64,000 bases of DNA, taken from assembly GCF_014764385.1 (NCBI RefSeq), contig NZ_CP061714.1, positions 2,542,001 to 2,606,000 on the forward strand, written 5' to 3'. A program made the translations under genes and the position numbers. Within the stretch, counting starts at the first letter, position 1. The number at the start of each line of letters is the position of its first letter. The notes under the pieces are model-generated. The model was not told the DNA's origin. It saw nothing but the letters and a program-made list of their open reading frames with translations, and made no database searches. Shown piece by piece: positions 1 to 64,000 of the stretch. The DNA comes from Luteimonas sp. MC1825 (GTDB taxonomy: Bacteria; Pseudomonadota; Gammaproteobacteria; Xanthomonadales; Xanthomonadaceae).

Positions 1-961
1 TCATCGCCTTGCCGTCCTGGCGCATGTCGAAGCGCCAGTCGCCGCCGGCGGCGGGCGGCGGTGTGGTCGCGGTCGCCACGCTGGCCGGCACCGTCGTCGC
101 CGCCGTCGCGACCGCCTTGGCGGGGACGGCAGCGGCCGTGGCTGGCAGCGCCTGCACCAGGCCATCGATGGCGCTGGGCGGCGCGGGCTGCGGCTTTCCG
201 GTGGCGACGCGCACGCCCGGCGGCAGGCCGGTGGCAGGATCGACCTGCTCGGCCACGCGCGTGTCGCGCGTCCCGCGCGCGTTTTCCGCCGCGCTCAGCG
301 CACGCACCTCGACGCGGCCGGTGCCGCGCGGATGCACGCCGATCTTCACCGCCGCCGCGTAACTCAGGTCGATCACCCGGCCATCGTGGAACGGCCCGCG
401 GTCGTTGACCCGCACCACCACCGACTTGCCGGTGTCGAGGTTGGTGACGCGCGCGAAGCTCGGCAGCGGCAGCGACTTGTGCGCGGCGGTGAACGCGTAC
501 ATGTCGTAGACCTCCTGGTTGGAGGTCTTGCGGCCGTGGAATTTCTGCCCGTAGTACGACGCCAGGCCCTGTTCGACGAACCCGTCGACATCTTCGAGCA
601 CCCGGTACGACTTGCCGAGCACCGAGTACGGCGAACGGTTGCCATGGCGCGATCGGGCCAGGGCGACCACCTCGGGCTCGGGAATGGCATCCACGTCGGG
701 CAGGTAGTCGGGCAGCGTGTCGCGCACACCCGGCTTGTACAGGCCGCCGGCGACGTAGTCGCCGCGCGTGGACGGATCCTCGGCGGCCGGTGCGTACGGC
801 GACACCTTGCGGCCGGCATCGCGCTGAGCCGCGGTATCCGGCGCGCGTCCGGGCGCGGGGGCGGGCGCGTCGGCCGTCTTCTTCGGGGTGCCGGCACAGC
901 CGGCCAGCAGCAGCACGGCGGCGGCAAGGCCCCAGCCGGCAGCGGCATGCCGCCCGATCAT
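1..961 (-). CDS. rlpA: RlpA-family septal ring lytic transglycosylase (partial, C-terminus missing)
   Basis: Outer-membrane lipoprotein of the RlpA family, which cleaves naked glycan strands at the septum. About 320 residues are visible before the window edge. An N-terminal signal ends in a lipobox (LLLAGC, Cys about 22). The double-psi beta-barrel domain lies at about residues 130-215, with GLASYYGQKFHGRKT and RVNDRGPF-type motifs. After an Ala/Pro/Thr-rich linker the read ends at GDWRFDM, which looks like the start of a C-terminal SPOR domain. The ATG overlaps the mltB stop by 4 bp (ATGA), so it is co-translated with the rest of the elongasome operon. Function comes from the family; the missing C-terminus is only a window effect. 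Confidence 0.93.
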   Translation of the reverse strand, partial: MIGRHAAAGWGLAAAVLLLAGCAGTPKKTADAPAPAPGRAPDTAAQRDAGRKVSPYAPAAEDPSTRGDYVAGGLYKPGVRDTLPDYLPDVDAIPEPEVVALARSRHGNRSPYSVLGKSYRVLEDVDGFVEQGLASYYGQKFHGRKTSNQEVYDMYAFTAAHKSLPLPSFARVTNLDTGKSVVVRVNDRGPFHDGRVIDLSYAAAVKIGVHPRGTGRVEVRALSAAENARGTRDTRVAEQVDPATGLPPGVRVATGKPQPAPPSAIDGLVQALPATAAAVPAKAVATAATTVPASVATATTPPPAAGGDWRFDMRQDGKAM

Positions 962-2097
962 TGCGCCGGCCGGCCGGCGATCGCCTGTGCGAGCTGGTGC
1001 ACGGCCAGCGAGTACATCGGCGAGCGGTTGTAGCGGCTGATCACGTAGAAGTTGCGGTAGCCCAGCCAGTACTCGGGGCCGGCCTCGCCGTCGAAGGACA
1101 GCAGCGTCGCGCCTTCGGCCAGCGGCTGCCCGGACTGCGGCCGGTAGCCGCGCGCCGCCAGCGCGGGCAGTGGATGCACCGGCTCCAGGTTGTCGGGCTT
1201 GAAGTCGGCCGCGGCGGCGTCGCGCGTCGCGCGCGCCACCACCGGCGCGCCGCGCTGCCAGCCGTGGACCACGAAATAGTTGGCGATCGACGCGAACACG
1301 TCGGGCTTGTGCGTAAGCAGGTCGCGCTGTCCGTCGCCATCGCCATCCTTGGCCCACAGCCGGTAGCTGGACGGCATGAACTGCCCCATGCCCATCGCCC
1401 CGGCATAGCTGCCTTTCAGCGCGCCAAGGTCGAGCTGCGGCTCCTCGGCGGTGAGCGCGAACAGCTGCGCCAGCTCGCCGGCGAAGAACGGCGCGCGCTT
1501 CGGGAACCCGAACGCCAGCGTGTACAGCGCATCCAGCACGCGGTGGTTGCCGGTGATGCGGCCATAGCTGGTCTCGACGCCGATGATGGCGACGATGTAC
1601 TCGGCCGGCACGCCGGTCTCGGCGGCCACGCGATCGAGCGCGGCGCGGTTCTCGGCGTAGAACGCACGCCCGCCGTTGATGCGCGCGTCGTTCATGAAGA
1701 TCGGGCGGTAGTCGCGCCACGGGCGCACGGCCTCGGCCGGCCGCGACATCGCGTCGATGATCGACTGCTTGTGCTCCGCCGTGGCCAGCGCGGCGCGGAT
1801 GCGCTGGCGGTCCACGCCGTAGGTGTCGGCGGTGTAGTCGACGAACGCGGCGATGCGCTGTTCGCGCCCGAGCGCCGGATCGGTGACCGCGGGCGGCGCC
1901 ACCGGGCGTTCCGGCGGCTGTGGCACGGCCGGCAGCAGGCCAGGCGCCGTGGCCGCCACCGCCGGTGGCGTGGTGGCCGCGGGTGCCACGGGTGCACGCG
2001 AGATCGCCGTGGGTGCGCAGGCGGCGAACAGCAGCGGCGCGGCCAATACCGGCAACAGGCGCGGTCGGGAAAGCGGGAATCGGGGGCTTCGGATCAT
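958..2097 (-). CDS. mltB: lytic murein transglycosylase B (MltB family)
   Basis: Lipoprotein lytic transglycosylase (SLT_2 type, GH103), 379 residues, which cleaves peptidoglycan to 1,6-anhydro-muropeptides from the periplasmic face of the outer membrane. The signal peptide ends in a lipobox-like LLFAAC. The catalytic-Glu motif GVETSYGRITG sits at about residue 173, followed by the family blocks LAFGFPKRAPFF and AGAMGMGQFMPSSY. I chose the ATG at 2097 (MIRSPRF) because it starts a compact lipoprotein signal; a GTG 18 bp upstream is possible. It follows rodA after about 60 bp and overlaps rlpA by 4 bp, placing two peptidoglycan-cutting enzymes at the end of the elongation operon. Confidence 0.95.
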   Translation of the reverse strand: MIRSPRFPLSRPRLLPVLAAPLLFAACAPTAISRAPVAPAATTPPAVAATAPGLLPAVPQPPERPVAPPAVTDPALGREQRIAAFVDYTADTYGVDRQRIRAALATAEHKQSIIDAMSRPAEAVRPWRDYRPIFMNDARINGGRAFYAENRAALDRVAAETGVPAEYIVAIIGVETSYGRITGNHRVLDALYTLAFGFPKRAPFFAGELAQLFALTAEEPQLDLGALKGSYAGAMGMGQFMPSSYRLWAKDGDGDGQRDLLTHKPDVFASIANYFVVHGWQRGAPVVARATRDAAAADFKPDNLEPVHPLPALAARGYRPQSGQPLAEGATLLSFDGEAGPEYWLGYRNFYVISRYNRSPMYSLAVHQLAQAIAGRPAQ

Positions 2098-2159
2098 CGG
2101 GCGCGAGGTTAGCACGCACCCTCGCCGGCCTGCGGCAGCCGTTCAGACGCCGTTTCGGC

Positions 2160-3275
2160 TCAGCGTCGCGCGCGCACCTGGCCGCTGGCGTGCACCGCCA
2201 TCACCACGCCCATGCCGGCCAGCAGTGACACCGCCGCAGTACCGCCGAAGCTCAGCAGCGGCATCGGCACGCCGACCACCGGCAGCAGGCCCGAGATCAT
2301 GCCGCCATTGACCAGCACGTACACGAACAATCCCAGCCCGAGGGCGCCCGCCAGCAGGCGCGCGAAGCCGTCGCGCGCCTCGGCCGCGATCCACAGGCAG
2401 CGGCCCACCACCACCAGGTACAGCGACAGCACCGTGACCACGCCCAGCCAGCCGAATTCCTCCGACAACACGGCGAAGATGAAGTCGGTGGTGTGCTCGG
2501 GCACGTAGTTGAGATGCGATTGCGAACCCTCGCCCCAGCCCTGCCCGCGCAGCCCGCCGGAGCCGATCGCGATCTTCGACTGGATGATGTTCCAGCCGGT
2601 GCCGAGCGGATCGGATTCCGGATCCAGGAAGGTGAGGATGCGGTCCTTCTGGTAGGGCCGCAGCAGCCAGTACCAGGCCACCGGCGCCGCCGCGGCCACG
2701 CCGCCGGCCGCCGCCACAAGCCACCACCACGACATGCCGGCCAGGAACAGCGCAAACCCGCCACTGGCCGCCACCAGCATCGCGGTGCCGAAGTCGGGCT
2801 GCAGCAGGATCAGCCCGGTCGGCACGCCGACGATCGCCATCGCCGTCAGCGTGCGCGCGAAGCCCGGCGGCATCGGGCCGTTGTTGAGGTACCAGGCCAC
2901 CGCCATCGGCAGGCTCAGCTTCAGCAGTTCGGCCGGCTGGAAATAGAACACGCCAAGGTTCAGCCAGTGCGCGCCGCTGCGCCCGGTGCCGAGGAACAGC
3001 ACCGCGACCAGCGGCAGCAGCGACAGTGCGAACACCACCGGCGCCGCGCCCCGCAGGCGCAGCAGCGGCACGCGCGACAGCAGCCACATGATGCCGAGGC
3101 CGACCACGTAGCGCGCACCCTGCGACTTCACCAGCACCGTCTCGCCACCGCCGGCGCTGTGCAGCACCGCCAGGCCCGCGGCCATCAGTCCCGCCAGGGC
3201 GCCGAGCAGGATCCAGTCGATGCTGCGCACGAAGCCCTGCAGCAGGTCCAGCAGCCAGCGCAGGATGACGTTCAT
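2160..3275 (-). CDS. rodA: rod shape-determining protein RodA (SEDS glycosyltransferase)
   Basis: Polytopic SEDS-family peptidoglycan glycosyltransferase, 371 residues, which polymerises lipid II with PBP2 during lateral wall growth. Many hydrophobic segments are visible, with SEDS signatures such as QSKIAIGSGGLRGQG and, near the C-terminus, PLLSFGGTAAVSLLAGMG. The ATG at 3275 overlaps the PBP2 stop (ATGA), the usual mrdA-mrdB arrangement. Longer readings upstream in this frame run inside mrdA and were discarded. Confidence 0.96.
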   Translation of the reverse strand: MNVILRWLLDLLQGFVRSIDWILLGALAGLMAAGLAVLHSAGGGETVLVKSQGARYVVGLGIMWLLSRVPLLRLRGAAPVVFALSLLPLVAVLFLGTGRSGAHWLNLGVFYFQPAELLKLSLPMAVAWYLNNGPMPPGFARTLTAMAIVGVPTGLILLQPDFGTAMLVAASGGFALFLAGMSWWWLVAAAGGVAAAAPVAWYWLLRPYQKDRILTFLDPESDPLGTGWNIIQSKIAIGSGGLRGQGWGEGSQSHLNYVPEHTTDFIFAVLSEEFGWLGVVTVLSLYLVVVGRCLWIAAEARDGFARLLAGALGLGLFVYVLVNGGMISGLLPVVGVPMPLLSFGGTAAVSLLAGMGVVMAVHASGQVRARR

Positions 3276-5248
3276 GGGGTGGCCTCGACCGCCGGCGCAG
3301 CGACCGCCACCGCGTGCGCTCCGGGCAGCAGGGTCGACACCACGGTGTCGAAGGTGACCGCCGGCAACGCGTCGGCCGCGGCCTCGGTGCCGTCGGCCGG
3401 TTCGGGCATGGTGCCCAGCAGCCAGGCGTCGAAGATCTTGCGCGCGATCGGCGCCGCGGTGGTGCCGCCGTAGCCGCCATGCTCGACCACAACGGCCACC
3501 GCGATCGTGGGCGCTTCGGCCGGCGCGTAACCCACGAACAGCGCCTGGTGGCGCAGGTGGTAGGGCAGGCTGCGCGGATCCATGCGCGCGGTGCCCTTGC
3601 GGCTGATCTTCTGCGCGGTACCGGTCTTGCCGGCCATGCGGTATTCGGCGCCGCGGGCCATGGCGGTCGCGGTGCCGCGACCATGGATGGTGTTGACCAT
3701 GCCTTCCTGCACCGCGCGCAGGTGGGCCGGGTTGTCGGTGATCCCCGGCGCCGGCAGCCGCGGCAACGGCGTCCACGGCGCGTCATAGGCCAGGCGGCGC
3801 TCGGACACCAGGCGCAGCGGATGCAGGGTGCCGCCGTTTGCGATCGCGGCGGTGCCGCGCGCAAGCTGCAGCGCGGTGGCGACCCAGTAGCCCTGGCCGA
3901 TGCCGGCGATCACGGTTTCGCCCGGATACCAGGGCTCGCTGGTGCGCGACGCCTTCCATTCCGGTGACGGCACGATGCCGCTGGTCTCGCCGGTCAGGTC
4001 GATGCCGGTGGGCTGGCCGAAACCATAGCGCGCCATGTACGTGGCAAAGCGCGCGATGCCCATGTCGTAGGCGAGCTTGTAGTAGTAGTAGTTGATCGAG
4101 CGCGAGATCGAATCGCGCAGGTCCACCCAGCCGCCGCCGGCCCCGGCGTCGCGATAGCCGCGGCTCTGCCCGGGAATGAAGAACTCGCCGGTGGAGAACA
4201 CCTTGCTGTCGGGCGTGCGCACGCCGCTGTCCACGCCGGCAAGGGCGACGAACGGCTTGATGGTCGACCCCGGCGGCCCGCCGCCGAGCACGTTGCGGTT
4301 GAACAGCGGCCGCGCCGGATCGTCCATCAGGCGCCGGTAGTCGGCGCTGGCGATGCCGTTGACGAACAGGTTGGGGTCGTAGCTCGGCAGGCTGACCATG
4401 GCCAGCACCTGCCCGGTGGCGGGGTCCACGGCGACCGCCGAGCCGTGCAACCCGCCGAAGGCCAGCGCCATCGCGCGCTGCAGTTCCACATCCACCGACA
4501 GCCGCAGGTCGGCGCCCGCCGACGCCGGCAGCATGCCGACCCGGCCCAGCGCGCGGCCCTCGACATTGGTTTCCACCTGTTCGTAACCAACCACGCCGCG
4601 CAGCGCCTCGTCGTAGTAGCGCTCCAGGCCGGTGCGCCCGGTGTGGGTGAACACCGCATGCGCCTCGCCGAACTTCACGATGTCGCTCTCGTCGGTGCGG
4701 CCGACGTAGCCGACGATGTGCGCCAGCAGGTCGCCCTGCGGGTACCGACGGTTGAGGTAGGGCACCAGCTCGACACCCGGGAACCGCCAGCGCTCGACCG
4801 CGAAACGCGCCGCCTCCTCGTCGCTGATGCGCAGCTTCAGCGTGATCGCGCGGAAGGACCGGGTGGTGCGGCGCTCCGCCTCGAAGCGCGCGAGGTCCTG
4901 CGGTGACAGCTCCACCACTTTCGACAGCGCGGCAAGCAGCGCCTCGGGATCACCGGCGTCCTCCGGGGTCACGTCGAGGCGGTAGGCCGGCACGTTGTCG
5001 GCGATGATCCGCCCGGCACGGTCGTAGATCAGCCCGCGCCCGGGCACCACCGGCCGCGGCTTGATGCGGTTGGCCTGCGAACGCTTGGCGTAAACGTCGT
5101 GGTCGAGCACCTGCAGCTTGAAATACCAGCCCGCCAGCCCCCCCAGCGCCAGCACCACCACGACGAATCCGACCAGTGCACGGCTGCGGAACAGCCGCGC
5201 CTCGGCCTGCGGATTGCGCAGGCGCGTCCGCGCCCGGCCGCCGATCAT
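3272..5248 (-). CDS. mrdA: penicillin-binding protein 2 (elongation transpeptidase)
   Basis: Class B PBP, 658 residues, the D,D-transpeptidase partner of RodA. One N-terminal membrane anchor (VGFVVVVLALGGLAGWYF) is followed by the dimerisation/pedestal region and a transpeptidase domain. The active-site tetrad STIK lies at about residue 329 (GPPGSTIKPF), SRSINY supplies the SxN motif near 386, and KTGTAQ is near 543. The ATG at 5248 overlaps the mreD stop by 4 bp; upstream in-frame starts lie within mreD and would add an implausible Ala/Arg-rich leader. It belongs to the mre-mrd operon, joining MreBCD and the SEDS-PBP pair in one transcript. Confidence 0.96.
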   Translation of the reverse strand: MIGGRARTRLRNPQAEARLFRSRALVGFVVVVLALGGLAGWYFKLQVLDHDVYAKRSQANRIKPRPVVPGRGLIYDRAGRIIADNVPAYRLDVTPEDAGDPEALLAALSKVVELSPQDLARFEAERRTTRSFRAITLKLRISDEEAARFAVERWRFPGVELVPYLNRRYPQGDLLAHIVGYVGRTDESDIVKFGEAHAVFTHTGRTGLERYYDEALRGVVGYEQVETNVEGRALGRVGMLPASAGADLRLSVDVELQRAMALAFGGLHGSAVAVDPATGQVLAMVSLPSYDPNLFVNGIASADYRRLMDDPARPLFNRNVLGGGPPGSTIKPFVALAGVDSGVRTPDSKVFSTGEFFIPGQSRGYRDAGAGGGWVDLRDSISRSINYYYYKLAYDMGIARFATYMARYGFGQPTGIDLTGETSGIVPSPEWKASRTSEPWYPGETVIAGIGQGYWVATALQLARGTAAIANGGTLHPLRLVSERRLAYDAPWTPLPRLPAPGITDNPAHLRAVQEGMVNTIHGRGTATAMARGAEYRMAGKTGTAQKISRKGTARMDPRSLPYHLRHQALFVGYAPAEAPTIAVAVVVEHGGYGGTTAAPIARKIFDAWLLGTMPEPADGTEAAADALPAVTFDTVVSTLLPGAHAVAVAAPAVEATP

Positions 5249-5727
5249 CGCCGCACGCCGCGGCCGATGCGCAGCGCGTCCAGCAGCAGGAACAGCGGCG
5301 CCCACAGCAGCATGCCGAGCAGCGGCGCCCACCAGTAGGCCAGCGGCAACAGCGGCTCGCCGAGCGCGAGATGCAGCACGGTGCTGATGACGCGGTCATT
5401 GAGCAGCAGTCCACCGATCGCCAGCGCCTGCTGCGGCATCGGGAAGAAGCGCAGCTGGGTGCGGAAGCGCTGCAGGATGAACGCCATCACCACCAGCCGC
5501 AGCGACTGCTCGCCGAGCAGGCCGCCGAACGCCAGGTCGGCCACCACGCCCACGCAGAACGCGAAGCCGAGGCCGACCCTGTCGTTGTCCTCGATCACCC
5601 CGTAGGCGACCACCAGCGCCAGCCAGTACGGGCGGAACGGCTGCAGCAGCTCCGGCATGGGCAACAGGCCCAGCAGCAGCGCCAGCAGCACGGCGACCGG
5701 CAGCACCCAGCTGCGGCCGCGGGTCAT
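5245..5727 (-). CDS. mreD: rod shape-determining protein MreD
   Basis: Small integral membrane protein, 160 residues, of normal MreD length, with about five hydrophobic segments (for example VAVLLALLLGLLPMP and YWLALVVAYGVI). It bridges MreC and the RodA/PBP2 complex in the inner membrane. It overlaps mreC upstream and mrdA downstream by ATGA junctions, indicating translational coupling. Assignment rests on hydrophobic profile, length and operon position. Confidence 0.93.
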   Translation of the reverse strand: MTRGRSWVLPVAVLLALLLGLLPMPELLQPFRPYWLALVVAYGVIEDNDRVGLGFAFCVGVVADLAFGGLLGEQSLRLVVMAFILQRFRTQLRFFPMPQQALAIGGLLLNDRVISTVLHLALGEPLLPLAYWWAPLLGMLLWAPLFLLLDALRIGRGVRR

Positions 5728-6632
5728 GGCGTGGCCCCCGGCGCGGGCGGCGCATCCGATGCGGCAGGTGCGGCCGGCGGCGGCGCGCGGCCCGGCGCGC
5801 GGTCGCGCAGCAGCAGCACGTCGCGGCCACGGTCGAGCTGCGCGGCCGCGTGCACGTCGCCGACCAGGAACGCGCGGCTGTCGTCGGGCCGCAGGGCGGC
5901 GATCGTGCCCACCGGGAAACCGGGCGGGAAACGGCCACCCAGGCCGGAGGTGATGAGCACGTCGCCGGCGCGGACGTCGCTCGACAGCGGCACGTTGCGC
6001 AGCTCCAGCCGGTCGCTGCGGCCGGTGCCATAGACGATCAGGCGCACGCCGGTGCGCGCCACGGCCACCGGCACGGCGTGGTCGGGATCGGTCAACAACA
6101 GGATCACCGCCGTGGTCGGGGTGGCCTCGATCACCTGCCCCACCAGGCCGCCGGCGTCGATCACGCTCTGCCCGCGGTGCACGCCCAGGCCGGTGCCGGC
6201 ATTGAGCATCAGCCGCTGGCGCGTGGGGTCGAGGTCGACATCCAGGATCGGTGCCAACTGCACGTCCAGCCCGCCGCGTTCGGCCGCGCCGAGCAGGCCG
6301 CGCAGGCGGGCGTTTTCTTCCGCCTCGACCTGCAGCCGCGCCTGGCGCGCGGCGCCGACCAGCAGCTCATTGCGCAGGCGGCGGTTCTCCTCGGCCAGGC
6401 GCGTGCGCGTGGCGGCGTCGTCGCGCACGCTTTCGCCAAGCCGCGACGGCAGCCCGGCCAGCCACCACACCGGCTGCATCGCCACGCTGGCGTGCGACCT
6501 GGCCTGGGCCAGCCAGTCGCCGCGATGGTCGAACACCAGCAGGGTGATGGACAGCGCGAGGTACGCCAGCAGCCTCAGCGTGCCGGCGACGTCACTGGAG
6601 CGCGGGGCGGCGGGGCCGGCGTAGGAGGACAC
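5724..6632 (-). CDS. mreC: rod shape-determining protein MreC
   Basis: Periplasmic bitopic scaffold, 302 residues, that activates PBP2. It has an N-terminal transmembrane helix (LLAYLALSITLLVF), a coiled coil at about residues 70-110 (RLAEENRRLRNELL, EENARLRGLL), then the MreC beta domain (DPTRQRLMLNAGTG, VIDAGGLVGQV, SGLGGRFPPGFPVG). The tail is Pro/Ala-rich. The start is GTG at 6632, 24 bp after the mreB stop; no upstream in-frame ATG exists, and the next ATG would remove the membrane anchor. Confidence 0.94.
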   Translation of the reverse strand: MSSYAGPAAPRSSDVAGTLRLLAYLALSITLLVFDHRGDWLAQARSHASVAMQPVWWLAGLPSRLGESVRDDAATRTRLAEENRRLRNELLVGAARQARLQVEAEENARLRGLLGAAERGGLDVQLAPILDVDLDPTRQRLMLNAGTGLGVHRGQSVIDAGGLVGQVIEATPTTAVILLLTDPDHAVPVAVARTGVRLIVYGTGRSDRLELRNVPLSSDVRAGDVLITSGLGGRFPPGFPVGTIAALRPDDSRAFLVGDVHAAAQLDRGRDVLLLRDRAPGRAPPPAAPAASDAPPAPGATP

Positions 6633-6655
6633 TGTCTGGGCCGTGGACGGTCAGG

Positions 6656-8906
<2,251 letters not shown>

Positions 8907-8908
8907 GC

Positions 8909-10276
8909 ATGCCCATCCGTCTGGCGGGATGCCTGGTCGCCGCGGCCGCCCTGCTGGCGGATGCAACGTGGTTGCCGGCGCGCGGCGCGGGCCCCGAATC
9001 GCGTTACCTGGAACTGGCGGCGGACCGCATCGTCGCCGGCCGTTCCGGCCCGCTGCTGGAGGCGACCGTCCACGTGCCCCGCGCCGGCTGGCTGTACCTG
9101 CAGTCGGACGGCGTGTACGCGCCGCTCGATGCCGCACAGGCCAACGCCTACATCACCGTCAATGGCAAGCCGGTGTCCAACGACAGCATCATCGACTGGC
9201 GCGGCTCCCGGGCGCCCAACCGGCATGCGTTCAACGCGATCGGGGCGGTGCGCGTCCCGGCCGGGAAGGTGCGTGTCGCGCTGCATGCGCGCACCGTCGA
9301 TGGCCGGGCCACGGTCATGGCGGGCGCGAACCTCTCGATCGTGACCACCGCGGCCACCCACGTGGCCGCCGCCCGCCTGCCCGGGGCCTCGCCGTGGCTC
9401 GCGTTCGATACCCGCGACACACCGGAGGGCACGCCCATCCCGGAGCGCGGCCGGCGCGCGCTGCTGACGGCGGCGGCGCGCAATGCCGCCGGACCCGTGG
9501 TGGCGATGGCCTCCGGGCACAGCTACGTGTCGGACTCCCCGGGCGATGCGATGTGGGGGATCTTCCTCAACGGCCGTGAATCACCGCTGGACACGGCGAC
9601 CTGGTCGATCAACGACCTGTTCGCGCTCGGCGCAGAAGTGCAGGCCCCGATGTTCGCGCAGGCGCTGTACCCGTCGCCGCCGGCTGACAGCACGGTGCAG
9701 CTGGTCGCCAGCGAGTCGCCGTATTACCGGCCGCTGATGGCGAGCACCAACGCCGCCCGCTACCGGGTGGGTGCCGGCACGCGGCTCATCACCCTGGCCG
9801 GGGGCATGCGCGTGACCGGACGCGGGCTGGCACCCGCGCACGACTACGCGGCCAAGGGCCAGCACCGCCGCTACGCCTACGTCTGCGTCGGGACCAACGG
9901 CTTCCGCCCGGAGAAGTGCCCGCCGGCCGGCGGCGACGTGGTGCTGGGCCGGGGGCGCGCCTGCATCCCGCCGGGCCACAGCGGCGTGGTGCTGTTCTCC
10001 GCCAAGAGCCGGATCCAGGGTGACGAGGCGGATCCGGGTGGCACGGTCTCGCTGCGCATCCGCATCAACGGCCAGGACGTGGGTGCCGCCAGCGAACAGA
10101 CGCTTGGGCCGCGTCCGCACTCGGTGAGCACGCGCACCATCGGGGCGAGCTACCTGGCGGCCGGCAAGCGCGCGCTGGCGCCGGGTTGCCATGACGTGGA
10201 GGCCGTGGCACGTGCCACCGGCGACTTCCGCAACATCTCGCTCAACGCCGACCTGCCGCTGCTCTGGTTCGACTGA
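8909..10276 (+). CDS. exported protein of unknown function, 455 aa
   Basis: I do not recognise a family. It begins with a signal-peptide-like segment (MPIRLAGCLVAAAALLADA). The body is rich in beta-strand-like stretches with several Cys residues, notably VCVGTNGFRPEKCPPAGG and RACIPPGHSG, suggesting a disulphide-stabilised extracytoplasmic domain. Blocks such as VHVPRAGWLYLQSDG, VTVNGKPV-like segments and LRIRINGQDVGA look like repeated immunoglobulin- or jelly-roll-like strands. The start lies 2 bp after the kinase stop. A longer upstream reading in this frame is only a shadow of the kinase. The product may be periplasmic or extracellular. Confidence 0.75.
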   Translation: MPIRLAGCLVAAAALLADATWLPARGAGPESRYLELAADRIVAGRSGPLLEATVHVPRAGWLYLQSDGVYAPLDAAQANAYITVNGKPVSNDSIIDWRGSRAPNRHAFNAIGAVRVPAGKVRVALHARTVDGRATVMAGANLSIVTTAATHVAAARLPGASPWLAFDTRDTPEGTPIPERGRRALLTAAARNAAGPVVAMASGHSYVSDSPGDAMWGIFLNGRESPLDTATWSINDLFALGAEVQAPMFAQALYPSPPADSTVQLVASESPYYRPLMASTNAARYRVGAGTRLITLAGGMRVTGRGLAPAHDYAAKGQHRRYAYVCVGTNGFRPEKCPPAGGDVVLGRGRACIPPGHSGVVLFSAKSRIQGDEADPGGTVSLRIRINGQDVGAASEQTLGPRPHSVSTRTIGASYLAAGKRALAPGCHDVEAVARATGDFRNISLNADLPLLWFD

Positions 10277-10282
10277 CGCCGG

Positions 10283-11044
10283 CTACTTCCAGCCGGCCAG
10301 CCTGGCGCGGTCCAGCCCGCCCACCTCGAACACCGCGGTACGCGTGCCGCCGGCCTTGACCGGATACTCCACCGACAGCGCCTTCGCGCCGTCGAGCATC
10401 CGCCACAGCGCGCGTTCGTCGTCGATGAACATGGCGATCGCCTCGTCGGTGTCGGGGCGGTTGGCGGCCATGCGCACCGGCGCGGCGCTGTCCACGGTGA
10501 CCGCGACGCGGCAGGCGCCGTAGCAGTCGAAGTCGCCGGCTTCCATGACCAGGTAGCTGCTGCGTCCCCACGACGGATGGTCGCGGAAGATCAGGCGCAC
10601 CGGCCTTGCGCCGCTGCCGTCGCTGTCGACGCGGTCACGGGTGTAGATCGCGGCCGACAGCTGGGTGCCGCCGGTGACCGGCTCGACGTTGTAGGTCCAC
10701 AGGCCGGCGAGGCGCTTGTCCTCGCGGATCGACTCGGCGCGCGCCCCGGCCTGCTCGTGCAGCGGTGCGATGCGCGCGGCGGCAGCGGTATCGGGATGGC
10801 GCGCGAGGATCAGGTCGCCGTGGGCCTTGGCCAGCGGCCAGTTCTCCGCCGCGAAGGCGGCATCGAACTCGACCGCGGCCTTGTCGGCGGCGGCCTCGCC
10901 GGCCTGTGCCTGCGCGGCCGCCTGCGCCTCGGCCTGCGCCGCCGGGTCCTGGCAGGCGGTCAGCACCAGCAGCGCGCCACCCACCGCCGCCGCCAGCACC
11001 ACGGGACGCGCCGTGTGGCGGAACGCACTGGCGCGGACTGACAT
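10283..11044 (-). CDS. putative lipoprotein, 253 aa
   Basis: Predicted lipoprotein of unknown function. The signal (VVLAAAVGGALLVLTAC) ends in a lipobox LTAC at about residue 30. An Ala/Gln/Glu-rich helical stretch (QAEAQAAAQAQAGEAAADKAAVEFD) resembles a coiled coil or tetratricopeptide-like helix. The C-terminal half is a globular beta-rich domain with two Cys (DFDCYGACRVAV) that could form a disulphide. The chosen ATG (MSVRAS) is at 11044. It lies 16 bp downstream of the M1 peptidase stop on the same strand and is probably co-transcribed; its end is only 6 bp from the convergent plus-strand unknown gene. Confidence 0.75.
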   Translation of the reverse strand: MSVRASAFRHTARPVVLAAAVGGALLVLTACQDPAAQAEAQAAAQAQAGEAAADKAAVEFDAAFAAENWPLAKAHGDLILARHPDTAAAARIAPLHEQAGARAESIREDKRLAGLWTYNVEPVTGGTQLSAAIYTRDRVDSDGSGARPVRLIFRDHPSWGRSSYLVMEAGDFDCYGACRVAVTVDSAAPVRMAANRPDTDEAIAMFIDDERALWRMLDGAKALSVEYPVKAGGTRTAVFEVGGLDRARLAGWK

Positions 11045-11060
11045 GCGCTTCACGCCCGCC

Positions 11061-13115
11061 TCAACGCTTCGCCGGCGCCGGACGCGTCGGATCGCCATCG
11101 GCGACCGGCATCGCGGGACGCTCGGGCTCGGGTGCCACGACCGTCGCATCGATCGCGGGCGGAGCCGGCGCCATCCCGCTACTTGCCACGGGCTTGGCCT
11201 CGGCGATCACCTTCTCCACCGACGCGGTGGTGATCGGGTGGTAGCCCGGACGCGCCCTGGCGAACACATCCTTCGCCAGCGCCAGCCCGCCTTCGGTGGC
11301 GACCAGCGCCTCGTAGGTCGGCATGATCAGCTTGCGGCGGCCGATCTTCTGCAGGAACGCCGCGATCGCCGGGTTCGCCTGTACATATCCGCTGCGCACC
11401 GCCAGCGGATACCAGCGCATCGCGATCTCGCCGTTCGGCGTGCCGGTGAACGCATACGAGGTATCCAGCTGCGACAGCTGCACGGTGGTCAGCGTCTCCG
11501 GCATGCCCTCCAGGAAGTGCACCCACTCCTGGGTCACCCACGCGTCGGTGATCACCGGCGGCGGCAGCTGCGCGCTGCCCAGCCAGCCCAGGCGCGCGGT
11601 GTCGACCACGCCGAAGCGGCGCGACAGCACCTTGGGCGCGCCGGCCGGGATACCCGGCTCGTACAGCCAGGTGTCGAACTCGGCCATGGTCACCTTGCCG
11701 GGATACTTCTCGAGCAGGTGGGTGCGCGCGTAGTCGACGAAGGTCGCGGTGGAGATGCTCTGGAACGCGAAATGGTCGAAGTAGCCGCGCAGGAACACGT
11801 CGAATTCGGCACGGCCGAAGCGCTCCTCGAGGAACTGCAGGAACCACGCGCCCTTGTCGTAGGACACGCCGCTGAGGCCTTCGTCGGGGTCCTTCATCAC
11901 GCCCGGGCGCACCGCCAGCGCCTGCAGCTCGGGCGGCATGTCCTTGATCTCCGTGGCCAGCGCGTTGCGCGCGATCACGTACTCCATGTCGGACAGCTCC
12001 TTGCCGTACAGCGCCTCCACGATGCGATTCTCGACGTAGCTGGTGAAGCCTTCGTTGAGCCAGCCATCCTTGGCGCTGGAGTTGGTGACCAGGTTGCCGG
12101 ACCAGCTGTGCGCCAGCTCGTGCGCGATCAAGGACACCAGCGACTTGTCGCCCACGACCACCGTTGGCGTGATGAACGAGAGGCGCGGGTTTTCCATGCC
12201 GCCGAACGGGAACGACGGCGGCAGCAGCAGCAGGTCGTAGCGCTCCCAGCGATACGGCCCGTACAGCGCCTCGGTGGTGGCGATCATCTTCTCGGTGTCG
12301 GCGAACTCGGCCACCGCGCCGTCCACGGCGGCGGGCTCGGCCCACACGCCCGAGCGCGCCGAGATCGGCTTGAACACCAGGTCGCCGGCGGCGATCGCCA
12401 TCAGGTACGAGGGGATCTTCTGCGGCATGCGGAAGCTGTACGACCCGTCGCGCGCGGCGGCCGGATCGTTGTCGGCGCTCATCAGCACCATCACCTCGGC
12501 CGGGGCGGTGACCTCGGCGCTGTAGGTGTAGCGCACGCGCGGCGTGTCCTGCAGCGGCACCCAGGAGCGGGCGTGGATCGCCTGCGACTGGCTGAACATG
12601 AACGGCGTGGCCTTGCCCTGGGTCATCGCCGCATCCAGCCACTGCAGCCCGGAGGCCTCGGGCGAGGTGCGGTAGCTGACGCGGATGCGCGCGTTGCGCT
12701 CCGGCGCGGCGATCGTCAGCTTGCTGCCGAGCAGCGCGTCGCGCGCGGCCAGGGTGTGCTGCAGCGGCTGCCAGGCGCCGCCCTCGGCCTCGCCTTCCAC
12801 GCGCTCGATGGCCAGGTCGCGGGTGTCGAGGACCAGCTCCATGGCCTCGGGGTCGCGCCAGTCGAGCGTGTAGGTGGCGGTGCCGGCGAGGGTGCGGGTG
12901 TCGAAATCGATCGCCAGGGCCAGCGCCAGGTCGTCGATGGCGACCTTGTCGGGCTCGGCGTAGGAGTGCTCGTCGTAGTCGCCGCTGGTGGCCGCCGCGG
13001 CCGGCGGCGGCGTGGCGGTGGACGGCGGCGGCGTGGGTTCGCGCTTGCAGGCGACAACGGCGGCAAGTGCCAGCGCCGCGAACGCGGCCAGGCGGAGGGT
13101 ACGGCTGAAGGTCAT
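11061..13115 (-). CDS. M1-family aminopeptidase lipoprotein (leukotriene A4 hydrolase-like)
   Basis: Zinc metallopeptidase of family M1, 684 residues, exported as a lipoprotein (ALAAVVAC lipobox about residue 21, followed by a Pro/Thr linker). The exopeptidase motif FGGMEN is near residue 305 and the zinc site HELAHSWSGN plus downstream NEGF near 332-356. The C-terminal helical domain is of LTA4-hydrolase type (DTWLYEPGIPAGAP, then an alpha-helical repeat), ending in a Pro/Ala-rich tail. It probably trims N-terminal residues from peptides in the periplasm. I start at the ATG at 13115; about 37 extra upstream codons lack a signal. A lipoprotein of unknown role follows. Confidence 0.93.
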   Translation of the reverse strand: MTFSRTLRLAAFAALALAAVVACKREPTPPPSTATPPPAAAATSGDYDEHSYAEPDKVAIDDLALALAIDFDTRTLAGTATYTLDWRDPEAMELVLDTRDLAIERVEGEAEGGAWQPLQHTLAARDALLGSKLTIAAPERNARIRVSYRTSPEASGLQWLDAAMTQGKATPFMFSQSQAIHARSWVPLQDTPRVRYTYSAEVTAPAEVMVLMSADNDPAAARDGSYSFRMPQKIPSYLMAIAAGDLVFKPISARSGVWAEPAAVDGAVAEFADTEKMIATTEALYGPYRWERYDLLLLPPSFPFGGMENPRLSFITPTVVVGDKSLVSLIAHELAHSWSGNLVTNSSAKDGWLNEGFTSYVENRIVEALYGKELSDMEYVIARNALATEIKDMPPELQALAVRPGVMKDPDEGLSGVSYDKGAWFLQFLEERFGRAEFDVFLRGYFDHFAFQSISTATFVDYARTHLLEKYPGKVTMAEFDTWLYEPGIPAGAPKVLSRRFGVVDTARLGWLGSAQLPPPVITDAWVTQEWVHFLEGMPETLTTVQLSQLDTSYAFTGTPNGEIAMRWYPLAVRSGYVQANPAIAAFLQKIGRRKLIMPTYEALVATEGGLALAKDVFARARPGYHPITTASVEKVIAEAKPVASSGMAPAPPAIDATVVAPEPERPAMPVADGDPTRPAPAKR

Positions 13116-13188
13116 GGGACGGGGGTCCGCGATTGGAACAGGCCCCGATTCTAGCCCGACTGCCGCCATCGCCCCCGTGGCAGGTGGC

Positions 13189-13950
13189 TCAGGCCTTGTA
13201 GCCGTCGTGGATGGCGACGATGCCACCGGTCAGGTTGCGGTAGCCGCAGCGCGCGAAGCCGGCCGCCTCCATCATCGACTTCAGCGCCTCCTGCGGCGGG
13301 TGCTTGCGGATCGACTCGGCGAGGTAGCGGTAGCTGTCGGCGTCCTGCGCGAACAGCCGGCCCAGCCGCGGCAGCACCTTGAACGAGTGGAAGTCGTAGA
13401 TCGGCTTGAACCAGTCCATGGTGACCTCCGAGAACTCCAGCACCCGCGCCTGGCCGCCGACCTTGAGCACGCGCAGCATCTCGGAGAGCGCCGCGTCCTT
13501 GTCGGTCACGTTGCGCAGGCCGAAGGCGATGGTCACCAGGTCGAAGCTCGCATCGGGGAACGGCAGCGCCTGCGCATTGCACTGCACGTACTCGAAGCCG
13601 CGCACGTTGCCGCGGTCGACCATGCGGTCGCGGCCGACGCGCAGCATGCTGCCGTTGATGTCGCCGAGCACCAGTTCGCCCGATTCACCGACGCGGTCGC
13701 GCAGCAGCGCCGCGATGTCACCGGTGCCGCCGGCCAGGTCCAGCACGCGCGCGCCGCGGCCGACCTGCGCGGTGGCCACGAAGTAGCGCTTCCAGACCCG
13801 GTGGATGCCCATCGACATCAGGTCGTTCATCAGGTCGTAGTTGCCGGCCACCGACGAGAACACCTCGCCCACCAGCTTCTGCTTGTCGGCCACCGGCACG
13901 TCGCGGAAGCCGAAGTGGGTGGTGCCGGGGCGCTCGTCGTGTTCGTTCAT
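13189..13950 (-). CDS. ubiE: bifunctional demethylmenaquinone/ubiquinone C-methyltransferase UbiE
   Basis: SAM-dependent C-methyltransferase of ubiquinone biosynthesis, 253 residues, full family length. The signatures are VFSSVAGNYDLMNDLMSMGIH (residues about 30-50), the SAM-binding glycine loop LDLAGGTGDIA (about 70-80), TIAFGLRNV and the C-terminal GGIVAIHDGYKA. It acts in the cytosol on the membrane quinone precursor. It is a single gene on the minus strand; the downstream M1 peptidase begins about 70 bp further and could share its transcript. Confidence 0.97.
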   Translation of the reverse strand: MNEHDERPGTTHFGFRDVPVADKQKLVGEVFSSVAGNYDLMNDLMSMGIHRVWKRYFVATAQVGRGARVLDLAGGTGDIAALLRDRVGESGELVLGDINGSMLRVGRDRMVDRGNVRGFEYVQCNAQALPFPDASFDLVTIAFGLRNVTDKDAALSEMLRVLKVGGQARVLEFSEVTMDWFKPIYDFHSFKVLPRLGRLFAQDADSYRYLAESIRKHPPQEALKSMMEAAGFARCGYRNLTGGIVAIHDGYKA

Positions 13951-14036
13951 GCGGCGATTATCGCACCGTGGCCGCGGGGCCGGCGCGGCGCGATCCGTGG
14001 CAGGATCGCAGGCCGTCCCCGCCCCGCACCGACACC

Positions 14037-14492
14037 ATGATCGATACCCCCGACTACCGCGCCCTGCTCGACACCGCCATCGCCGAAGCCCGCCAGGGCC
14101 TGGCCGAGGGCGGCATCCCGATCGGCGCCGCGCTGTACCACGGCGACGGCCGCCTGCTCGGCTGCGGCCACAACCGTCGCGTGCAGGAAGGCGACCCCTC
14201 GATCCACGGCGAGACCGACGCCTTCCGCAAGGCCGGCCGCCAGCGCAGCTACCGCGACACGATCATGGTCACCACGCTCGCGCCCTGCTGGTACTGCAGC
14301 GGGCTGGTGCGGCAGTTCAACATCGGCACCGTCGTGGTCGGCGAGGCGGTGAATTTCGCCGGTGGCGTGGACTGGCTGCGCGAAACGGGCACCGAGGTGG
14401 TGGTGCTGGATGATCCGCGCTGCATCACCATGATGGGCGAGTGGATCGACGCCAATCCGGGACTGTGGAACGAGGATATCGGCGAGGAGTGA
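14037..14492 (+). CDS. yeast-type (zinc) cytosine deaminase
   Basis: Small deaminase of the CDA superfamily, 151 residues, resembling yeast Fcy1 rather than the large bacterial CodA amidohydrolase. The zinc site is HGE (about residues 56-58) and PCWYC (about 82-86). Family blocks match in order: EGGIPIGAAL, LGCGHNRRVQ, VVVGEAVNF, VVVLDD and the C-terminal WNEDIGEE, which closely echoes the yeast terminus. It would convert cytosine to uracil for pyrimidine salvage. The ATG at 14037 lies 86 bp from the divergent ubiE start. Isocytosine or guanine-type activity cannot be excluded. Confidence 0.9.
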   Translation: MIDTPDYRALLDTAIAEARQGLAEGGIPIGAALYHGDGRLLGCGHNRRVQEGDPSIHGETDAFRKAGRQRSYRDTIMVTTLAPCWYCSGLVRQFNIGTVVVGEAVNFAGGVDWLRETGTEVVVLDDPRCITMMGEWIDANPGLWNEDIGEE

Positions 14493-14514
14493 GCCACGCC
14501 CACCGCGCAGCGCA

Positions 14515-15720
14515 CTACACCGTGCAGGGATCTTCCCACGGCGGGTCCCGGTGCTCCGCGCGCAGGCTGGCGCGCGTCGGCAGCACGCCGTCGAGCGCGA
14601 CGCTCATGTTCTGCTGGGCCGTGGCCTGCGCGACGGGTGCGCCACGGGTGTAGATGGTGAGCGCGAACGGCGGGCGACCGGGCGCGTTGACCACGTAGAC
14701 CGCGTTCACTTCCCCGGCGCCGAAGTGGTAGCAGCCCAGCGGCTCAAGCTTCGCCCCGCGCGCGGCCAGTGCGCCGGGCAGGTCGTAAGGCGGGTCGGCG
14801 CCGACTTCGCTCCAGCCCAGCGCGAGCGATTTAGGCGCGCTGGCGGTACCGCCAACCCAGGCGTCCAGCGCGCCGAGGCGGCCGGTGGCCGCGGTGGCCG
14901 TCGCCCCGGAGACCGGCGCGCCCGCGCCCCAGCGCGCGGCCGGCACGCGCGCGCGGAGATCGGCCAGCGTGAGCGGCTCGCCGGCGCGCGCCGGCACCGC
15001 GGCCAGCATCACGTCCGCAAGTGGCCCGGCCGCCTCGATCTTGTCCCACAGGTCGCCGCAGGCGCTGTCGATATCCGCGGCGGCCTTCTTCGGATTGTCC
15101 CGGCGCTCGCCGGCGCGGCAGCGCTCGAGGTGGGCGGTGCGTGCATTCGCCGCCACCGGAACTGGCGTGGCCGCCGGACCGGAGGCCGTGCCCTGCGCCG
15201 CTGCGCCGCGGCTGCCGGTGGGCACTTCGTCGAAGCGTGCCTGCGCGGCGTTCCAGCGCAACTCGGCCCCGCACTGGTTGGCTGCGCCACTGCCGCCCCC
15301 GCAGGCCTCGCCACGGCGCGCGATCTGAAGCCTGGCCGGGCTACCGGCGAGCACGCGGTACGCCAGCAGGTGATCGGCGAACACCAGCTGCGCACTGGCC
15401 GTGCCGGTGCCGGTATAGAGCTCCACGCGCGCCAGTCCGTTCTCGCGGAACAGCGCCGGCGCGCCGTCGCAGGGCACGTTGCCTTCCGACACCACGAAAT
15501 CGGTGTGGCCGTCGCCGTTGAAGTCGGCGGGGATGACGAAGCGCCCCTGCCCGCTCACGTCGCCCAGGCGGCCGCCGGCACGCGCGCAGGCCGCAACCAC
15601 CTCGTTGATCCGCGTCTTGACCACATCGGGGACCACGGCCGGAGCCGCGTCCACGGGTGCCGCGCACGCGGCGGCGAGGAGCGCTGCGAGAAGCAGGAAG
15701 GCGGGTGGTTCCCGGTGCAT
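14515..15720 (-). CDS. exported lipoprotein of unknown function, 401 aa
   Basis: No family recognised. The signal MHREPPAFLLLAALLAAAC gives a lipobox with Cys about 19. The N-terminal part contains IPADFNGDGHTDFVVSEG, a calcium-loop-like DxNxDGxxD motif of the FG-GAP/VCBS kind, followed by a beta-rich region with Cys pairs (RRGEACGGGSG, NQCGAELRW). A Gly/Ala/Pro linker leads to a second domain ending in DPPWEDPCTV. The ATG at 15720 was chosen for the signal; a longer upstream reading is a poor leader. It ends 22 bp from the convergent cytosine deaminase. Confidence 0.7.
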   Translation of the reverse strand: MHREPPAFLLLAALLAAACAAPVDAAPAVVPDVVKTRINEVVAACARAGGRLGDVSGQGRFVIPADFNGDGHTDFVVSEGNVPCDGAPALFRENGLARVELYTGTGTASAQLVFADHLLAYRVLAGSPARLQIARRGEACGGGSGAANQCGAELRWNAAQARFDEVPTGSRGAAAQGTASGPAATPVPVAANARTAHLERCRAGERRDNPKKAAADIDSACGDLWDKIEAAGPLADVMLAAVPARAGEPLTLADLRARVPAARWGAGAPVSGATATAATGRLGALDAWVGGTASAPKSLALGWSEVGADPPYDLPGALAARGAKLEPLGCYHFGAGEVNAVYVVNAPGRPPFALTIYTRGAPVAQATAQQNMSVALDGVLPTRASLRAEHRDPPWEDPCTV

Positions 15721-15861
15721 GGCGATGGCCTCGGCGTTGCCGCACGGGGGGCGGCCCTGCCAAGGCGCAACGCCGGCCGCAGCCACCCGCGGCCACTGCG
15801 GCGGCGATCCGGGCTGTTCCCGGGGCTCCACGTCGCGCGGTGGCCGACCGGATCTGCCGCG

Positions 15862-16302
15862 TCAGCGCGGCTCGATGGTGAACCCGCCGAAGGCCACGCC
15901 CAGGTCCCAGCCCTCGCCGGTGCCGGCCAGCGCCAGCGACACCTCGCCCTTGGTCATCGCCTGCGCCTTGCTGGACTTGACCGCGCCCGCGTGCGCCTCG
16001 GCGGCGACGTAGGTACCGAGCACCTCGCGGATGTTGTTCACGCCCGAGAACTCGCCGCGGCCGCCGCGGATCTCGGACTTGCCGATGGTCAGGCCGCCGC
16101 CCTTGGCGCTGATGCGCACGGCCATGGCCTGGCCGTTGTCGCAGCGCACCCGGCCCGTACCCGACGCCGTCTTGTAGAACACCGACCAGCCGGACATGTC
16201 GAAATCGAGGCGACAGGAAACGCCACGCGCGGATGCCGGCGCCGCGGCGAGCAGCAGGGCCATCGCGACGGCGGCGGCGGCGATCATCGGAGACCTGGAC
16301 AT
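15862..16302 (-). CDS. small exported protein of unknown function, 146 aa
   Basis: Signal-peptide protein of unknown role (MSRSPMIAAAAVAMALLLAAAPASARG, cleavage probably after ASA). The mature part is a compact about 120-residue beta-rich domain with two Cys (VSCRLDF, RVRCDNG) and Gly-rich strands, reminiscent of YSC84/DUF4360-like exported domains, though I cannot assign it. The start choice rests on a strong Shine-Dalgarno AGGAGG nine bases before the ATG at 16302; the ATG at 16308 would be only 3 bases from it. It lies just downstream of hslU on the same strand. Confidence 0.75.
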   Translation of the reverse strand: MSRSPMIAAAAVAMALLLAAAPASARGVSCRLDFDMSGWSVFYKTASGTGRVRCDNGQAMAVRISAKGGGLTIGKSEIRGGRGEFSGVNNIREVLGTYVAAEAHAGAVKSSKAQAMTKGEVSLALAGTGEGWDLGVAFGGFTIEPR

Positions 16303-16316
16303 GGGCATGCCCCTCC

Positions 16317-17714
16317 TCAAAGGATGTAGCGGCTCAGGTCCTGGTCCTGCACCAGCTCGCCGAGCTGCGCGTCGACGTAGGCGCGGTCGATCACCACGCG
16401 GTCGCTGCGGTCGGGCGCCTCGAAGCTCAGCGAATCGAGCAGGCGCTCGAGCACGGTGTGCAGGCGACGCGCGCCGATGTTCTCCTGGCGCTCGTTGACC
16501 TGCGCCGCAATCTCGGCGAGGCGGTCGACGGCATCGGGTGCGAACTCCAGGTTGACGCCCTCGGTCTTCAGCAGCTCGACGTACTGCCGCGTCAGCGAGG
16601 CTTTGGGCTCGGTGAGGATGCGCACGAAGTCATCCTTGGTCAGCGCCGACAGCTCGACGCGGATCGGGAAGCGGCCCTGCATCTCGGGGATCAGGTCACT
16701 GGGCTTGGCGAGGTGGAACGCACCGGAGGCGATGAACAGGATGTGGTCGGTCTTCACCGAGCCGTACTTGGTGCTGACCGTGGAGCCTTCGACCAGCGGC
16801 AGCAGGTCGCGCTGCACGCCTTCGCGGCTGACATCGGCGCCCATGCCCTCGCTGCGCTTGGCGACCTTGTCGATCTCGTCGATGAACACGATGCCGTGCT
16901 GCTCGCAGGCCTCGATCGCGGCCTCGCGCACCTCGTCCTCGTTGACCAGGCGGCCTGCCTCTTCCTCGACCAGCTGCGGGCGCGCGGCGCGGATGCTCAC
17001 GCTGCGCTTCTGGGTCTTGCCGCCGCCGAGGCTGGAGAACATCTGCCGCAGCTGCTGGCCCATCTCCTCCATGCCGGGCGGGGTCATGATGTCGACGCCG
17101 ACATTGGCACTCAGCTCGATCTCGATCTGGCGGTCGTCGAGCTCGCCCGAACGCAGCTGGCGGCGCAGCTTCTGCCGCGTTTCGGACTCCACGCGCGACG
17201 GCTCGGCGCCGATGTCGACGGTGGTCGAGGGCTGCGCGCCCGGATTGAATCCAAAGCCCGCGGCCGGCGTTTCGCGCCGCGGCAGCAGCGCATCGAGGAT
17301 GCGGTCCTCGGCGCGCTCCTCGGCCTGGGTGCGCACCTTCTGCTTGGCCTGCTCGCGGTACAGCTTGACCGCGGTGTCGGCGAGGTCGCGGATGATCTGC
17401 TCGACGTCCTTGCCGACATAGCCGACCTCGGTGAAGCGCGTGGCTTCGACCTTCACGAACGGCGCATTGGCGAGCGTCGCCAGGCGACGCGCGATCTCGG
17501 TCTTTCCGACGCCGGTGGGGCCAATCATCAGGATGTTCTTGGGCATCACTTCGTTGCGCAGTTCGTCATCAAGCTGCGCGCGGCGCCAGCGGTTGCGCAG
17601 CGCGATCGCGACGGCGCGCTTGGCGTCCTGCTGGCCGATGATGTGGCGATCGAGTTCCTGCACGATCTCGCGCGGGGTCATCGAGGCGTGCGAATTGTCC
17701 ACTTTCATGCGCAT
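16317..17714 (-). CDS. hslU: ATP-dependent protease ATPase subunit HslU
   Basis: AAA+ unfoldase of the HslUV (ClpYQ) protease, 465 residues. Walker [10 protein letters not shown] is at about residue 65, the HslU pore signature [15 protein letters not shown] follows, Walker B FIDEID lies near 280, and the C-terminal tail DLSRYIL inserts into HslV. The start ATG at 17714 is set by AGGAG eight bases upstream, inside the last codons of hslV; a TTG at 17720 and an ATG at 17708 are alternatives. It is translationally coupled to hslV, with nearly abutting reading frames. Confidence 0.97.
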
Positions 17715-17716
17715 GT

Positions 17717-18268
17717 TCAAAGCTCCTCGACCACCACGTTGCGGTTGGTGTAGATGCAGATGTCGCCGGCGATGTTGAGCGCCTCGATGGCGACCGATTT
17801 TGCATCGAGCGCGGTGTGCGCGAGCAGCGCGCGCGCGGCGGACAGCGCGTAGGGGCCGCCGGAGCCGATCGCGACCAGCCCGTCCTCGGGTTCGATGACG
17901 TCGCCGGTGCCGCTGATGATCAGCGAGGTGTCCTTGTCGGCCACCGCGAGCAGCGCCTCGAGCTTCCCGAAACGGCGCTCGGTGCGCCAGTCCTTGGCGA
18001 GCTCGACGGCGGCGCGGGTCAGCTGGCCGTGCTTCTCGAGCTTGGATTCGAACAGTTCGAACAGGGTGAACGCATCGGCGGCGGCGCCGGCAAAGCCTGC
18101 GAGGATCTGGCCGTCACGGCCGAGGCGGCGCACCTTGCGCGCATTGGACTTCATCACCGTGTGGCCAAGCGTGACCTGGCCGTCGCCGGCGATCGCGACG
18201 CGGCCGTCGCGGCGCACCGACACGATGGTGGTGGCGTGGAAGACATTGGGGTTCTGGCTGGGGTCCAT
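17717..18268 (-). CDS. hslV: ATP-dependent protease peptidase subunit HslV
   Basis: Threonine peptidase of HslUV, 183 residues. The catalytic N-terminal Thr of the mature protein is in the block [10 protein letters not shown], which here starts at residue 13, so a 12-residue propeptide ([12 protein letters not shown]) must be removed; E. coli has only the initiator Met there. Other family motifs are [32 protein letters not shown] and [15 protein letters not shown]. It is paired with hslU. An exported amidohydrolase lies 48 bp upstream, separating it from xerC. Confidence 0.97.
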
Positions 18269-18315
18269 GCGGCCTCCGGGTCTGAACCTCCCAGATGGGG
18301 CCGTGATGCCCCGCA

Positions 18316-19218
18316 TCAACCTCCAGGGGCACCCAGCTTCAAGAACCGCGCGGCGTTGTCGTGGAAGATCGCGCGCTTCTGCGCCGGCGTGAGGAACGCC
18401 GCGCTGTCCACGCCCTCCACCGCCAGGGTGATCGCTTCCGGCCACACCATCTGGTCGGAGCCGAACATGAGCCGCTCGCCGAGCCCCGCGGTCACCAGCG
18501 CCTGCAGGTAATCGTGGAACTCCTGGCGCGGGATGATCCAGTTGATCACCGACACATCGGCGTGCAGCTGCGGGTAGACGTACATCAGCGCCTTGGTTTC
18601 CTGCAGGTAGGGCCAGCCGGCGTGCATCAGCCACACGCGCAGCTTCGGATGGCGCTTGAGCATCGGCTCCAGCAGCTTGGGGTTGCCGAGCTCCACGCTG
18701 AACTCCGGGCAGCAGCCATACGGCGTGCCGGGCGGGCCCAGGCCGGTGTGGATGCCGACCGGGACATCGAACTCCTCGGCCAGCGCCAGGTAAGGCTCGA
18801 ACCAGGCGTCGCCGGCATCAAGCCCGTGGTACTGCGCGCCGATCTCGCCCAGCACCTGCAGTTCGCCGCTGGCAAACGCCTTGCGCAGCACCTCCGGCGG
18901 CGGCAGCCGCGTGCGGCCATCATCCATGAACGCGCCGGCGCGGATCGCATCGCCGCCGGCCTGGCGCATGCTGGCCATGTACGCATCCGGCCCGCTGACC
19001 AGGCCGAGCACAATGCCGTGGCGGCGCATGCGCTCCAGCGTGAGGCGCTCGCGGTCGGCATCGGTCGCGGCCGTCGTCGCCTCGCCGGTGGCGGGGTTCG
19101 GCGCGCCGGGCGCAGCCGGGCCGACGTGGAGGTGCACGTCGATGATCGGGCCGTCATAGGGGTGCGCGGCCAGCGGCGCGGCGAGGAACAGCAGGTACGC
19201 GAGCAAGGTCAGGCGCAT
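18316..19218 (-). CDS. exported metal-dependent amidohydrolase (amidohydrolase_2-like)
   Basis: TIM-barrel hydrolase, 300 residues, with a signal peptide ([20 protein letters not shown]). The metal-binding HxH is in IDVHLHVG near residue 30. Later metal and base candidates are [19 protein letters not shown] and [10 protein letters not shown], in the order expected for the amidohydrolase_2/ACMSD-like group. The substrate is unknown, and export to the periplasm is unusual for this group. The ATG at 19218 is preferred because it begins directly with the signal; ATG at 19239 is 7 codons longer. It lies between xerC and hslV. Confidence 0.85.
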
Positions 19219-19292
19219 GGCGGGATTCCCGGTGGACATCCATGTGTACTACGCGGGGTGGCGGGCGCGACGGCCAGCGCCAGGCGTGCCGC

Positions 19293-20219
19293 CTAGTCCT
19301 TTGCGCGTCGCTTCGCGCGCGGGTGCGCGGCGTCGTAGACCTTGGCCAGGTGCTGGAAGTCGAGGTGGGTGTAGATCTGCGTGGTGGCGATGTCGGCGTG
19401 GCCGAGCAGCTCCTGCACGCCGCGCAGGTCGCCCGAGGACTCCAGCATGTGGCTGGCGAACGAATGCCGCAGCAGGTGCGGATGCACGCGCTTGAACAGG
19501 CCCTGGCGCTGCGCCAGCAGGCGCAGGCGCAACTGCACGGCGCGCGCGCTGATCGGACCACCGCCACGGCCGGGAAACACCGGTGCATCGGCCGCGGCAC
19601 CGGTGTCGGCGCGCCAGGCGGCCAGTGCACGGCAGGCATGCGAGCCGACCGGCACGCTGCGCTGCTTGTTGCCCTTGCCGGTGACGGTGACCAGGCCGTC
19701 GGCAAGGTCCAGCTCGCGCCAGCGCAGGTTGCGCAGCTCGGCCAGGCGCAGGCCGGAGGAATAGAACAGCTCCAGCAACGCGCGGTCGCGCAATCCGAGC
19801 GGCGCGTCGGTGGGCACTTCGACCAGCGCCACGGCTTCGTCCGCATCCAGCACCTGCGGCAGCTTGCGTGACGCCTTGGGCGCGCGCACGCCGGTGGCCG
19901 GATTGGCCGCGATGCGGCCGTGCTTCAGCTGCCACTGATAGAAGCTGCGGCAGCCGGACAGGCGCCGCTGCAGGCTCTTCGGCGACAGGCCGCGGCGATG
20001 CTCGTCGGCAACGAACGCGCGCAGCTGCAGCGACTGCAGTTCCAGCAGTCCGGAGCCGCCCTGCCCCTCCGCCCAGTGCGCCAGCGCCTGCAGGTCGCGG
20101 CGGTAGGCATCGAGCGTGTGCGCCGACGCGCGGCGCTCCACTTCAAGATGCGCCAGGAAGTCGTCGATCGCCGGATGCGGTCCTGCGGCCACCGCACTCC
20201 CCGCATCCACCCCAGCCAT
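19293..20219 (-). CDS. xerC: tyrosine recombinase XerC
   Basis: Site-specific recombinase for chromosome dimer resolution at dif, 308 residues. The N-terminal core-binding SAM-like domain (FLAHLEVERRASAHTLDAYRRDL) is followed by the catalytic domain with SGLRLAELRNL (first Arg), GKGNKQRSVPVG (Lys), HLLRHSFASHML (HxxR) and LLGHADIATTQIYTHL (Tyr nucleophile). The position after DUF484 and dapF matches the conserved dapF-yigA-xerC block, so it is the chromosomal XerC rather than a phage integrase. Confidence 0.95.
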   Translation of the reverse strand: MAGVDAGSAVAAGPHPAIDDFLAHLEVERRASAHTLDAYRRDLQALAHWAEGQGGSGLLELQSLQLRAFVADEHRRGLSPKSLQRRLSGCRSFYQWQLKHGRIAANPATGVRAPKASRKLPQVLDADEAVALVEVPTDAPLGLRDRALLELFYSSGLRLAELRNLRWRELDLADGLVTVTGKGNKQRSVPVGSHACRALAAWRADTGAAADAPVFPGRGGGPISARAVQLRLRLLAQRQGLFKRVHPHLLRHSFASHMLESSGDLRGVQELLGHADIATTQIYTHLDFQHLAKVYDAAHPRAKRRAKD

Positions 20220-20258
20220 GCCTTCTTTCTCCCTCGGCGTCTTCGCGGCTTCGCGAGA

Positions 20259-20933
20259 CTAATCGCGCTGGCGCAGCAGCGCCGCCGCGAAGGCCTCGCC
20301 CATCATCCGCAGGAACAGCGTGCCCATGCCGGGATAGAAGCGGTTGGCGTCGCTGCTGCCCACCGCCACCAGGCCCACGCCCTCGACCGGCAGCAGCGCG
20401 GTGGACGCCACGTCGTCGGAACGCGAGGCGTACAGCACGGCCTGCTTGTCGGGGTGCAGGCGGCCGCAGAGCGGTTCGCCATCGCGCAGGCAGTCGGCGA
20501 ACGGCTGCAGCACGCGGTCGTCGCGCGCGATCACCTGCAGCCATTCTTCGTCGCCCAGCGCGGCCACCGGCGCGAACAGCACCACGCGCACCAGGTCGCC
20601 GTTGAAGTCCTCGGCCAGGGTGGCCACCATCGCGCGCACCACGCCTGCCGGGTCCTGCTGGCGCATCAGCGCCAGGGTCAGCTGGTGGGTGCGCACGGCG
20701 AGCCGCTCGTTTTCCTGCGACACCGCGTACAGGTCCTGCAGGCGGCGCGAGAGCTCGCGGTTCTTGTCGCGCAGCACTTCGAGCTGGTAGCTGGCCAGCG
20801 ATGCCGCCGGGCCGTCCTCGCGCGGCACCACCAGGCTGCCTGCCAGGTCCGGGAACTGCTGCAGGAACTTCGGGTGGCGCCGCAGCCAGGCCGCGACCTC
20901 GTGTGCGCCGATCTTCTCGCCGGTCTCGCTCAT
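20259..20933 (-). CDS. DUF484 family protein (YigA-like)
   Basis: Cytosolic protein of 224 residues in the DUF484 family, a GAF-like fold of unknown role encoded between dapF and xerC in gammaproteobacteria. It opens with the typical block [23 protein letters not shown], followed by a coiled coil ([18 protein letters not shown]) and a C-terminal GAF-type half ([23 protein letters not shown]). The ATG overlaps the dapF stop by 4 bp. No enzymatic motif is visible. Conservation of position suggests a link with XerC or cell division, which is inference. Confidence 0.9.
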
Positions 20934-21790
20934 GCGTTGAATCTTCCTTCGTAGACGAACGTGGCCGGACCCGCCATGCGGATGCCGCCGTCCAGGCCAT
21001 GGTAAATGCGCAGCTCGCCGCCGGGCAGCGCAACGGTCACGCCACGCGCGCCATCCACGCGGCCGCGCCGCGACAGCACCGCGACCGCGGCGCAGGCGCC
21101 GCTGCCGCAGGCCAGCGTTTCGCCGACGCCGCGCTCGAACACGCGCAGGCGGATGCGGTCCGCGGCCAGCACCTGGGCAAAGCCGACGTTGGCCGAATCC
21201 GGAAACGCCGCGTGGCGCTGCAGCGCCGGGCCGAGCGTCGCCACCGGCGCGGCGTCGACATCGTCGACCTCGAGCACGGCGTGCGGGTTGCCCATCGAGA
21301 CCGCGCCGAAGCGCAACGCGGTGCCTTCGAACCCGAGTTCGTACGCATCGGCAGCGGCGGCGAAGCCGGCCAGCGGCACCGCCGCGGGGGTGAAGTCCGG
21401 CGCGCCCATTTCAATCTCGACCAGTCCGTCGCCGAGCATGCGCACGTGGTGGCGCCCGACCGGGCTGTCGAGCATGAAGGCGTCGCCGGCGGCGCCGGCG
21501 CGGACCAGCCAGGCGGCGATGCAGCGCGCGCCATTGCCGCACTGCTGCGACGGCGAACCGTCGGCGTTCCAGATGGCGTAGGAGGCGACCGCGCCCGCGT
21601 CGCGCGCGCTGGCGATGGTCAGGATCTGGTCGCAGCCGACGCCGCGGTGGCGGTCGGCGAGCAGCCGGCACAGCGCGGCATCGGGCGGGGCCGCGCCGCC
21701 GCGCAGGTCGAGCACCACGAAATCGTTGCCCGCGCCGTGCATCTTGCTGAAGCGCAGCGGCGCCGCGGCGGGGATGGCCGCGACCGGCAC
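20930..21790 (-). CDS. dapF: diaminopimelate epimerase
   Basis: Converts LL- to meso-diaminopimelate for lysine and peptidoglycan synthesis. The two catalytic Cys are in QQCGNGARC and [11 protein letters not shown], and the start block [17 protein letters not shown] is diagnostic. The start is uncertain: the GTG at 21790, 4 bases after the lptM stop, gives 286 residues and a short leader like other family members. The ATG at 21856 would add 22 Thr/Ala-rich residues that are just the opposite-frame reading of the lptM acidic repeat. It overlaps the DUF484 start (ATGA). Confidence 0.93.
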
Positions 21791-21794
21791 GACC

Positions 21795-22079
21795 TCAGCC
21801 GTCGCCGTCGCCGTCGCCGTCGTCGCCGTCGTCGACGGCGGGCGGCTCTTCGCCATCCACCGGCACGTCGACCGGAACGGTTACCGGCTCGGTCGGCAGC
21901 GGCGGGTCGAGTTCGTCCACGGGACGCGGGTCGGCTTCGGCACCGGCATCGATCGCCGCCGCGGACGGCGCGGGCTCGGCCCCGGGCGGCGGCGGCGGGA
22001 TCAGCGACCCCTTGTTGCCGCAGGCGGACAGCAGCAGCGTGGACAGCAGGGTGGCGGCGAGCAAGGGGCGAATGTTCAT
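21795..22079 (-). CDS. lptM: LptM-like small lipoprotein (LPS-assembly maturation factor)
   Basis: Small lipoprotein, 94 residues, of the LptM/YifL type encoded upstream of dapF. The signal [20 protein letters not shown] ends in a lipobox, followed by the hallmark [14 protein letters not shown]. In E. coli LptM helps oxidative maturation of the LptD translocon. The rest is a Pro/Glu/Asp-rich tail ending in a [11 protein letters not shown] run encoded by repeated GAC/GGC codons; such acidic tails vary in the family. It is the first gene of the lptM-dapF-DUF484-xerC operon. Confidence 0.88.
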
Positions 22080-22134
22080 GCGCGCAGTCTAGCGCCGGGC
22101 CGTGGCCATGACGACCGGCCGGCGGGCCGGCGTA

Positions 22135-22542
22135 TTACCGGGCCGGCGGCTCGGGCCGGCGCCACAGCCATGCGGCCACCAGCGCCATGCACGCGATCGG
22201 CAGTGCCACCGCCCACCAGCGCGCATAGCCGGTGAGCCAGGCCAGGGCGAGCAGCAACAGCGCACTGGCGAGCATCGCGCCGCTTGCCATCCACTTCGAG
22301 TGCCGGGTCACCGCACCGTGCTCATGCCAGTCGCGGATCATCGGCCCGAAGCGCGCATGCGCCAGCAGCCAGCGGTGCAGGCGCGCCGAGCCCTGCGCCG
22401 CCGCCCAGGCCGACAGCAGGATGAAGGGCACCGTGGGCAGCCCCGGCACCACGATCCCCACCAGGCCAAGGCCCAGCGCCACGTAGGCGAGCAGCCACCA
22501 GGCCCAGCGGAAGCGCACGCGTCGGTCGGACCTGCCAGGCAT
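22135..22542 (-). CDS. DUF454 (YbaN-like) inner-membrane protein
   Basis: Integral membrane protein of 135 residues with the DUF454 pattern: WLLAYVALGLGLVGIVVPGLPTVPFILLSAWAAA (two helices around a VPGLPTVPF turn), then a cytosolic loop HARFGPMIRDWHEHGAVTRHSKW, then two more helices. Its function is unknown across the family. It sits 55 bp from the lptM start region and 56 bp after the end of the peptidase gene. The ATG at 22542 was chosen over upstream Arg-rich codons. Confidence 0.88.
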   Translation of the reverse strand: MPGRSDRRVRFRWAWWLLAYVALGLGLVGIVVPGLPTVPFILLSAWAAAQGSARLHRWLLAHARFGPMIRDWHEHGAVTRHSKWMASGAMLASALLLLALAWLTGYARWWAVALPIACMALVAAWLWRRPEPPAR

Positions 22543-22598
22543 GGCGGCATCATGCCGCGCGTGGCGGGCGACGGGCGCCCTGCCGCGCGCGGAGCGGC

Positions 22599-24779
22599 TC
22601 AAGGCGTCGCTGCGGCGCCGCCGTCCACGTCGAGCTGGTCGAGCATGAACGCGTACATCTCGGCCAGTTCGCGGTAACGGCGGAAGCGCCCGGACTTGCC
22701 GCCGTGGCCGGCGTCCATGTTGGTGCGGAACAGCACCGTCGCATCCGACGTGTCCAGGTCACGCAGGCGGGCGACGTACTTCGCCGGCTCCCAGTACTGC
22801 ACCTGCGAATCCCACAGGCCGGTGCCGATGAACATCGACGGATAGGCCCTGGCCTCGAGGTTGTCGTACGGCGAGTAACGGACCATGTAGTCGTAGTCGG
22901 CCTTGCGCGCCGGATTGCCCCACTCGTCGTATTCGTTGGTGGTCAGGGGGATGGTCGGGTCGAGCATGGTCGTGACCACGTCCACGAACGGCACCTGCGA
23001 CAGGATCAGCCGGTACTTCTCCGGTGCCATGTTCGCGATCGCGCCCACCAGCAGGCCACCGGCGCTGCCGCCGTAGGCCGCCACGCGGTCCTTCGCCGCC
23101 CAGCCCTCGGCCACCAGGTGGTCGGTGACGTCGATGAAGTCGGTGAAGGTGTTGATCTTGTTGCCGAGCTTGCCGTCGTCGTACCACTTGCGGCCCATCT
23201 CCTGGCCACCGCGGATGTGGGCGATGGCGTACACCATGCCGCGGTCGAGCAGGCTGGTGGTGGTCAGGCTGTAGCCCGGGTCCATCGACATGCCGTAGCT
23301 GCCGTACGCGTACTGCAGCAGCGGCGCGCTGCCGTCCTTCCTGAAACCCTTGCGATAGACCAGCGACACCGGGATGCGGCTGCCGTCGCGCGCGGTCGCC
23401 CAGCTGCGTTCGGTCGCGTACTTCGACGGGTCGTAGCCGATCACCGGCTGCTGCTTGAGCAGGCGGCGCTCGCCGCTGAGCACGTTGAGCTCGTAGGTGG
23501 TGGCCGGCGTGGTCAGCGAGGTGTAGCCGTAGCGCAGCCACGGCGTGCCGGGTTCGGCGTTGATGGACAGACCCATCGAGTACGCCGGCTCGTCGGCGGC
23601 CACGTACTCGTCGCCACCGGCCTTCAGCACGCGCACGCGCTCGAGCGCGTTGGAGCGCTCGGCGATCGCGGTGAAACCGTCGAACAGCTCGTAATCCTCG
23701 AGCAGCACGTCGTCGCGGTGCGCGATCCACTCCTTCCACTCCGCGCGCGACGTGGCGCCGGTGGGCGCGGTGGCGAGGCGGTAGTTCGGCGCCTTGTTGC
23801 CTTCGGCGTCCGGCGCGTTGGTGAGGATCACCCAGCGGCCGTCGAAGTGGTCCGCGTCGTACTCCACGTCTCGCTCGCGCGGCGCCAGCACGGTGAACGC
23901 GCCAGGAGCGGCGGCAGGCGTGCAGCGCAGCTCGCTGGCTACCGTGCTCTCCACGCCGATGCAGATGAAGCGGTCGTCGCGCGTGCGCGACAGCCCCATG
24001 TAGAAGCTGTCGTCCTTCTCTTCGTAGACCAGCACGTCGTCGGCCACCGGCGTGCCCAGCACGTGCTTCTTCACGCGCACGGTGAGCAGGGTTTCCGGGT
24101 CGTTCTCGACGTAGAAGAGCGTGCGGTTGTCATCGGCCCAGACCATGTCCGCCGACAGCCCGGGAATCGACTCGGGATAGTCCGTGCCGGTCTCCAGGTC
24201 GCGGAAGCGGATCGTGTACTGGCGGCGGCCGACCGCATCGTCCGCCCACGCGAGGATGCGGTTGTCCGGGCTCACCTCGTACACGCCGACGCTGAAGTAG
24301 TCCTTGCCGGCGGCCATGGTGTTGACGTCGAGCAGCACCTGCTCGGCGGCGAAATCGCCGGCGTCATTGAGCTGCATGACGTCGGCGGCGCCGAGGCCGT
24401 CGGCATCCCTGCGCCGCGCGTGCACCGGATAGTCCTTGCCGGTCTCGTAGCGCTGGTAATACCACCAGCCGCGCTCGCGGAACGGCACGCTGGCGTCGTC
24501 CTGCTTGATGCGGGCGACGAACTCGTCGTAGAGCGCGTCCTCGACCGGCTTCAGCGGCGCCATCACCTGGTCGACGTAGGCGTTCTCGGCCCCGAGGTAG
24601 GCCAGCATGGCCTTGTCCTCGCGGCTGTCGTCGCGCAGCCAGTAGTACTCGTCGACCCGCACCGCGCCGTGCGGTGCGCGCACCTCGTGCTGGCGTTTCT
24701 CGACGTCGGGCGGCGTGGGCGCCGCGGCGTGGGTGGTGGTGGTCATGAGCAACAGGCCTGCGAGTGCGATGGGTTTCAT
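22599..24779 (-). CDS. ptrB: exported oligopeptidase B-like S9 serine peptidase
   Basis: Prolyl-oligopeptidase-family (S9A) serine peptidase, 726 residues, closest in motifs to oligopeptidase B, which cuts short peptides after basic residues. It has a beta-propeller region followed by an alpha/beta hydrolase domain with nucleophile GGSAGG (Ser about 571), Asp in GTGLWDSQVQYWEP (about 659) and His in DAGHGGKSGR (about 692). Unlike cytosolic OpB it begins with a signal peptide (MKPIALAGLLLMTTTTHAAA), implying a periplasmic location. Its ATG overlaps the stop of the second S9 peptidase by 4 bp (ATGA), so both are made from one transcript. Confidence 0.93.
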   Translation of the reverse strand: MKPIALAGLLLMTTTTHAAAPTPPDVEKRQHEVRAPHGAVRVDEYYWLRDDSREDKAMLAYLGAENAYVDQVMAPLKPVEDALYDEFVARIKQDDASVPFRERGWWYYQRYETGKDYPVHARRRDADGLGAADVMQLNDAGDFAAEQVLLDVNTMAAGKDYFSVGVYEVSPDNRILAWADDAVGRRQYTIRFRDLETGTDYPESIPGLSADMVWADDNRTLFYVENDPETLLTVRVKKHVLGTPVADDVLVYEEKDDSFYMGLSRTRDDRFICIGVESTVASELRCTPAAAPGAFTVLAPRERDVEYDADHFDGRWVILTNAPDAEGNKAPNYRLATAPTGATSRAEWKEWIAHRDDVLLEDYELFDGFTAIAERSNALERVRVLKAGGDEYVAADEPAYSMGLSINAEPGTPWLRYGYTSLTTPATTYELNVLSGERRLLKQQPVIGYDPSKYATERSWATARDGSRIPVSLVYRKGFRKDGSAPLLQYAYGSYGMSMDPGYSLTTTSLLDRGMVYAIAHIRGGQEMGRKWYDDGKLGNKINTFTDFIDVTDHLVAEGWAAKDRVAAYGGSAGGLLVGAIANMAPEKYRLILSQVPFVDVVTTMLDPTIPLTTNEYDEWGNPARKADYDYMVRYSPYDNLEARAYPSMFIGTGLWDSQVQYWEPAKYVARLRDLDTSDATVLFRTNMDAGHGGKSGRFRRYRELAEMYAFMLDQLDVDGGAAATP

Positions 24780-26890
24780 GGGGTGGCGTGCTTGCCGAGC
24801 TGCTGCCAGAGGAAGGTCAGGTACAGCGCGTCCATGTGCGCCGCCTGCCGGTTGTTGGCAGCGCCGCCGTGGCCGCCCTCGATGTTCTCGTAATAGCGCA
24901 CGTCCTTGCCGGCTGCCGACATCAACGCGTGCATCTTGCGCGCGTGGCCCGGATGCACGCGGTCGTCGCGCGTGGAGGTGAGGATCAGCGTCGGCGGGTA
25001 GTCCTTCGCCGCATCGAACAGATGGTAGGGCGAGAACTTCTGGATGAACGCCCACTCCGCCGCGATGTCCGGATTGCCGTACTCGGCCATCCACGATGCG
25101 CCCGCCAACAGCTTGTGATAGCGCTGCATGTCCAGCAGCGGCACCTGGATGACCACCGCGCCGAACAGCTCCGGGTACTGCGTCAGCATGTTGCCGGTGA
25201 GCAGCCCGCCGTTGCTGCCGCCGCGGATGCCGAGGTGCGCCGGGGAGGTGATCTTGCGCGTGATCATGTCCTGCGCGACGGCGGCGAAGTCCTCGTAGGC
25301 CTTGTGGCGGTTGGCCTTGAGCGCCGCCTGGTGCCAGCGCGGACCGTATTCGCCGCCGCCACGGATGTTGGCGACCGCGTAGGTGCCGCCCTTTTCCAGC
25401 CAGCCCTTGCCCACGCTGCCGGAGTAGCCCGGGGTCAGCGAGATCTCGAAGCCGCCGTAGCCGTACAGCAGCGTCGGGTTGCCGCCGTCGAGCGCCATGC
25501 CCTTCGGGTGCACGAGGAAGTACGGGACCCTGGTGCCGTCCTTCGATGTGGCGAAGTGTTGCGCGATTTCATGCGTCGAGGCATCGAAGAACACGGGCAT
25601 GCTCTTCAGCACTTCCGGCTGTCCACCCACCTCGACCAGCGACAGCGTGCTCGGCGTCAGGTAGTCGGTGACCGTCATCCACAGCGCGTCGGAATCCTCG
25701 TCGTCCACCGCCGTGACCGCCACCGTGCCGAACTCCGGCGCGCCGGCGAACTCGCGGCGCGTCCAGCCGTCGGCGCCCGGGGTCAGCACGCTGAGCCGGT
25801 TCTTGACATGATCGAGGACGTTCAGCACCAGGTGGTTGCGGGTGAAGGTGGCACCGGCCAGCGAGGTGGTGTCGGTGGGCTCGAACAGCACGTGGAACTC
25901 GCGCTTGCCCGCCATGTAGTCGTCGAACTTCGCCGCCAGCAGCGAGCCGGCCCTGTAGGACTTGCCGGCGACGTCCCAGGGCTCGCGCAGCTCGAGCGTC
26001 AGCCACTCGCGGTGCGCACCCTTCTTGGCCGAATTGGGCGCGTCGACCTTGGCCAGCGAACCGTCGGCGTTCCGCAGGTACAGCTCGTCGTTGTAGAAGG
26101 CCAGGGTGCGGCTGACGAAATCACGCGTGAAGCCGGGCGTGTGGTCGCGCATGGCCGCGATGTACATGTCGTCGGGCTTGCCCTCGTACACCACCGTGGC
26201 CGACGCCACCGGCGTGCCGCGGGTCCACTGCTTGACGATGCGCGGATAGCCCGAGCTGGTCAGCGACCCGTCGCCGAAATCGGTGTAGACATACACCGTG
26301 TCGCGGTCGATCCACTGCAGGCCGCCCTTGGCTTCTTCGCGGAAGAACCCGCCGTCCACCCACTGGCGCGTGGACAGGTCGAACTCGCGGGTGACGTCGG
26401 CATCGGCGCCGCCGCGCGACAGCGCGACCAGGCAGCGCTCGTAGGCGGGCTTCAGGCAGTCGGCACCGTGCCAGACCCAGTTCTCGCCCTCGGCCTTGTT
26501 CAGCGCGTCGAGATCGAGGACCGTCTCCCACTTCGGCTGCGGCTTGCGGTATTCGTCGAGCGTGGTGCGGCGCCAGAGGCCGCGCTCGTGCTGCTTGTCC
26601 TTCCAGAAATTGTAGTACCACGCGCCCTGCTTGTAGACGCCGGGGATCTTGTCGTCGGAGTCGTAGATGCCCAGCAGCTCCGCCTCGAGCGACTTGAACC
26701 CGGGCGTGGCGGCGAGCTCGGCTTCGGCCACGGCGTTCTGCGTGCGGACCCAGGCGAGCTGTTTCTCACCCTCCACGTCCTCCAGCCACTGGTGCGGATC
26801 GACCACTTCGGACTCCTTTGGCTGGGCGAGTGCGCCGAACGCGGTGGCCGCCAGTGCGGCAAACAGGCAGGCGTGGGACAGCTTGGGCAT
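24776..26890 (-). CDS. exported prolyl oligopeptidase family serine peptidase
   Basis: Second S9A peptidase, 704 residues, upstream of and overlapping the OpB-like gene. The signal peptide is MPKLSHACLFAALAATAFGALAQ. The catalytic triad sits in GGSNGG (Ser about 558), STRDDRVHPGH (Asp about 640) and IEGGHGGAANN (His about 673); YGYGGFEISLTPGYS and NIRGGGEYGP are characteristic of prolyl oligopeptidases. The two S9 enzymes differ strongly in sequence and are probably of complementary specificity (after Pro versus after basic residues). It probably degrades peptides in the periplasm. Confidence 0.93.
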   Translation of the reverse strand: MPKLSHACLFAALAATAFGALAQPKESEVVDPHQWLEDVEGEKQLAWVRTQNAVAEAELAATPGFKSLEAELLGIYDSDDKIPGVYKQGAWYYNFWKDKQHERGLWRRTTLDEYRKPQPKWETVLDLDALNKAEGENWVWHGADCLKPAYERCLVALSRGGADADVTREFDLSTRQWVDGGFFREEAKGGLQWIDRDTVYVYTDFGDGSLTSSGYPRIVKQWTRGTPVASATVVYEGKPDDMYIAAMRDHTPGFTRDFVSRTLAFYNDELYLRNADGSLAKVDAPNSAKKGAHREWLTLELREPWDVAGKSYRAGSLLAAKFDDYMAGKREFHVLFEPTDTTSLAGATFTRNHLVLNVLDHVKNRLSVLTPGADGWTRREFAGAPEFGTVAVTAVDDEDSDALWMTVTDYLTPSTLSLVEVGGQPEVLKSMPVFFDASTHEIAQHFATSKDGTRVPYFLVHPKGMALDGGNPTLLYGYGGFEISLTPGYSGSVGKGWLEKGGTYAVANIRGGGEYGPRWHQAALKANRHKAYEDFAAVAQDMITRKITSPAHLGIRGGSNGGLLTGNMLTQYPELFGAVVIQVPLLDMQRYHKLLAGASWMAEYGNPDIAAEWAFIQKFSPYHLFDAAKDYPPTLILTSTRDDRVHPGHARKMHALMSAAGKDVRYYENIEGGHGGAANNRQAAHMDALYLTFLWQQLGKHATP

Positions 26891-27194
26891 ACGGCAACTC
26901 CAGCAGTGCGGACGTGGCCGGCCACGCTAGCACAGCGTCCACGGCCTGGCGGCGGCCGGACGTCCTGGCCCGGCGCGCCGCTGCCAGCGCCAGCCAGGCG
27001 CAGGCGGGCAGGCCCGGCAGCCACAGCGCGAGCCAGCCGAACGTGGTGCTGCCGGCGCGCGCCTGCGGGAGCGACAACAGCGCCACCACGGCCACGAACA
27101 CCAGGCCGAGCAGCGCGCGGGACAGCCAGTCGCCGTCGGCGGCCGCGGCGGCACGGCGCGCGTGCCGCGCTGAACTGTGACAATCAACGGTCAT
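26766..27194 (-). CDS. small membrane protein of unknown function
   Basis: Predicted 142-residue protein with two hydrophobic helices (LLGLVFVAVVALLSL and TTFGWLALWLPGLPACAWLALA) and a basic C-terminal tail. The best evidence is the start: GGAGG lies 6 bases before the ATG at 27194. Its last 41 codons overlap the 5' end of the upstream-reading peptidase gene on the same strand; this tail (VRRTRPAKG and similar) looks unnatural. The overlap could be a real coupling or a sign that the true protein is shorter. No family recognised. Confidence 0.45.
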   Translation of the reverse strand: MTVDCHSSARHARRAAAAADGDWLSRALLGLVFVAVVALLSLPQARAGSTTFGWLALWLPGLPACAWLALAAARRARTSGRRQAVDAVLAWPATSALLELPYAQAVPRLPVCRTGGHRVRRTRPAKGVRSGRSAPVAGGRGG

Positions 27195-27312
27195 GGCAAT
27201 CCTCCACAATGGACGCGCAGCTTCGACCGCGGCCATCTCAGGGACTGCGACCGGCGTTGACACCGCGTTCGCCACGCCTGGTCGATGCTGCGCCGACTTC
27301 ATGGACCACACG

Positions 27313-27933
27313 ATGACCGCCAAACCGAATCACCGCCCCGCCCTCCGGATGTTCCACCTGCTCGCCGCGTCCGCGCTGGGGCTGCTGCTGGCGGCGTGCG
27401 GTGCAACCCGCGGCCCGGCCGTGGCCGAGCACGCGGAGACGGTCCCGGCACAGGCGCTGGATGCGCTGATGGGCAACTGGCATGTGGCGGCGCGCGTGCC
27501 ATGGTTCGGGGAGCGTGGCCGTGTGGCGCACCGGGTCCGTTTCACGGCCGATGGCGACGGGCACGTGGCCGTGCACCGCACCTGGCGCAAAGGCTTCGCC
27601 GAACCCGAAGAGAGCGACGACATGACCGCGCGCCGCAGCGGCCACAGTGACCTGGTGTGGAGCGTCCGCCTGTTCGGCGTGGTGCCCGGCAAGTTGCGCA
27701 TCCTCGAAGTCGCCGAGGACGGCAGCTGGATGCTGATGGATGCGCAGGGGCGCGACATCGCCTGGATCCTCACCCGCGCGCAGGTGGTCGAGGATGCCGC
27801 CTACCTCGAGCTCGAGAAGCGCATCGGCCGCCACGGCGTCAACACCGACAAGCTGCGGCGTGTGCCGCAGGTGCCGGCACAGGAAGGCAAGCTGGGCTTC
27901 GAGCCCGCCGCTGCGCCGACCTCCCGGCGTTGA
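27313..27933 (+). CDS. Blc-type lipocalin lipoprotein
   Basis: Outer-membrane lipoprotein of the bacterial lipocalin family, 206 residues from this ATG. The hydrophobic signal (FHLLAASALGLLLAAC) ends in a lipobox. The lipocalin signature GxW is at GNWHVAARVPWFGER, and the C-terminal strand block AWILTRAQVVEDAAYLELEKRIGRHGVNTDKLRRVPQ is typical of Blc. The family binds lipids or lysophospholipids. Starts at 27301 and 27349 are also possible; none has a clear ribosome site. It is transcribed alone, convergent with the WYL regulator. Confidence 0.85.
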   Translation: MTAKPNHRPALRMFHLLAASALGLLLAACGATRGPAVAEHAETVPAQALDALMGNWHVAARVPWFGERGRVAHRVRFTADGDGHVAVHRTWRKGFAEPEESDDMTARRSGHSDLVWSVRLFGVVPGKLRILEVAEDGSWMLMDAQGRDIAWILTRAQVVEDAAYLELEKRIGRHGVNTDKLRRVPQVPAQEGKLGFEPAAAPTSRR

Positions 27934-27958
27934 CGCACCGCGGCCCGCGGGTCCGCGC

Positions 27959-28927
27959 TCAGCCTTCGTAGTTCGCCAGTGCCAGCGCCAGCAGGGTGCG
28001 CGCCTGCTCGCGCAGCGACGGTGGCTCGATGATCTCCGCGTCGCTGCCGTAGTGCAGCACGTCCATCAGCAGCTCGCGCGGCGCGCTGTACGGCACCTTG
28101 AGCTCGTAGCGGCCGTCGGCGAGGTGCCGCCCCTGCTGCTGCGAGTGCCAGTGTTCGTCGGCCACCCAGCGCGCGGCCTTGGCGCTGAACATGATGGTGG
28201 CCACGCCCTTGGGCGCCCCGGAGAAGATCCCGTAGCTGCCGCCGAGGTGGCGGTCGAGCTCGGCCTCGTCGACATCCGTCGCCACCGCCTCCAGCGCCTT
28301 TGCATGCACGACGCGGTCCACGGAAAAACTGCGCAGGGCCTCGCGCTCGTGGTCCCAGGCGTCGAGGTACCAGTTGTCGCGGTAATGCGTGATGCGCTGC
28401 GGCGACACCGTGCGCCGGGTCTTCTCGCCGGTCGAGCGCGCACGATATTCGAAGGCCAGCTGCCGGCGCTCCAGCACCGCCGAACACACCACGCGGAACG
28501 CGTGTTCGTCGAGGCGCCGGGTGCGGTGCGGGATGACGCGCACGCGCTCCATCGGCAGGCGCTTGCCGCTGGCATGCTGGCTCAGCAGCTTGTCGATGCG
28601 CGACTGCAGCGGCGCCAGCGCCGACGACAGCACGCCGCCGCCACTGCGCGACAGCAGCTGCTGCGCGGCCAGCAGCGCGTGCAGCTCGTCCGAGTTCAGC
28701 CACAGTCCGGGCAACTCGAAGCGGTCGCTGTCCTCGGCCGCATAGCGGAACCCGGCATCGCCGTCGCCGGTGACCGGTGCCATCAGTGCGTCGCGCAGGA
28801 AGGCCAGGTCGCGGTAGGCGGTGGCGCGCGAGCATCCGAGCTCGTCCTGCATCCGCGCCACCGTCACCGGATAGCGCGCCGACTTCAGGATGCGGTGCAG
28901 CGAGAGGATGCGTTCGTAGCGGTCCAT
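27959..28927 (-). CDS. WYL-domain transcriptional regulator (HTH_11 + WYL)
   Basis: Regulator of the YafY/PafC type, 322 residues. An N-terminal winged helix (YERILSLHRILKSARYPVTVARMQDELGCSRATAYRDLAFL) is followed by the WYL domain, which includes FEYRARSTGEKTRRTVSPQRITHYRDNWYLDAWDHE with the canonical WYL triad, and a C-terminal WCX-like extension. WYL domains sense nucleotides or nucleic acid ligands. It is divergent from the molybdopterin oxidoreductase operon with 115 bp between starts, making that operon a plausible target; this is inference from position. Confidence 0.92.
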   Translation of the reverse strand: MDRYERILSLHRILKSARYPVTVARMQDELGCSRATAYRDLAFLRDALMAPVTGDGDAGFRYAAEDSDRFELPGLWLNSDELHALLAAQQLLSRSGGGVLSSALAPLQSRIDKLLSQHASGKRLPMERVRVIPHRTRRLDEHAFRVVCSAVLERRQLAFEYRARSTGEKTRRTVSPQRITHYRDNWYLDAWDHEREALRSFSVDRVVHAKALEAVATDVDEAELDRHLGGSYGIFSGAPKGVATIMFSAKAARWVADEHWHSQQQGRHLADGRYELKVPYSAPRELLMDVLHYGSDAEIIEPPSLREQARTLLALALANYEG

Positions 28928-29042
28928 GCAGGGGCCCTTGTCGACGATGGCCGGCACCGCCGGCTGCCCGGCTATTCTGCCTCGTCGCGCGCCGCCCCGA
29001 CGACGCCAGCGCGATCACGGGCACATGGGCACAATGGGGCGC

Positions 29043-31907
29043 ATGCGCGAATCCGCCCCGAACGATCCCGCCATCGACACCTCGCCCTCGCCCGGTGACG
29101 AGGTCAAGACCACGACCTGCTACATGTGCGCCTGCCGCTGCGGCATCAAGGTCTGGCTGGCGGACGGCAAGGTGCGCTACATCCAGGGCAACCCCGCGCA
29201 CCCGGTGAACCAGGGCGTGCTGTGCGCGAAGGGTGCCAGCGGGATCATGCAGCACTACTCGCCGGCGCGGCTGGCCAAGCCGCTGCTGCGCGTGGGCGAA
29301 CGCGGCAGCGGTGAATTCCGCGAGGTTGAATGGGATGAAGCGCTGCAGCTCGCCACCTCGTGGCTGGCGTCGGTGCGCGCGCGCAATCCGGACGAACTTG
29401 CGTTCTTCACCGGCCGCGACCAGTCGCAGGCGCTGACCGGCTGGTGGGCGCAGCAGTTCGGCACCATCAACTACGCCGCGCACGGGGGCTTCTGCTCGGT
29501 GAACATGGCCGCCGGCGGCCTGTACACGCTGGGCGGCTCGTTCTGGGAATTCGGCGAGCCGGACTGGGAGCACACGCAGTACCTGATGCTGTGGGGCGTC
29601 GCCGAAGACCACGACTCCAACCCGATCAAGCTCGGCCTGGGCAGGCTGAAGGCCCGCGGTGCCAAGGTGGTCGCGGTGAACCCGGTGCGCTCGGGCTACG
29701 GTGCGATCGCCGACGAGTGGATCGGCATCCGCCCCGGCACCGACGGCCTGTTCGCGTTCGCGCTGATCCACGAGCTGCTGCGCATGGACCGCATCGACCT
29801 GGACTACCTGGTGCGCTACGCCAACGCGCACTGGCTGGTGGTGCGCGACCCGGGCGCGGCCGGGGACGGGCTGTTCGTACGGGATGCCGCGGGACAGGCG
29901 CTCTGCTGGGTGGGATCGGCCGGTGAAGGAGGGCTGCAGCCCGCCGACAGCATCGACATCTCGCCGGCGGTGGTTGGCGAGTACAGGCTTCACGACGGCC
30001 GCAGCGCGGTGCCCGTGTTCCAGCTCGTCGCCGAACGCTATCTCGATCCGCAATACGCGCCGGACGCGGTCTGCGAACGCTGCGGCATTCCCGCCGACAC
30101 CATCCGCCGCATCGCGCGCGAACTCGCCGCGGCCGCGTTCGACAGCAAGCTGTCACTGCCCATCGCCTGGACCGACGCCTGGGGCCGCGAACACACCGAC
30201 ATGCCCGGGCGCCCGGTGTCGCTGCACGCCATGCGCGGCATCAGCGCGCATTCGAACGGGTTCCACACCTGCCGCGCGCTGCACCTGCTGCAGCTGCTGC
30301 TGGGCGCGGTGGATGCGCCGGGTTCGTTCCGTTACCAGCCGCCCTATCCGAAGCCGATCCCGCCGCCGAACCGCCCGGGCAAGACCCGCCGCGCCGACGG
30401 CACGCTCGATGCCGGCCCGCTCGGCTTCGTGCACGGCCCGGAGGACCTGCTGGTCGACGCCGAAGGCCGGCCACGCCGCATCGACCACGCGTTCTCGTGG
30501 GCCTATCCGCTGTCGGCGCACGGCATGATGCACACGGTGATCCGCAACGCCCACGCCGGTGATCCGTACCGCATCGACACGCTGATGATGTTCATGGCCA
30601 ACATGAGCTGGAACTCGGCGATGAACACCGGCGAGACCATGCGCTGGCTGACCGACAAGGACGCCGACGGCACGTACCGCATCCCGCACATCATCTATTC
30701 CGACGCCTACGCCTCGGAGATGGTCGCCTACGCGGACCTGGTGCTGCCCGACACGACGTACCTCGAGCGCTTCGACGCGATCAGCATGCTCGACCGGCCG
30801 ATCTCGGATGCCGACGGCGCGGCGGATGCGATGCGCCATCCGGTGTTCGATCCCGCCACGCAGGACGGCAGCGACGGGCGCGCGCGCGACGTGCGCGGCT
30901 TCCAGTCGGTGCTGCTCGATCTGGGCGCGCGCCTCGGCCTGCCCGGCATGGTGCACGCCGACGGCTCGCCTGCGTACCGCGACTACGCCGACTACATCGT
31001 CCGCCACGAACGCACGCCGGGCGTCGGGCTGCTCGCCGGCTGGCGCGGCGAGGACGGCGACCTGCACGGCAAGGGCGCGCCCAACCCGGAGCAGCTGCAG
31101 CGCTACATCGACAACGGCGGCTTCTGGCGCGAGGAGATCCCCGAGCACGCGCGCTATTTCAAGATGGCCAACCGCGGTTATCTCGAATGGGCGCACAGGT
31201 TGGGCTTCATCGGCTCCACCGCGCCGATCGTGCTGCAGCTTTACGCCGAACCGCTGCAGAAGTTCCGGCTCGCCGCCCTGGGCCACGGCGAGCACCAGCC
31301 GCCCGAGGAACATCGTGAACGCGTGGCCACGTATTTCGACCCGCTGCCCATGTGGTACGAGCCGTTCGAGCACGACCAGACCAGCCGCAAGACCTATCCG
31401 CTCAACGCCGTGACCCAGCGACCGATGTTCATGTACCACGCCTGGGGATCGCAGAACGCGTGGCTGCGGCAGATCGCCGCGCGCAACTGGCTGTACCTGC
31501 ATCCCGACACCGGCGCGGGCCTGGGGCTCGCCGACGAAGACTGGATCACCGTCGCCTCGCACAACGGCGAGATCACCGTGCAGGCGAAATTCGCCGGCAA
31601 CGTGCAGCCGGACACGGTGTGGACCTGGAACGCGATCGGCAAGCGCCGCGGTGCCTGGCGGCTGGCGAAGGACGCACCGGAAGGCGACACCGGCTTCCTG
31701 CTCAACCACCTCATCTCGGACCGCACCCCGCGCGGCGACTACGCCAATGCCGACCCGGTCACCGGCCAGGCGGCGTGGTTCGACCTGCGCGTGTCGATCC
31801 GCAAGGCCGATGCCGGACATTCGCAAAGCGCGCAGCCGCAGTTCGCGCCGCTGCCGCTGGGTGACGCGCCCGACGGTCCGCTCCGCTACGGTGCGCGCCG
31901 ACGATGA
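29043..31907 (+). CDS. soeA: SoeA-like molybdopterin oxidoreductase, catalytic subunit (probable sulfite dehydrogenase)
   Basis: DMSO-reductase-superfamily molybdenum enzyme, 954 residues. The N-terminal 4Fe-4S motif is C26-x2-C29-x3-C33-x27-C61. A likely Mo-ligand Cys is in HGGFCSVNMAAGG (about 151), followed by GGSFWEFGEPDWEH, GVAEDHDSNP and GIRPGTDGLFAFALIHELL, blocks I recall from SoeA, the cytoplasmic sulfite dehydrogenase of purple sulfur bacteria. No Tat signal is present, which fits a cytosol-facing SoeABC rather than periplasmic DmsA/PsrA. The stop overlaps the permease start by 4 bp. ATGs at 29025 and 29034 are alternatives. The substrate is inferred; other oxyanions are possible. 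Confidence 0.85.
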   Translation: MRESAPNDPAIDTSPSPGDEVKTTTCYMCACRCGIKVWLADGKVRYIQGNPAHPVNQGVLCAKGASGIMQHYSPARLAKPLLRVGERGSGEFREVEWDEALQLATSWLASVRARNPDELAFFTGRDQSQALTGWWAQQFGTINYAAHGGFCSVNMAAGGLYTLGGSFWEFGEPDWEHTQYLMLWGVAEDHDSNPIKLGLGRLKARGAKVVAVNPVRSGYGAIADEWIGIRPGTDGLFAFALIHELLRMDRIDLDYLVRYANAHWLVVRDPGAAGDGLFVRDAAGQALCWVGSAGEGGLQPADSIDISPAVVGEYRLHDGRSAVPVFQLVAERYLDPQYAPDAVCERCGIPADTIRRIARELAAAAFDSKLSLPIAWTDAWGREHTDMPGRPVSLHAMRGISAHSNGFHTCRALHLLQLLLGAVDAPGSFRYQPPYPKPIPPPNRPGKTRRADGTLDAGPLGFVHGPEDLLVDAEGRPRRIDHAFSWAYPLSAHGMMHTVIRNAHAGDPYRIDTLMMFMANMSWNSAMNTGETMRWLTDKDADGTYRIPHIIYSDAYASEMVAYADLVLPDTTYLERFDAISMLDRPISDADGAADAMRHPVFDPATQDGSDGRARDVRGFQSVLLDLGARLGLPGMVHADGSPAYRDYADYIVRHERTPGVGLLAGWRGEDGDLHGKGAPNPEQLQRYIDNGGFWREEIPEHARYFKMANRGYLEWAHRLGFIGSTAPIVLQLYAEPLQKFRLAALGHGEHQPPEEHRERVATYFDPLPMWYEPFEHDQTSRKTYPLNAVTQRPMFMYHAWGSQNAWLRQIAARNWLYLHPDTGAGLGLADEDWITVASHNGEITVQAKFAGNVQPDTVWTWNAIGKRRGAWRLAKDAPEGDTGFLLNHLISDRTPRGDYANADPVTGQAAWFDLRVSIRKADAGHSQSAQPQFAPLPLGDAPDGPLRYGARRR

Positions 31908-33676
31908 CCCAGGAGATGCTGCTGACCTTCCTGGTCCTCGCCGGCGCCGTGGCGCTGTTCGTCAGCGAGAAGCTGCCGCCGGAAGTGGTGGCGATGCTGG
32001 TCCTGGCGGCGCTGCTCACCCTGCGCCTGGTCACGACCGAAGAAGCGCTGTCGGGATTCAGCAGCCCGGCCACGGTCACGGTGGCGGCCATGTTCGTGCT
32101 CAGCGCCGGCCTGCAGCGCAGCGGCTCGCTCAACCGCCTGGGCGAGGCCATCGCGCGCATCCGCTGGGGCTGGCTGCTCGCGCTGGTGATGATCGTACTG
32201 ACCGCGGCGGTCTCGGCGTTCATCAACAACACGGCGGCGGTGGCGGTGTTCCTGCCGCTGATCATCGCGGCCGCGGTGGCCAACAACCTGCCGCCGTCGA
32301 AGTTCCTCATCCCGCTGTCGTACGCCGCGCAGTTCGGCGGCGTGTGCACCTTGATCGGCACCTCCACCAACCTGCTGGTCGATTCGATGGCCCGCCAGGC
32401 CGGGCATGCCGGCTTCACCATCTTCGAGTTCAGTCGCCTGGGCATCGTCTTCGTGGTGGTGGGCACCGTGTACCTGATGATCGCGCGGCGCTTCCTGCTG
32501 CCCGATCTCGGCGTCCCGCACCAGGCCGACAGCGGCCATGCCGGCCGCTACGTGGCCGAACTGCTGGTGTCCGACAAGTCCGGCGCGGTCGGCAAGCGCG
32601 CCAGCGACCTGTTGCCGCACACCAGCGGCGACGTGGTGGTGCTGGAGCTCTTCCGTGGCCGCACCGCGCTGCCCGCGCCGCGCGACACGCTGATCGAGCC
32701 CGGCGACCGCATGCTGGTGCGCGGTGCCTGGCCGGACATCGATGCGGCGCGGCGCAAGCTGAAGCTGAAGTTCGACGAGGTGGCACGCGGGCTCGAGGAC
32801 GCGGGCGGGGACGACGGACGCGTGCACGCCGAAGCGATGGTCGCCCCGGGCTCGCACCTGATCGGCCATACGCTCGCCGGCCTGCGCTTCGCCCACGTCT
32901 ACCACGCGCGCGTCCAGGGCCTGCACCGCCATCGCCTGTCGATCCGCCAGCCACTCGACCAGGTGCCGCTGGCGATGGGCGACGTGTTCCTGCTGGATGC
33001 GCCGGAAAGCGCGCTCGACCTGATGCGCGCCGACCCCGGCCTGGTGCTGCTCGCCGAGCGCCCCCAGCAACGCAGCTCCATCCGCCGCGCGCTGCTGGCG
33101 CTCGGCATCTTGACCGCGGTGGTCGCGGTTGCCGCCGCCGGCTGGATGAGCATCGTGGCCTCGGCGATCTTCGGCTGCGTCGCACTGATCCTGCTGCGCG
33201 TGCTGGAGCCGGAAGACGCCTACGCCGCCATCGACTGGCGCGTGGTGCTGCTGCTGGCCGGCGTGCTGCCGCTGGGGATCGCACTGCAGAACAGCGGCGC
33301 GGCGGCGCTGGTCGCCGATTTCTCGATCGACGTGGTCGGCGGCTTCGGGCCGGTGGCGACGCTGGCGGTGATCTACATCCTGACCTCGGTGCTGACCGAG
33401 ATCATGAGCAACAACGCGTCGGCCGCGCTGGTGGTGCCGATCGCCATCGCCACCGCCGAATCGCTCGGCCTGGACAGCAAGCCGTTCCTTGTGGCGGTGG
33501 CGTTCGCGGCGTCGACCAGCTTCGCCACGCCGATCAGCTACCAGACCAACACCATGGTCTACGCCGCCGGCGGCTACCGCTTCCAGGATTTCCTCAAAGT
33601 GGGGCTGCCGCTCAACGTCATCTTCATCGCGATGGCGATCGTGCTGATCCCGCGCTACTTTCCCTTCTCGCCGTGA
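31904..33676 (+). CDS. SLC13-family anion permease with two TrkA-C (RCK_C) domains
   Basis: Divalent-anion/Na+ symporter-like membrane protein, 590 residues. Two membrane halves carry the family signature clusters INNTAAVAVFLPLI and MSNNASAALVVPIAIA and the STSFATPISYQTNTMVYA motif. They flank a soluble region (about residues 205-375) with two TrkA-C-like domains (LIEPGDRMLVRG, LAMGDVFLLDAP). Relatives transport sulfate, thiosulfate, phosphate or carboxylates. It is translationally coupled to soeA (ATGA) and precedes soeB by 7 bp, so it is wired into the sulfite dehydrogenase operon; a role in sulfate/sulfite traffic is likely but unproven. Confidence 0.88.
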   Translation: MTQEMLLTFLVLAGAVALFVSEKLPPEVVAMLVLAALLTLRLVTTEEALSGFSSPATVTVAAMFVLSAGLQRSGSLNRLGEAIARIRWGWLLALVMIVLTAAVSAFINNTAAVAVFLPLIIAAAVANNLPPSKFLIPLSYAAQFGGVCTLIGTSTNLLVDSMARQAGHAGFTIFEFSRLGIVFVVVGTVYLMIARRFLLPDLGVPHQADSGHAGRYVAELLVSDKSGAVGKRASDLLPHTSGDVVVLELFRGRTALPAPRDTLIEPGDRMLVRGAWPDIDAARRKLKLKFDEVARGLEDAGGDDGRVHAEAMVAPGSHLIGHTLAGLRFAHVYHARVQGLHRHRLSIRQPLDQVPLAMGDVFLLDAPESALDLMRADPGLVLLAERPQQRSSIRRALLALGILTAVVAVAAAGWMSIVASAIFGCVALILLRVLEPEDAYAAIDWRVVLLLAGVLPLGIALQNSGAAALVADFSIDVVGGFGPVATLAVIYILTSVLTEIMSNNASAALVVPIAIATAESLGLDSKPFLVAVAFAASTSFATPISYQTNTMVYAAGGYRFQDFLKVGLPLNVIFIAMAIVLIPRYFPFSP

Positions 33677-33683
33677 GGCCACG

Positions 33684-34415
33684 ATGACCAGCCTGCCACC
33701 GCCGTCGCCGAGGAAGATGGGCCTGGTGATCGACCTCGACACCTGCGTCGGCTGCCACGCCTGCGCGACCAGCTGCAAGGAGTGGAACGCCGGCGGCATC
33801 GCCGGGCCGCTCACCGACGAACACCCCTATGGCAAGGATCCATCCGGCGTGTGGTTCAACCGCGTGCACAGTTACGAGCTGGCGGAGGCGGAGGCCCAGC
33901 CGGCCATGACCCTGCACTTCCCGCGCAGCTGCCTGCACTGCGAGACGCCGGCGTGCGTGACGGTGTGCCCGACAGGTGCCAGCTACAAGCGCGCCGGGGA
34001 CGGCATCGTGCTGGTCGACGAGGACACGTGCATCGGCTGCCAGCTGTGCAGCTGGGCCTGCCCCTACGGCGCGCGCGAGTACAGCGAGGTCGAGGGGGTG
34101 ATGAAGAAATGCACCCTGTGCGTCGACCGCATCTACAACGTGAACCTCGAGGAGGCCGAGCGCCAGCCGGCCTGCGTGCAGGCCTGCCCGACGCGCGCGC
34201 GGCACTTCGGCGATCTCGGCGACCCGGCGTCGGCGGTGTCGAAGCTGGTCGCCGAACGCGGCGGCGTGGCGCTGCTGCCGGAACTCGGCTACCAGCCGGT
34301 AAACCGCTACCTGCCGCCGCGACCGCGGCGCGGCGATGGCGAAAGCGCGGAGCCCGACACAGCCACGCGTGCAGCCTCGCCACTACATTGGCTGGCCCGC
34401 ACGTTCCGGCGCTGA
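33684..34415 (+). CDS. soeB: SoeB-like 4Fe-4S dicluster electron-transfer subunit
   Basis: Iron-sulfur subunit of 243 residues binding four 4Fe-4S clusters, shown by the Cys motifs CVGCHACATSCKEWN, CLHCETPACVTVCPTG, CIGCQLCSWACPYGA and CTLCVDRIYN with the later ACVQACPTRA. There is no signal peptide, consistent with a cytosolic catalytic side. It carries electrons between SoeA and the membrane anchor. It lies 7 bp after the permease and 9 bp before soeC. Confidence 0.92.
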   Translation: MTSLPPPSPRKMGLVIDLDTCVGCHACATSCKEWNAGGIAGPLTDEHPYGKDPSGVWFNRVHSYELAEAEAQPAMTLHFPRSCLHCETPACVTVCPTGASYKRAGDGIVLVDEDTCIGCQLCSWACPYGAREYSEVEGVMKKCTLCVDRIYNVNLEEAERQPACVQACPTRARHFGDLGDPASAVSKLVAERGGVALLPELGYQPVNRYLPPRPRRGDGESAEPDTATRAASPLHWLARTFRR

Positions 34416-34424
34416 GAGACCCCG

Positions 34425-35381
34425 ATGCGACCCGCACTGTCGATCATCTTCTTCACCACGCTCTCCGGCGCCGGCTATGGCCTGCTGGCGTGGACCGGCA
34501 TCGCGATCGCACTGCTGGCGCTGCGCGGCGGGCTGTCCACCGCGCTGGATGGCGTGCAGTTCGCCGGCGTGGTACTGGGGCTGGTGCTGTCGACGGCGGG
34601 CCTGCTGAGTTCGCTCGGCCACCTCGGCCAGCCACGCCGCGCCTGGCGCGCGCTCAGCCAATGGCGCACCTCGTGGCTGTCGCGCGAGGGCGTGCTGGCG
34701 ATCGCCACCGCAGTGACCGCGCTCGCGGTCATCGCCTTGCTTGTGTGGATGCCGGCCGGCGCATCGCGCGCCGCGTGGCTGGCGCTGCTCGGCCTGCTGC
34801 TCGCGGTGCAGGCACTGGCCACGGTGGCCTGCACGGCAATGATCTACGCCTCGCTCAAGCCGATCCCGGCGTGGCGCCATCCGCTGGTGGTGCCGGTGTA
34901 CCTGCTGTTTGCCCTGCTGACCGGGCTTGCGCTGCAGTTCCTGGTGATGGCCGCGATGCTGCGCGGGCAGGGGCCCGCGATGATGCTCGCCAGCCTGGCG
35001 ATCCTGGGCGCGCTGCTGGCCGGGCTGAAGTGGCTGTACTGGCTGGCGATCGACGGTGCCGGCGCGCCGGCCGCGCGCGGCGCCGCGCTCGGCCTGCCGG
35101 GCCGCGACGCCAGGGTGTTCGAGCATCCGCACACCGAGGCCAACTACATCACCCGCGAGATGGTGTTCGCGGTGGCCCGCCGCCATGCGCTGCGGCTGCG
35201 GATCGCCACCAGCCTCGCGCTGGTCGCGGCGCCGCTGCTGGCGACCCTGCTGGTGGCGACCGCCCTGCTGTCCCCGGTTGCCGGCGTGCTGCTGGCCGCC
35301 CTCGGGCTGCTGGCCGCGGCCTTCGTGGAACGCTGGCTGTTTTTCGCACAGGCGCGCCATGTGGTTTCGGCGTATTACTGA
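34425..35381 (+). CDS. soeC: SoeC/DmsC-like membrane anchor subunit
   Basis: Polytopic membrane protein, 318 residues, with eight predicted hydrophobic segments, of the DmsC/NrfD-like anchor family. The typical beginning is MRPALSIIFFTTLSGAGYGLLAW, with the block STAGLLSSLGHLGQPRRAWRALSQWRTSWLSREG following and HPHTEANYITREMVFAVARRHA near residues 228-250. It exchanges electrons with the quinone pool. Last gene of the soeA-SLC13-soeB-soeC operon. Confidence 0.92.
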   Translation: MRPALSIIFFTTLSGAGYGLLAWTGIAIALLALRGGLSTALDGVQFAGVVLGLVLSTAGLLSSLGHLGQPRRAWRALSQWRTSWLSREGVLAIATAVTALAVIALLVWMPAGASRAAWLALLGLLLAVQALATVACTAMIYASLKPIPAWRHPLVVPVYLLFALLTGLALQFLVMAAMLRGQGPAMMLASLAILGALLAGLKWLYWLAIDGAGAPAARGAALGLPGRDARVFEHPHTEANYITREMVFAVARRHALRLRIATSLALVAAPLLATLLVATALLSPVAGVLLAALGLLAAAFVERWLFFAQARHVVSAYY

Positions 35382-35412
35382 ACCGCACCGCCGTATTCCG
35401 GGGGCATCGCCT

Positions 35413-35440
35413 TTGAACGGCGTCTAAAAGACGCGATAAT
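35413..35440 (+). promoter_or_regulatory. sigma70-like promoter with a palindrome in the spacer
   Basis: TTGAAC (35413-35418) and GATAAT (35435-35440) form -35/-10 elements with a 16-bp spacer. The spacer contains a perfect inverted repeat GCGTCT-AAA-AGACGC (35420-35434) that abuts the -10. The AT-rich -10 stands out in this GC-rich window. It would drive the barrel gene starting at 35475, which has GGAG upstream of its ATG. The palindrome placement is typical of a repressor operator, but the protein is unknown. Confidence 0.5.
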
Positions 35441-35474
35441 TGCCCGGTAATCGTTTCCATCGGAGCCCTACGGC

Positions 35475-36158
35475 ATGTTGTCCGCCGCCCTGTGGGTGGC
35501 CATTGCCGCCCCGCCCGTGCTGATCGCGCCCTTGCCGGAGTCCCCCGGCGAGCCGGCGCTGTTCGCCGTGGCGGCCGGGCGCGCCGACCTGCGCCGCCCC
35601 TGCTACCAGCTGGTCTGCAACGACGCCGGCTGGCGCGCGCCGACGCGGTTCACGCGCATCGCCCGGCCCAAGGCACCCGGCACGCTGGACCCGCTGCTGC
35701 CGATACGGCTGCCGGCGATCGCGGCGCGGCGCTATCCGCTGTACTCGCCGGCGTCGCGCCGCGACTGGCGCACCACGCACGGCAGCCACTCGCGCTTCGA
35801 TGCCGGCTTCGGCTACGAGGCCGTGCGCACGCCGGACACCAATCTCCGCGTGGAATTCGGCACCGGCTACCGCCTGCAGCCCTATGCCGACCATGGCACC
35901 GCGAGCGAAGGCCCGATCGCCCGCGGCCGCCTCGAGCTGCGGCAGAACCTCAGCGACAACGCGCTGCTGACCCAGCGGGTCCTGGTGGAGACCGGCCGCC
36001 TGAACACCACCACCCGGCAGGTGATCGGCGTGGACCTGCGCCTGCAGCCGCAATGGACCCTGCATTCGAATTTCGAGCTGCGCCACGACAGCGCCGGCGA
36101 CGGTGGACGCGGCGCAACGGCCACCGAAGGTTCGCTGCAGCTGCGCTACCGGTTCTAG
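35475..36158 (+). CDS. putative small outer-membrane beta-barrel protein
   Basis: Exported protein of 227 residues of unknown family. It has an N-terminal signal (MLSAALWVAIAAPP) and a C-terminus of alternating hydrophobic/polar strands (RVEFGTGYRLQPY, RGRLELRQNLSDNALLTQRV, QVIGVDLRLQPQWTLHSNFELRHDS) ending LQLRYRF. The terminal Phe is the usual BAM recognition signal. Two Cys (PCYQLVCND) lie in the N-terminal third. It has its own promoter (35413-35440) rather than belonging to the soe operon, and ends 95 bp from the convergent hemC. Confidence 0.75.
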   Translation: MLSAALWVAIAAPPVLIAPLPESPGEPALFAVAAGRADLRRPCYQLVCNDAGWRAPTRFTRIARPKAPGTLDPLLPIRLPAIAARRYPLYSPASRRDWRTTHGSHSRFDAGFGYEAVRTPDTNLRVEFGTGYRLQPYADHGTASEGPIARGRLELRQNLSDNALLTQRVLVETGRLNTTTRQVIGVDLRLQPQWTLHSNFELRHDSAGDGGRGATATEGSLQLRYRF

Positions 36159-36172
36159 GCGGGGGCGGTTTC

Positions 36173-36220
36173 TCGCGAAGGCGCGAAGGCGCGAAGGCGC
36201 GAAGGCGCGAAGGCGCGAAG
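36173..36220 (+). repeat. 8-bp tandem repeat array (GCGCGAAG)n
   Basis: Five perfect tandem copies of GCGCGAAG (36181-36220), preceded by one imperfect copy (TCGCGAAG at 36173-36180). The array lies between the convergent barrel gene and hemC, outside any gene. It resembles the CTTCGCG-containing segments near 20241-20254 and 54818-54831 (opposite orientation), suggesting a dispersed motif family. Copy number is likely to vary by slippage. Confidence 0.9.
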
Positions 36221-36252
36221 GGGCGATCGGGGCTGGTTGGTCGCGGCCGGGG

Positions 36253-37167
36253 TTACCTGGGGGGAAGGAACTCGGCGGCGCCGGCGGCGAGCAGGCGCGC
36301 CGCGACGTCCTGGCCAAGCGCGTCGGGCGTCGACGCGGGGGATTGGGCGCTGGCGCGGACGCTGCGCCCGTCGTGTTCGCTGCCCACCAGGCCGTCCAGA
36401 CGCAACGTGTCACCTTCAAGGCGTGCGAATGCGGCGACCGGCACGTGGCAGGAGCCGTGCAGGGCCAGGTTGAGGGCGCGCTCCGCCGACGCGCAGGTGC
36501 GGGTGGGCGCGTGGTCGAGGGCGCGGCACAGCGCCATCACCGCGGCATCGTCGCCGCGGCATTCGATCGCGATCACGCCCTGCGCCGGCGCCGGCAGCCA
36601 GTCCGGCGCATCCAGGCGCATGCGGATGCGTGCACTGAAGCCGAGGCGGTCGAGACCCGCGCAGGCCAGCACGATCGCGTCGTACTCGCCGGCATCGAGC
36701 TTGGCCAGGCGGGTGTTGACGTTGCCGCGCAGGTCGCGGATCTCGAGGTCCGGGCGCAGCGCGCGCAGCTGCGACTGCCGGCGCAATGACGAGGTGCCGA
36801 CGCGCGCGCCCTCGGGCAGCGCGGCCAGGCTTGCATGATGGTTGCTGACGAAGGCATCGGCATGGTCGGCGCGCGCCAGGAACGCCGGCAGTGCGAACGG
36901 CGCGTCGACTTCCATCGGCACGTCCTTCAGCGAATGCACCGCGCAGTCGGCCTCTCCGCGCAGCATCGCGAGTTCCAGTTCCTTGAGGAACAGGCCCTTG
37001 CCGCCGATCGCGGACAGCGAGCGGTCCAGCACTTCGTCGCCGCGGGTCGACATCGGCACCAGCTCCACCACGATCCCGGGGTGGGCGGCGCGCAGCAGGT
37101 CGGCGACGTGTTCGCTCTGCCAGAGGGCGAGCGGGCTCTTGCGGGTGGCGATGCGGAGGGTGTTCAC
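36253..37167 (-). CDS. hemC: hydroxymethylbilane synthase (porphobilinogen deaminase)
   Basis: Heme-pathway enzyme, 304 residues, joining four porphobilinogens into hydroxymethylbilane. The motifs are [75 protein letters not shown] and the dipyrromethane-cofactor Cys in [12 protein letters not shown]. The start is GTG at 37167 (VNTLRIAT); upstream codons in frame (about 40) are not family sequence. It is divergent from dadA, 119 bp between starts. Confidence 0.96.
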
Positions 37168-37286
37168 CGCGCCATTATCGCCTTCCGCACAGGCCGGCGC
37201 GGGTTTCGATCCATATACTGGCGCATTCCATGAACCCGTCGGCCACGCCGCAACCACTGGCCGCCCGGCCCATCGAGTCAATCCCA

Positions 37287-38573
37287 ATGCGTATCCTGAT
37301 CCTGGGCTCCGGTGTGATCGGAGTGACCAGCGCGTGGTATCTGCGCCAACAGGGGCACGAGGTCGTCGTCATCGACCGTGCGACCGGCCCCGCGATGCAG
37401 TCCAGCTTTGCCAATGCCGGCCAGGTCTCGCCCGGCTACGCCTCGCCCTGGCCCGCGCCGGGCATCCCGCTGAAGGCGGTGGGCTGGCTGCTGTCGCGGC
37501 ACGCGCCGCTGGCGATCCGGCCGACCGCCGACCCCGCGCAGTACCGCTGGATGTGGCAGATGCTGCGCAACTGCACCCATCACCGCTATGCCATCAGCAA
37601 GGCGCGGATGGTGCGGCTCGCCGAGTACAGCCGGGCCTGCCTGGAGGAGCTGCGCCGCGATACCGGCATCGCCTACGAGCAGCGCACGCTCGGCACCACG
37701 CAGCTGTTCCGCACGCAGGCGCAGCTCGACGGTGCCGCCAAGGACATCGCGATCCTGCGCCAGTACGGCGTGCCCTACGAGCTCCTCGACCGCGCCGGAA
37801 TCGTCCGCGTGGAGCCGGCGCTGGCCAGGGTCGCCGATACGCTGGCCGGTGCGCTGCGCCTGCCGGGCGACGAAACCGGCGACTGCCACCTCTTCACCAC
37901 CCGGCTGGCGGCGATGGCCGAGGCCGCGGGGGTCGAGTTCCGCTACGGGCAGGACGTCGAAGCCCTGCTGGGCGACGGGGACCGCATCGCCGGCGTGCGC
38001 ATCCAGGGCCGGACCGAAACCGCCGACCGCTATGTGCTGGCGCTGGGCGCGTGGTCGCCACGCCTGCTCGCGCCCCTCGGCATCCGCCTGCCGGTGTACC
38101 CGCTCAAGGGTTATTCGCTGACGATCCCGATCACGGACCCCGGGCTGGCTCCGCACTCGACCGTGCTCGACGAAAGCTACAAGGTGGCCATCACCCGCTT
38201 CGACGATCGCATCCGCGTCGGCGGCATGGCCGAAGTCAGCGGCTATGACCTGTCGCTGCCGCAGCGCCGCCGCGACACCCTGGAGATGGTGGTGCGCAGC
38301 CTGTATCCCGATGGCGGCGACCTTGCCAACGCCAGTTTCTGGAGTGGCCTGCGCCCCTCCACGCCGGACGGCCCGCCCGTGGTCGGCCCCACGGCGTACC
38401 GCAACCTGCTGCTCAACACCGGGCACGGCACCCTGGGCTGGACGATGGCCTGCGGCTCGGGGCGCTACCTGGCCGACCTGGTCGACGGCCGTGCGCCCGC
38501 GATCGACAGCGAGGGCCTCGACATCTCCCGCTACGGGCGCCCCTGGCCCGCCGCGCCCACGGGGCTGCGCTGA
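37287..38573 (+). CDS. dadA: D-amino acid dehydrogenase small subunit
   Basis: FAD-dependent D-amino acid dehydrogenase, 428 residues, that oxidises D-alanine to pyruvate with electrons to the respiratory chain. The Rossmann FAD motif [26 protein letters not shown] begins at residue 4; [22 protein letters not shown] and the C-terminal [22 protein letters not shown] are family blocks. The ATG at 37287 gives the usual MRILILGSG start. Its stop shares one base with the alr start (TGATG), the classic dadA-dadX coupling for L-alanine catabolism. Confidence 0.96.
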
Positions 38574-39655
38574 TGCGCCCCGCGCGCGCCACCATCGACC
38601 TCGACGCCCTGCGCCACAACTACCGCCACGCGCGCACGCTCGGCGGCGGCAGGGCGCTGGCCGTGGTCAAGGCCGACGCCTACGGACACGGTGCAGTGGC
38701 CTGCGCACGCGCGCTCGACGGCGAAGCCGACGGTTTTGGCGTGGCCTGCATCGAGGAGGCGATCGAGCTGCGCGAGGCCGGCATCCGCGCGCCCATCCTG
38801 CTGCTGGAAGGCTTCTTCGACGCCGACGAGCTGCCACTGATCGAACGCCATGCGCTGTGGACGGTCGTCGCCTCGCCTTGGCAGGTCGACGTGCTCGAGC
38901 GCCATCCGCTGCGGGAGCCATTGCCGGTGTGGCTGAAGCTCGACTCGGGCATGCACCGCCTGGGCCTCGCACCCGACGACTATCCCGGTGCATGGCGGCG
39001 CCTGCGCGCACTGCCGTGGGTGGGCGGGATGGTCGCGATGAGCCACTTCTCGCGCGCCGATGAACTCGGCCACGCCAGCACGTCCGAACAGCTGGCCACG
39101 TTCGACGCGATGCTGGCGCGGCTTCCGCCCGGCACCACCACCAGCCTGGCCAACTCCGCCGCGCTGATGGCCTGGCCAGCGGCACGCGGCGGCTGGGTGC
39201 GCCCGGGCCTGATGCTCTACGGCTCGCACATGCTCGACGCGCCGTGCGCGGAGGCCGAGCCGCTGCGCGCGGTGATGGAGCTGGCGTCAAAGGTCATCGC
39301 GGTGCGCGAGCTCGCCGCGGGCGAACCGATCGGCTACGCGGGCGCCTTCATCACCTCGCGCCCGACGCGCGTGGGCGTGGTGGCGGCCGGCTACGCCGAC
39401 GGCTATCCGCAGTACGCGACCTCCGGCACCCCGGTGATCATCGACGGCCAACCGGGCGAGCTGATCGGGCGCGTCTCGATGGACATGCTGACCGTCGACC
39501 TGACCGACCACCCCGGCGCCGGCATCGGCAGCGATATCGAACTGTGGGGCGCGCGCCTGCCGGTGGCCGAAGTCGCGGCGCGCAGCGGGAACAGCCCGTA
39601 CCGGCTGCTGACCGGGCTGAAGCGGGCGACGCGACAGACGATCCAGCGCCTCTGA
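38573..39655 (+). CDS. dadX: alanine racemase (catabolic DadX-type)
   Basis: PLP-dependent racemase, 360 residues. The PLP lysine is in [10 protein letters not shown] (about residue 34), the second base Tyr in IGYAGAFIT (about 258), and [11 protein letters not shown] is a family block. Coupling to dadA indicates the catabolic form, which supplies D-alanine to DadA, although it could also feed peptidoglycan synthesis. No other alr gene is in the window. Confidence 0.95.
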
Positions 39656-39703
39656 CCACTGTCGCGCGAAGGCAATGCCTGGCGCTGCGGCGCCTGTCGC
39701 CGC

Positions 39704-40432
39704 TCAGCGCTCGCGCAGCATCTCGCGCAGCTGCGCCACGCAGCGGCGGCTGACCTCGAGCGGCTCGGCGCCGTGGCGCAGGATCGCGTGCACGTGGCCT
39801 TCCGGGTCGCGCCTGAGTTCGACCAGCTCGTGGCGCGCGACCAGGCAGTTGCGGTGGATGCGCAGGAAACGCTCGCCGAACTCCTCCTCCAGCGACTTCA
39901 GCGACTCCTCGATCAGGTCCTCGCCGCGCGCGTGGTGCACCACCACGTACTTCTCCTCGGCCTGAAGGTAGCGCACGTCCTCGACCGGGATCAGGCGCAG
40001 GCTGCCGCGCAGGCGTGCGCAGAGGTGGGTGCGGAGCTTGCCGGGCGCATCGGCGCGGCTGCGCTCGAGGCCGGCGGTGAACGTGCGCACGCGGGCGATC
40101 GCAGCCTCGAGGCGCTCGGGGCGCACCGGCTTGACGATGTAGTCGACCGCCGCGGCGTCGAACGCCGACAGCGCATGCGCGTCGTAGGCGGTGCAGAACA
40201 CCACCGCCGGGCGCGGCTCGAACGCGGCCAGGTGGCGCGCGGCCTCCAGGCCATCGATGCCGGGCATGGCGATGTCGAGCAGCACCAGGTCGGGTTCGTG
40301 CTCGGCGCAGGCCTGCAGCGCGCTGCGTCCGTCGCCGGCCTCGGCCACCACGTCGATGCCGTCGAGCGCGGCGAGCAGCGTGCGCAGGCGCTCGCGTGCC
40401 AGCGGTTCATCGTCCGCGATGACGACCTTCAA
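39704..40432 (-). CDS. algR: LytTR-family response regulator (AlgR-like)
   Basis: Two-component regulator, 242 residues. The receiver domain begins KVVIADDEPLARERL and has phospho-acceptor Asp in LVLLDIAMPGIDG (about residue 54) and Lys in VKPVRPERL. The C-terminal LytTR DNA-binding domain includes VRYLQAEEKYVVVHH and FLRIHRNCLVARHELVEL. The start appears to be TTG at 40432, overlapping the algZ stop as TTGA; no ATG gives a complete receiver domain. Pairs with the adjacent AlgZ-type kinase. Confidence 0.93.
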   Translation of the reverse strand: MKVVIADDEPLARERLRTLLAALDGIDVVAEAGDGRSALQACAEHEPDLVLLDIAMPGIDGLEAARHLAAFEPRPAVVFCTAYDAHALSAFDAAAVDYIVKPVRPERLEAAIARVRTFTAGLERSRADAPGKLRTHLCARLRGSLRLIPVEDVRYLQAEEKYVVVHHARGEDLIEESLKSLEEEFGERFLRIHRNCLVARHELVELRRDPEGHVHAILRHGAEPLEVSRRCVAQLREMLRER

Positions 40433-41481
40433 GGCGTCCTCCTGGCGGGCTGCAGCGGCAGGCTGAGCTCGCAGGCATAGTAGCCCGCGTCCCAGCCGCA
40501 GGTCATCCGCGCGCGCGGGCCGAACGCATAGCCCAGCCGGTGCGCGATGTTGCGCTGCGCGTGGCCGGCCCCGTGCACGCCGGGCACGTGCGGCGGCAGC
40601 GACGGATTGTTGACGCGCAGGCGCAGGGTATCGCCGTCCACGGCGGCCTCGATGAGCACGGTCCCGCCTTCGGGCAGGCGCGAGATGCCGTGCAGCACGG
40701 CGTTCTCCAGCAGCGGCTGCAGCACCAGACGCGGCATCGCCAGGTCCCACGGCAACGGTTCGGCCTTGCGCCATTCCACGCGCAGGCGCTCGCCCAGGCG
40801 CAGCTGCTCGATGCCCAGGTAACGTTCGGCCAGGCGCACTTCCTCGGCGAGCGAGGAATCACCTTCGCCCGCGCCGAGCGCGGCGCGGAACAGGTCGGAC
40901 AGGTCGAGCACCGCGCGCTCGGCGACGTCGGGATCGCGGCGCAGCAGGGTGGCGATCATGTTCATGCTGTTGAACAGGAAGTGCGGGCGGATGCGTGCCT
41001 GCAGTGCGTCGGCCTCGGCGCGGGCATGCGCGGCGAGCTGCGCCTGCCAGCGGTCGATGACGTAGAAGTAGCGCAGCGCAAGCGCGGTGATCAGCGTGAC
41101 CACGCCGGCCGATCCACTGACGAAGCGCAACGATGACGGCCAGCCGCCGGCATCGCCGACGCTCGCGAACAGGGCGTGCACGATCGCCGCCACCACCGCC
41201 GCGACCAGCGCCGACAGCGCCACCGCCGCCAGCGCTCCGGTGCGCCGCGGCAGGCGCGACAGCGTGCGTCGCGACACGCACAGCAGCACCGACACCGACA
41301 GCGCCAGCCACAGCGCGAACCCGCTGGTCGACAGCACGCGTGCAAGGTCCCAGCGCGAGCCGGCGTCGGGCACCAGCACCACCACCACGACCACCAGCTG
41401 CGCCATGCCGAGCATCGCACCCAGCCGCGGCAGGCGGCACAGGTCGGGCAACCACGGCTCGTCGGCGCGCGGGTCGCCCAT
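40429..41481 (-). CDS. algZ: AlgZ/FimS-like sensor histidine kinase
   Basis: Membrane histidine kinase of the LytS/AlgZ group (HisKA_3-independent, His_kinase domain), 350 residues. Four hydrophobic helices occupy about residues 20-150, followed by a coiled coil (AQLAAHARAEADALQARI) and the conserved phospho-His block IRPHFLFNSMNMIATLL. The N-box LLENAVLHGIS is near residue 265. It phosphorylates AlgR. The ATG at 41481 is 4 bp after the esterase stop. Confidence 0.92.
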   Translation of the reverse strand: MGDPRADEPWLPDLCRLPRLGAMLGMAQLVVVVVVLVPDAGSRWDLARVLSTSGFALWLALSVSVLLCVSRRTLSRLPRRTGALAAVALSALVAAVVAAIVHALFASVGDAGGWPSSLRFVSGSAGVVTLITALALRYFYVIDRWQAQLAAHARAEADALQARIRPHFLFNSMNMIATLLRRDPDVAERAVLDLSDLFRAALGAGEGDSSLAEEVRLAERYLGIEQLRLGERLRVEWRKAEPLPWDLAMPRLVLQPLLENAVLHGISRLPEGGTVLIEAAVDGDTLRLRVNNPSLPPHVPGVHGAGHAQRNIAHRLGYAFGPRARMTCGWDAGYYACELSLPLQPARRTP

Positions 41482-41485
41482 CGCC

Positions 41486-42190
41486 TCAGCCCGCGGTAAA
41501 GCGGCGCGACATCCAGTCACCGAGATCGGCGATCTCCTCGGCGCACACCGAATGCGGCATGGGATAGGCGCGCCAGTCGACGTCGAAGCCCAGCTCGCGC
41601 AGCAGCGCCGCGCTTCGCTGCCCGGCCTGGAACGGCACCACCGGATCCTGGCTGCCGTGGCCGAAGAACACCGGCGCGCGCACGGCCGCCTGGGCAAGCA
41701 CGCTGCGGGCCTTGTGCGCGGACGGCACGTAGGCGGACAGCGCCACCAGCCCGGCCAGCGGCGCCGCACTCCGCAGTCCGGCAGCCAGCGTGACCGCCCC
41801 GCCCTGCGAGAACCCGGCCAGCAGCACGCGCCCGCGCGCCACGCCGCGCGTGGCCTCGCGCGCGATCAGCGCCTCCACCTGCGCCACCGATTCGTCGACG
41901 CCGGCTTCATCGGCGCGGTGGTCGAGGTCGGCGTCGACGATGTCGTACCAGGCACGCATCGCCATGCGACCGTTGATGGTCACCTTGCGCACCGGCGCAT
42001 TCGGGAACACGAAGCGCAGCGCCGGCCAGTCGCGGCGCACCAGCTGCGGCACGATGGGGGCGAAATCGTTGCCGTCCGCGCCCAGGCCGTGCAGCCAGAT
42101 CACGCTCCATGCGGGTGACGGCCCGGTCTCGTGTTCGATGCAGTCCAGCAGCATGGCGGCGCTCGGCAGGGTTGGCGCGCCATTATGCAT
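41486..42190 (-). CDS. carboxylesterase/phospholipase-type alpha/beta hydrolase
   Basis: Cytosolic serine hydrolase of the phospholipase/carboxylesterase (EstB-like) family, 234 residues. The oxyanion block IWLHGLGADGNDFAPIVPQL, nucleophile elbow GFSQGG (Ser about 128), Asp in GHGSQDPVVPF and His in YPMPHSVC form the expected triad. The start could also be the ATG at 42154 (MLLDCIEHE). It sits 4 bp upstream of algZ, apparently a positional neighbour rather than a functional partner. Confidence 0.9.
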   Translation of the reverse strand: MHNGAPTLPSAAMLLDCIEHETGPSPAWSVIWLHGLGADGNDFAPIVPQLVRRDWPALRFVFPNAPVRKVTINGRMAMRAWYDIVDADLDHRADEAGVDESVAQVEALIAREATRGVARGRVLLAGFSQGGAVTLAAGLRSAAPLAGLVALSAYVPSAHKARSVLAQAAVRAPVFFGHGSQDPVVPFQAGQRSAALLRELGFDVDWRAYPMPHSVCAEEIADLGDWMSRRFTAG

Positions 42191-42220
42191 GGCACGCCCG
42201 CCGGGCCCGCCGCGCCGCGG

Positions 42221-43196
42221 CTACTGGTCGAGCGAGAAGCGCACGGTGATCGCGGAGGCCACGCTGCTGCCGCCGGGTGCGAAGCGGTACTCGCCGACCG
42301 CGGCCAGCGCGGAACGGTCGAACACGCCGGGCGGGGTCGCACTGACGACGCGCGCGGCCGTGACCGAGCCGTCGGGGCGGATGGTGAAACCCACCTGCAC
42401 CGCGCCTTCGACGCGACGGTTCAGCGCCGCCGCGGGATACCGCGGCGCGGGCTGGTGCAGCAGGCGCGGCACCGGCGCGGGCGACTCCGCCACCGCGGCT
42501 GCGCTCGGCCGCAGGCGGCAACGCCCCTGCCGGCGCAGGCCCGGCGTCGCCGTCCGCCAGCGGCGGGGGACGTTGCGGGGCTGCTGGCGGCGGCAGCGCG
42601 GGCGTCGGACCCGCTCCGGCAGGTGTCGCACCCCGCACCGTGGCCGCAGCGCGTGCATCGGCGTCGGCGCGCACGCGCTGCACCTCCACGGCCGCCAGGC
42701 GCATGTCCTGTTCGCGCGCGGCCTTCGCGCCTTCTTCGATATCGGCCTCCACGCCGGCGATCGCGCCGGCCAGCCGCTGCAGGGCCGGCGCGTGCGGATC
42801 ACTCGCGGCAATCAAGCCATGCAGCCGCTGCGCCGCGCCGACGTCGCGCCGCGCGATCGCCTGCTCGCACGCGATCAGCAGGTAGGGCTGCAGGTCGGTG
42901 ATCGCACTGGCGAGGGCGGCGTCATCGGGATCGCGACGCCTGGCTTCCAGCCAGTACTCGATGGCACTGTCGCCGGCCGGCGCATGCAGCCGGCCTTCGC
43001 GCAGCGCGCGACTTCCCGACGCCTTCAGCTCATCGATCGGCCGCCGCGACAGGTCCACGGCCGGCGCCGCGGTGGAACCGGTGGCGGTGCCCGGACCGTC
43101 CACCGCGTCCGCCCCGGCGGCGGGCGGCGACTGCGGCTGGCAGGCGCATGCAAGCAGGGCCGCGGCCAGCGCCGCAACCGGTAGTCCAAGCCTCAT
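42221..43196 (-). pseudogene. TonB-domain lipoprotein, frameshifted
   Basis: One gene split by a +1 frameshift. The first frame encodes a lipoprotein signal (AALAAALLACAC), a helical repeat region (CEQAIARRDVGAAQRLHGLIAA) and a Pro/Ala linker. The second frame carries the C-terminal TonB domain (YPAAALNRRVEGAVQVGFTIRPDGSVTAARVV, ending ITVRFSLDQ). The switch lies near 42495-42515, where one extra base would explain it; frame 1 beyond that point and frame 2 before it are Arg/Cys-rich nonsense. Whether this is a sequencing error, a true lesion or programmed cannot be decided from one sequence. Confidence 0.8.
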
Positions 43197-43266
43197 TTCC
43201 AAGCCCCCCGTGGCTTAACGGGGCAAGCCTAGGCCGCATCGATGACGCTGCCGCTGCAGTCGCGCT

Positions 43267-45162
43267 TCAGTCCCGCGACGGCGCCGCGCGCAGCGCATTC
43301 GCGCGCACCAGCACATCGGGTGGCGCCAGTTCCTCGGGCGTGGCGAACACACGGTGGCGGCGCAGCCACGCGCCGGCGGCGCGCGATGCACCCAGCGCGA
43401 CGATCGGGATCGACAGCACCAGGCCCAGCACCACCGGCGCCAGCCACGCCGCCAGCGCCGGCGACACCATCCACGCGGCAAGCCCGGCACCGATGCCGAA
43501 CAGCGTCATGCCGCCATACAGGCGCAGCAGTTCGCGCAGCGGCAGGCTGCCGTCGTCGCGGCGCTGCGATTCCCAGCCCGAGTCGCGGCCGGCCAGCACC
43601 TCGGCCACGCCGCGCGACTGCACGTACATGGTGACCGGCGCCATCAGCGCCGCAAGCAGGGTTTCCAGCAGTACGCCGGCGGCAGAGCGCAGCGCGCCGC
43701 CGCAGCCACGGCGCATCACCGGGTCGACCATGGTGGCCAGCCAGCCCATGAGCTTCGGTGACAGCAGCATCGACATGGTCAGCGCGAACACGCCGAGGAA
43801 CCGGTCCTCGTCCTGCTCGCGCCAGTAGCCGGCGGGCGTGAACCCCTCCAGCGACACCTGGCCGAACGAGAATCCCGCGTGCAGCAGCGGGATGGCGATG
43901 CCGACGATCATCAGCATCGCCCACATCGGCGCGGTGAAGTAATGACCGATGCCGATCAACAGGTGCCAGCGGCTGACCCAGTGCAGGCCGCGCGCCGGCA
44001 GCACCGCACCGTGCTGCAGGTTGCCCTGGCACCAGCGGCGGTCGCGCACCAGCATGTCGGTCAACGACGGCGGGCCTTCCTCGTAGCTGCCGGCGAGTGC
44101 GGGAATCATGTGCAGCGCCCAGCCCCCGCGGCGCAGCAGCGCGGCTTCGACAAAGTCATGGCTGAGCACGGTGCCGGCGAACGGCTTCACCCCGCGGAGC
44201 TCCGGCAGCCCAGCGCATTCTGCGAACGCGCGCGTGCGTATCATCGCGTTGTGGCCCCAGTAGTTGCTCTCCGCGCCATGCCACCAGGCCACGCCGTAGG
44301 CGATCACCGGCCCGTACACGCGGCCGGCGAACTGCTGCATGCGTGCGAACAGCGTGCTGCCGTTCACGATCACCGGCAGCGTCTGGATCAGCGCCACGTC
44401 GTCGTGGCCCTGCATGGCCGCGGCCAGGCGCACGAGGGTGTCGCCGGTCATCAGGCTGTCGGCGTCGAGGATCAGGAATTGCGGATAGGCCCCACCCCAG
44501 CGCCGCACCCAGTCGGAGATGTTGCCGGCCTTGCGCTCGCTGTTGTCGTCGCGCAGGCGGTAGTGCACGCGGGCCTCCGCGCCCAGCCGCGCGCGCAGCG
44601 CGGCGAATGCGGCGCGCTCCTCCTGCTGCAGCTGCGGCCTGCGGGTGTCGCTCAGCACGAAGAAATCGAAGTGGCCCAGGCGCCCGGTCGCGGCCAGCGA
44701 CTCGTGCATGGCCTGCAGGCCGGCCATCAGCCGCCCGGGCTCCTCGTTGTAGATCGGCATCAGCAGCGCGGTGCGCGAGGCCAGCGCCGGCAACGGGTCG
44801 CCGGGGCGGATGCCAAGCCGCGCAGGGCGTTTCTGCAGCACCAGCACGAAGCCCGCGATCGCGCCGACGAACGCCTGCACGATCCACGCGAACAGCAGCA
44901 CGAACAGCACCAGCAGCGTGCCTTCCAGCGGATCGATACCGTTGCCGCGCAGCAGCCACCAGATCTGGTAGGCCGCGAACAGGGTCACGCTGACCGCGCT
45001 GCCGATCACCGCGAATCGCCGCCAGCGCATGTTCGGCGGCCGCGTCGGGAACGGCGGACTGCGCAGCGTGCCCGCGGCCAGCGTCTGCACCGGCATCGCC
45101 AGCGGCGACTCCGGCGGCAGGTTGCCGGGGATGGTCGCGCCGGGTACCTGGGCTGTGCTCAC
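43267..45162 (-). CDS. opgH: glucans biosynthesis glucosyltransferase H
   Basis: Inner-membrane family-2 glycosyltransferase, 631 residues, making the beta-1,2-glucan backbone of osmoregulated periplasmic glucans. The cytosolic GT domain lies between membrane segments and includes [32 protein letters not shown] (DxD-like), [20 protein letters not shown] and [11 protein letters not shown] (QxxRW-like). The start is GTG at 45162, overlapping the opgG stop by 4 bp (GTGA). Forms the opgGH operon; the family also links nutrient state to cell size in E. coli. Confidence 0.94.
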
Positions 45163-46676
45163 GGCGTCCACCGCGACAGCCAGGTCTCCGACAGCCGCCC
45201 ATCGTCGTCTTCGAGCCAGGCTCGCAGCTCGATCGCGCGCGCCGCGCCGGGCTCGAGCTCGAAGCTCATGCGCCAGCCGCCGGTATCCGGGTTGCGGTAG
45301 GTGACCGCGTTGCGCAGCATGCCGGCCGAGGCGCTGGCCTGCACGCGCACGCCGTCGGCGCGGCCATCGAGCTCGCCGCCGGCGAAATCCACCACGTACA
45401 GGCGGCCCTTGGCGGCATCCAGCGCGCCGCTGCGGGTCGCCGCCACGCGCGCCAGTCGCGGATGCCAGGCGTGGTCGCGGCACCAGTGCAGGCGGTAGCG
45501 GAAGCGATGCTCGCGGCCGGCAGCCAGCGGCTCGGCTGGCCGCCAGAACGCCACGATGTTGTCGTTGAACTCGTCGCCGGTGGGGATCTCCACCAGGTGC
45601 ACTTCACCCGCGCCCCAGGCGTCCAGCGGCTCCACCCAGCAGCTCGGGCGCTTCTCGTAGCCGGCCTCGAAGTCCTGGAACTCGCCGGCATCGCGCTTGC
45701 GCTGCATCAGCCCGAAGCCGCGCGGGTCACGGTCCTGGAAGCCGCTGTGCTCGAGCGAGGCCGGATTGCGCAGCGGACGCCAGGCCTGCTCGTCGCCACC
45801 GGTCCACAGCGCCAGCCCGTCGGAGTCGTGCACCGCGGGGCGCACGTCGTCGACGCCGACGCGGTCATGCGCGTCGAACTCGAACATGCTGGTCAACGGC
45901 GCGATGCCGGCATTGGCCAGCGCGACGCGCGGGTACAGGCGCGCGTCGACCTCGAACACCGTCTCGTCGCCGGGAGTGATCACGAAGCGGAAGGCACCGG
46001 CGACGCGCGGCGAATCGAGCAGTGCGTGCACCACGAGCCCCGTGGCACCCGCGGCCGGGCGTTCCAGCCAGAAGTCGCGGAACACCGGGAACTCCTCGGC
46101 GCCCGGGTCGCCGCTGCCCAGCGCCAGCCCGCGCGCCGACAGTCCGTAGCCAAGGCCGCGTGCCACCGCGCGGAAGTAGCTCGCGCCGAGGAAGCTGGCC
46201 AGTTCGTCGAAATGGCCGGCACGCTGCACCGGCGCATGCACGCGGAAGCCGGCGAAGCCGATGTCCTCGCCTTCCGGCGGCTTCGGCACGCCGTGGTCGA
46301 AGTCGAACAGCTCGCGCGCATACGGGAACGGCCGCGTGCGGTCGTCCTCTACGAGGTGCATGTCCACCCGGTCCTGGAAGATGTAGCCGCGATGGAAGAA
46401 CTGCAGCTGGAACGGCAGGCCGTCGTCGCGCCAGAGGGCGCGCGCGCCGCGGAAGCGGTAGTCGCGGTACTGGTCGTAGCCGAGTCCGGCAAGGGCACGC
46501 GGCAGTGCGCGCGGGACCGGCACGTGCGGTGCGGCGGCCAGCCTGCGCGCGATGGCCGGCACGGTGCCGGCATCGAACCCCGCGGCGGCCACTGGCGCGC
46601 GCGCCCGGCCCGGCGCCGGCAGGGCGGCGATGAGCGGCAGGGCAAGCCCGGCGAGGAGGAGTTGTCGACGTTGCAA
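45159..46676 (-). CDS. opgG: periplasmic glucan biosynthesis protein (OpgG/OpgD type)
   Basis: Exported protein of 505 residues that acts with OpgH on glucan release or branching. The leader begins [20 protein letters not shown], an RR-plus-hydrophobic pattern that looks Tat-like, a trait of OpgD. Family blocks include [65 protein letters not shown] and [16 protein letters not shown]. The start is a TTG at 46676; no in-frame ATG precedes the family sequence. It is coupled to opgH. OpgD versus OpgG cannot be settled without alignment. Confidence 0.9.
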
Positions 46677-46837
46677 GGGCGCGGCGCGGGGGGCGGAGGC
46701 GGCAATGTAGCAATGAACCGGGGCGTGCTGCTGCCCCGCGATTCACGCCGCCCTGACGCCGGCGCCGCGCGCGCCACGACACGGCGCATCACACCCGCGT
46801 GCGAAAATCCCCGCCTCCGTCGACACCAGGGCCGCGC

Positions 46838-48019
46838 ATGCCGACCACCTCCCCGCTCGTCTGGGAAGCCACGATCGCGCTGATCGTCGCGCTGCTCGCC
46901 TTCGACTACTTCTTCCACGTGCGCAAGGCGCACGCACCCAGCCTGCGCGAAGCCGCCGTGTGGTCCGCGCTGTACGTCGGGATCGCCCTGCTGTTCGGCG
47001 CGGGGGTCTGGTACTGGGGCGGTGCCACGATGGGCGCGGAGTACTTCTCCGGCTATGTCACCGAGAAGGCGCTGTCGGTCGACAACATCTTCGTGTTCCT
47101 GGTGATCATGGCCAGCTTCAAGGTGCCGCGCGAGGACCAGCAGAAGGTGCTGCTGTTCGGCATCACCTTTGCGCTGATCGCGCGCACGGTGTTCATCCTG
47201 CTGGGCGCGGCGCTGATCGAGCGCTTCTCGTGGGTGTTCTACCTGTTCGGCCTGGCGCTGCTGCTCACCGCGGGCAACCTGCTCAAGCCGCAGCACCATG
47301 GCGAGGAGGACGAGAAGCCCAACATCGTGGTGCGCCTGGTGCGCAAGGTGTTCCACTCCAGCCCGCACTACGACGGCGACAAGCTGTTCACCACCTGGCA
47401 GGGCAAGCGCGCGCTCACGCCGATGCTGCTGGTGATGCTGGCCATCGGCGGCACCGACATCCTGTTCGCCTTCGATTCCATCCCGGCGATCTTCGGCCTC
47501 ACCCAGAACATCTACATCGTGTTCACCGCCACGGCGTTCTCGCTGCTCGGCCTGCGGCAGCTGTACTTCCTGGTAGGCGGGCTGCTGGAGCGGCTGGTGT
47601 ACCTGTCACTCGGCCTGGCGGCGGTGCTCGGCTTCATCGGCGTCAAGCTGGTGCTGCACGCGCTGCACGAGAACAACCTGCCGTTCATCAACGATGGCGA
47701 CCCGGTGCCGGTGATCGAGATCAGCACCGGGCTGTCACTGGTGGTGATCGTCGGGCTGCTGGTGGTCACGGTGCTCGCGTCGCTGCTCAGCCCCAAGGGC
47801 AGGGCCAAGGCCGCGGTCACCGAACTGCGCCGGCACGTGGGCGACTACCTTGCGCTCGGCGACGATGCCCCCGCCGCCGAGCGCGCGCGCCTGCATGCGC
47901 AGGTCGTGGCGGCCGAGGCACGCGTGCACGCGCTGGAGCCGCGCTTCAAGGCGATGATCACCCACCCGAAGCGGCTGCAGCACGACGTCGAACGCGTGCA
48001 CGCCGCGCAGCGCGGCTGA
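46838..48019 (+). CDS. TerC/Alx-family membrane protein
   Basis: Polytopic inner-membrane protein, 393 residues, of the TerC/Alx family implicated in manganese or tellurite handling and pH response. Family blocks are YFSGYVTEKALSVDNIFVFLVIM, IERFSWVFYLFGLALLLTAGNL and GGTDILFAFDSIPAIFGLTQNIYIVFTATAFSLLGLRQLYFL, with intramembrane acidic residues (SVDN, GTDI, AFDS). A helical cytosolic tail of about 70 residues follows the last helix (LHAQVVAAEARVHALEPRFKAMI). The ATG at 46838 starts the conserved region; it is 160 bp from the divergent opgG. Confidence 0.92.
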   Translation: MPTTSPLVWEATIALIVALLAFDYFFHVRKAHAPSLREAAVWSALYVGIALLFGAGVWYWGGATMGAEYFSGYVTEKALSVDNIFVFLVIMASFKVPREDQQKVLLFGITFALIARTVFILLGAALIERFSWVFYLFGLALLLTAGNLLKPQHHGEEDEKPNIVVRLVRKVFHSSPHYDGDKLFTTWQGKRALTPMLLVMLAIGGTDILFAFDSIPAIFGLTQNIYIVFTATAFSLLGLRQLYFLVGGLLERLVYLSLGLAAVLGFIGVKLVLHALHENNLPFINDGDPVPVIEISTGLSLVVIVGLLVVTVLASLLSPKGRAKAAVTELRRHVGDYLALGDDAPAAERARLHAQVVAAEARVHALEPRFKAMITHPKRLQHDVERVHAAQRG

Positions 48020-48095
48020 GGCCTGCGACGGCGGCACCCACACCGCGCAGTGAAGCGCGGCGTGCCGGTGACTGGCCCGTGTGCGTGGTCGGGCC

Positions 48096-49550
48096 CTAGT
48101 CCACGCGCGCGGCTGCGACCGTCGAGCGCTCCTGCCAGCCGCCACCGAGCACCTTGTACAGGGTGACCCGGTTGCGTTGTTCGGCCATGCGCGTGGCCAC
48201 CAGCGCCTGCTGCGTGGCGTACAGCGCGCGCTGCGCATCCAGCCGCACCAGCGAGCTGTCCAGACCGGCCGCGTGGCGCGCCTGCGCCAGTGATTCGGCG
48301 CGCGTGGCGGCATCAACCAGCGCCTGCTGCGCACGCACCTGGCGGGCCAGCGCGTCCGCCTGCGCCAGCGCATCGGCGACCTCGCGGAAGCCGACCTGGA
48401 TCGCCCTTTCGTACTCCGCAAGCGCGATGTCGCGTTCGGCGGTGGCCACGCCGAGGCCGGCACGCAGGCGTCCGCCCTGGAAGATCGGCAGGTTGACCTG
48501 CGGCATGAAGCTCCAGGCCCTGGTGCCGCTGTCGAACAGACCCGACAGCGCATCGCTGGCCGAGCCGACGCTGCCGGTCAGCGAGATCGACGGAAAGAAC
48601 GCGGCGCGCGCCGCGCCGATGTTGGCGCTGGCGGCATGCAGTCGGTGCTCGGCGGCGATCACGTCGGGCCGGCGCAGCAGTGCTTCCGCCGGCAGTCCCG
48701 CCGGCAGCGCGGTGAGGCCGACCACGGCGCCTGAATCACGCAGCGGCAGCAGCTCGGGCGGCACCGGCGCGCCGGCCAGCAGGTGGAGCGCGTTGCGGTC
48801 CAATGCCACCTGGCCCTGCAGGCGCGCGACATCCGAACGCGTGCCTTCCACCTGGGTGCGCACCTGCTCCACCTCGAGCGCCGACGTGGCGCCCAGCGCC
48901 TGGCGCTGCGCGGTGAGTGACAGCGTGCGCTCGTAGGTCTCCAGCGCGGATTCCGCCAGGCGCAGCTGCTCCTGGTCGGAGGCCAGCGCCAGCCATGCGC
49001 CGACGACTTCGGCTACCAGCGACAGCTGGGTGCTGCGCTGCGCCTCGGCGGTGGCCAGGTATTGCTGCAGCGCCGCCTCGCCAAGGTTGCGCACGCGCCC
49101 GAACAGGTCGAGTTCGAACGCCGCCAGGCCGATGCCCGCGACGTACGACTCGCTGTCGGGCACATCGCCGCCGACGCGCTCCATGGTGGCGCTGGCACCG
49201 AGCGACGGCATGCGGTCGGCACGGCGGATGCCGTACTGCGCGCGCGCGCGCTCGACGTTGAGGATCGCCACGCGCAGGTCGCGGTTGCTGTCCAGCGCCT
49301 GGGCGACGACGGCCTCCAGCGCCGGGTCGGCGAGGAAGTCGCGCCAGCCGACATCGGCCATGGGCAGCGCGGCAATGGCCGGATCGGCCGGCGCGAACGC
49401 GCCGGCCTGGCCCGCGCGCGTGGTCGCGGGCAGCGGCCATTCCACGGGGATCGCGGGTGCGGCGGCGGGGGTGGCCGGCACCAGCGTGGCGCAGCCGGAG
49501 ACCGCCAGCGCGATGGCCAGCGCGAGGCTCGCGTGCAGTGGCTTATGCAT
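48096..49550 (-). CDS. RND efflux outer-membrane channel lipoprotein (NodT/OprM family)
   Basis: Outer-membrane factor of a tripartite efflux pump, 484 residues. The signal ends in a lipobox ([10 protein letters not shown]). Two OEP repeats are visible: [27 protein letters not shown] with LDLFGRVRN, and [35 protein letters not shown] with [16 protein letters not shown]. Its ATG overlaps the pump gene stop by 8 bp. With the adaptor and pump it makes an SmeDEF/TtgABC-type system. Confidence 0.95.
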
Positions 49551-52500
49551 GCTGGTCGACTCCAGTGGCGACGGGTGCGTGCTGCTTGCGGCTGAACAGG
49601 CGGTTGACCACCACGAAGAACAGGGGGATGAAGAACACGCCGAGCAGCGTGCCCACCAGCATGCCGCCCAGCACGCCGGTGCCGATGGCGCGCTGCGCGC
49701 CCGAGCCCGCGCCGCTTGCGATGGCGAGCGGCAGCACGCCGAGGCCGAAGGCCAGCGAGGTCATGATGATCGGGCGCAGCCGGTCACGGACCGCTTGCAT
49801 GGTGGCCTCGATGAGCTCCATGCCCTGCTCCACGTTCGCCTTGGCGAACTCGACGATCAGGATCGCGTTCTTGCTGGTCAGCCCCACCGTGGTGAGCATC
49901 GCCACCTGGAAGTAGATGTCGCGCTCCATGCCGCGCATCGAGTTGGCCAGCACCGCGCCGAGGATGCCCAGCGGCGCCACCAGCAACACCGCGGTCGGCA
50001 CCGTCCAGCTTTCATACAGCGCGGCCAGGCACAGGAACACGATCAGCAATGACAGCGCGTACAGCAGCGGCGTCTGCGAACCCGCCTCACGCTCCTGGTA
50101 GGACAACGCGGTCCACTCGATGCCGAAGCCCGGCGGAAGCTCAGCCGCGAGGCGCTCGATCTCGAGCATCGCGTCGCCCGTAGCCACGCCCGGCGCGGGC
50201 TCGCCCTGGACCTCGACCGCCGATACGCCGTTGTAGCGCTCCAGGCGCGGCGAGCCGAAGTCCCAGTGCGAGCTGGCGAACGCCGAGAACGGCACCATTT
50301 CGCCCTGGTTGTTCTTTACCGACCACAGGCTGAAATCGTCCGGCGTCATGCGGAACTGCGCATCCGACTGCAGGTACACGCGCTTGACGCGGCCGCGGTC
50401 GATGAAGTCGTCGATGTAGGCGCTGCCCCAGGCCGCGGCCAGGGTCGAGTTGATCGCACCCACCGACAGCCCGAGCGCGCTCGCCTTCTCGGTATCGATG
50501 TCGATGCGGAACTGCGGCGTGTCCTCCTGGCCGTTCGGGCGCACCGCCTGCAGCAGCGGGCTCTGGTTGGCGGCGCCGAGCATCTGGTTGCGCGCATTGA
50601 TCAGCGCCTCATGCCCCTGCGCACCGTTGTCCTTGACGAAGAAGGTGTAGCCGGCGCCGATGCCAAGCTCGGGCATGGCGGGCGGCGGAAACACGAAGAT
50701 CTGCGCGTCCTTGACCTGGCTCATCGCGCCCATGCCGCGGCCGGCGAGCGCGAACGCGCCCTCCGACGCCTCCTTGCGCTCGCCCCAGTCGGTGAGCTTC
50801 ACGAACGACATGCCGGCGTTCTGACCCATGCCGGCAAAGCTGAAGCCCTGCACCGAGAACACGGATTCGACGATGTCGGATTCGTTCGCGATGAAGTGGT
50901 CCTCGAGTTCCTTGAGCGCCTCGATCGTGCGCTCCTGGGTGGCGCCGACCGGCGTCTGCACCAGCGCCATCAGCACGCCCTGGTCCTCGTTGGGCAGGAA
51001 CGAACTGGGCAGGCGCACGAACAGCACGCCCATCACCACCACCAGCAGCGCGAACACGGTCATCGAACGCTTCGGGCTGCCGAGCATGCGGCGCACGCCG
51101 CCGCGGTACTTGCCGCTGGTGCGGTCGAAACCGCGGTTGAACCAGCCGAAGAAGCGCCCGGCCAGGCCGGTGCCATGGTGGTCCACGCCCTTCTCGATGG
51201 GCTTCAGCATGGTGGCGCAGAGCGCCGGCGTGAGCACGATCGCCACCACCACCGACAGCAGCATCGCCGACACGATGGTCGCCGAGAACTGCCGGTAGAT
51301 GACGCCGGTGGAGCCGGACATGAAGGCCATCGGCACGAACACCGCCGACAGCACCAGGCCGATGCCGACCAGCGCGCCGGTGATCTGGTCCATGGACTTG
51401 CGCGTGGCCTCGAGCGGCGAGAGTCCTTCCTCGCTCATGATGCGTTCCACGTTCTCGACCACCACGATGGCGTCATCCACCAGCAGTCCGATCGCCAGCA
51501 CCATCGCGAACATGGTCAGCATGTTGATGGAGAAGCCCAGCACCGCGAGCACCGCGAACGTGCCCAGCAGCACCACCGGCACCGCGATCGTCGGGATCAG
51601 CGTGGCGCGGAAGTTCTGCAGGAACAGGTACATCACCAGGAACACCAGCACGATCGCTTCGATCAGCGTGACGACCACGCCCTTGATGGACACCTGCACG
51701 AACGGCGTGGTGTCGAAGGGAATCACCGACACCAGGCCCTCGGGGTAGTACGGCTCGAGTTCGGCGAGCGCCTGCTTCACGCCCGCCGCGGTCTCGATCG
51801 CGTTGGCCCCCGTTGCCAACGAGATCGCCAGGCCGCTGGCCGGCTGGCCGTTGTAGCGGCTGATGAACTCGTAGGTCTCCGAGCCGATCTCCACGCGCGC
51901 CACGTCACCCAGCTTGAGCACCGAACCGTCGGCTTCGGCGCGCACCACCACGTTGCGGAACTGCTCCGGTGTCTGCAGGCGGTCCTGCGCATTGATGGTG
52001 GCATTGAGCTGCTGGCCCTCGACCGACGGCGCGCCGCCCAGCTGGCCGATGGCGACCTGCGCGTTCTGCGCCTGGATGGCAGCAGTCACTTCCGCCACCG
52101 ACAGCGCGTAGGTGTGCAGCTTGTTGGGATCCAGCCAGATGCGCATGGCGTACTTGGCGCCGAACACCTGGGTGGTGCCCACGCCCGGCACGCGGCTGAT
52201 CGGGTCGACGATGTTGGTGCCGATGAAGTCGCCGATGTCGTTGGCGTTCATGCTGCCGTCTTCGGACACGAAGCCGACCACCTGCAGGAAGCTCGACGTC
52301 GACTTGGAGACGTTCACGCCCTGGCGCTGCACGTCCTGCGGCAGCAGCGGCATCGCCAGCTGCAGCTTGTTCTGCACCTGCACCTGGGCGATGTCGGGAT
52401 CGGTGCCGCTGTCGAACGTCAGCGTGATCTGCGCCATGCCGTTGGATGACGACTTCGAGGAGAAATAGATCAGGCCATCGAGGCCCTTCATGTTCTGCTC

Positions 52501-52695
52501 GATGATCTGCGTCACCGAATCCTCGACCACCTTGGCCGACGCGCCCGGATAGGTCGCGCGCACCTCGACCGAAGGCGGCGCCACGGTCGGGTACATCGAG
52601 ATCGGCAACGAGGTCAGCGCGAGCACGCCGGCAAGCATGATGATGATCGCGATGACCCACGCGAAGATGGGGCGATCGATGAAGAAACGAGCCAT
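49543..52695 (-). CDS. RND multidrug efflux pump, inner-membrane permease (HAE1 family)
   Basis: Proton-driven AcrB/SmeE-type transporter, 1050 residues, full length. It begins [27 protein letters not shown]. Proton-relay Asp pair is in [15 protein letters not shown] (about residues 405-408) and the relay Lys in [15 protein letters not shown] (about 935-940). The pore-domain block [17 protein letters not shown] and [16 protein letters not shown] are HAE1-like. AAGGAG lies 6 bases before the ATG. It is separated by 3 bp from the adaptor gene and overlaps the channel gene. Substrates are presumably amphiphilic drugs. Confidence 0.96.
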
Positions 52696-52698
52696 TGC

Positions 52699-53973
52699 TT
52701 ACTCCTTCGAGGCCGAAGCCCCGGCCGCCGGTGCGGTGGCGCCGGAGGAGGCGGGGGTGGCCGCGTCAGCGGCATCGGCATTGGCATTGGCGGTGTCGGC
52801 GGCTGCAGGCGCGGCGATGGCCGGCTGCGCCTGCTTCGCGTCGGCAACGTCCGCGGTCACTTCCACCGCGTCGCCCGGCTTGATCTTCTGCAGGCCGGCG
52901 GTCACCACGCGGTCGCCGGCGGCGAGGCCGTCCTCGACCAGCCAGGCGTCGCCGATGGTCTGGCTCACGCGCACCGGGCGCACGGACACCGTGCCGTCGT
53001 CGCCCACCACCATCGCCGTGGTGTTGCCCTTGGCGTCACGGCCGATGCCACGCTGGGGCACCAGGATCGCGTCGTTGCGCACGCCGGCGCCGACCACCGC
53101 GCGCACGTACATGCCGGGCAGCAGCACCTGGTCGGGGTTGGCGACCTCCACGCGCACCGAGAAGCTGCCGGTGCCAGGATCGACCGAGACTTCCGAGAAC
53201 TTCAGCGTGCCGGGATGCGCGTAGGCCGTGCCGTCCTCGAGCAGGATGGTGACCGGCAGCGACGCGGTGCTTTCCAGCGTGCCGGCGGCCAGCGCCTTGC
53301 GCAGTTGCAGCAGCTCCGCGCTGGTCTGGGTGAGGTCGACGTGGATCGGATCGAGCTGCTGCACCGTGGCCAGCGGCGCGGCCTGGTTGGCGGTGACCAG
53401 CGCGCCCTGGGTAACGCTGGACTTGCCGATGCGGCCGCTGATCGGCGCGGTGATGCGCGCATGGCCGAGCGGGACGTTGGCGGCGTCGAGCGCGGCGCGC
53501 GCGGCACCGACATCGGCCTCGGCCTGCTTGAGCGCGGCCTGGGCGTTGTCGTTGTCCTGGCGGCTGACGGCATCGATCTTGACCAGCTCGGCGGTACGCC
53601 GCGCGGTCAGCTGGGCCGCGGTGCGCGTGGCCTCGGCGCGCGCCAGCTGCGCACGCGCGCTGTTGGCGGCGGCGCGATAGGTCGCGTCATCGAGCTGGTA
53701 CAGCGGCTGGCCGGCTTCCACCAGGGCGCCTTCGGTGAACAGGCGCCTGGCGACCAGGCCATTGACCTGCGGCCGCACCTCGGCCACCAGCCACGCATGC
53801 GTGCGCCCCGGCAGCTCGCGGGTCAGGGTGACCTGCTGCGCGGCGAGGGTGGCAACGGTCACCGCCGGCCTGGGCGCCTGCTGCGGGTCCTGCCCACCAC
53901 CGCAGGCGGCGAGCGCAAGGGCGAGTGCGGCGGAAAGGGGCATCAGGAGGTGGCGACGGCGGTGCTGGGACAT
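52699..53973 (-). CDS. RND efflux periplasmic adaptor (MFP, AcrA-like)
   Basis: Periplasmic adaptor lipoprotein, 424 residues, linking pump and channel. The signal ends ALAAC. It then has the lipoyl/hairpin arrangement: LPGRTHAWLVAEVRPQVNG with KRLF-type block (ARRLFTEGALVEAGQPLYQLD), a coiled-coil hairpin (about residues 95-165), LGHARITAPISGRIGKSSVT, and the beta-barrel LLPGMYVRAVV. The C-terminus is an unusual Ala/Asp-rich tail ending GASASKE. The chosen ATG at 53973 gives the lipoprotein signal; upstream codons in frame overlap the operator. First gene of the efflux operon. Confidence 0.95.
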   Translation of the reverse strand: MSQHRRRHLLMPLSAALALALAACGGGQDPQQAPRPAVTVATLAAQQVTLTRELPGRTHAWLVAEVRPQVNGLVARRLFTEGALVEAGQPLYQLDDATYRAAANSARAQLARAEATRTAAQLTARRTAELVKIDAVSRQDNDNAQAALKQAEADVGAARAALDAANVPLGHARITAPISGRIGKSSVTQGALVTANQAAPLATVQQLDPIHVDLTQTSAELLQLRKALAAGTLESTASLPVTILLEDGTAYAHPGTLKFSEVSVDPGTGSFSVRVEVANPDQVLLPGMYVRAVVGAGVRNDAILVPQRGIGRDAKGNTTAMVVGDDGTVSVRPVRVSQTIGDAWLVEDGLAAGDRVVTAGLQKIKPGDAVEVTADVADAKQAQPAIAAPAAADTANANADAADAATPASSGATAPAAGASASKE

Positions 53974-54069
53974 GGGTCGGCTCGCTTGGCGTGCTGGAAT
54001 GAGGGAAAGCCAGCGCCTGTTCCGCCTCGTTGGTACAGGGCGAAGGGCTGGTCTGAATGGGGACGGCGC

Positions 54070-54099
54070 AATATACAACCATTCATGGATGTATGTAAG
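54070..54099 (-). promoter_or_regulatory. efflux operon promoter overlapped by an operator palindrome
   Basis: On the minus strand CTTACA (54094-54099) and TATATT (54070-54075) form -35/-10 elements with an 18-bp spacer. The spacer holds an inverted repeat ATACAACCAT-TC-ATGGATGTAT (54073-54094, 9 of 10 pairs). It resembles the TtgR/SmeT-type operators in AT-richness and in the ACCAT/ATGxATGTA core. A TetR-family gene begins 45 bp away on the other strand. On the plus strand TACACT (54105-54110) could be the regulator's -10, so one site could control both directions. Confidence 0.7.
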
Positions 54100-54139
54100 T
54101 GGGCTACACTCTCATCTCGCACAGGAGCGTTCAGCCGCC

Positions 54140-54778
54140 ATGGCCAGGAAAACCAAAGAGGAAGCGCTGGTCACGCGCGAGGGCATCCTCGACGCGGCCG
54201 AAGCGTGTTTCCGCGAGCACGGCATGTCGCGCACCAGCCTCGAGGCGATCGCGGTGCGCGCCGGAGTGACCCGCGGCGCGGTCTACTGGCACTTCAAGAA
54301 CAAGACCGACGTGCTGGAGGCGGTGATCAGCCGCGTCACCGTGCCCTTCCTGCACGGGCTGGAGTACGCATCGCGCCCGGAGGGCTCGACGCCGCTGGCC
54401 GACCTCCGCGAAAAGCTGCGCGCCTCGTTTGCGGACGTGGTCGACAAGCCGCACGTGCGCAACGCCATCGAGGTCATCGAGCTGCGCTGCGAGATCAGCG
54501 CCGAGACCACCCAGGTCCACGACCTGCGCCAGGCCGGCTTCCGCAACACCCACGCGCGCATCAATGCCGCCTTCAAGCGCGCCGAGGACCTCGGCCAGCT
54601 GCGCGCCGGCATGAGCGCGCACGCCTGCGCGATGGCCCTGCACTTCATGATCTCGGGCGTGATGCGCGCCTACCTGGTGGATCCGGAGCACGTCGACCTG
54701 CAGCGCGACGGCATGGGCGCCGTGGACCTGGCACTCGGCGCGATGGCCACCGCCGCCGCGCGCCTGCCGCGCGACTGA
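54140..54778 (+). CDS. TetR-family repressor of the efflux operon (AcrR/TtgR/SmeT-like)
   Basis: TetR regulator, 212 residues. The N-terminal HTH is TREGILDAAEACFREHGMSRTSLEAIAVRAGVTRGAVYWHFKNKTDVLEAVI, the exact pattern of the AcrR/TtgR group. The C-terminal ligand-binding domain has LRCEISAETTQVHDLRQAGF-like helices. The ATG at 54140 follows AGGAG by 13 bases. Divergent arrangement with the RND operon and the palindrome at 54073-54094 make it the pump's local repressor; release by hydrophobic effectors would be expected from the family. Confidence 0.94.
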   Translation: MARKTKEEALVTREGILDAAEACFREHGMSRTSLEAIAVRAGVTRGAVYWHFKNKTDVLEAVISRVTVPFLHGLEYASRPEGSTPLADLREKLRASFADVVDKPHVRNAIEVIELRCEISAETTQVHDLRQAGFRNTHARINAAFKRAEDLGQLRAGMSAHACAMALHFMISGVMRAYLVDPEHVDLQRDGMGAVDLALGAMATAAARLPRD

Positions 54779-54804
54779 CCGCAGCTGCTTGCGGCCTCGC
54801 CGCG

Positions 54805-54894
54805 GTGGCCGGGAGGCCTTCGCGGCTTCGCCCCCGGATCCGCCTGGCGGCGGATGCCTCCTCTTTTACTTTCCCGCGAAGGCCTCCCGGCCAC
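54805..54894 (-). repeat. compound hairpin repeat, copy 1 (inverted)
   Basis: Perfect 21-bp inverted repeat (54805-54825 and 54874-54894) enclosing a 48-base loop. Read on the minus strand the loop contains AAAGTAAAAGAGGAGGC, then a small hairpin ATCCGCC-GCCA-GGCGGAT, then CCGGGGG. The same layout occurs on the plus strand at 54981-55077 with different stem sequences. Lies just after the TetR gene, with no reading frame of interest. Probably a chromosomal palindromic repeat or the gene for a structured RNA. Confidence 0.8.
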
Positions 54895-54980
54895 TTCGGG
54901 GCTCGGCGCTGACGGCAGGTACCGAAGAGCAATGCACCAGAACGCGGGTTGTGCTCTGGCGCCACCGCGTACTGCGCGGA

Positions 54981-55077
54981 CCGGGTGCCAAGGCCCTTGA
55001 GGGCAAAGTCAAGGAGGAGGCGATGGCCGCAAGGCCATCGCCGGGGGACATGAGTCCTCAAGGGCCTTGGTACCCGG
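54981..55077 (+). repeat. compound hairpin repeat, copy 2
   Basis: Outer stem 54981-55003 with 55055-55077, 23 pairs of which two are G-T wobbles and the rest Watson-Crick. The loop has AAAGTCAAGGAGGAGGC, an inner hairpin GATGGCC-GCAA-GGCCATC (55022-55039) and CCGGGGG. It shares the single-stranded core with copy 1 (54805-54894, opposite orientation) but the outer and inner stems have other sequences that still pair. The GGAGG in the core is not followed by a convincing reading frame. Confidence 0.8.
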
Positions 55078-55119
55078 CGCCCAATCAGCGCCACGCCTTC
55101 ACTCGACAGGAAAGGGACC

Positions 55120-55152
55120 AAAAAAAAGGCCCACCAGCGACGGTGGGCCTTT
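55120..55152 (-). terminator. rho-independent terminator (strong on minus, weak on plus)
   Basis: Perfect 8-bp stem GGCCCACC-agcgac-GGTGGGCC (55128-55149). On the minus strand it is followed by eight T (A-run 55120-55127 on plus), making a classic terminator 23 bp beyond the stop of the PQQ-type dehydrogenase gene. On the plus strand only TTTGTCTT follows, so it may also act weakly on transcripts crossing the repeat pair. This is the clearest intrinsic terminator in the window. Confidence 0.9.
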
Positions 55153-55171
55153 GTCTTGCAGCGGACCGGAC

Positions 55172-56464
55172 TCAGAGCGCCGGGGTCACGCGCCAGATGG
55201 TGTTGGCCAGGTCGTCGGCGACGATCAGCGCGCCGCGCGGGTCGACGGTCACGCCGACCGGACGGCCACGGGTCTTGCCGTCTTCGCCGCGGAAGCCGTA
55301 AACGAAGTCCACCGGCGGACCCGACGGACGGCCGTTGCTGAAGGGCACGAAGATGACCTTGTAGCCGACCGGGTCGTTGCGGTTCCAGCTGCCGTGCTCA
55401 CCCACGAAGGCACCTTCGGCGAAGCCGGCGCCCATCGTGGCGGTGGAGAAGTCCAGGCCCAGCGCGGCCACGTGCGAGCCGAGGCTGTAGTCCGGCGTGA
55501 TCGCCGCGGCGACCTTTTCCGGGTCCTGCGGACGTACGCGCGGATCGACGTTCTGGCCCCAGTAGCTGTACGGCCAGCCGTAGAACCCACCCTCGCGCAC
55601 CGAAGTCAGGAAGTCGGGCACGAGGTTCGGGCCAAGCTCGTCGCGCTCGTTCACCACCACCCAAAGCTGGCTGGTGGTCGGCTCGATGGCCAGCGCGGTG
55701 GGGTTGCGCAGGCCGGTCGCGTACGGCCGGTGCGCGCCGGTCTGCGCGTCGATTTCCCACACCAGCGCGCGGTCGGCTTCGGCCACCATGCCGCGCTCGG
55801 TGATGTTGCTGTTGGAGCCGATGCCGACGTACAGGAAACGCCCGTCGGCACTCGCCGTCAGCGACTTGGTCCAGTGATGGTTGATCGCCGAAGGCAGGTC
55901 CGCCACCTTGACCGGCGGCGCGCTCGCGCGCACCTGGCCGTCCTGGTAGTCGAACTTCACCAGCGCATCCTGGTTGGCGACAAACAGCGTGTTGCCGATC
56001 AGCGCGAGGCCGTACGGCGCGTTGAGTTCTTCGGCGAACACGCTGCGCTCGTAGTTGCCGTCACCATCGGGGTCGCGCAGCAGCGTCAGGCGGTTGCCGC
56101 TCTTCACCTTGGTATTGCCCTGCGCCTTGATGCGTCCGGCAATCACGTCCTTGGGCTTCAGCTTGCCGGCGTTGCCGCCGCGGCCCTCGGCTACCAGGAT
56201 GTCGCCGTTGGGGAGCACCAGCGTCTGCCGCGGGATGTTGAGCTCGGTGGCGATCGCCTTGATCGCGTAGCCCTGCGGCACGCTCGGCACCAGGTCGCCC
56301 CACTCCGCCGGCTTCGCGATGACCATGTCGGGCATCAGGCCGCGTTCCTGCTTCGGAAGCTCGGGGTTGGCGCCGTACTGCGCAGGGTCCGGATCGCTGC
56401 CGCCGCCACAGGCGCCGAGCAGGGTGACGAGGCCGATGGCCGTGAACAGCTTCAGGTGCTTCAT
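55172..56464 (-). CDS. PQQ-dependent sugar (sorbosone) dehydrogenase-family lipoprotein
   Basis: Six-bladed beta-propeller dehydrogenase-like protein, 430 residues, of the GDH/sorbosone family. The signal MKHLKLFTAIGLVTLLGAC is a lipoprotein signal. Propeller blocks include VLPNGDILVAEGRGGNAG, LNAPYGLALIGNTLFVANQ, TASADGRFLYVGIGSNSN, ATGLRNPTALAIEP, REGGFYGWPYSYWG and GEHGSWNRNDPVGYKVIFVPF. Presumably oxidises sugars or alcohols in the periplasm; PQQ use is from the family and not shown by sequence. Its ATG overlaps the DUF2231 stop (ATGA), and a strong terminator lies behind it. Confidence 0.9.
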   Translation of the reverse strand: MKHLKLFTAIGLVTLLGACGGGSDPDPAQYGANPELPKQERGLMPDMVIAKPAEWGDLVPSVPQGYAIKAIATELNIPRQTLVLPNGDILVAEGRGGNAGKLKPKDVIAGRIKAQGNTKVKSGNRLTLLRDPDGDGNYERSVFAEELNAPYGLALIGNTLFVANQDALVKFDYQDGQVRASAPPVKVADLPSAINHHWTKSLTASADGRFLYVGIGSNSNITERGMVAEADRALVWEIDAQTGAHRPYATGLRNPTALAIEPTTSQLWVVVNERDELGPNLVPDFLTSVREGGFYGWPYSYWGQNVDPRVRPQDPEKVAAAITPDYSLGSHVAALGLDFSTATMGAGFAEGAFVGEHGSWNRNDPVGYKVIFVPFSNGRPSGPPVDFVYGFRGEDGKTRGRPVGVTVDPRGALIVADDLANTIWRVTPAL

Positions 56465-56886
56465 GCCCTGTCTCCCACGCGGATGGCGGAAAAACCGAGG
56501 TAGGCCGCGGCGCCCGCGAGCACGGTGGCGATCACCGAGAGCACCAGGCCGGTCGGCATCATGGCGAACGCGTCCCTGGCGTGGACCAGCGAGGCGATGA
56601 AGCCCACGACCCACGTGGCAAGCAGCAGCAACATGTAGACCAGCGGGCGCGTGCCGCGGTCACCGCGGAAGTAGTCGACCACGCTCCACAGCAGTGCGCA
56701 GGCCGCGAACACCAGCGCGCCGGCGAGCAGCCAGGACGCGAAGTTGCTCCACTGGATCTCGAACGTGCGGCCGTAGGCGATGTCGGTGACCATCGCGCCG
56801 AGGAACAGCGGGAAGGCCGCGGCAAGCAGGAACGCATGCAGCGGATGGATTGCGCGTTGATAACGACGCTCGGCAGCGACAGCCAC
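56461..56886 (-). CDS. DUF2231 membrane protein
   Basis: Four-helix membrane protein, 141 residues, of the DUF2231 family: AIHPLHAFLLAAAFPLFLGAMVTDIAYG, FASWLLAGALVFAACALLW, VYMLLLLATWVVGFIASLVHARDAF and a fourth helix. The HP and HARD motifs contain His residues of the sort that bind heme or quinone in the family. The start is GTG at 56886, fixed by AAGGAG seven bases upstream. Coupled to the dehydrogenase, so it is a plausible membrane electron acceptor for it; this is inference. Confidence 0.85.
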   Translation of the reverse strand: MAVAAERRYQRAIHPLHAFLLAAAFPLFLGAMVTDIAYGRTFEIQWSNFASWLLAGALVFAACALLWSVVDYFRGDRGTRPLVYMLLLLATWVVGFIASLVHARDAFAMMPTGLVLSVIATVLAGAAAYLGFSAIRVGDRA

Positions 56887-57401
56887 GGCGTTTCTCCTTG
56901 AAGGTTGGGAAGCGCCGGCAGCTGACACGTGCGGGCGCGGATGAGCCCGGGAAGGGTAACAACCCGCGCGTACCCATGGCGCGACGGTACTGGAACAATG
57001 CGGACCGATTGCGCGGCCGGCCACGATTTCACAGCCGATTCAGACCGGCTGGCCGGTAATGGCCGTGTTCACTGCGATCCAACCGGCCGCCAGGCGCCCG
57101 GGGTTGCCGCTCCATCCACACGGCCCGTCCGTGCCGCTCCACCACGCAAGGCTGGAACTCAGCGTCGCCGAATCAGGTTTCGGCACAAGACGCTGCACAC
57201 GTTCCAGGAACAGGGGCCATCCGCATACCGCCTTCGCACCGCATCCGCAGCCGCGGGTGCTGTGAGCGCCTGCGCCTTGCCAGCCTCCAGACGCCGCGCC
57301 CGAGCCGCGCAGCGCATCCCCCACCCCCCACCTCTCCAGCGACTGCCCGGAGCCACTTACGCGCACGTGGCCCGGCGGCCGACACCGCCAGGACGCACGC
57401 C
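56887..57401. other. 515-bp divergent intergenic region
   Basis: Between the DUF2231 start (minus) and tpsB (plus). I see no convincing gene: reading frames here are short and Arg/Pro/His-rich. It contains small palindromes (GGGTAACAACCC near 56954 and ACCGGCTGGCCGGT near 57045) but no clear -35/-10 pair. It presumably holds the promoters for both divergent units. Confidence 0.6.
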
Positions 57402-59072
57402 ATGAATCCACGAATGAAACTGTTGCCGCTGATGCTGCTCGCCATCAGCCACGGCGCCGTCGCGCAACAGCTCCCCGGTGCCGGCAGCCAGCTCCGCCAG
57501 CTGCCCACGCCACCGCCCGCGCAAGCGGCACAACCGCAGATCCGCATCGAGGATGGGATCGCGCCCGCCGCGGCAGCCGCCGACGCGCCCACCGTGCTGG
57601 TCGAGCGCCTGCAGGTCACCGGCGCCAGCGCCTGGCCCGCATCGGAACTGGTCGCGATCGCCGGGTTCGCGCCGGGCAGCAGGCTCACGCTTGCGCAGCT
57701 GCAGGCGATGGCCGCGCGCATCACCCGCCACTACCGCGACAACGGCTATTTCGTCGCGCGTGCCTGGCTGCCGGCGCAGGACATCACATCGAACACGGTG
57801 ACCATCGCGGTCAGCGAGGGCGTGCTGGGCCAGGTCACCCTGCGCAACCAGAGCAACCTGGCCGACGACGTGGCGCACAGCCGCCTCGCGGGCCTCGCGC
57901 CCGGCGATGCGCTGACCATCGACCCGATCGAACAGCGCCTGCTGCTGCTTTCCGACATCCCCGGCGTGGTCGTGCAATCGACGATGGTGCCGGGCCAGGC
58001 GCCGGGCAGTTCCGACCTGGTGGTGGACATCACCCCCGGCCGCCGCGTCACCGGCAGCGTCGATGCCGACAACGCCGGCAACCCGTACACCGGTGAATAC
58101 CGCCTCGGCGCCACGGTCAACCTCAACAACCCGCTGGGACGCGGCGACGTCGCCTCGCTGCGGCTGCTGACCTCGGGCTCGGGCCTGACGTATGGCCGCG
58201 GCGCGTACCAGATGCTGTTCGGCCGCGCGACCGCCGGCGTGGCCTACAGCCGCCTGGAGTACGAACTCGGCGAGCAGTACGACGGCCTCGGTGCGCACGG
58301 CACCGCCGACATCGCCAGCGTGTTCGGCTCCATCCCGCTGATCCGCTCGCGCGGGACCAATCTGTATGCCGGCCTGCAATACGATCACCGGCGCTTCGAG
58401 GACCGCATCGACCTGTTCGACGTGGTCACCGACAAGCGCGCACGCGTGGCCACGGCCAGCCTGTACGGCAACCACTACGACGGCTTCGGCGGCGGCGGTG
58501 CCAACGCTTTCCATCTCGCCCTGTCCTCGGGCGACCTGGACATCCAGACGCCGTCGGCGCGCGCGGTCGACGACGTCACGGCACGCGCCCACGGCGGCTA
58601 CACCAGGCTTGCGTTCAATGTCTCGCGCCTGCAGCGCCTCACCGACCTCTGGTCGCTGTACGGCGCGCTCGGCGGCCAGGTCGCCTCGGGCAACCTCGAC
58701 GCCTCCGAGAAGCTCGTGCTGGGCGGGATGGATGGCGTGCGCGCCTACCCGCAGGGCGAAGGCTTCGGTGACGAAGGCCTGCTCGCCAACCTCGAAGTGC
58801 GTCGCCTGCTGCCGGGCCTGAGCGGGCACGTGCCCGGCCAGGTGCACCTGCTCGGCTTCGTCGACGGCGGCCGCATCACCGTCGACAAGGACCCGTGGTT
58901 TGCCGGCGACAACACGCGCAGCCTGGGCGGTGCCGGCATCGGTGCCACCTGGGACGACCCGGGCAATTTCGCGGTCCGCAGCTACTACGCCCGCAAGCTC
59001 GGCGGCGAAGACGCGATCTCCGCCCCCGACAGGTCCGGGCGCTTCTGGATCCAGGCCATCAAGTACTTCTGA
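57402..59072 (+). CDS. two-partner secretion outer-membrane transporter TpsB (ShlB/FhaC family)
   Basis: Omp85-superfamily transporter, 556 residues. Signal peptide MKLLPLMLLAISHGAVAQ, a Pro/Gln linker, then POTRA domains (VERLQVTGASAWPASELVAIAGFAPGSRLTLAQLQAMAARITRHYRDNGYFVARAWLPAQDI and the following IAVSEGVLGQVTL) and a 16-strand barrel ending IQAIKYF with terminal Phe. The loop-6 type block GMDGVRAYPQGEGFGDEG (the VRGY/F motif, here VRAY) inserts into the barrel. It exports the TpsA encoded 48 bp downstream. Confidence 0.94.
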   Translation: MNPRMKLLPLMLLAISHGAVAQQLPGAGSQLRQLPTPPPAQAAQPQIRIEDGIAPAAAAADAPTVLVERLQVTGASAWPASELVAIAGFAPGSRLTLAQLQAMAARITRHYRDNGYFVARAWLPAQDITSNTVTIAVSEGVLGQVTLRNQSNLADDVAHSRLAGLAPGDALTIDPIEQRLLLLSDIPGVVVQSTMVPGQAPGSSDLVVDITPGRRVTGSVDADNAGNPYTGEYRLGATVNLNNPLGRGDVASLRLLTSGSGLTYGRGAYQMLFGRATAGVAYSRLEYELGEQYDGLGAHGTADIASVFGSIPLIRSRGTNLYAGLQYDHRRFEDRIDLFDVVTDKRARVATASLYGNHYDGFGGGGANAFHLALSSGDLDIQTPSARAVDDVTARAHGGYTRLAFNVSRLQRLTDLWSLYGALGGQVASGNLDASEKLVLGGMDGVRAYPQGEGFGDEGLLANLEVRRLLPGLSGHVPGQVHLLGFVDGGRITVDKDPWFAGDNTRSLGGAGIGATWDDPGNFAVRSYYARKLGGEDAISAPDRSGRFWIQAIKYF

Positions 59073-59120
59073 GCCGCCGCCCGTCCGCCGCCTGCCCACC
59101 CAAAATTTGAAGGATCAGCC

Positions 59121-61406
59121 ATGCATCTTGCCCACGCTTCCATCCAGGCCCGGCGCGCCACACCCGCCCGCGCCCGTCGTCCCGTCACCGGCCGCGGCCT
59201 CGGTGCCATGAGCCTGCACGCACTCTCGGGTGCGGTGCTGCTGGCGCTCGCCGCGTCGGCCCATGCGGCGCCTCCGTCCGGTGGCGTGGTGACCACCGGC
59301 GCGGCCAACATCGACCAGCAGGGCGGCAACATGGTCATCACCCAGACCACCCGCAACGTCTCCATCAACTGGCAGGACTTCGGCATCGCCGCGGGTGAGT
59401 CGGTGCAGTTCGTGCAACCGGGCGTCGACTCCATCGCGCTCAACCGCGTGCTGGGCTCCGATCCCTCGGTGATCCTCGGCAACCTGTCGTCCAACGGCCG
59501 GGTGTTCCTGCTCAACCCGAACGGCATCCTGTTCGGCCAGGGCGCGTCGGTGAACGTCGGCGGCCTGGTGGCCACCACCATGCGCCTCAGCGATGCCGAC
59601 TTCCAGGCCGGCAACCACGCCTTCAGCAATGCCGGCGCCGGCGCGGTGGTCAACCAGGGCAGCATCACCGCGCACGACGGCGGGCATGTGGCGCTGATGG
59701 GCCAGCGGGTCAGCAACGACGGCGTGATCGTCGCCCGGCTCGGCACGGTGGCACTGGCCGCGGGCGAGGCCGTCACCCTGGACGTCGCCGGTGACGGGCT
59801 GTTGAACGTCGCGGTGTCGACCGGCGCGGTCAACGCGCTCGCCGAGAACGGCGGCATGATCCGTGCCGACGGCGGCCGCGTGCTGATGACGGCGCAGGCC
59901 GCAGGCAACCTGCTGCACACCACGGTCAACAACACCGGCATCATCCAGGCGCAGTCCATCGGCAACCGCGGCGGCACCATCGTGCTGCTCGGCGACATGC
60001 AGTCCGGCACGGTGAACCTCGGCGGCACGCTGGACGCCAGCGCGCCCGGCGGCGGCAACGGTGGCTTCATCGAGACTTCGGCCGCGACCGTCAACGTCGA
60101 CGGCGGCGTGCGCGTGACCACCGCCGCCCCGCTCGGCCAGACCGGCCGCTGGCTGATCGATCCGCAGGACTTCACCATCGGCAGCGCGCCCGGCGACAAC
60201 ATCGCCGGCTCCACGCTGTCGGCCCAGCTGGTGACCACCAACGTCGAAATCAGCACCGTCGGCGGCGGCACGGGCAACGGTGACATCTTCGTCAACGACG
60301 CGGTCAGCTGGACGGCGAGCGGCGCACCCACAACGCTCACCCTCACCGCCAACCGCAACGTCGACATCAATGCGGCCATCACTGCCACCAACGGCAACCT
60401 CGCCGTGTGCTGCGGCCAGGACGTCAACGTCAATGCCGCCATCACCACCACCAACGGCAGCGTGCTGCTGGCCGCCGGGCGCGACGTCAACCAGTTCGCC
60501 GACATCACCGTGACCGACGGCAACCTGATGATGTGCGCGGCCAACGACGTCAACGTGGCGGGTGCGATCACCCTCACCCGCGGCACGGACGACCCCACGC
60601 GCAGCCTCGGCCTGGCGCGCGGCCTCACGCTCAGCGCCGACACCGACGGCACCGGCCCCGGCATCGAGGGCGGCACGGTGGTGTTCGATTCGCTGGCGCC
60701 GCCGGCCACGGTGACCGCCGCCCCGGTTGCGATCTACTACAACCCGGTGTCCTACACCGCGCCCACCGACTACTCCACCAGGTTCACCCTCACCGAAGGC
60801 GCCGCGCTGCGGCAGTACATGCTGGTGTTCGCCACCGGCGGCGACCGGCCCTACGACGGCACCACGGCCACCACGCTCACAGGCCTGAAAGGCAATCCCG
60901 ATGGCGTGATCCTGGTGGCCGGCCCGGACGCCGCCGCAGACTTCGACAGCCCGGAAGAAGGCACCGGCGGCATCACCTATAGCGGCTACACGCTCGGCGG
61001 CCCGAATGCCGGCGCGTACGCGCTGGCCGTGAACTGCTGCGGCACGGTGGCGGCGCACACCACGGGCACCATCACGCCCGCGCCCACCACGCCGCCGCCG
61101 ACCACGCCGCCACCCACCACTCCGCCGCCGACCACGCCACCGCCCACCACGCCGCCGCCGACGGCGCCGCCCCCGACCACGCCACCGCCGACGGTTCCGC
61201 CACCGGGCACCCCGCTGGTGCCGCCGCCGACGCGTGAGCCGATCTTTGCGCCCACCCCGCGCCCGCGCCTGCCGCTGGCGCCGCCGGACAACCCGACGCC
61301 GGGCGTCACCGACGAACAGCCCACGCAGACCCTGGTGGAGACGCCGCCGGTCGAGGTGCCCGTGTACGTGGCGCCGGTGCGCGTGCCCAAGCCGTACCGC
61401 AACTAG
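59121..61406 (+). CDS. two-partner secretion exoprotein TpsA (filamentous haemagglutinin-like, small)
   Basis: Secreted beta-helix protein, 761 residues, short for a TpsA. An extended 49-residue signal (MHLAHASIQARRA to AASAHA) leads to the TPS domain (about 50-290) with VNWQ-like INWQDFGIAAGESVQF, NPNGILFGQGASVNVGGLVATT and ENGGMIRADGGRVLMTA. Residues about 415-490 contain three 21-residue repeats with Cys (AVCCGQDVNVNAA, VLLAAGRDVNQFAD, MMCAANDVNVAGA). An MBG-like domain (GDRPYDGTTATTL, ITYSGYTLGGPNAGAYAL) is followed by a PTTPPP repeat and a Pro-rich end. GAAGGA precedes the ATG. The ldt gene begins 2 bp later. Its target is unknown. Confidence 0.92.
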   Translation: MHLAHASIQARRATPARARRPVTGRGLGAMSLHALSGAVLLALAASAHAAPPSGGVVTTGAANIDQQGGNMVITQTTRNVSINWQDFGIAAGESVQFVQPGVDSIALNRVLGSDPSVILGNLSSNGRVFLLNPNGILFGQGASVNVGGLVATTMRLSDADFQAGNHAFSNAGAGAVVNQGSITAHDGGHVALMGQRVSNDGVIVARLGTVALAAGEAVTLDVAGDGLLNVAVSTGAVNALAENGGMIRADGGRVLMTAQAAGNLLHTTVNNTGIIQAQSIGNRGGTIVLLGDMQSGTVNLGGTLDASAPGGGNGGFIETSAATVNVDGGVRVTTAAPLGQTGRWLIDPQDFTIGSAPGDNIAGSTLSAQLVTTNVEISTVGGGTGNGDIFVNDAVSWTASGAPTTLTLTANRNVDINAAITATNGNLAVCCGQDVNVNAAITTTNGSVLLAAGRDVNQFADITVTDGNLMMCAANDVNVAGAITLTRGTDDPTRSLGLARGLTLSADTDGTGPGIEGGTVVFDSLAPPATVTAAPVAIYYNPVSYTAPTDYSTRFTLTEGAALRQYMLVFATGGDRPYDGTTATTLTGLKGNPDGVILVAGPDAAADFDSPEEGTGGITYSGYTLGGPNAGAYALAVNCCGTVAAHTTGTITPAPTTPPPTTPPPTTPPPTTPPPTTPPPTAPPPTTPPPTVPPPGTPLVPPPTREPIFAPTPRPRLPLAPPDNPTPGVTDEQPTQTLVETPPVEVPVYVAPVRVPKPYRN
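61081..61198 (+). repeat. Pro/Thr codon repeat (PTTPPP) at the 3' end of tpsA
   Basis: About 18 bp units ccgaccacgccaccgccc and near variants repeat six to seven times, encoding (P)TTPPP, with TAPPP and TVPPP variants at the end. In-frame unit length of 18 bp means copy changes keep the frame. It forms an extended polyproline stalk before the last about 60 residues. Confidence 0.9.
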
Positions 61407-61408
61407 CC

Positions 61409-62113
61409 ATGGCGGATCCGGAACGTCCGCGCGTGCCAACGGCGACGCGCATCGCGATGCATGCAGGGGCCCGCCTGGCGGGCGCCTGCATGCTGCTGGT
61501 GGCGTTGCCGGGCGCTGCCTGGGCGAGCGGCAGCGCGCCGCGGGTTGCCAATTTCAAGGACGCGAGCGCGTCGGCGGAAACCCGGCATGTCGCGCACTGG
61601 GCCCTGCATTCCGGCGACAACGCCGGCATGCCGTACATGGTGGTCGACAAGGCCGCGGCCCGGGTGTTCGTGTTCGATCGCGAGGGCCAACTGCAGGGCC
61701 ATGGACCGGCCCTGCTTGGCATGGAGCGCGGCGACGGCACCGCCGCCGGCCTGGGCGAGCGCAAGCTCTCGGCCGTCACGCCGCAGGAGCGCACGACACC
61801 TGCGGGCCGTTTCGTCGCCTCACTGGCGCCGGACCTGAAGGGCCAGGAGATCCTGTGGATCGACTACGACTCCGCGCTCGCGCTGCACCGTGTCGCAAAG
61901 GGCACGCCAGCGGAGCGACGCGCCGAGCGGCTGCGGAGCGAAAGTCCCGATGACAACCGCATCTCCTACGGCTGCATCAACGTGGCGGTGGCCTTCTACG
62001 AAGGCGTGGTGAGTCCCGCTTTCAGCCACAGCAACGGCGTGGTCTACATCCTTCCGGAAACCCGCGCGGCGCGCGAGGTGTTTGGTTCGTACGACGTGGA
62101 TGCGGCGATGTAA
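61409..62113 (+). CDS. L,D-transpeptidase (YkuD)-like exported protein
   Basis: Exported protein, 234 residues, with a signal (ARLAGACMLLVALPGAAWA). The C-terminal half has the YkuD nucleophile motif in variant form: SYGCINV (Cys about 187) in place of SHGCIR/N, with an upstream His in ALALHRVAKG. Other blocks (ARVFVFDREGQL, ERTTPAGRFVASL, ILWIDYDSALALH) match the family. It may crosslink or anchor peptidoglycan or proteins, but the Tyr for His change makes activity uncertain. It starts 2 bp after tpsA, so is in the tps operon. Confidence 0.85.
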   Translation: MADPERPRVPTATRIAMHAGARLAGACMLLVALPGAAWASGSAPRVANFKDASASAETRHVAHWALHSGDNAGMPYMVVDKAAARVFVFDREGQLQGHGPALLGMERGDGTAAGLGERKLSAVTPQERTTPAGRFVASLAPDLKGQEILWIDYDSALALHRVAKGTPAERRAERLRSESPDDNRISYGCINVAVAFYEGVVSPAFSHSNGVVYILPETRAAREVFGSYDVDAAM

Positions 62114-62157
62114 CAAAACCGTTGCTTCACCGTCCCCGACGCGTCACCGGGGTGGGA

Positions 62158-62192
62158 CATGCTGTGAGCGATCACACGTGATCGGCAGCATG
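62158..62192. promoter_or_regulatory. nested inverted repeat (possible operator or RNA hairpin)
   Basis: Outer arms CATGCTG (62158-62164) and CAGCATG (62186-62192) flank inner arms CGATCAC (62169-62175) and GTGATCG (62178-62184). It lies 45 bp after the ldt stop and 80 bp before the PHP-domain gene. No T-run follows, so it is not a typical terminator. The overlapping TGTGAGCGATCACA resembles a CRP/Clp half-site pair but has a 4-bp rather than 6-bp spacer. Confidence 0.45.
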
Positions 62193-62271
62193 CGTGGCGT
62201 CAGCGCCGCGCCCACCACAACCGTCTCGCAATCGGATCACGTCCAGGGACGGGCGCGGCCTCGGGGAAGTC

Positions 62272-63737
62272 ATGCACAACAGTACCAAGTACCTTTCGGC
62301 CTGCATCCTGCTGGCCGCCACCGCCGGCTGCGCGTCGCTGCCGGCGGATCCGGCCGCGCTGTTCGACAACGGCGACCGGCGCTGGCTGGCCGGCGACCAT
62401 CACATCCACAGTGAATTCAGCGCCGACTACGTCGAGGGCACCGAGCCCGGCGTGGCGCCGACCCCGGTGTTCGGTGCCGACGGCCGCTATTCCATCACCA
62501 CCAATGCACTCAAGGCGCGCGAACACGGCCTGGGCTGGATGGTGTCGACCGACCACGGTGGCCCGCAGCACGCCAAGATCAATCACGACCACGCCTGGCC
62601 GGCGCTGCAGCAGGCGCGTCGCGAGGTGCCCGAGGTGGTGCAGTTCTTCGGCATGGAATTCGACACACCCGGCGGCGACCACAGCAGCCTGATCATGCCG
62701 CACACCCACGACGAGCGTGCGCACCTGCATGTGATCGAGTCGCGCTGGTCGCAGCGCGATGCGTGGCCACGCGATCCCGCGCGCGATGCCGAGCCGAAGA
62801 TACTCGAAGCACTGCGGCACATGGGCCAACTCGACGCGCCGCCGGTGCTCATCGCCAACCATCCATCGCGTTCGGCGACCGCGGTGGGCGTGTACGGCAA
62901 GTACGCACCGGCGGAGTTCCGCGACTGGAACGACACCGCGCCGCACGTCGCGGTCGGCATGGAAGGCGCGCCGGGGCACCAGGCGGCCACATCAACCCCG
63001 ACGGCGGCAACGATCCGGCCGGCGCCCGCGGCGGCTACAAGAACGCACCCACGATGGGCGGCTTCGACCAGATGACCGCGCGCCTCGGCGGTTTCTGGGA
63101 CTCCATGCTCGGCGAAGGCCGGCGCTGGTGGGTCACCTCCACGTCGGACGCGCATCGCCACTGGCGCGAGGGCGGCAGCGACTTCTGGCCCGGCGAATAC
63201 TCCAAGACCTACGTGCTGGCCGAGCACCGCCACGACGACATTCTCGACGGCATCCGCAATGGCCGCGTGTTCGTCACCACCGGCGACCTCATATCGGAGC
63301 TGGACGTGGTCGTGCAAGCCGGCGACGACAGCAGCGCGCTCGCGCGCATCGGCGGCAGGCTGCATGCGCATGCCGGCAGCGACGTCCGCGTCGCCATCCG
63401 CGTGCGCGACCCGGCCGGCAGCAACCACGGCGGCCATTCGCCGGAAGTCGCGCGCATCGACCTGATCGTCGGTGCGGTCAGCGGGGCGGTCTCCGACCGC
63501 ACCAGTGACGCCAACCCCACCACCCGCGTCGAGCGTCGCTTCGCTGCCGCCGACTGGAAGCGTGACGGCGAGTACCTGACGATGACCCACACCCTGCGCG
63601 ACGTCGCCACCTCCAGCTACCTGCGCGTGCGCGGCACCGGCACCGGCGAACTCGAGCCGTCCGCAGATCCACGGGGCGAAGACCCGTGGACCGACCTGTG
63701 GTTCTACAGCAACCCGGTGTTCATCGAAGTCCACTGA
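62272..63737 (+). pseudogene. PHP-domain lipoprotein, frameshifted
   Basis: One gene in two frames. Frame 1 encodes a lipoprotein signal (ACILLAATAGC) and the PHP metal sites (GDHHIHSEFSADY, STDHGGPQHAKINHDHAW, FFGMEFDTPGGDHSSL). After VAVGMEGAPGHQA it turns into nonsense and stops at 63075. Frame 2 takes up the sequence at GHINPDGGNDPAGARGG and continues with WWVTSTSDAHRHW and GEYSKTYV to FIEVH. A single missing G near 62985 (GGCGGCC versus GGCGGGCC) restores the frame. GGGGAAG precedes the ATG. Probably a phosphoesterase; the lesion may be a sequencing error. Confidence 0.8.
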
Positions 63738-63852
63738 GCCGCACCGGCCGCGCCACGCGCCGCCACCCCACCACCTCCGCACATCCGTGCATGCCGCGCC
63801 GGTCGCCTCGACCGGCAGGGCTGCGCACATCTTCACTCCAGGGAAAACCACG

Positions 63853-64000
63853 ATGTCCAGGATCTCCACGCTTGCCACGGCGCTTGCGCTCGCCCTCACC
63901 ATGCAGGCCCAGGCCCATGCCCAGACGGCCGCCACGCCCGCGGCCGACCAGGGCGCTGCTGCACGCCCCGACACCGGCACCATCAGCGGCGTGGTGTCCG
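63853..64000 (+). CDS. exported protein, probable TonB-dependent receptor N-terminus (partial)
   Basis: Only 49 codons are visible before the window edge. They give a signal peptide (MSRISTLATALALALTMQAQAHAQ), a short Ala-rich linker and DTGTISGVVS, the beginning of a carboxypeptidase-regulatory-like domain that often precedes the plug of TonB-dependent receptors in Xanthomonadaceae. AGGG lies about 9 bases before the ATG. The identification is tentative because the plug and barrel are beyond the window. It follows the PHP-domain gene on the same strand after 115 bp. Confidence 0.55.
   Translation, partial: MSRISTLATALALALTMQAQAHAQTAATPAADQGAAARPDTGTISGVVS

Follow-up and report, generated by a model that had tools for sequence, protein, structure and literature searches.

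Two repeats at positions 54805-55077 of a 64,000-nt stretch of the Luteimonas sp. MC1825 genome (the window) form an inverted pair that represents an apparently undescribed, widespread and dispersed family. In organization and placement the pairs look like a REP/BIME doublet; in anatomy they are a different, larger family. The fold of the element appears to be selected on one strand. We give about even chances to the reading that this is a REP/BIME-like family of 3'-end repeats that act as folded RNA and are dispersed by some route. An RNA role at 3' ends is favored at that level over service as a single-stranded DNA substrate of transposition, the less probable of the two.

On its purine-rich strand, the element is a nested hairpin of ~90 nt. 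An outer stem of 20-24 bp of free sequence encloses an asymmetric, nearly fixed purine internal loop (GAAGTMAAGGAGGA opposite GGGGGACAT), beyond which lies a short inner hairpin. The composite repeat including both copies measures 273 bp in the window, with copy 1 on the minus and copy 2 on the plus strand, as a first-pass annotation of the sequence had placed them. Copy 1 (54805-54894, minus strand; covariance-model match of 61.5 bits) is a subtype B element with a worn core. The 5' arm of its outer stem on the sense strand (54874-54894) is a perfect 21-bp complement of the 3' arm (54805-54825). Between the arms, all on the minus strand, are the left core AAAGTAAAAGAGGAGGC (54856-54872, read 54872-54856; located by core-pattern search), the inner 7-bp hairpin ATCCGCC-GCCA-GGCGGAT (54838-54855) and the right core CCGGGGG (54831-54837, read 54837-54831). 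A spacer of 86 bp (54895-54980) separates copy 1 from copy 2 (54981-55077, plus strand), a subtype A element with a match of 99.9 bits, compared to which copy 1 is a worn copy. In copy 2 the 5' arm (54981-55002) and the 3' arm (55056-55077) form 22 pairs, one of them G-T, and enclose the left core AAAGTCAAGGAGGAGGC (55005-55021; core-pattern search), the inner hairpin GGCGATGGCC-GCAA-GGCCATCGCC (55019-55042) and the right core GGGGGACAT (55043-55051), in which GGGGG (55043-55047) is followed by ACAT. After GGGGG, copy 1 reads CGAAG instead of ACATGAG. The variant right core GGGGGCGAAG replaces GGGGGACATGAG in two B elements of MC1825, window copy 1 (L001, 1441-1546) and one at L015 (1627-1733).

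The first-pass annotation had described outer stems of 21 and 23 bp, with G-T wobbles in copy 2 and with stem sequences that are unrelated yet still pair. The length given for copy 1 is exact, while copy 2 has one pair fewer than stated and a single wobble in its outer stem. Both stems pair, but they do not vary freely: each represents a subtype that recurs, A in copy 2 and B in copy 1. The shared core is present in both copies; it had been written with one variable base too many and correctly reads AAAGTNAANGAGGAGGC. Allowing up to 2 mismatches, the core as first written was found at 0 places in the MC1825 genome (reversed control, 3), whereas the corrected core was found at 30 (reversed control, 1). 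Two of these 30 places (L027 and L028) are without the right core; they were taken as chance and excluded from the alignments of MC1825 copies. With up to 3 mismatches, the corrected core matched the window 3 times, twice exactly, compared to a mean of 0.31 in 100 shuffles, one of which reached 3.

Both copies fold far more stably than expected for their composition, with z-scores of -7.4 (copy 1) and -10.4 (copy 2) and 0 of 200 shuffles equally stable. Covariation was scored in a MAFFT alignment (A1) of elements collected via the left core, the stems and right core lying outside the search patterns. The score was 0.628, compared to 0.164 for shuffles (sd 0.010; 0 of 500 as high) and 0.087-0.118 for six controls in which the partners were slid. 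For the specified structure, 29 of 38 pairs had changed on both sides and 91.1% of the cells were paired. Thus, the proposal of a conserved fold with compensatory changes around a fixed core was borne out. Note that the invariance of the left core in A1 is partly built in, because this core was in the search pattern. Among the elements found by the covariance model that have no exact core, 40 of 45 were examined; 20 of these 40, which include a few opposite-strand matches to true elements, keep GGAGGAGG, 35 keep GGAGG and 35 keep GGGGG. The loop blocks are still the best-conserved stretch in this set. Orthologous elements of close relatives were compared at 380 stem positions: 8 double changes preserve the pair, in 13 cases a single substitution leads to or away from G-T, and in 19 a single substitution breaks or restores pairing. 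One element, in which the CGAAG variant shifts the register, produces 12 of these 19 as an artefact. Some double changes fall at positions that are variable throughout subtype B, so that part of them can be ascribed to gene conversion between copies. ViennaRNA with quadruplexes enabled chose no G-quadruplex in the core of the 10 elements tried.

Selection acting on duplex DNA alone is expected to leave G-T and A-C mismatches in the stems in about equal numbers. A set of 143 exact-core elements, gathered from 78 genomes or records with no covariance model, had 213 G-T against 29 A-C in the stems of the purine-rich strand. Counted per genome or record, 64 were for a G-T excess, 2 against, and 12 were ties. 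The ratio was 61 to 5 in alignment A1 and 97 to 12 in the beta-proteobacterial subset (assigned by record titles). When the test was slid by 1-2 positions, several registers were also biased, in either direction (e.g. 150 to 230, or 306 to 171, the largest). However, in the set that gave 306 to 171 the true register showed a far stronger bias, 120 to 13, and the Watson-Crick level was 78-89% in the true register against 25-38% in the slid ones. The sense strand had a more stable fold than its complement in 141 of the 143 elements. The large excess of G-T over A-C on the purine-rich strand therefore argues that the strand kept folded is the sense strand in single-stranded form. Given that the elements occur in both orientations and at the ends of genes, RNA is the simpler interpretation; it is unproven, since G-T pairs form in single-stranded DNA too.

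The structure (covariance) model R1, built from 42 sequences, gave 28 matches in the MC1825 genome (a single contig), 27 of them full-length, and 43 in its closest relative among the genomes examined (G273). With 15 candidates scored per genome, matches were found in at least 48 of 247 Xanthomonadaceae genomes, MC1825 included, and in 8 of 54 genera. A sample of the class yielded 4 of 369 genomes, three of them Xanthomonadaceae including MC1825, and a second order (that of G382) yielded 13 of 300 genomes in 8 of 135 genera. The first-pass annotation had made its claim depend on further copies with compensatory changes; these occur genome-wide and in the second order. In one search, the 13 of 149 genomes with matches include one chance match (L036, without the right core). 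A pattern scan of named genomes matched at least 120 stretches and gave at least 80 loci. Among the matches listed, the named hosts include Luteimonas, Lysobacter, Stenotrophomonas, Pseudoxanthomonas, Thermomonas and Rhodoferax, with Hydrogenophaga, Variovorax, Rubrivivax, Sulfuritalea and Sulfurisoma as further hosts. Three records titled Bacillus subtilis SK7B5 (L141, L177 and L187) also carry the element; the title looks mislabelled or the assembly contaminated. Viral contigs had 0 exact pattern matches, and blastn with the window pair gave no match in plasmids and phages. No Rfam family reached its gathering threshold in the window and 12 further loci. At E ≤ 10, 501 bases gave 15 weak matches, far below gathering scores, several of them to miRNA hairpin families. 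Skipping-rope RNA, a long-stem family, had no match up to E 10 on 501 bases, provided that the library includes it. A literature search over titles and the beginnings of abstracts, with subscription papers and figures outside its reach, found no published description.

The elements are mostly arranged in head-to-head pairs. Of 79 neighbor pairs within 400 bp, which all differ in sequence although some are orthologous, 66 were head-to-head, with the sense strands pointing apart; the remainder were same-direction (7 and 2) or pointed together (4). The core-to-core gap clusters near 116-122 bases among the 79 pairs and is mostly 140-165 in MC1825 and G273. All 28 recognized pairs in these two genomes are A+B heterodimers, as called by comparison with the stem consensus sequences of both subtypes, and their spacer is partly conserved (17 pairs aligned). 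Together with the siting at gene ends, this arrangement agrees with the REP-like character that had been suggested from the window alone.

With respect to genes, 39 sites in MC1825 and G273 comprised 21 convergent, 13 tandem and 0 divergent gaps, with 5 unclear. The distance from the upstream stop codon to the outer stem was <100 nt in 43 of 55 cases. Note that these counts use script-predicted genes and include orthologous sites of both genomes individually. At the named loci, divergent gaps were avoided (5 of 55 with the element versus 30 of 96 without, p = 0.002), and convergent gaps were not enriched (15 of 55 versus 22 of 96, p = 0.56). The copies therefore sit at gene ends, behind stop codons, a location that the first-pass annotation had proposed to check. 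Siting near stop codons may, however, merely mark where insertions are tolerated. Neighboring genes in 80 loci form clusters of 11, 4, 4 and fewer loci; three loci of the S. maltophilia group adjoin the gene for the ATP synthase A chain.

Some sites differ between close relatives. Of 17 sites in MC1825, 13 are matched by an element at the corresponding position of G273 (12 established by comparing flanks, plus the window's own), three differ from G273, and one holds a partial copy (L088). At one site G273 lacks a 363-bp stretch that includes the pair, and its flanks abut; this clean empty site, the single one of its kind, has no clear target duplication. At a site occupied only in G273, 408 bp stand opposite 6 bp in MC1825. 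The other differing sites have 51 to 624 bp of other DNA in place of the element. Two element-less orthologous sites (L313 and L317) retain, as judged by eye, stretches that resemble the spacer and stem ends of the unit, L317 aligning to the unit over 76 bp at 84%; these are probably decayed copies. In total, 10 site comparisons were made, one of which (L289/L320) matched on one side only and is not among the sites described here. At the window locus of G273, copy 1 is without one arm and without the core. The patchy occurrence (48 of 247 genomes) and the site differences between relatives are accounted for by a mobile element no less well than by a cellular function.

The MC1825 genome has no match to Y1_Tnp, the RAYT domain. 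This domain is present in 35 of the 48 element-bearing genomes and in 169 of the 247 Xanthomonadaceae genomes overall, indicating no enrichment. Among 38 loci around Y1 genes (two places counted twice; flanks of ~1.5-3 kb), model R1 gave three weak matches, with E values of 0.0015 (L247), 0.015 (L364) and 1.7; the two best coincide with GGGGACAG/GGGGTCAG palindromes. In none of the 38 loci does a right core occur with a left core beside the Y1 gene; the single place flagged, in L372, is ~3 kb away from the gene, and its right core is mismatched. No autonomous form of the element was recognized. As a separate observation, Y1 genes of the TIRYT type in L247, L364, L366-L370 and others are commonly ringed by repeats, GGGGTCAG or GGGGACAG, that occur in both orientations and match the published GGGGWSAS motif of the TIRYT pattern as excerpted from PMC3733652.

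Excerpts of PMC3733652 and PMC3116915 describe REP, BIME and REPIN repeats (the RAYT-linked GTAG and CGTC super-families) as dispersed intergenic palindromes that form inverted dimers, whose spacers are often conserved, and that lie mainly between genes in unidirectional or convergent arrangement. The present elements likewise lie mostly between tandem and convergent genes, and in arrangement alone they match REPs and REPINs as inverted doublets (66 of 79 head-to-head). In contrast to REP units, which have 20-40 bp, one hairpin and a GTAG/CGTC tetranucleotide tag, they comprise ~90 nt with two helices, one nested in the other, a purine loop that is two-sided and nearly fixed (conserved blocks GAAGTMAAGGAGGAGGC and GCCGGGGGACAT) and outer stems that differ between subtypes and species. 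They also differ in having no associated RAYT, with no Y1 match in MC1825 and weak matches in the 38 Y1 loci. The TIRs of TIRYTs (TIRtrons), such as families 1152 and 4509 of S. maltophilia K279a, are described in the excerpted text of PMC3733652 as self-complementary repeats at short distance in Stenotrophomonas, with the motif GGGGWSAS. GGGGGACA resembles this motif, whereas GGGGACAT misses its last position, and the elements were not found flanking TIRYT genes; note that the comparison with families 1152 and 4509 rests on their description in that text. GGGGGACAT is similar to GGGGWSAS, which hints at a possible kinship with TIRYTs but does not amount to membership. MITEs (NEMIS/Correia, ERIC, RUP), again as excerpted from PMC3733652, measure 70-300 bp, have inverted-repeat ends, adjoin genes and fold when transcribed. 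The present pairs differ from them by strand-specific nested hairpins in both halves and may also differ in target duplication, of which the one clean site shows no clear sign. Covarying stems around conserved loops are shared with candidate structured RNAs (Rfam; the 104-motif paper, PMC2864571, in excerpt), but the elements are dispersed and paired, and have no Rfam match at gathering score.

Two divergent small RNA genes, with the spacer providing their common promoter and with an AAGGAGG core that binds ribosomes or messages, would account for a stable, covarying and strand-specific fold that carries a Shine-Dalgarno-type word. However, a search of 54750-55200 for sigma-70-type promoters (other promoter types being outside it) gave no match, the three terminator-like matches in this interval fall at 55115-55152 of the minus strand and thus in neither element, and the copies are located behind genes. 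A translation start behind the Shine-Dalgarno-like word is not conserved and was rejected, an ATG following GGAGGAGG within ~10 nt in only 43 of 274 exact-core elements. With one element, moreover, in each direction per pair, the earlier suggestion of a small RNA that touches ribosomes gained no support, and we regard the small RNA gene pair as improbable. Still less probable is that the palindromes are neutral and that template-switch correction and gene conversion between the copies keep them perfect. Long perfect arms and the recurrent variable positions within subtype B speak for such a process, but correction should not favor G-T over A-C on one strand (213 versus 29), and it would not be expected to preserve the unpaired core of worn copies, or a head-to-head arrangement shared by two orders.

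More weight attaches to the view that the repeats are non-autonomous mobile DNA, their hairpins serving as single-stranded DNA ends for an HUH or other transposase, as with REPINs and RAYTs or TIRs and TIRYTs, so that stems and core would be kept for transposition and not for the host. The head-to-head dimer with its partly conserved spacer, the many similar copies per genome, the clean absence of a 363-bp pair-holding stretch from G273 and the 408 bp of G273 opposite 6 bp in MC1825 all fit this view. The same holds for the resemblance of GGGGGACAT to the GGGGWSAS of TIRYT repeats (PMC3733652, in excerpt), for the best two weak matches near Y1 genes, which fall on GGGGACAG/GGGGTCAG palindromes, and for the G-T wobble, which is possible in single-stranded DNA as well. 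On the other hand, MC1825 maintains 27 full-length copies without a Y1_Tnp match, Y1 is not enriched in element-bearing genomes (35/48 versus 169/247), and the 38 Y1 loci gave only three model matches, with no left and right core together beside a Y1 gene. Furthermore, the clean empty site has no clear target duplication, and the largest cluster of neighboring genes accounts for 11 of 80 loci, the next for 4, though a linked mobilizer may exist. We consider mobile DNA of this kind rather unlikely. Slightly better placed, though still tentative, is a new class of structured RNA: an orientation-independent 3'-end device in two proteobacterial orders, made of two different covarying nested hairpins that face outward. 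Transcripts arriving from either side would then always include one sense hairpin, whose nearly invariant purine loop would be read by a conserved protein.

In the preferred reading, that of REP/BIME-like 3'-end repeats acting as folded RNA, a transcript that reads through from either neighboring gene would gain one sense hairpin, from the downstream half of the pair. A pair that offers one sense hairpin from either side would therefore be an orientation-independent 3'-end RNA element. The loop would probably be read by a host protein, and the stem may fend off or channel nucleases, or help to end transcripts, by analogy with what has been proposed for REPs and BIMEs. The unit would spread as a non-autonomous repeat by a route that needs no RAYT in the same genome. 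Although REP-like repeats were recognized decades ago, it is still argued whether they have a role as RNA, a role as DNA or merely persist. Compensatory change combined with a wobble bias on one strand provides a direct sequence test of which single strand stays folded. With its long free stems and fixed loop, the element lends itself to a search for the protein that recognizes repeats of this kind, and the family is suited to testing the effects of paired repeats on converging transcripts.

The pair in the window is flanked by a gene for a TetR-type regulator, with its end at 54778, and by a GSDH-type gene that is transcribed from the opposite side; behind the latter there is a terminator-like stem (55125-55152). 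The two copies themselves were rejected as intrinsic terminators, defined by a GC hairpin and a U-run, the terminator-like matches lying only outside them. The region 49543-54778 contains a gene for an RND efflux pump (ACR_tran match), divergent from the TetR/MAATS-type regulator gene. Judged from its sequence, an upstream minus-strand ORF by the RND gene reads like a periplasmic adaptor, suggestive of an AcrR-AcrAB-like arrangement.
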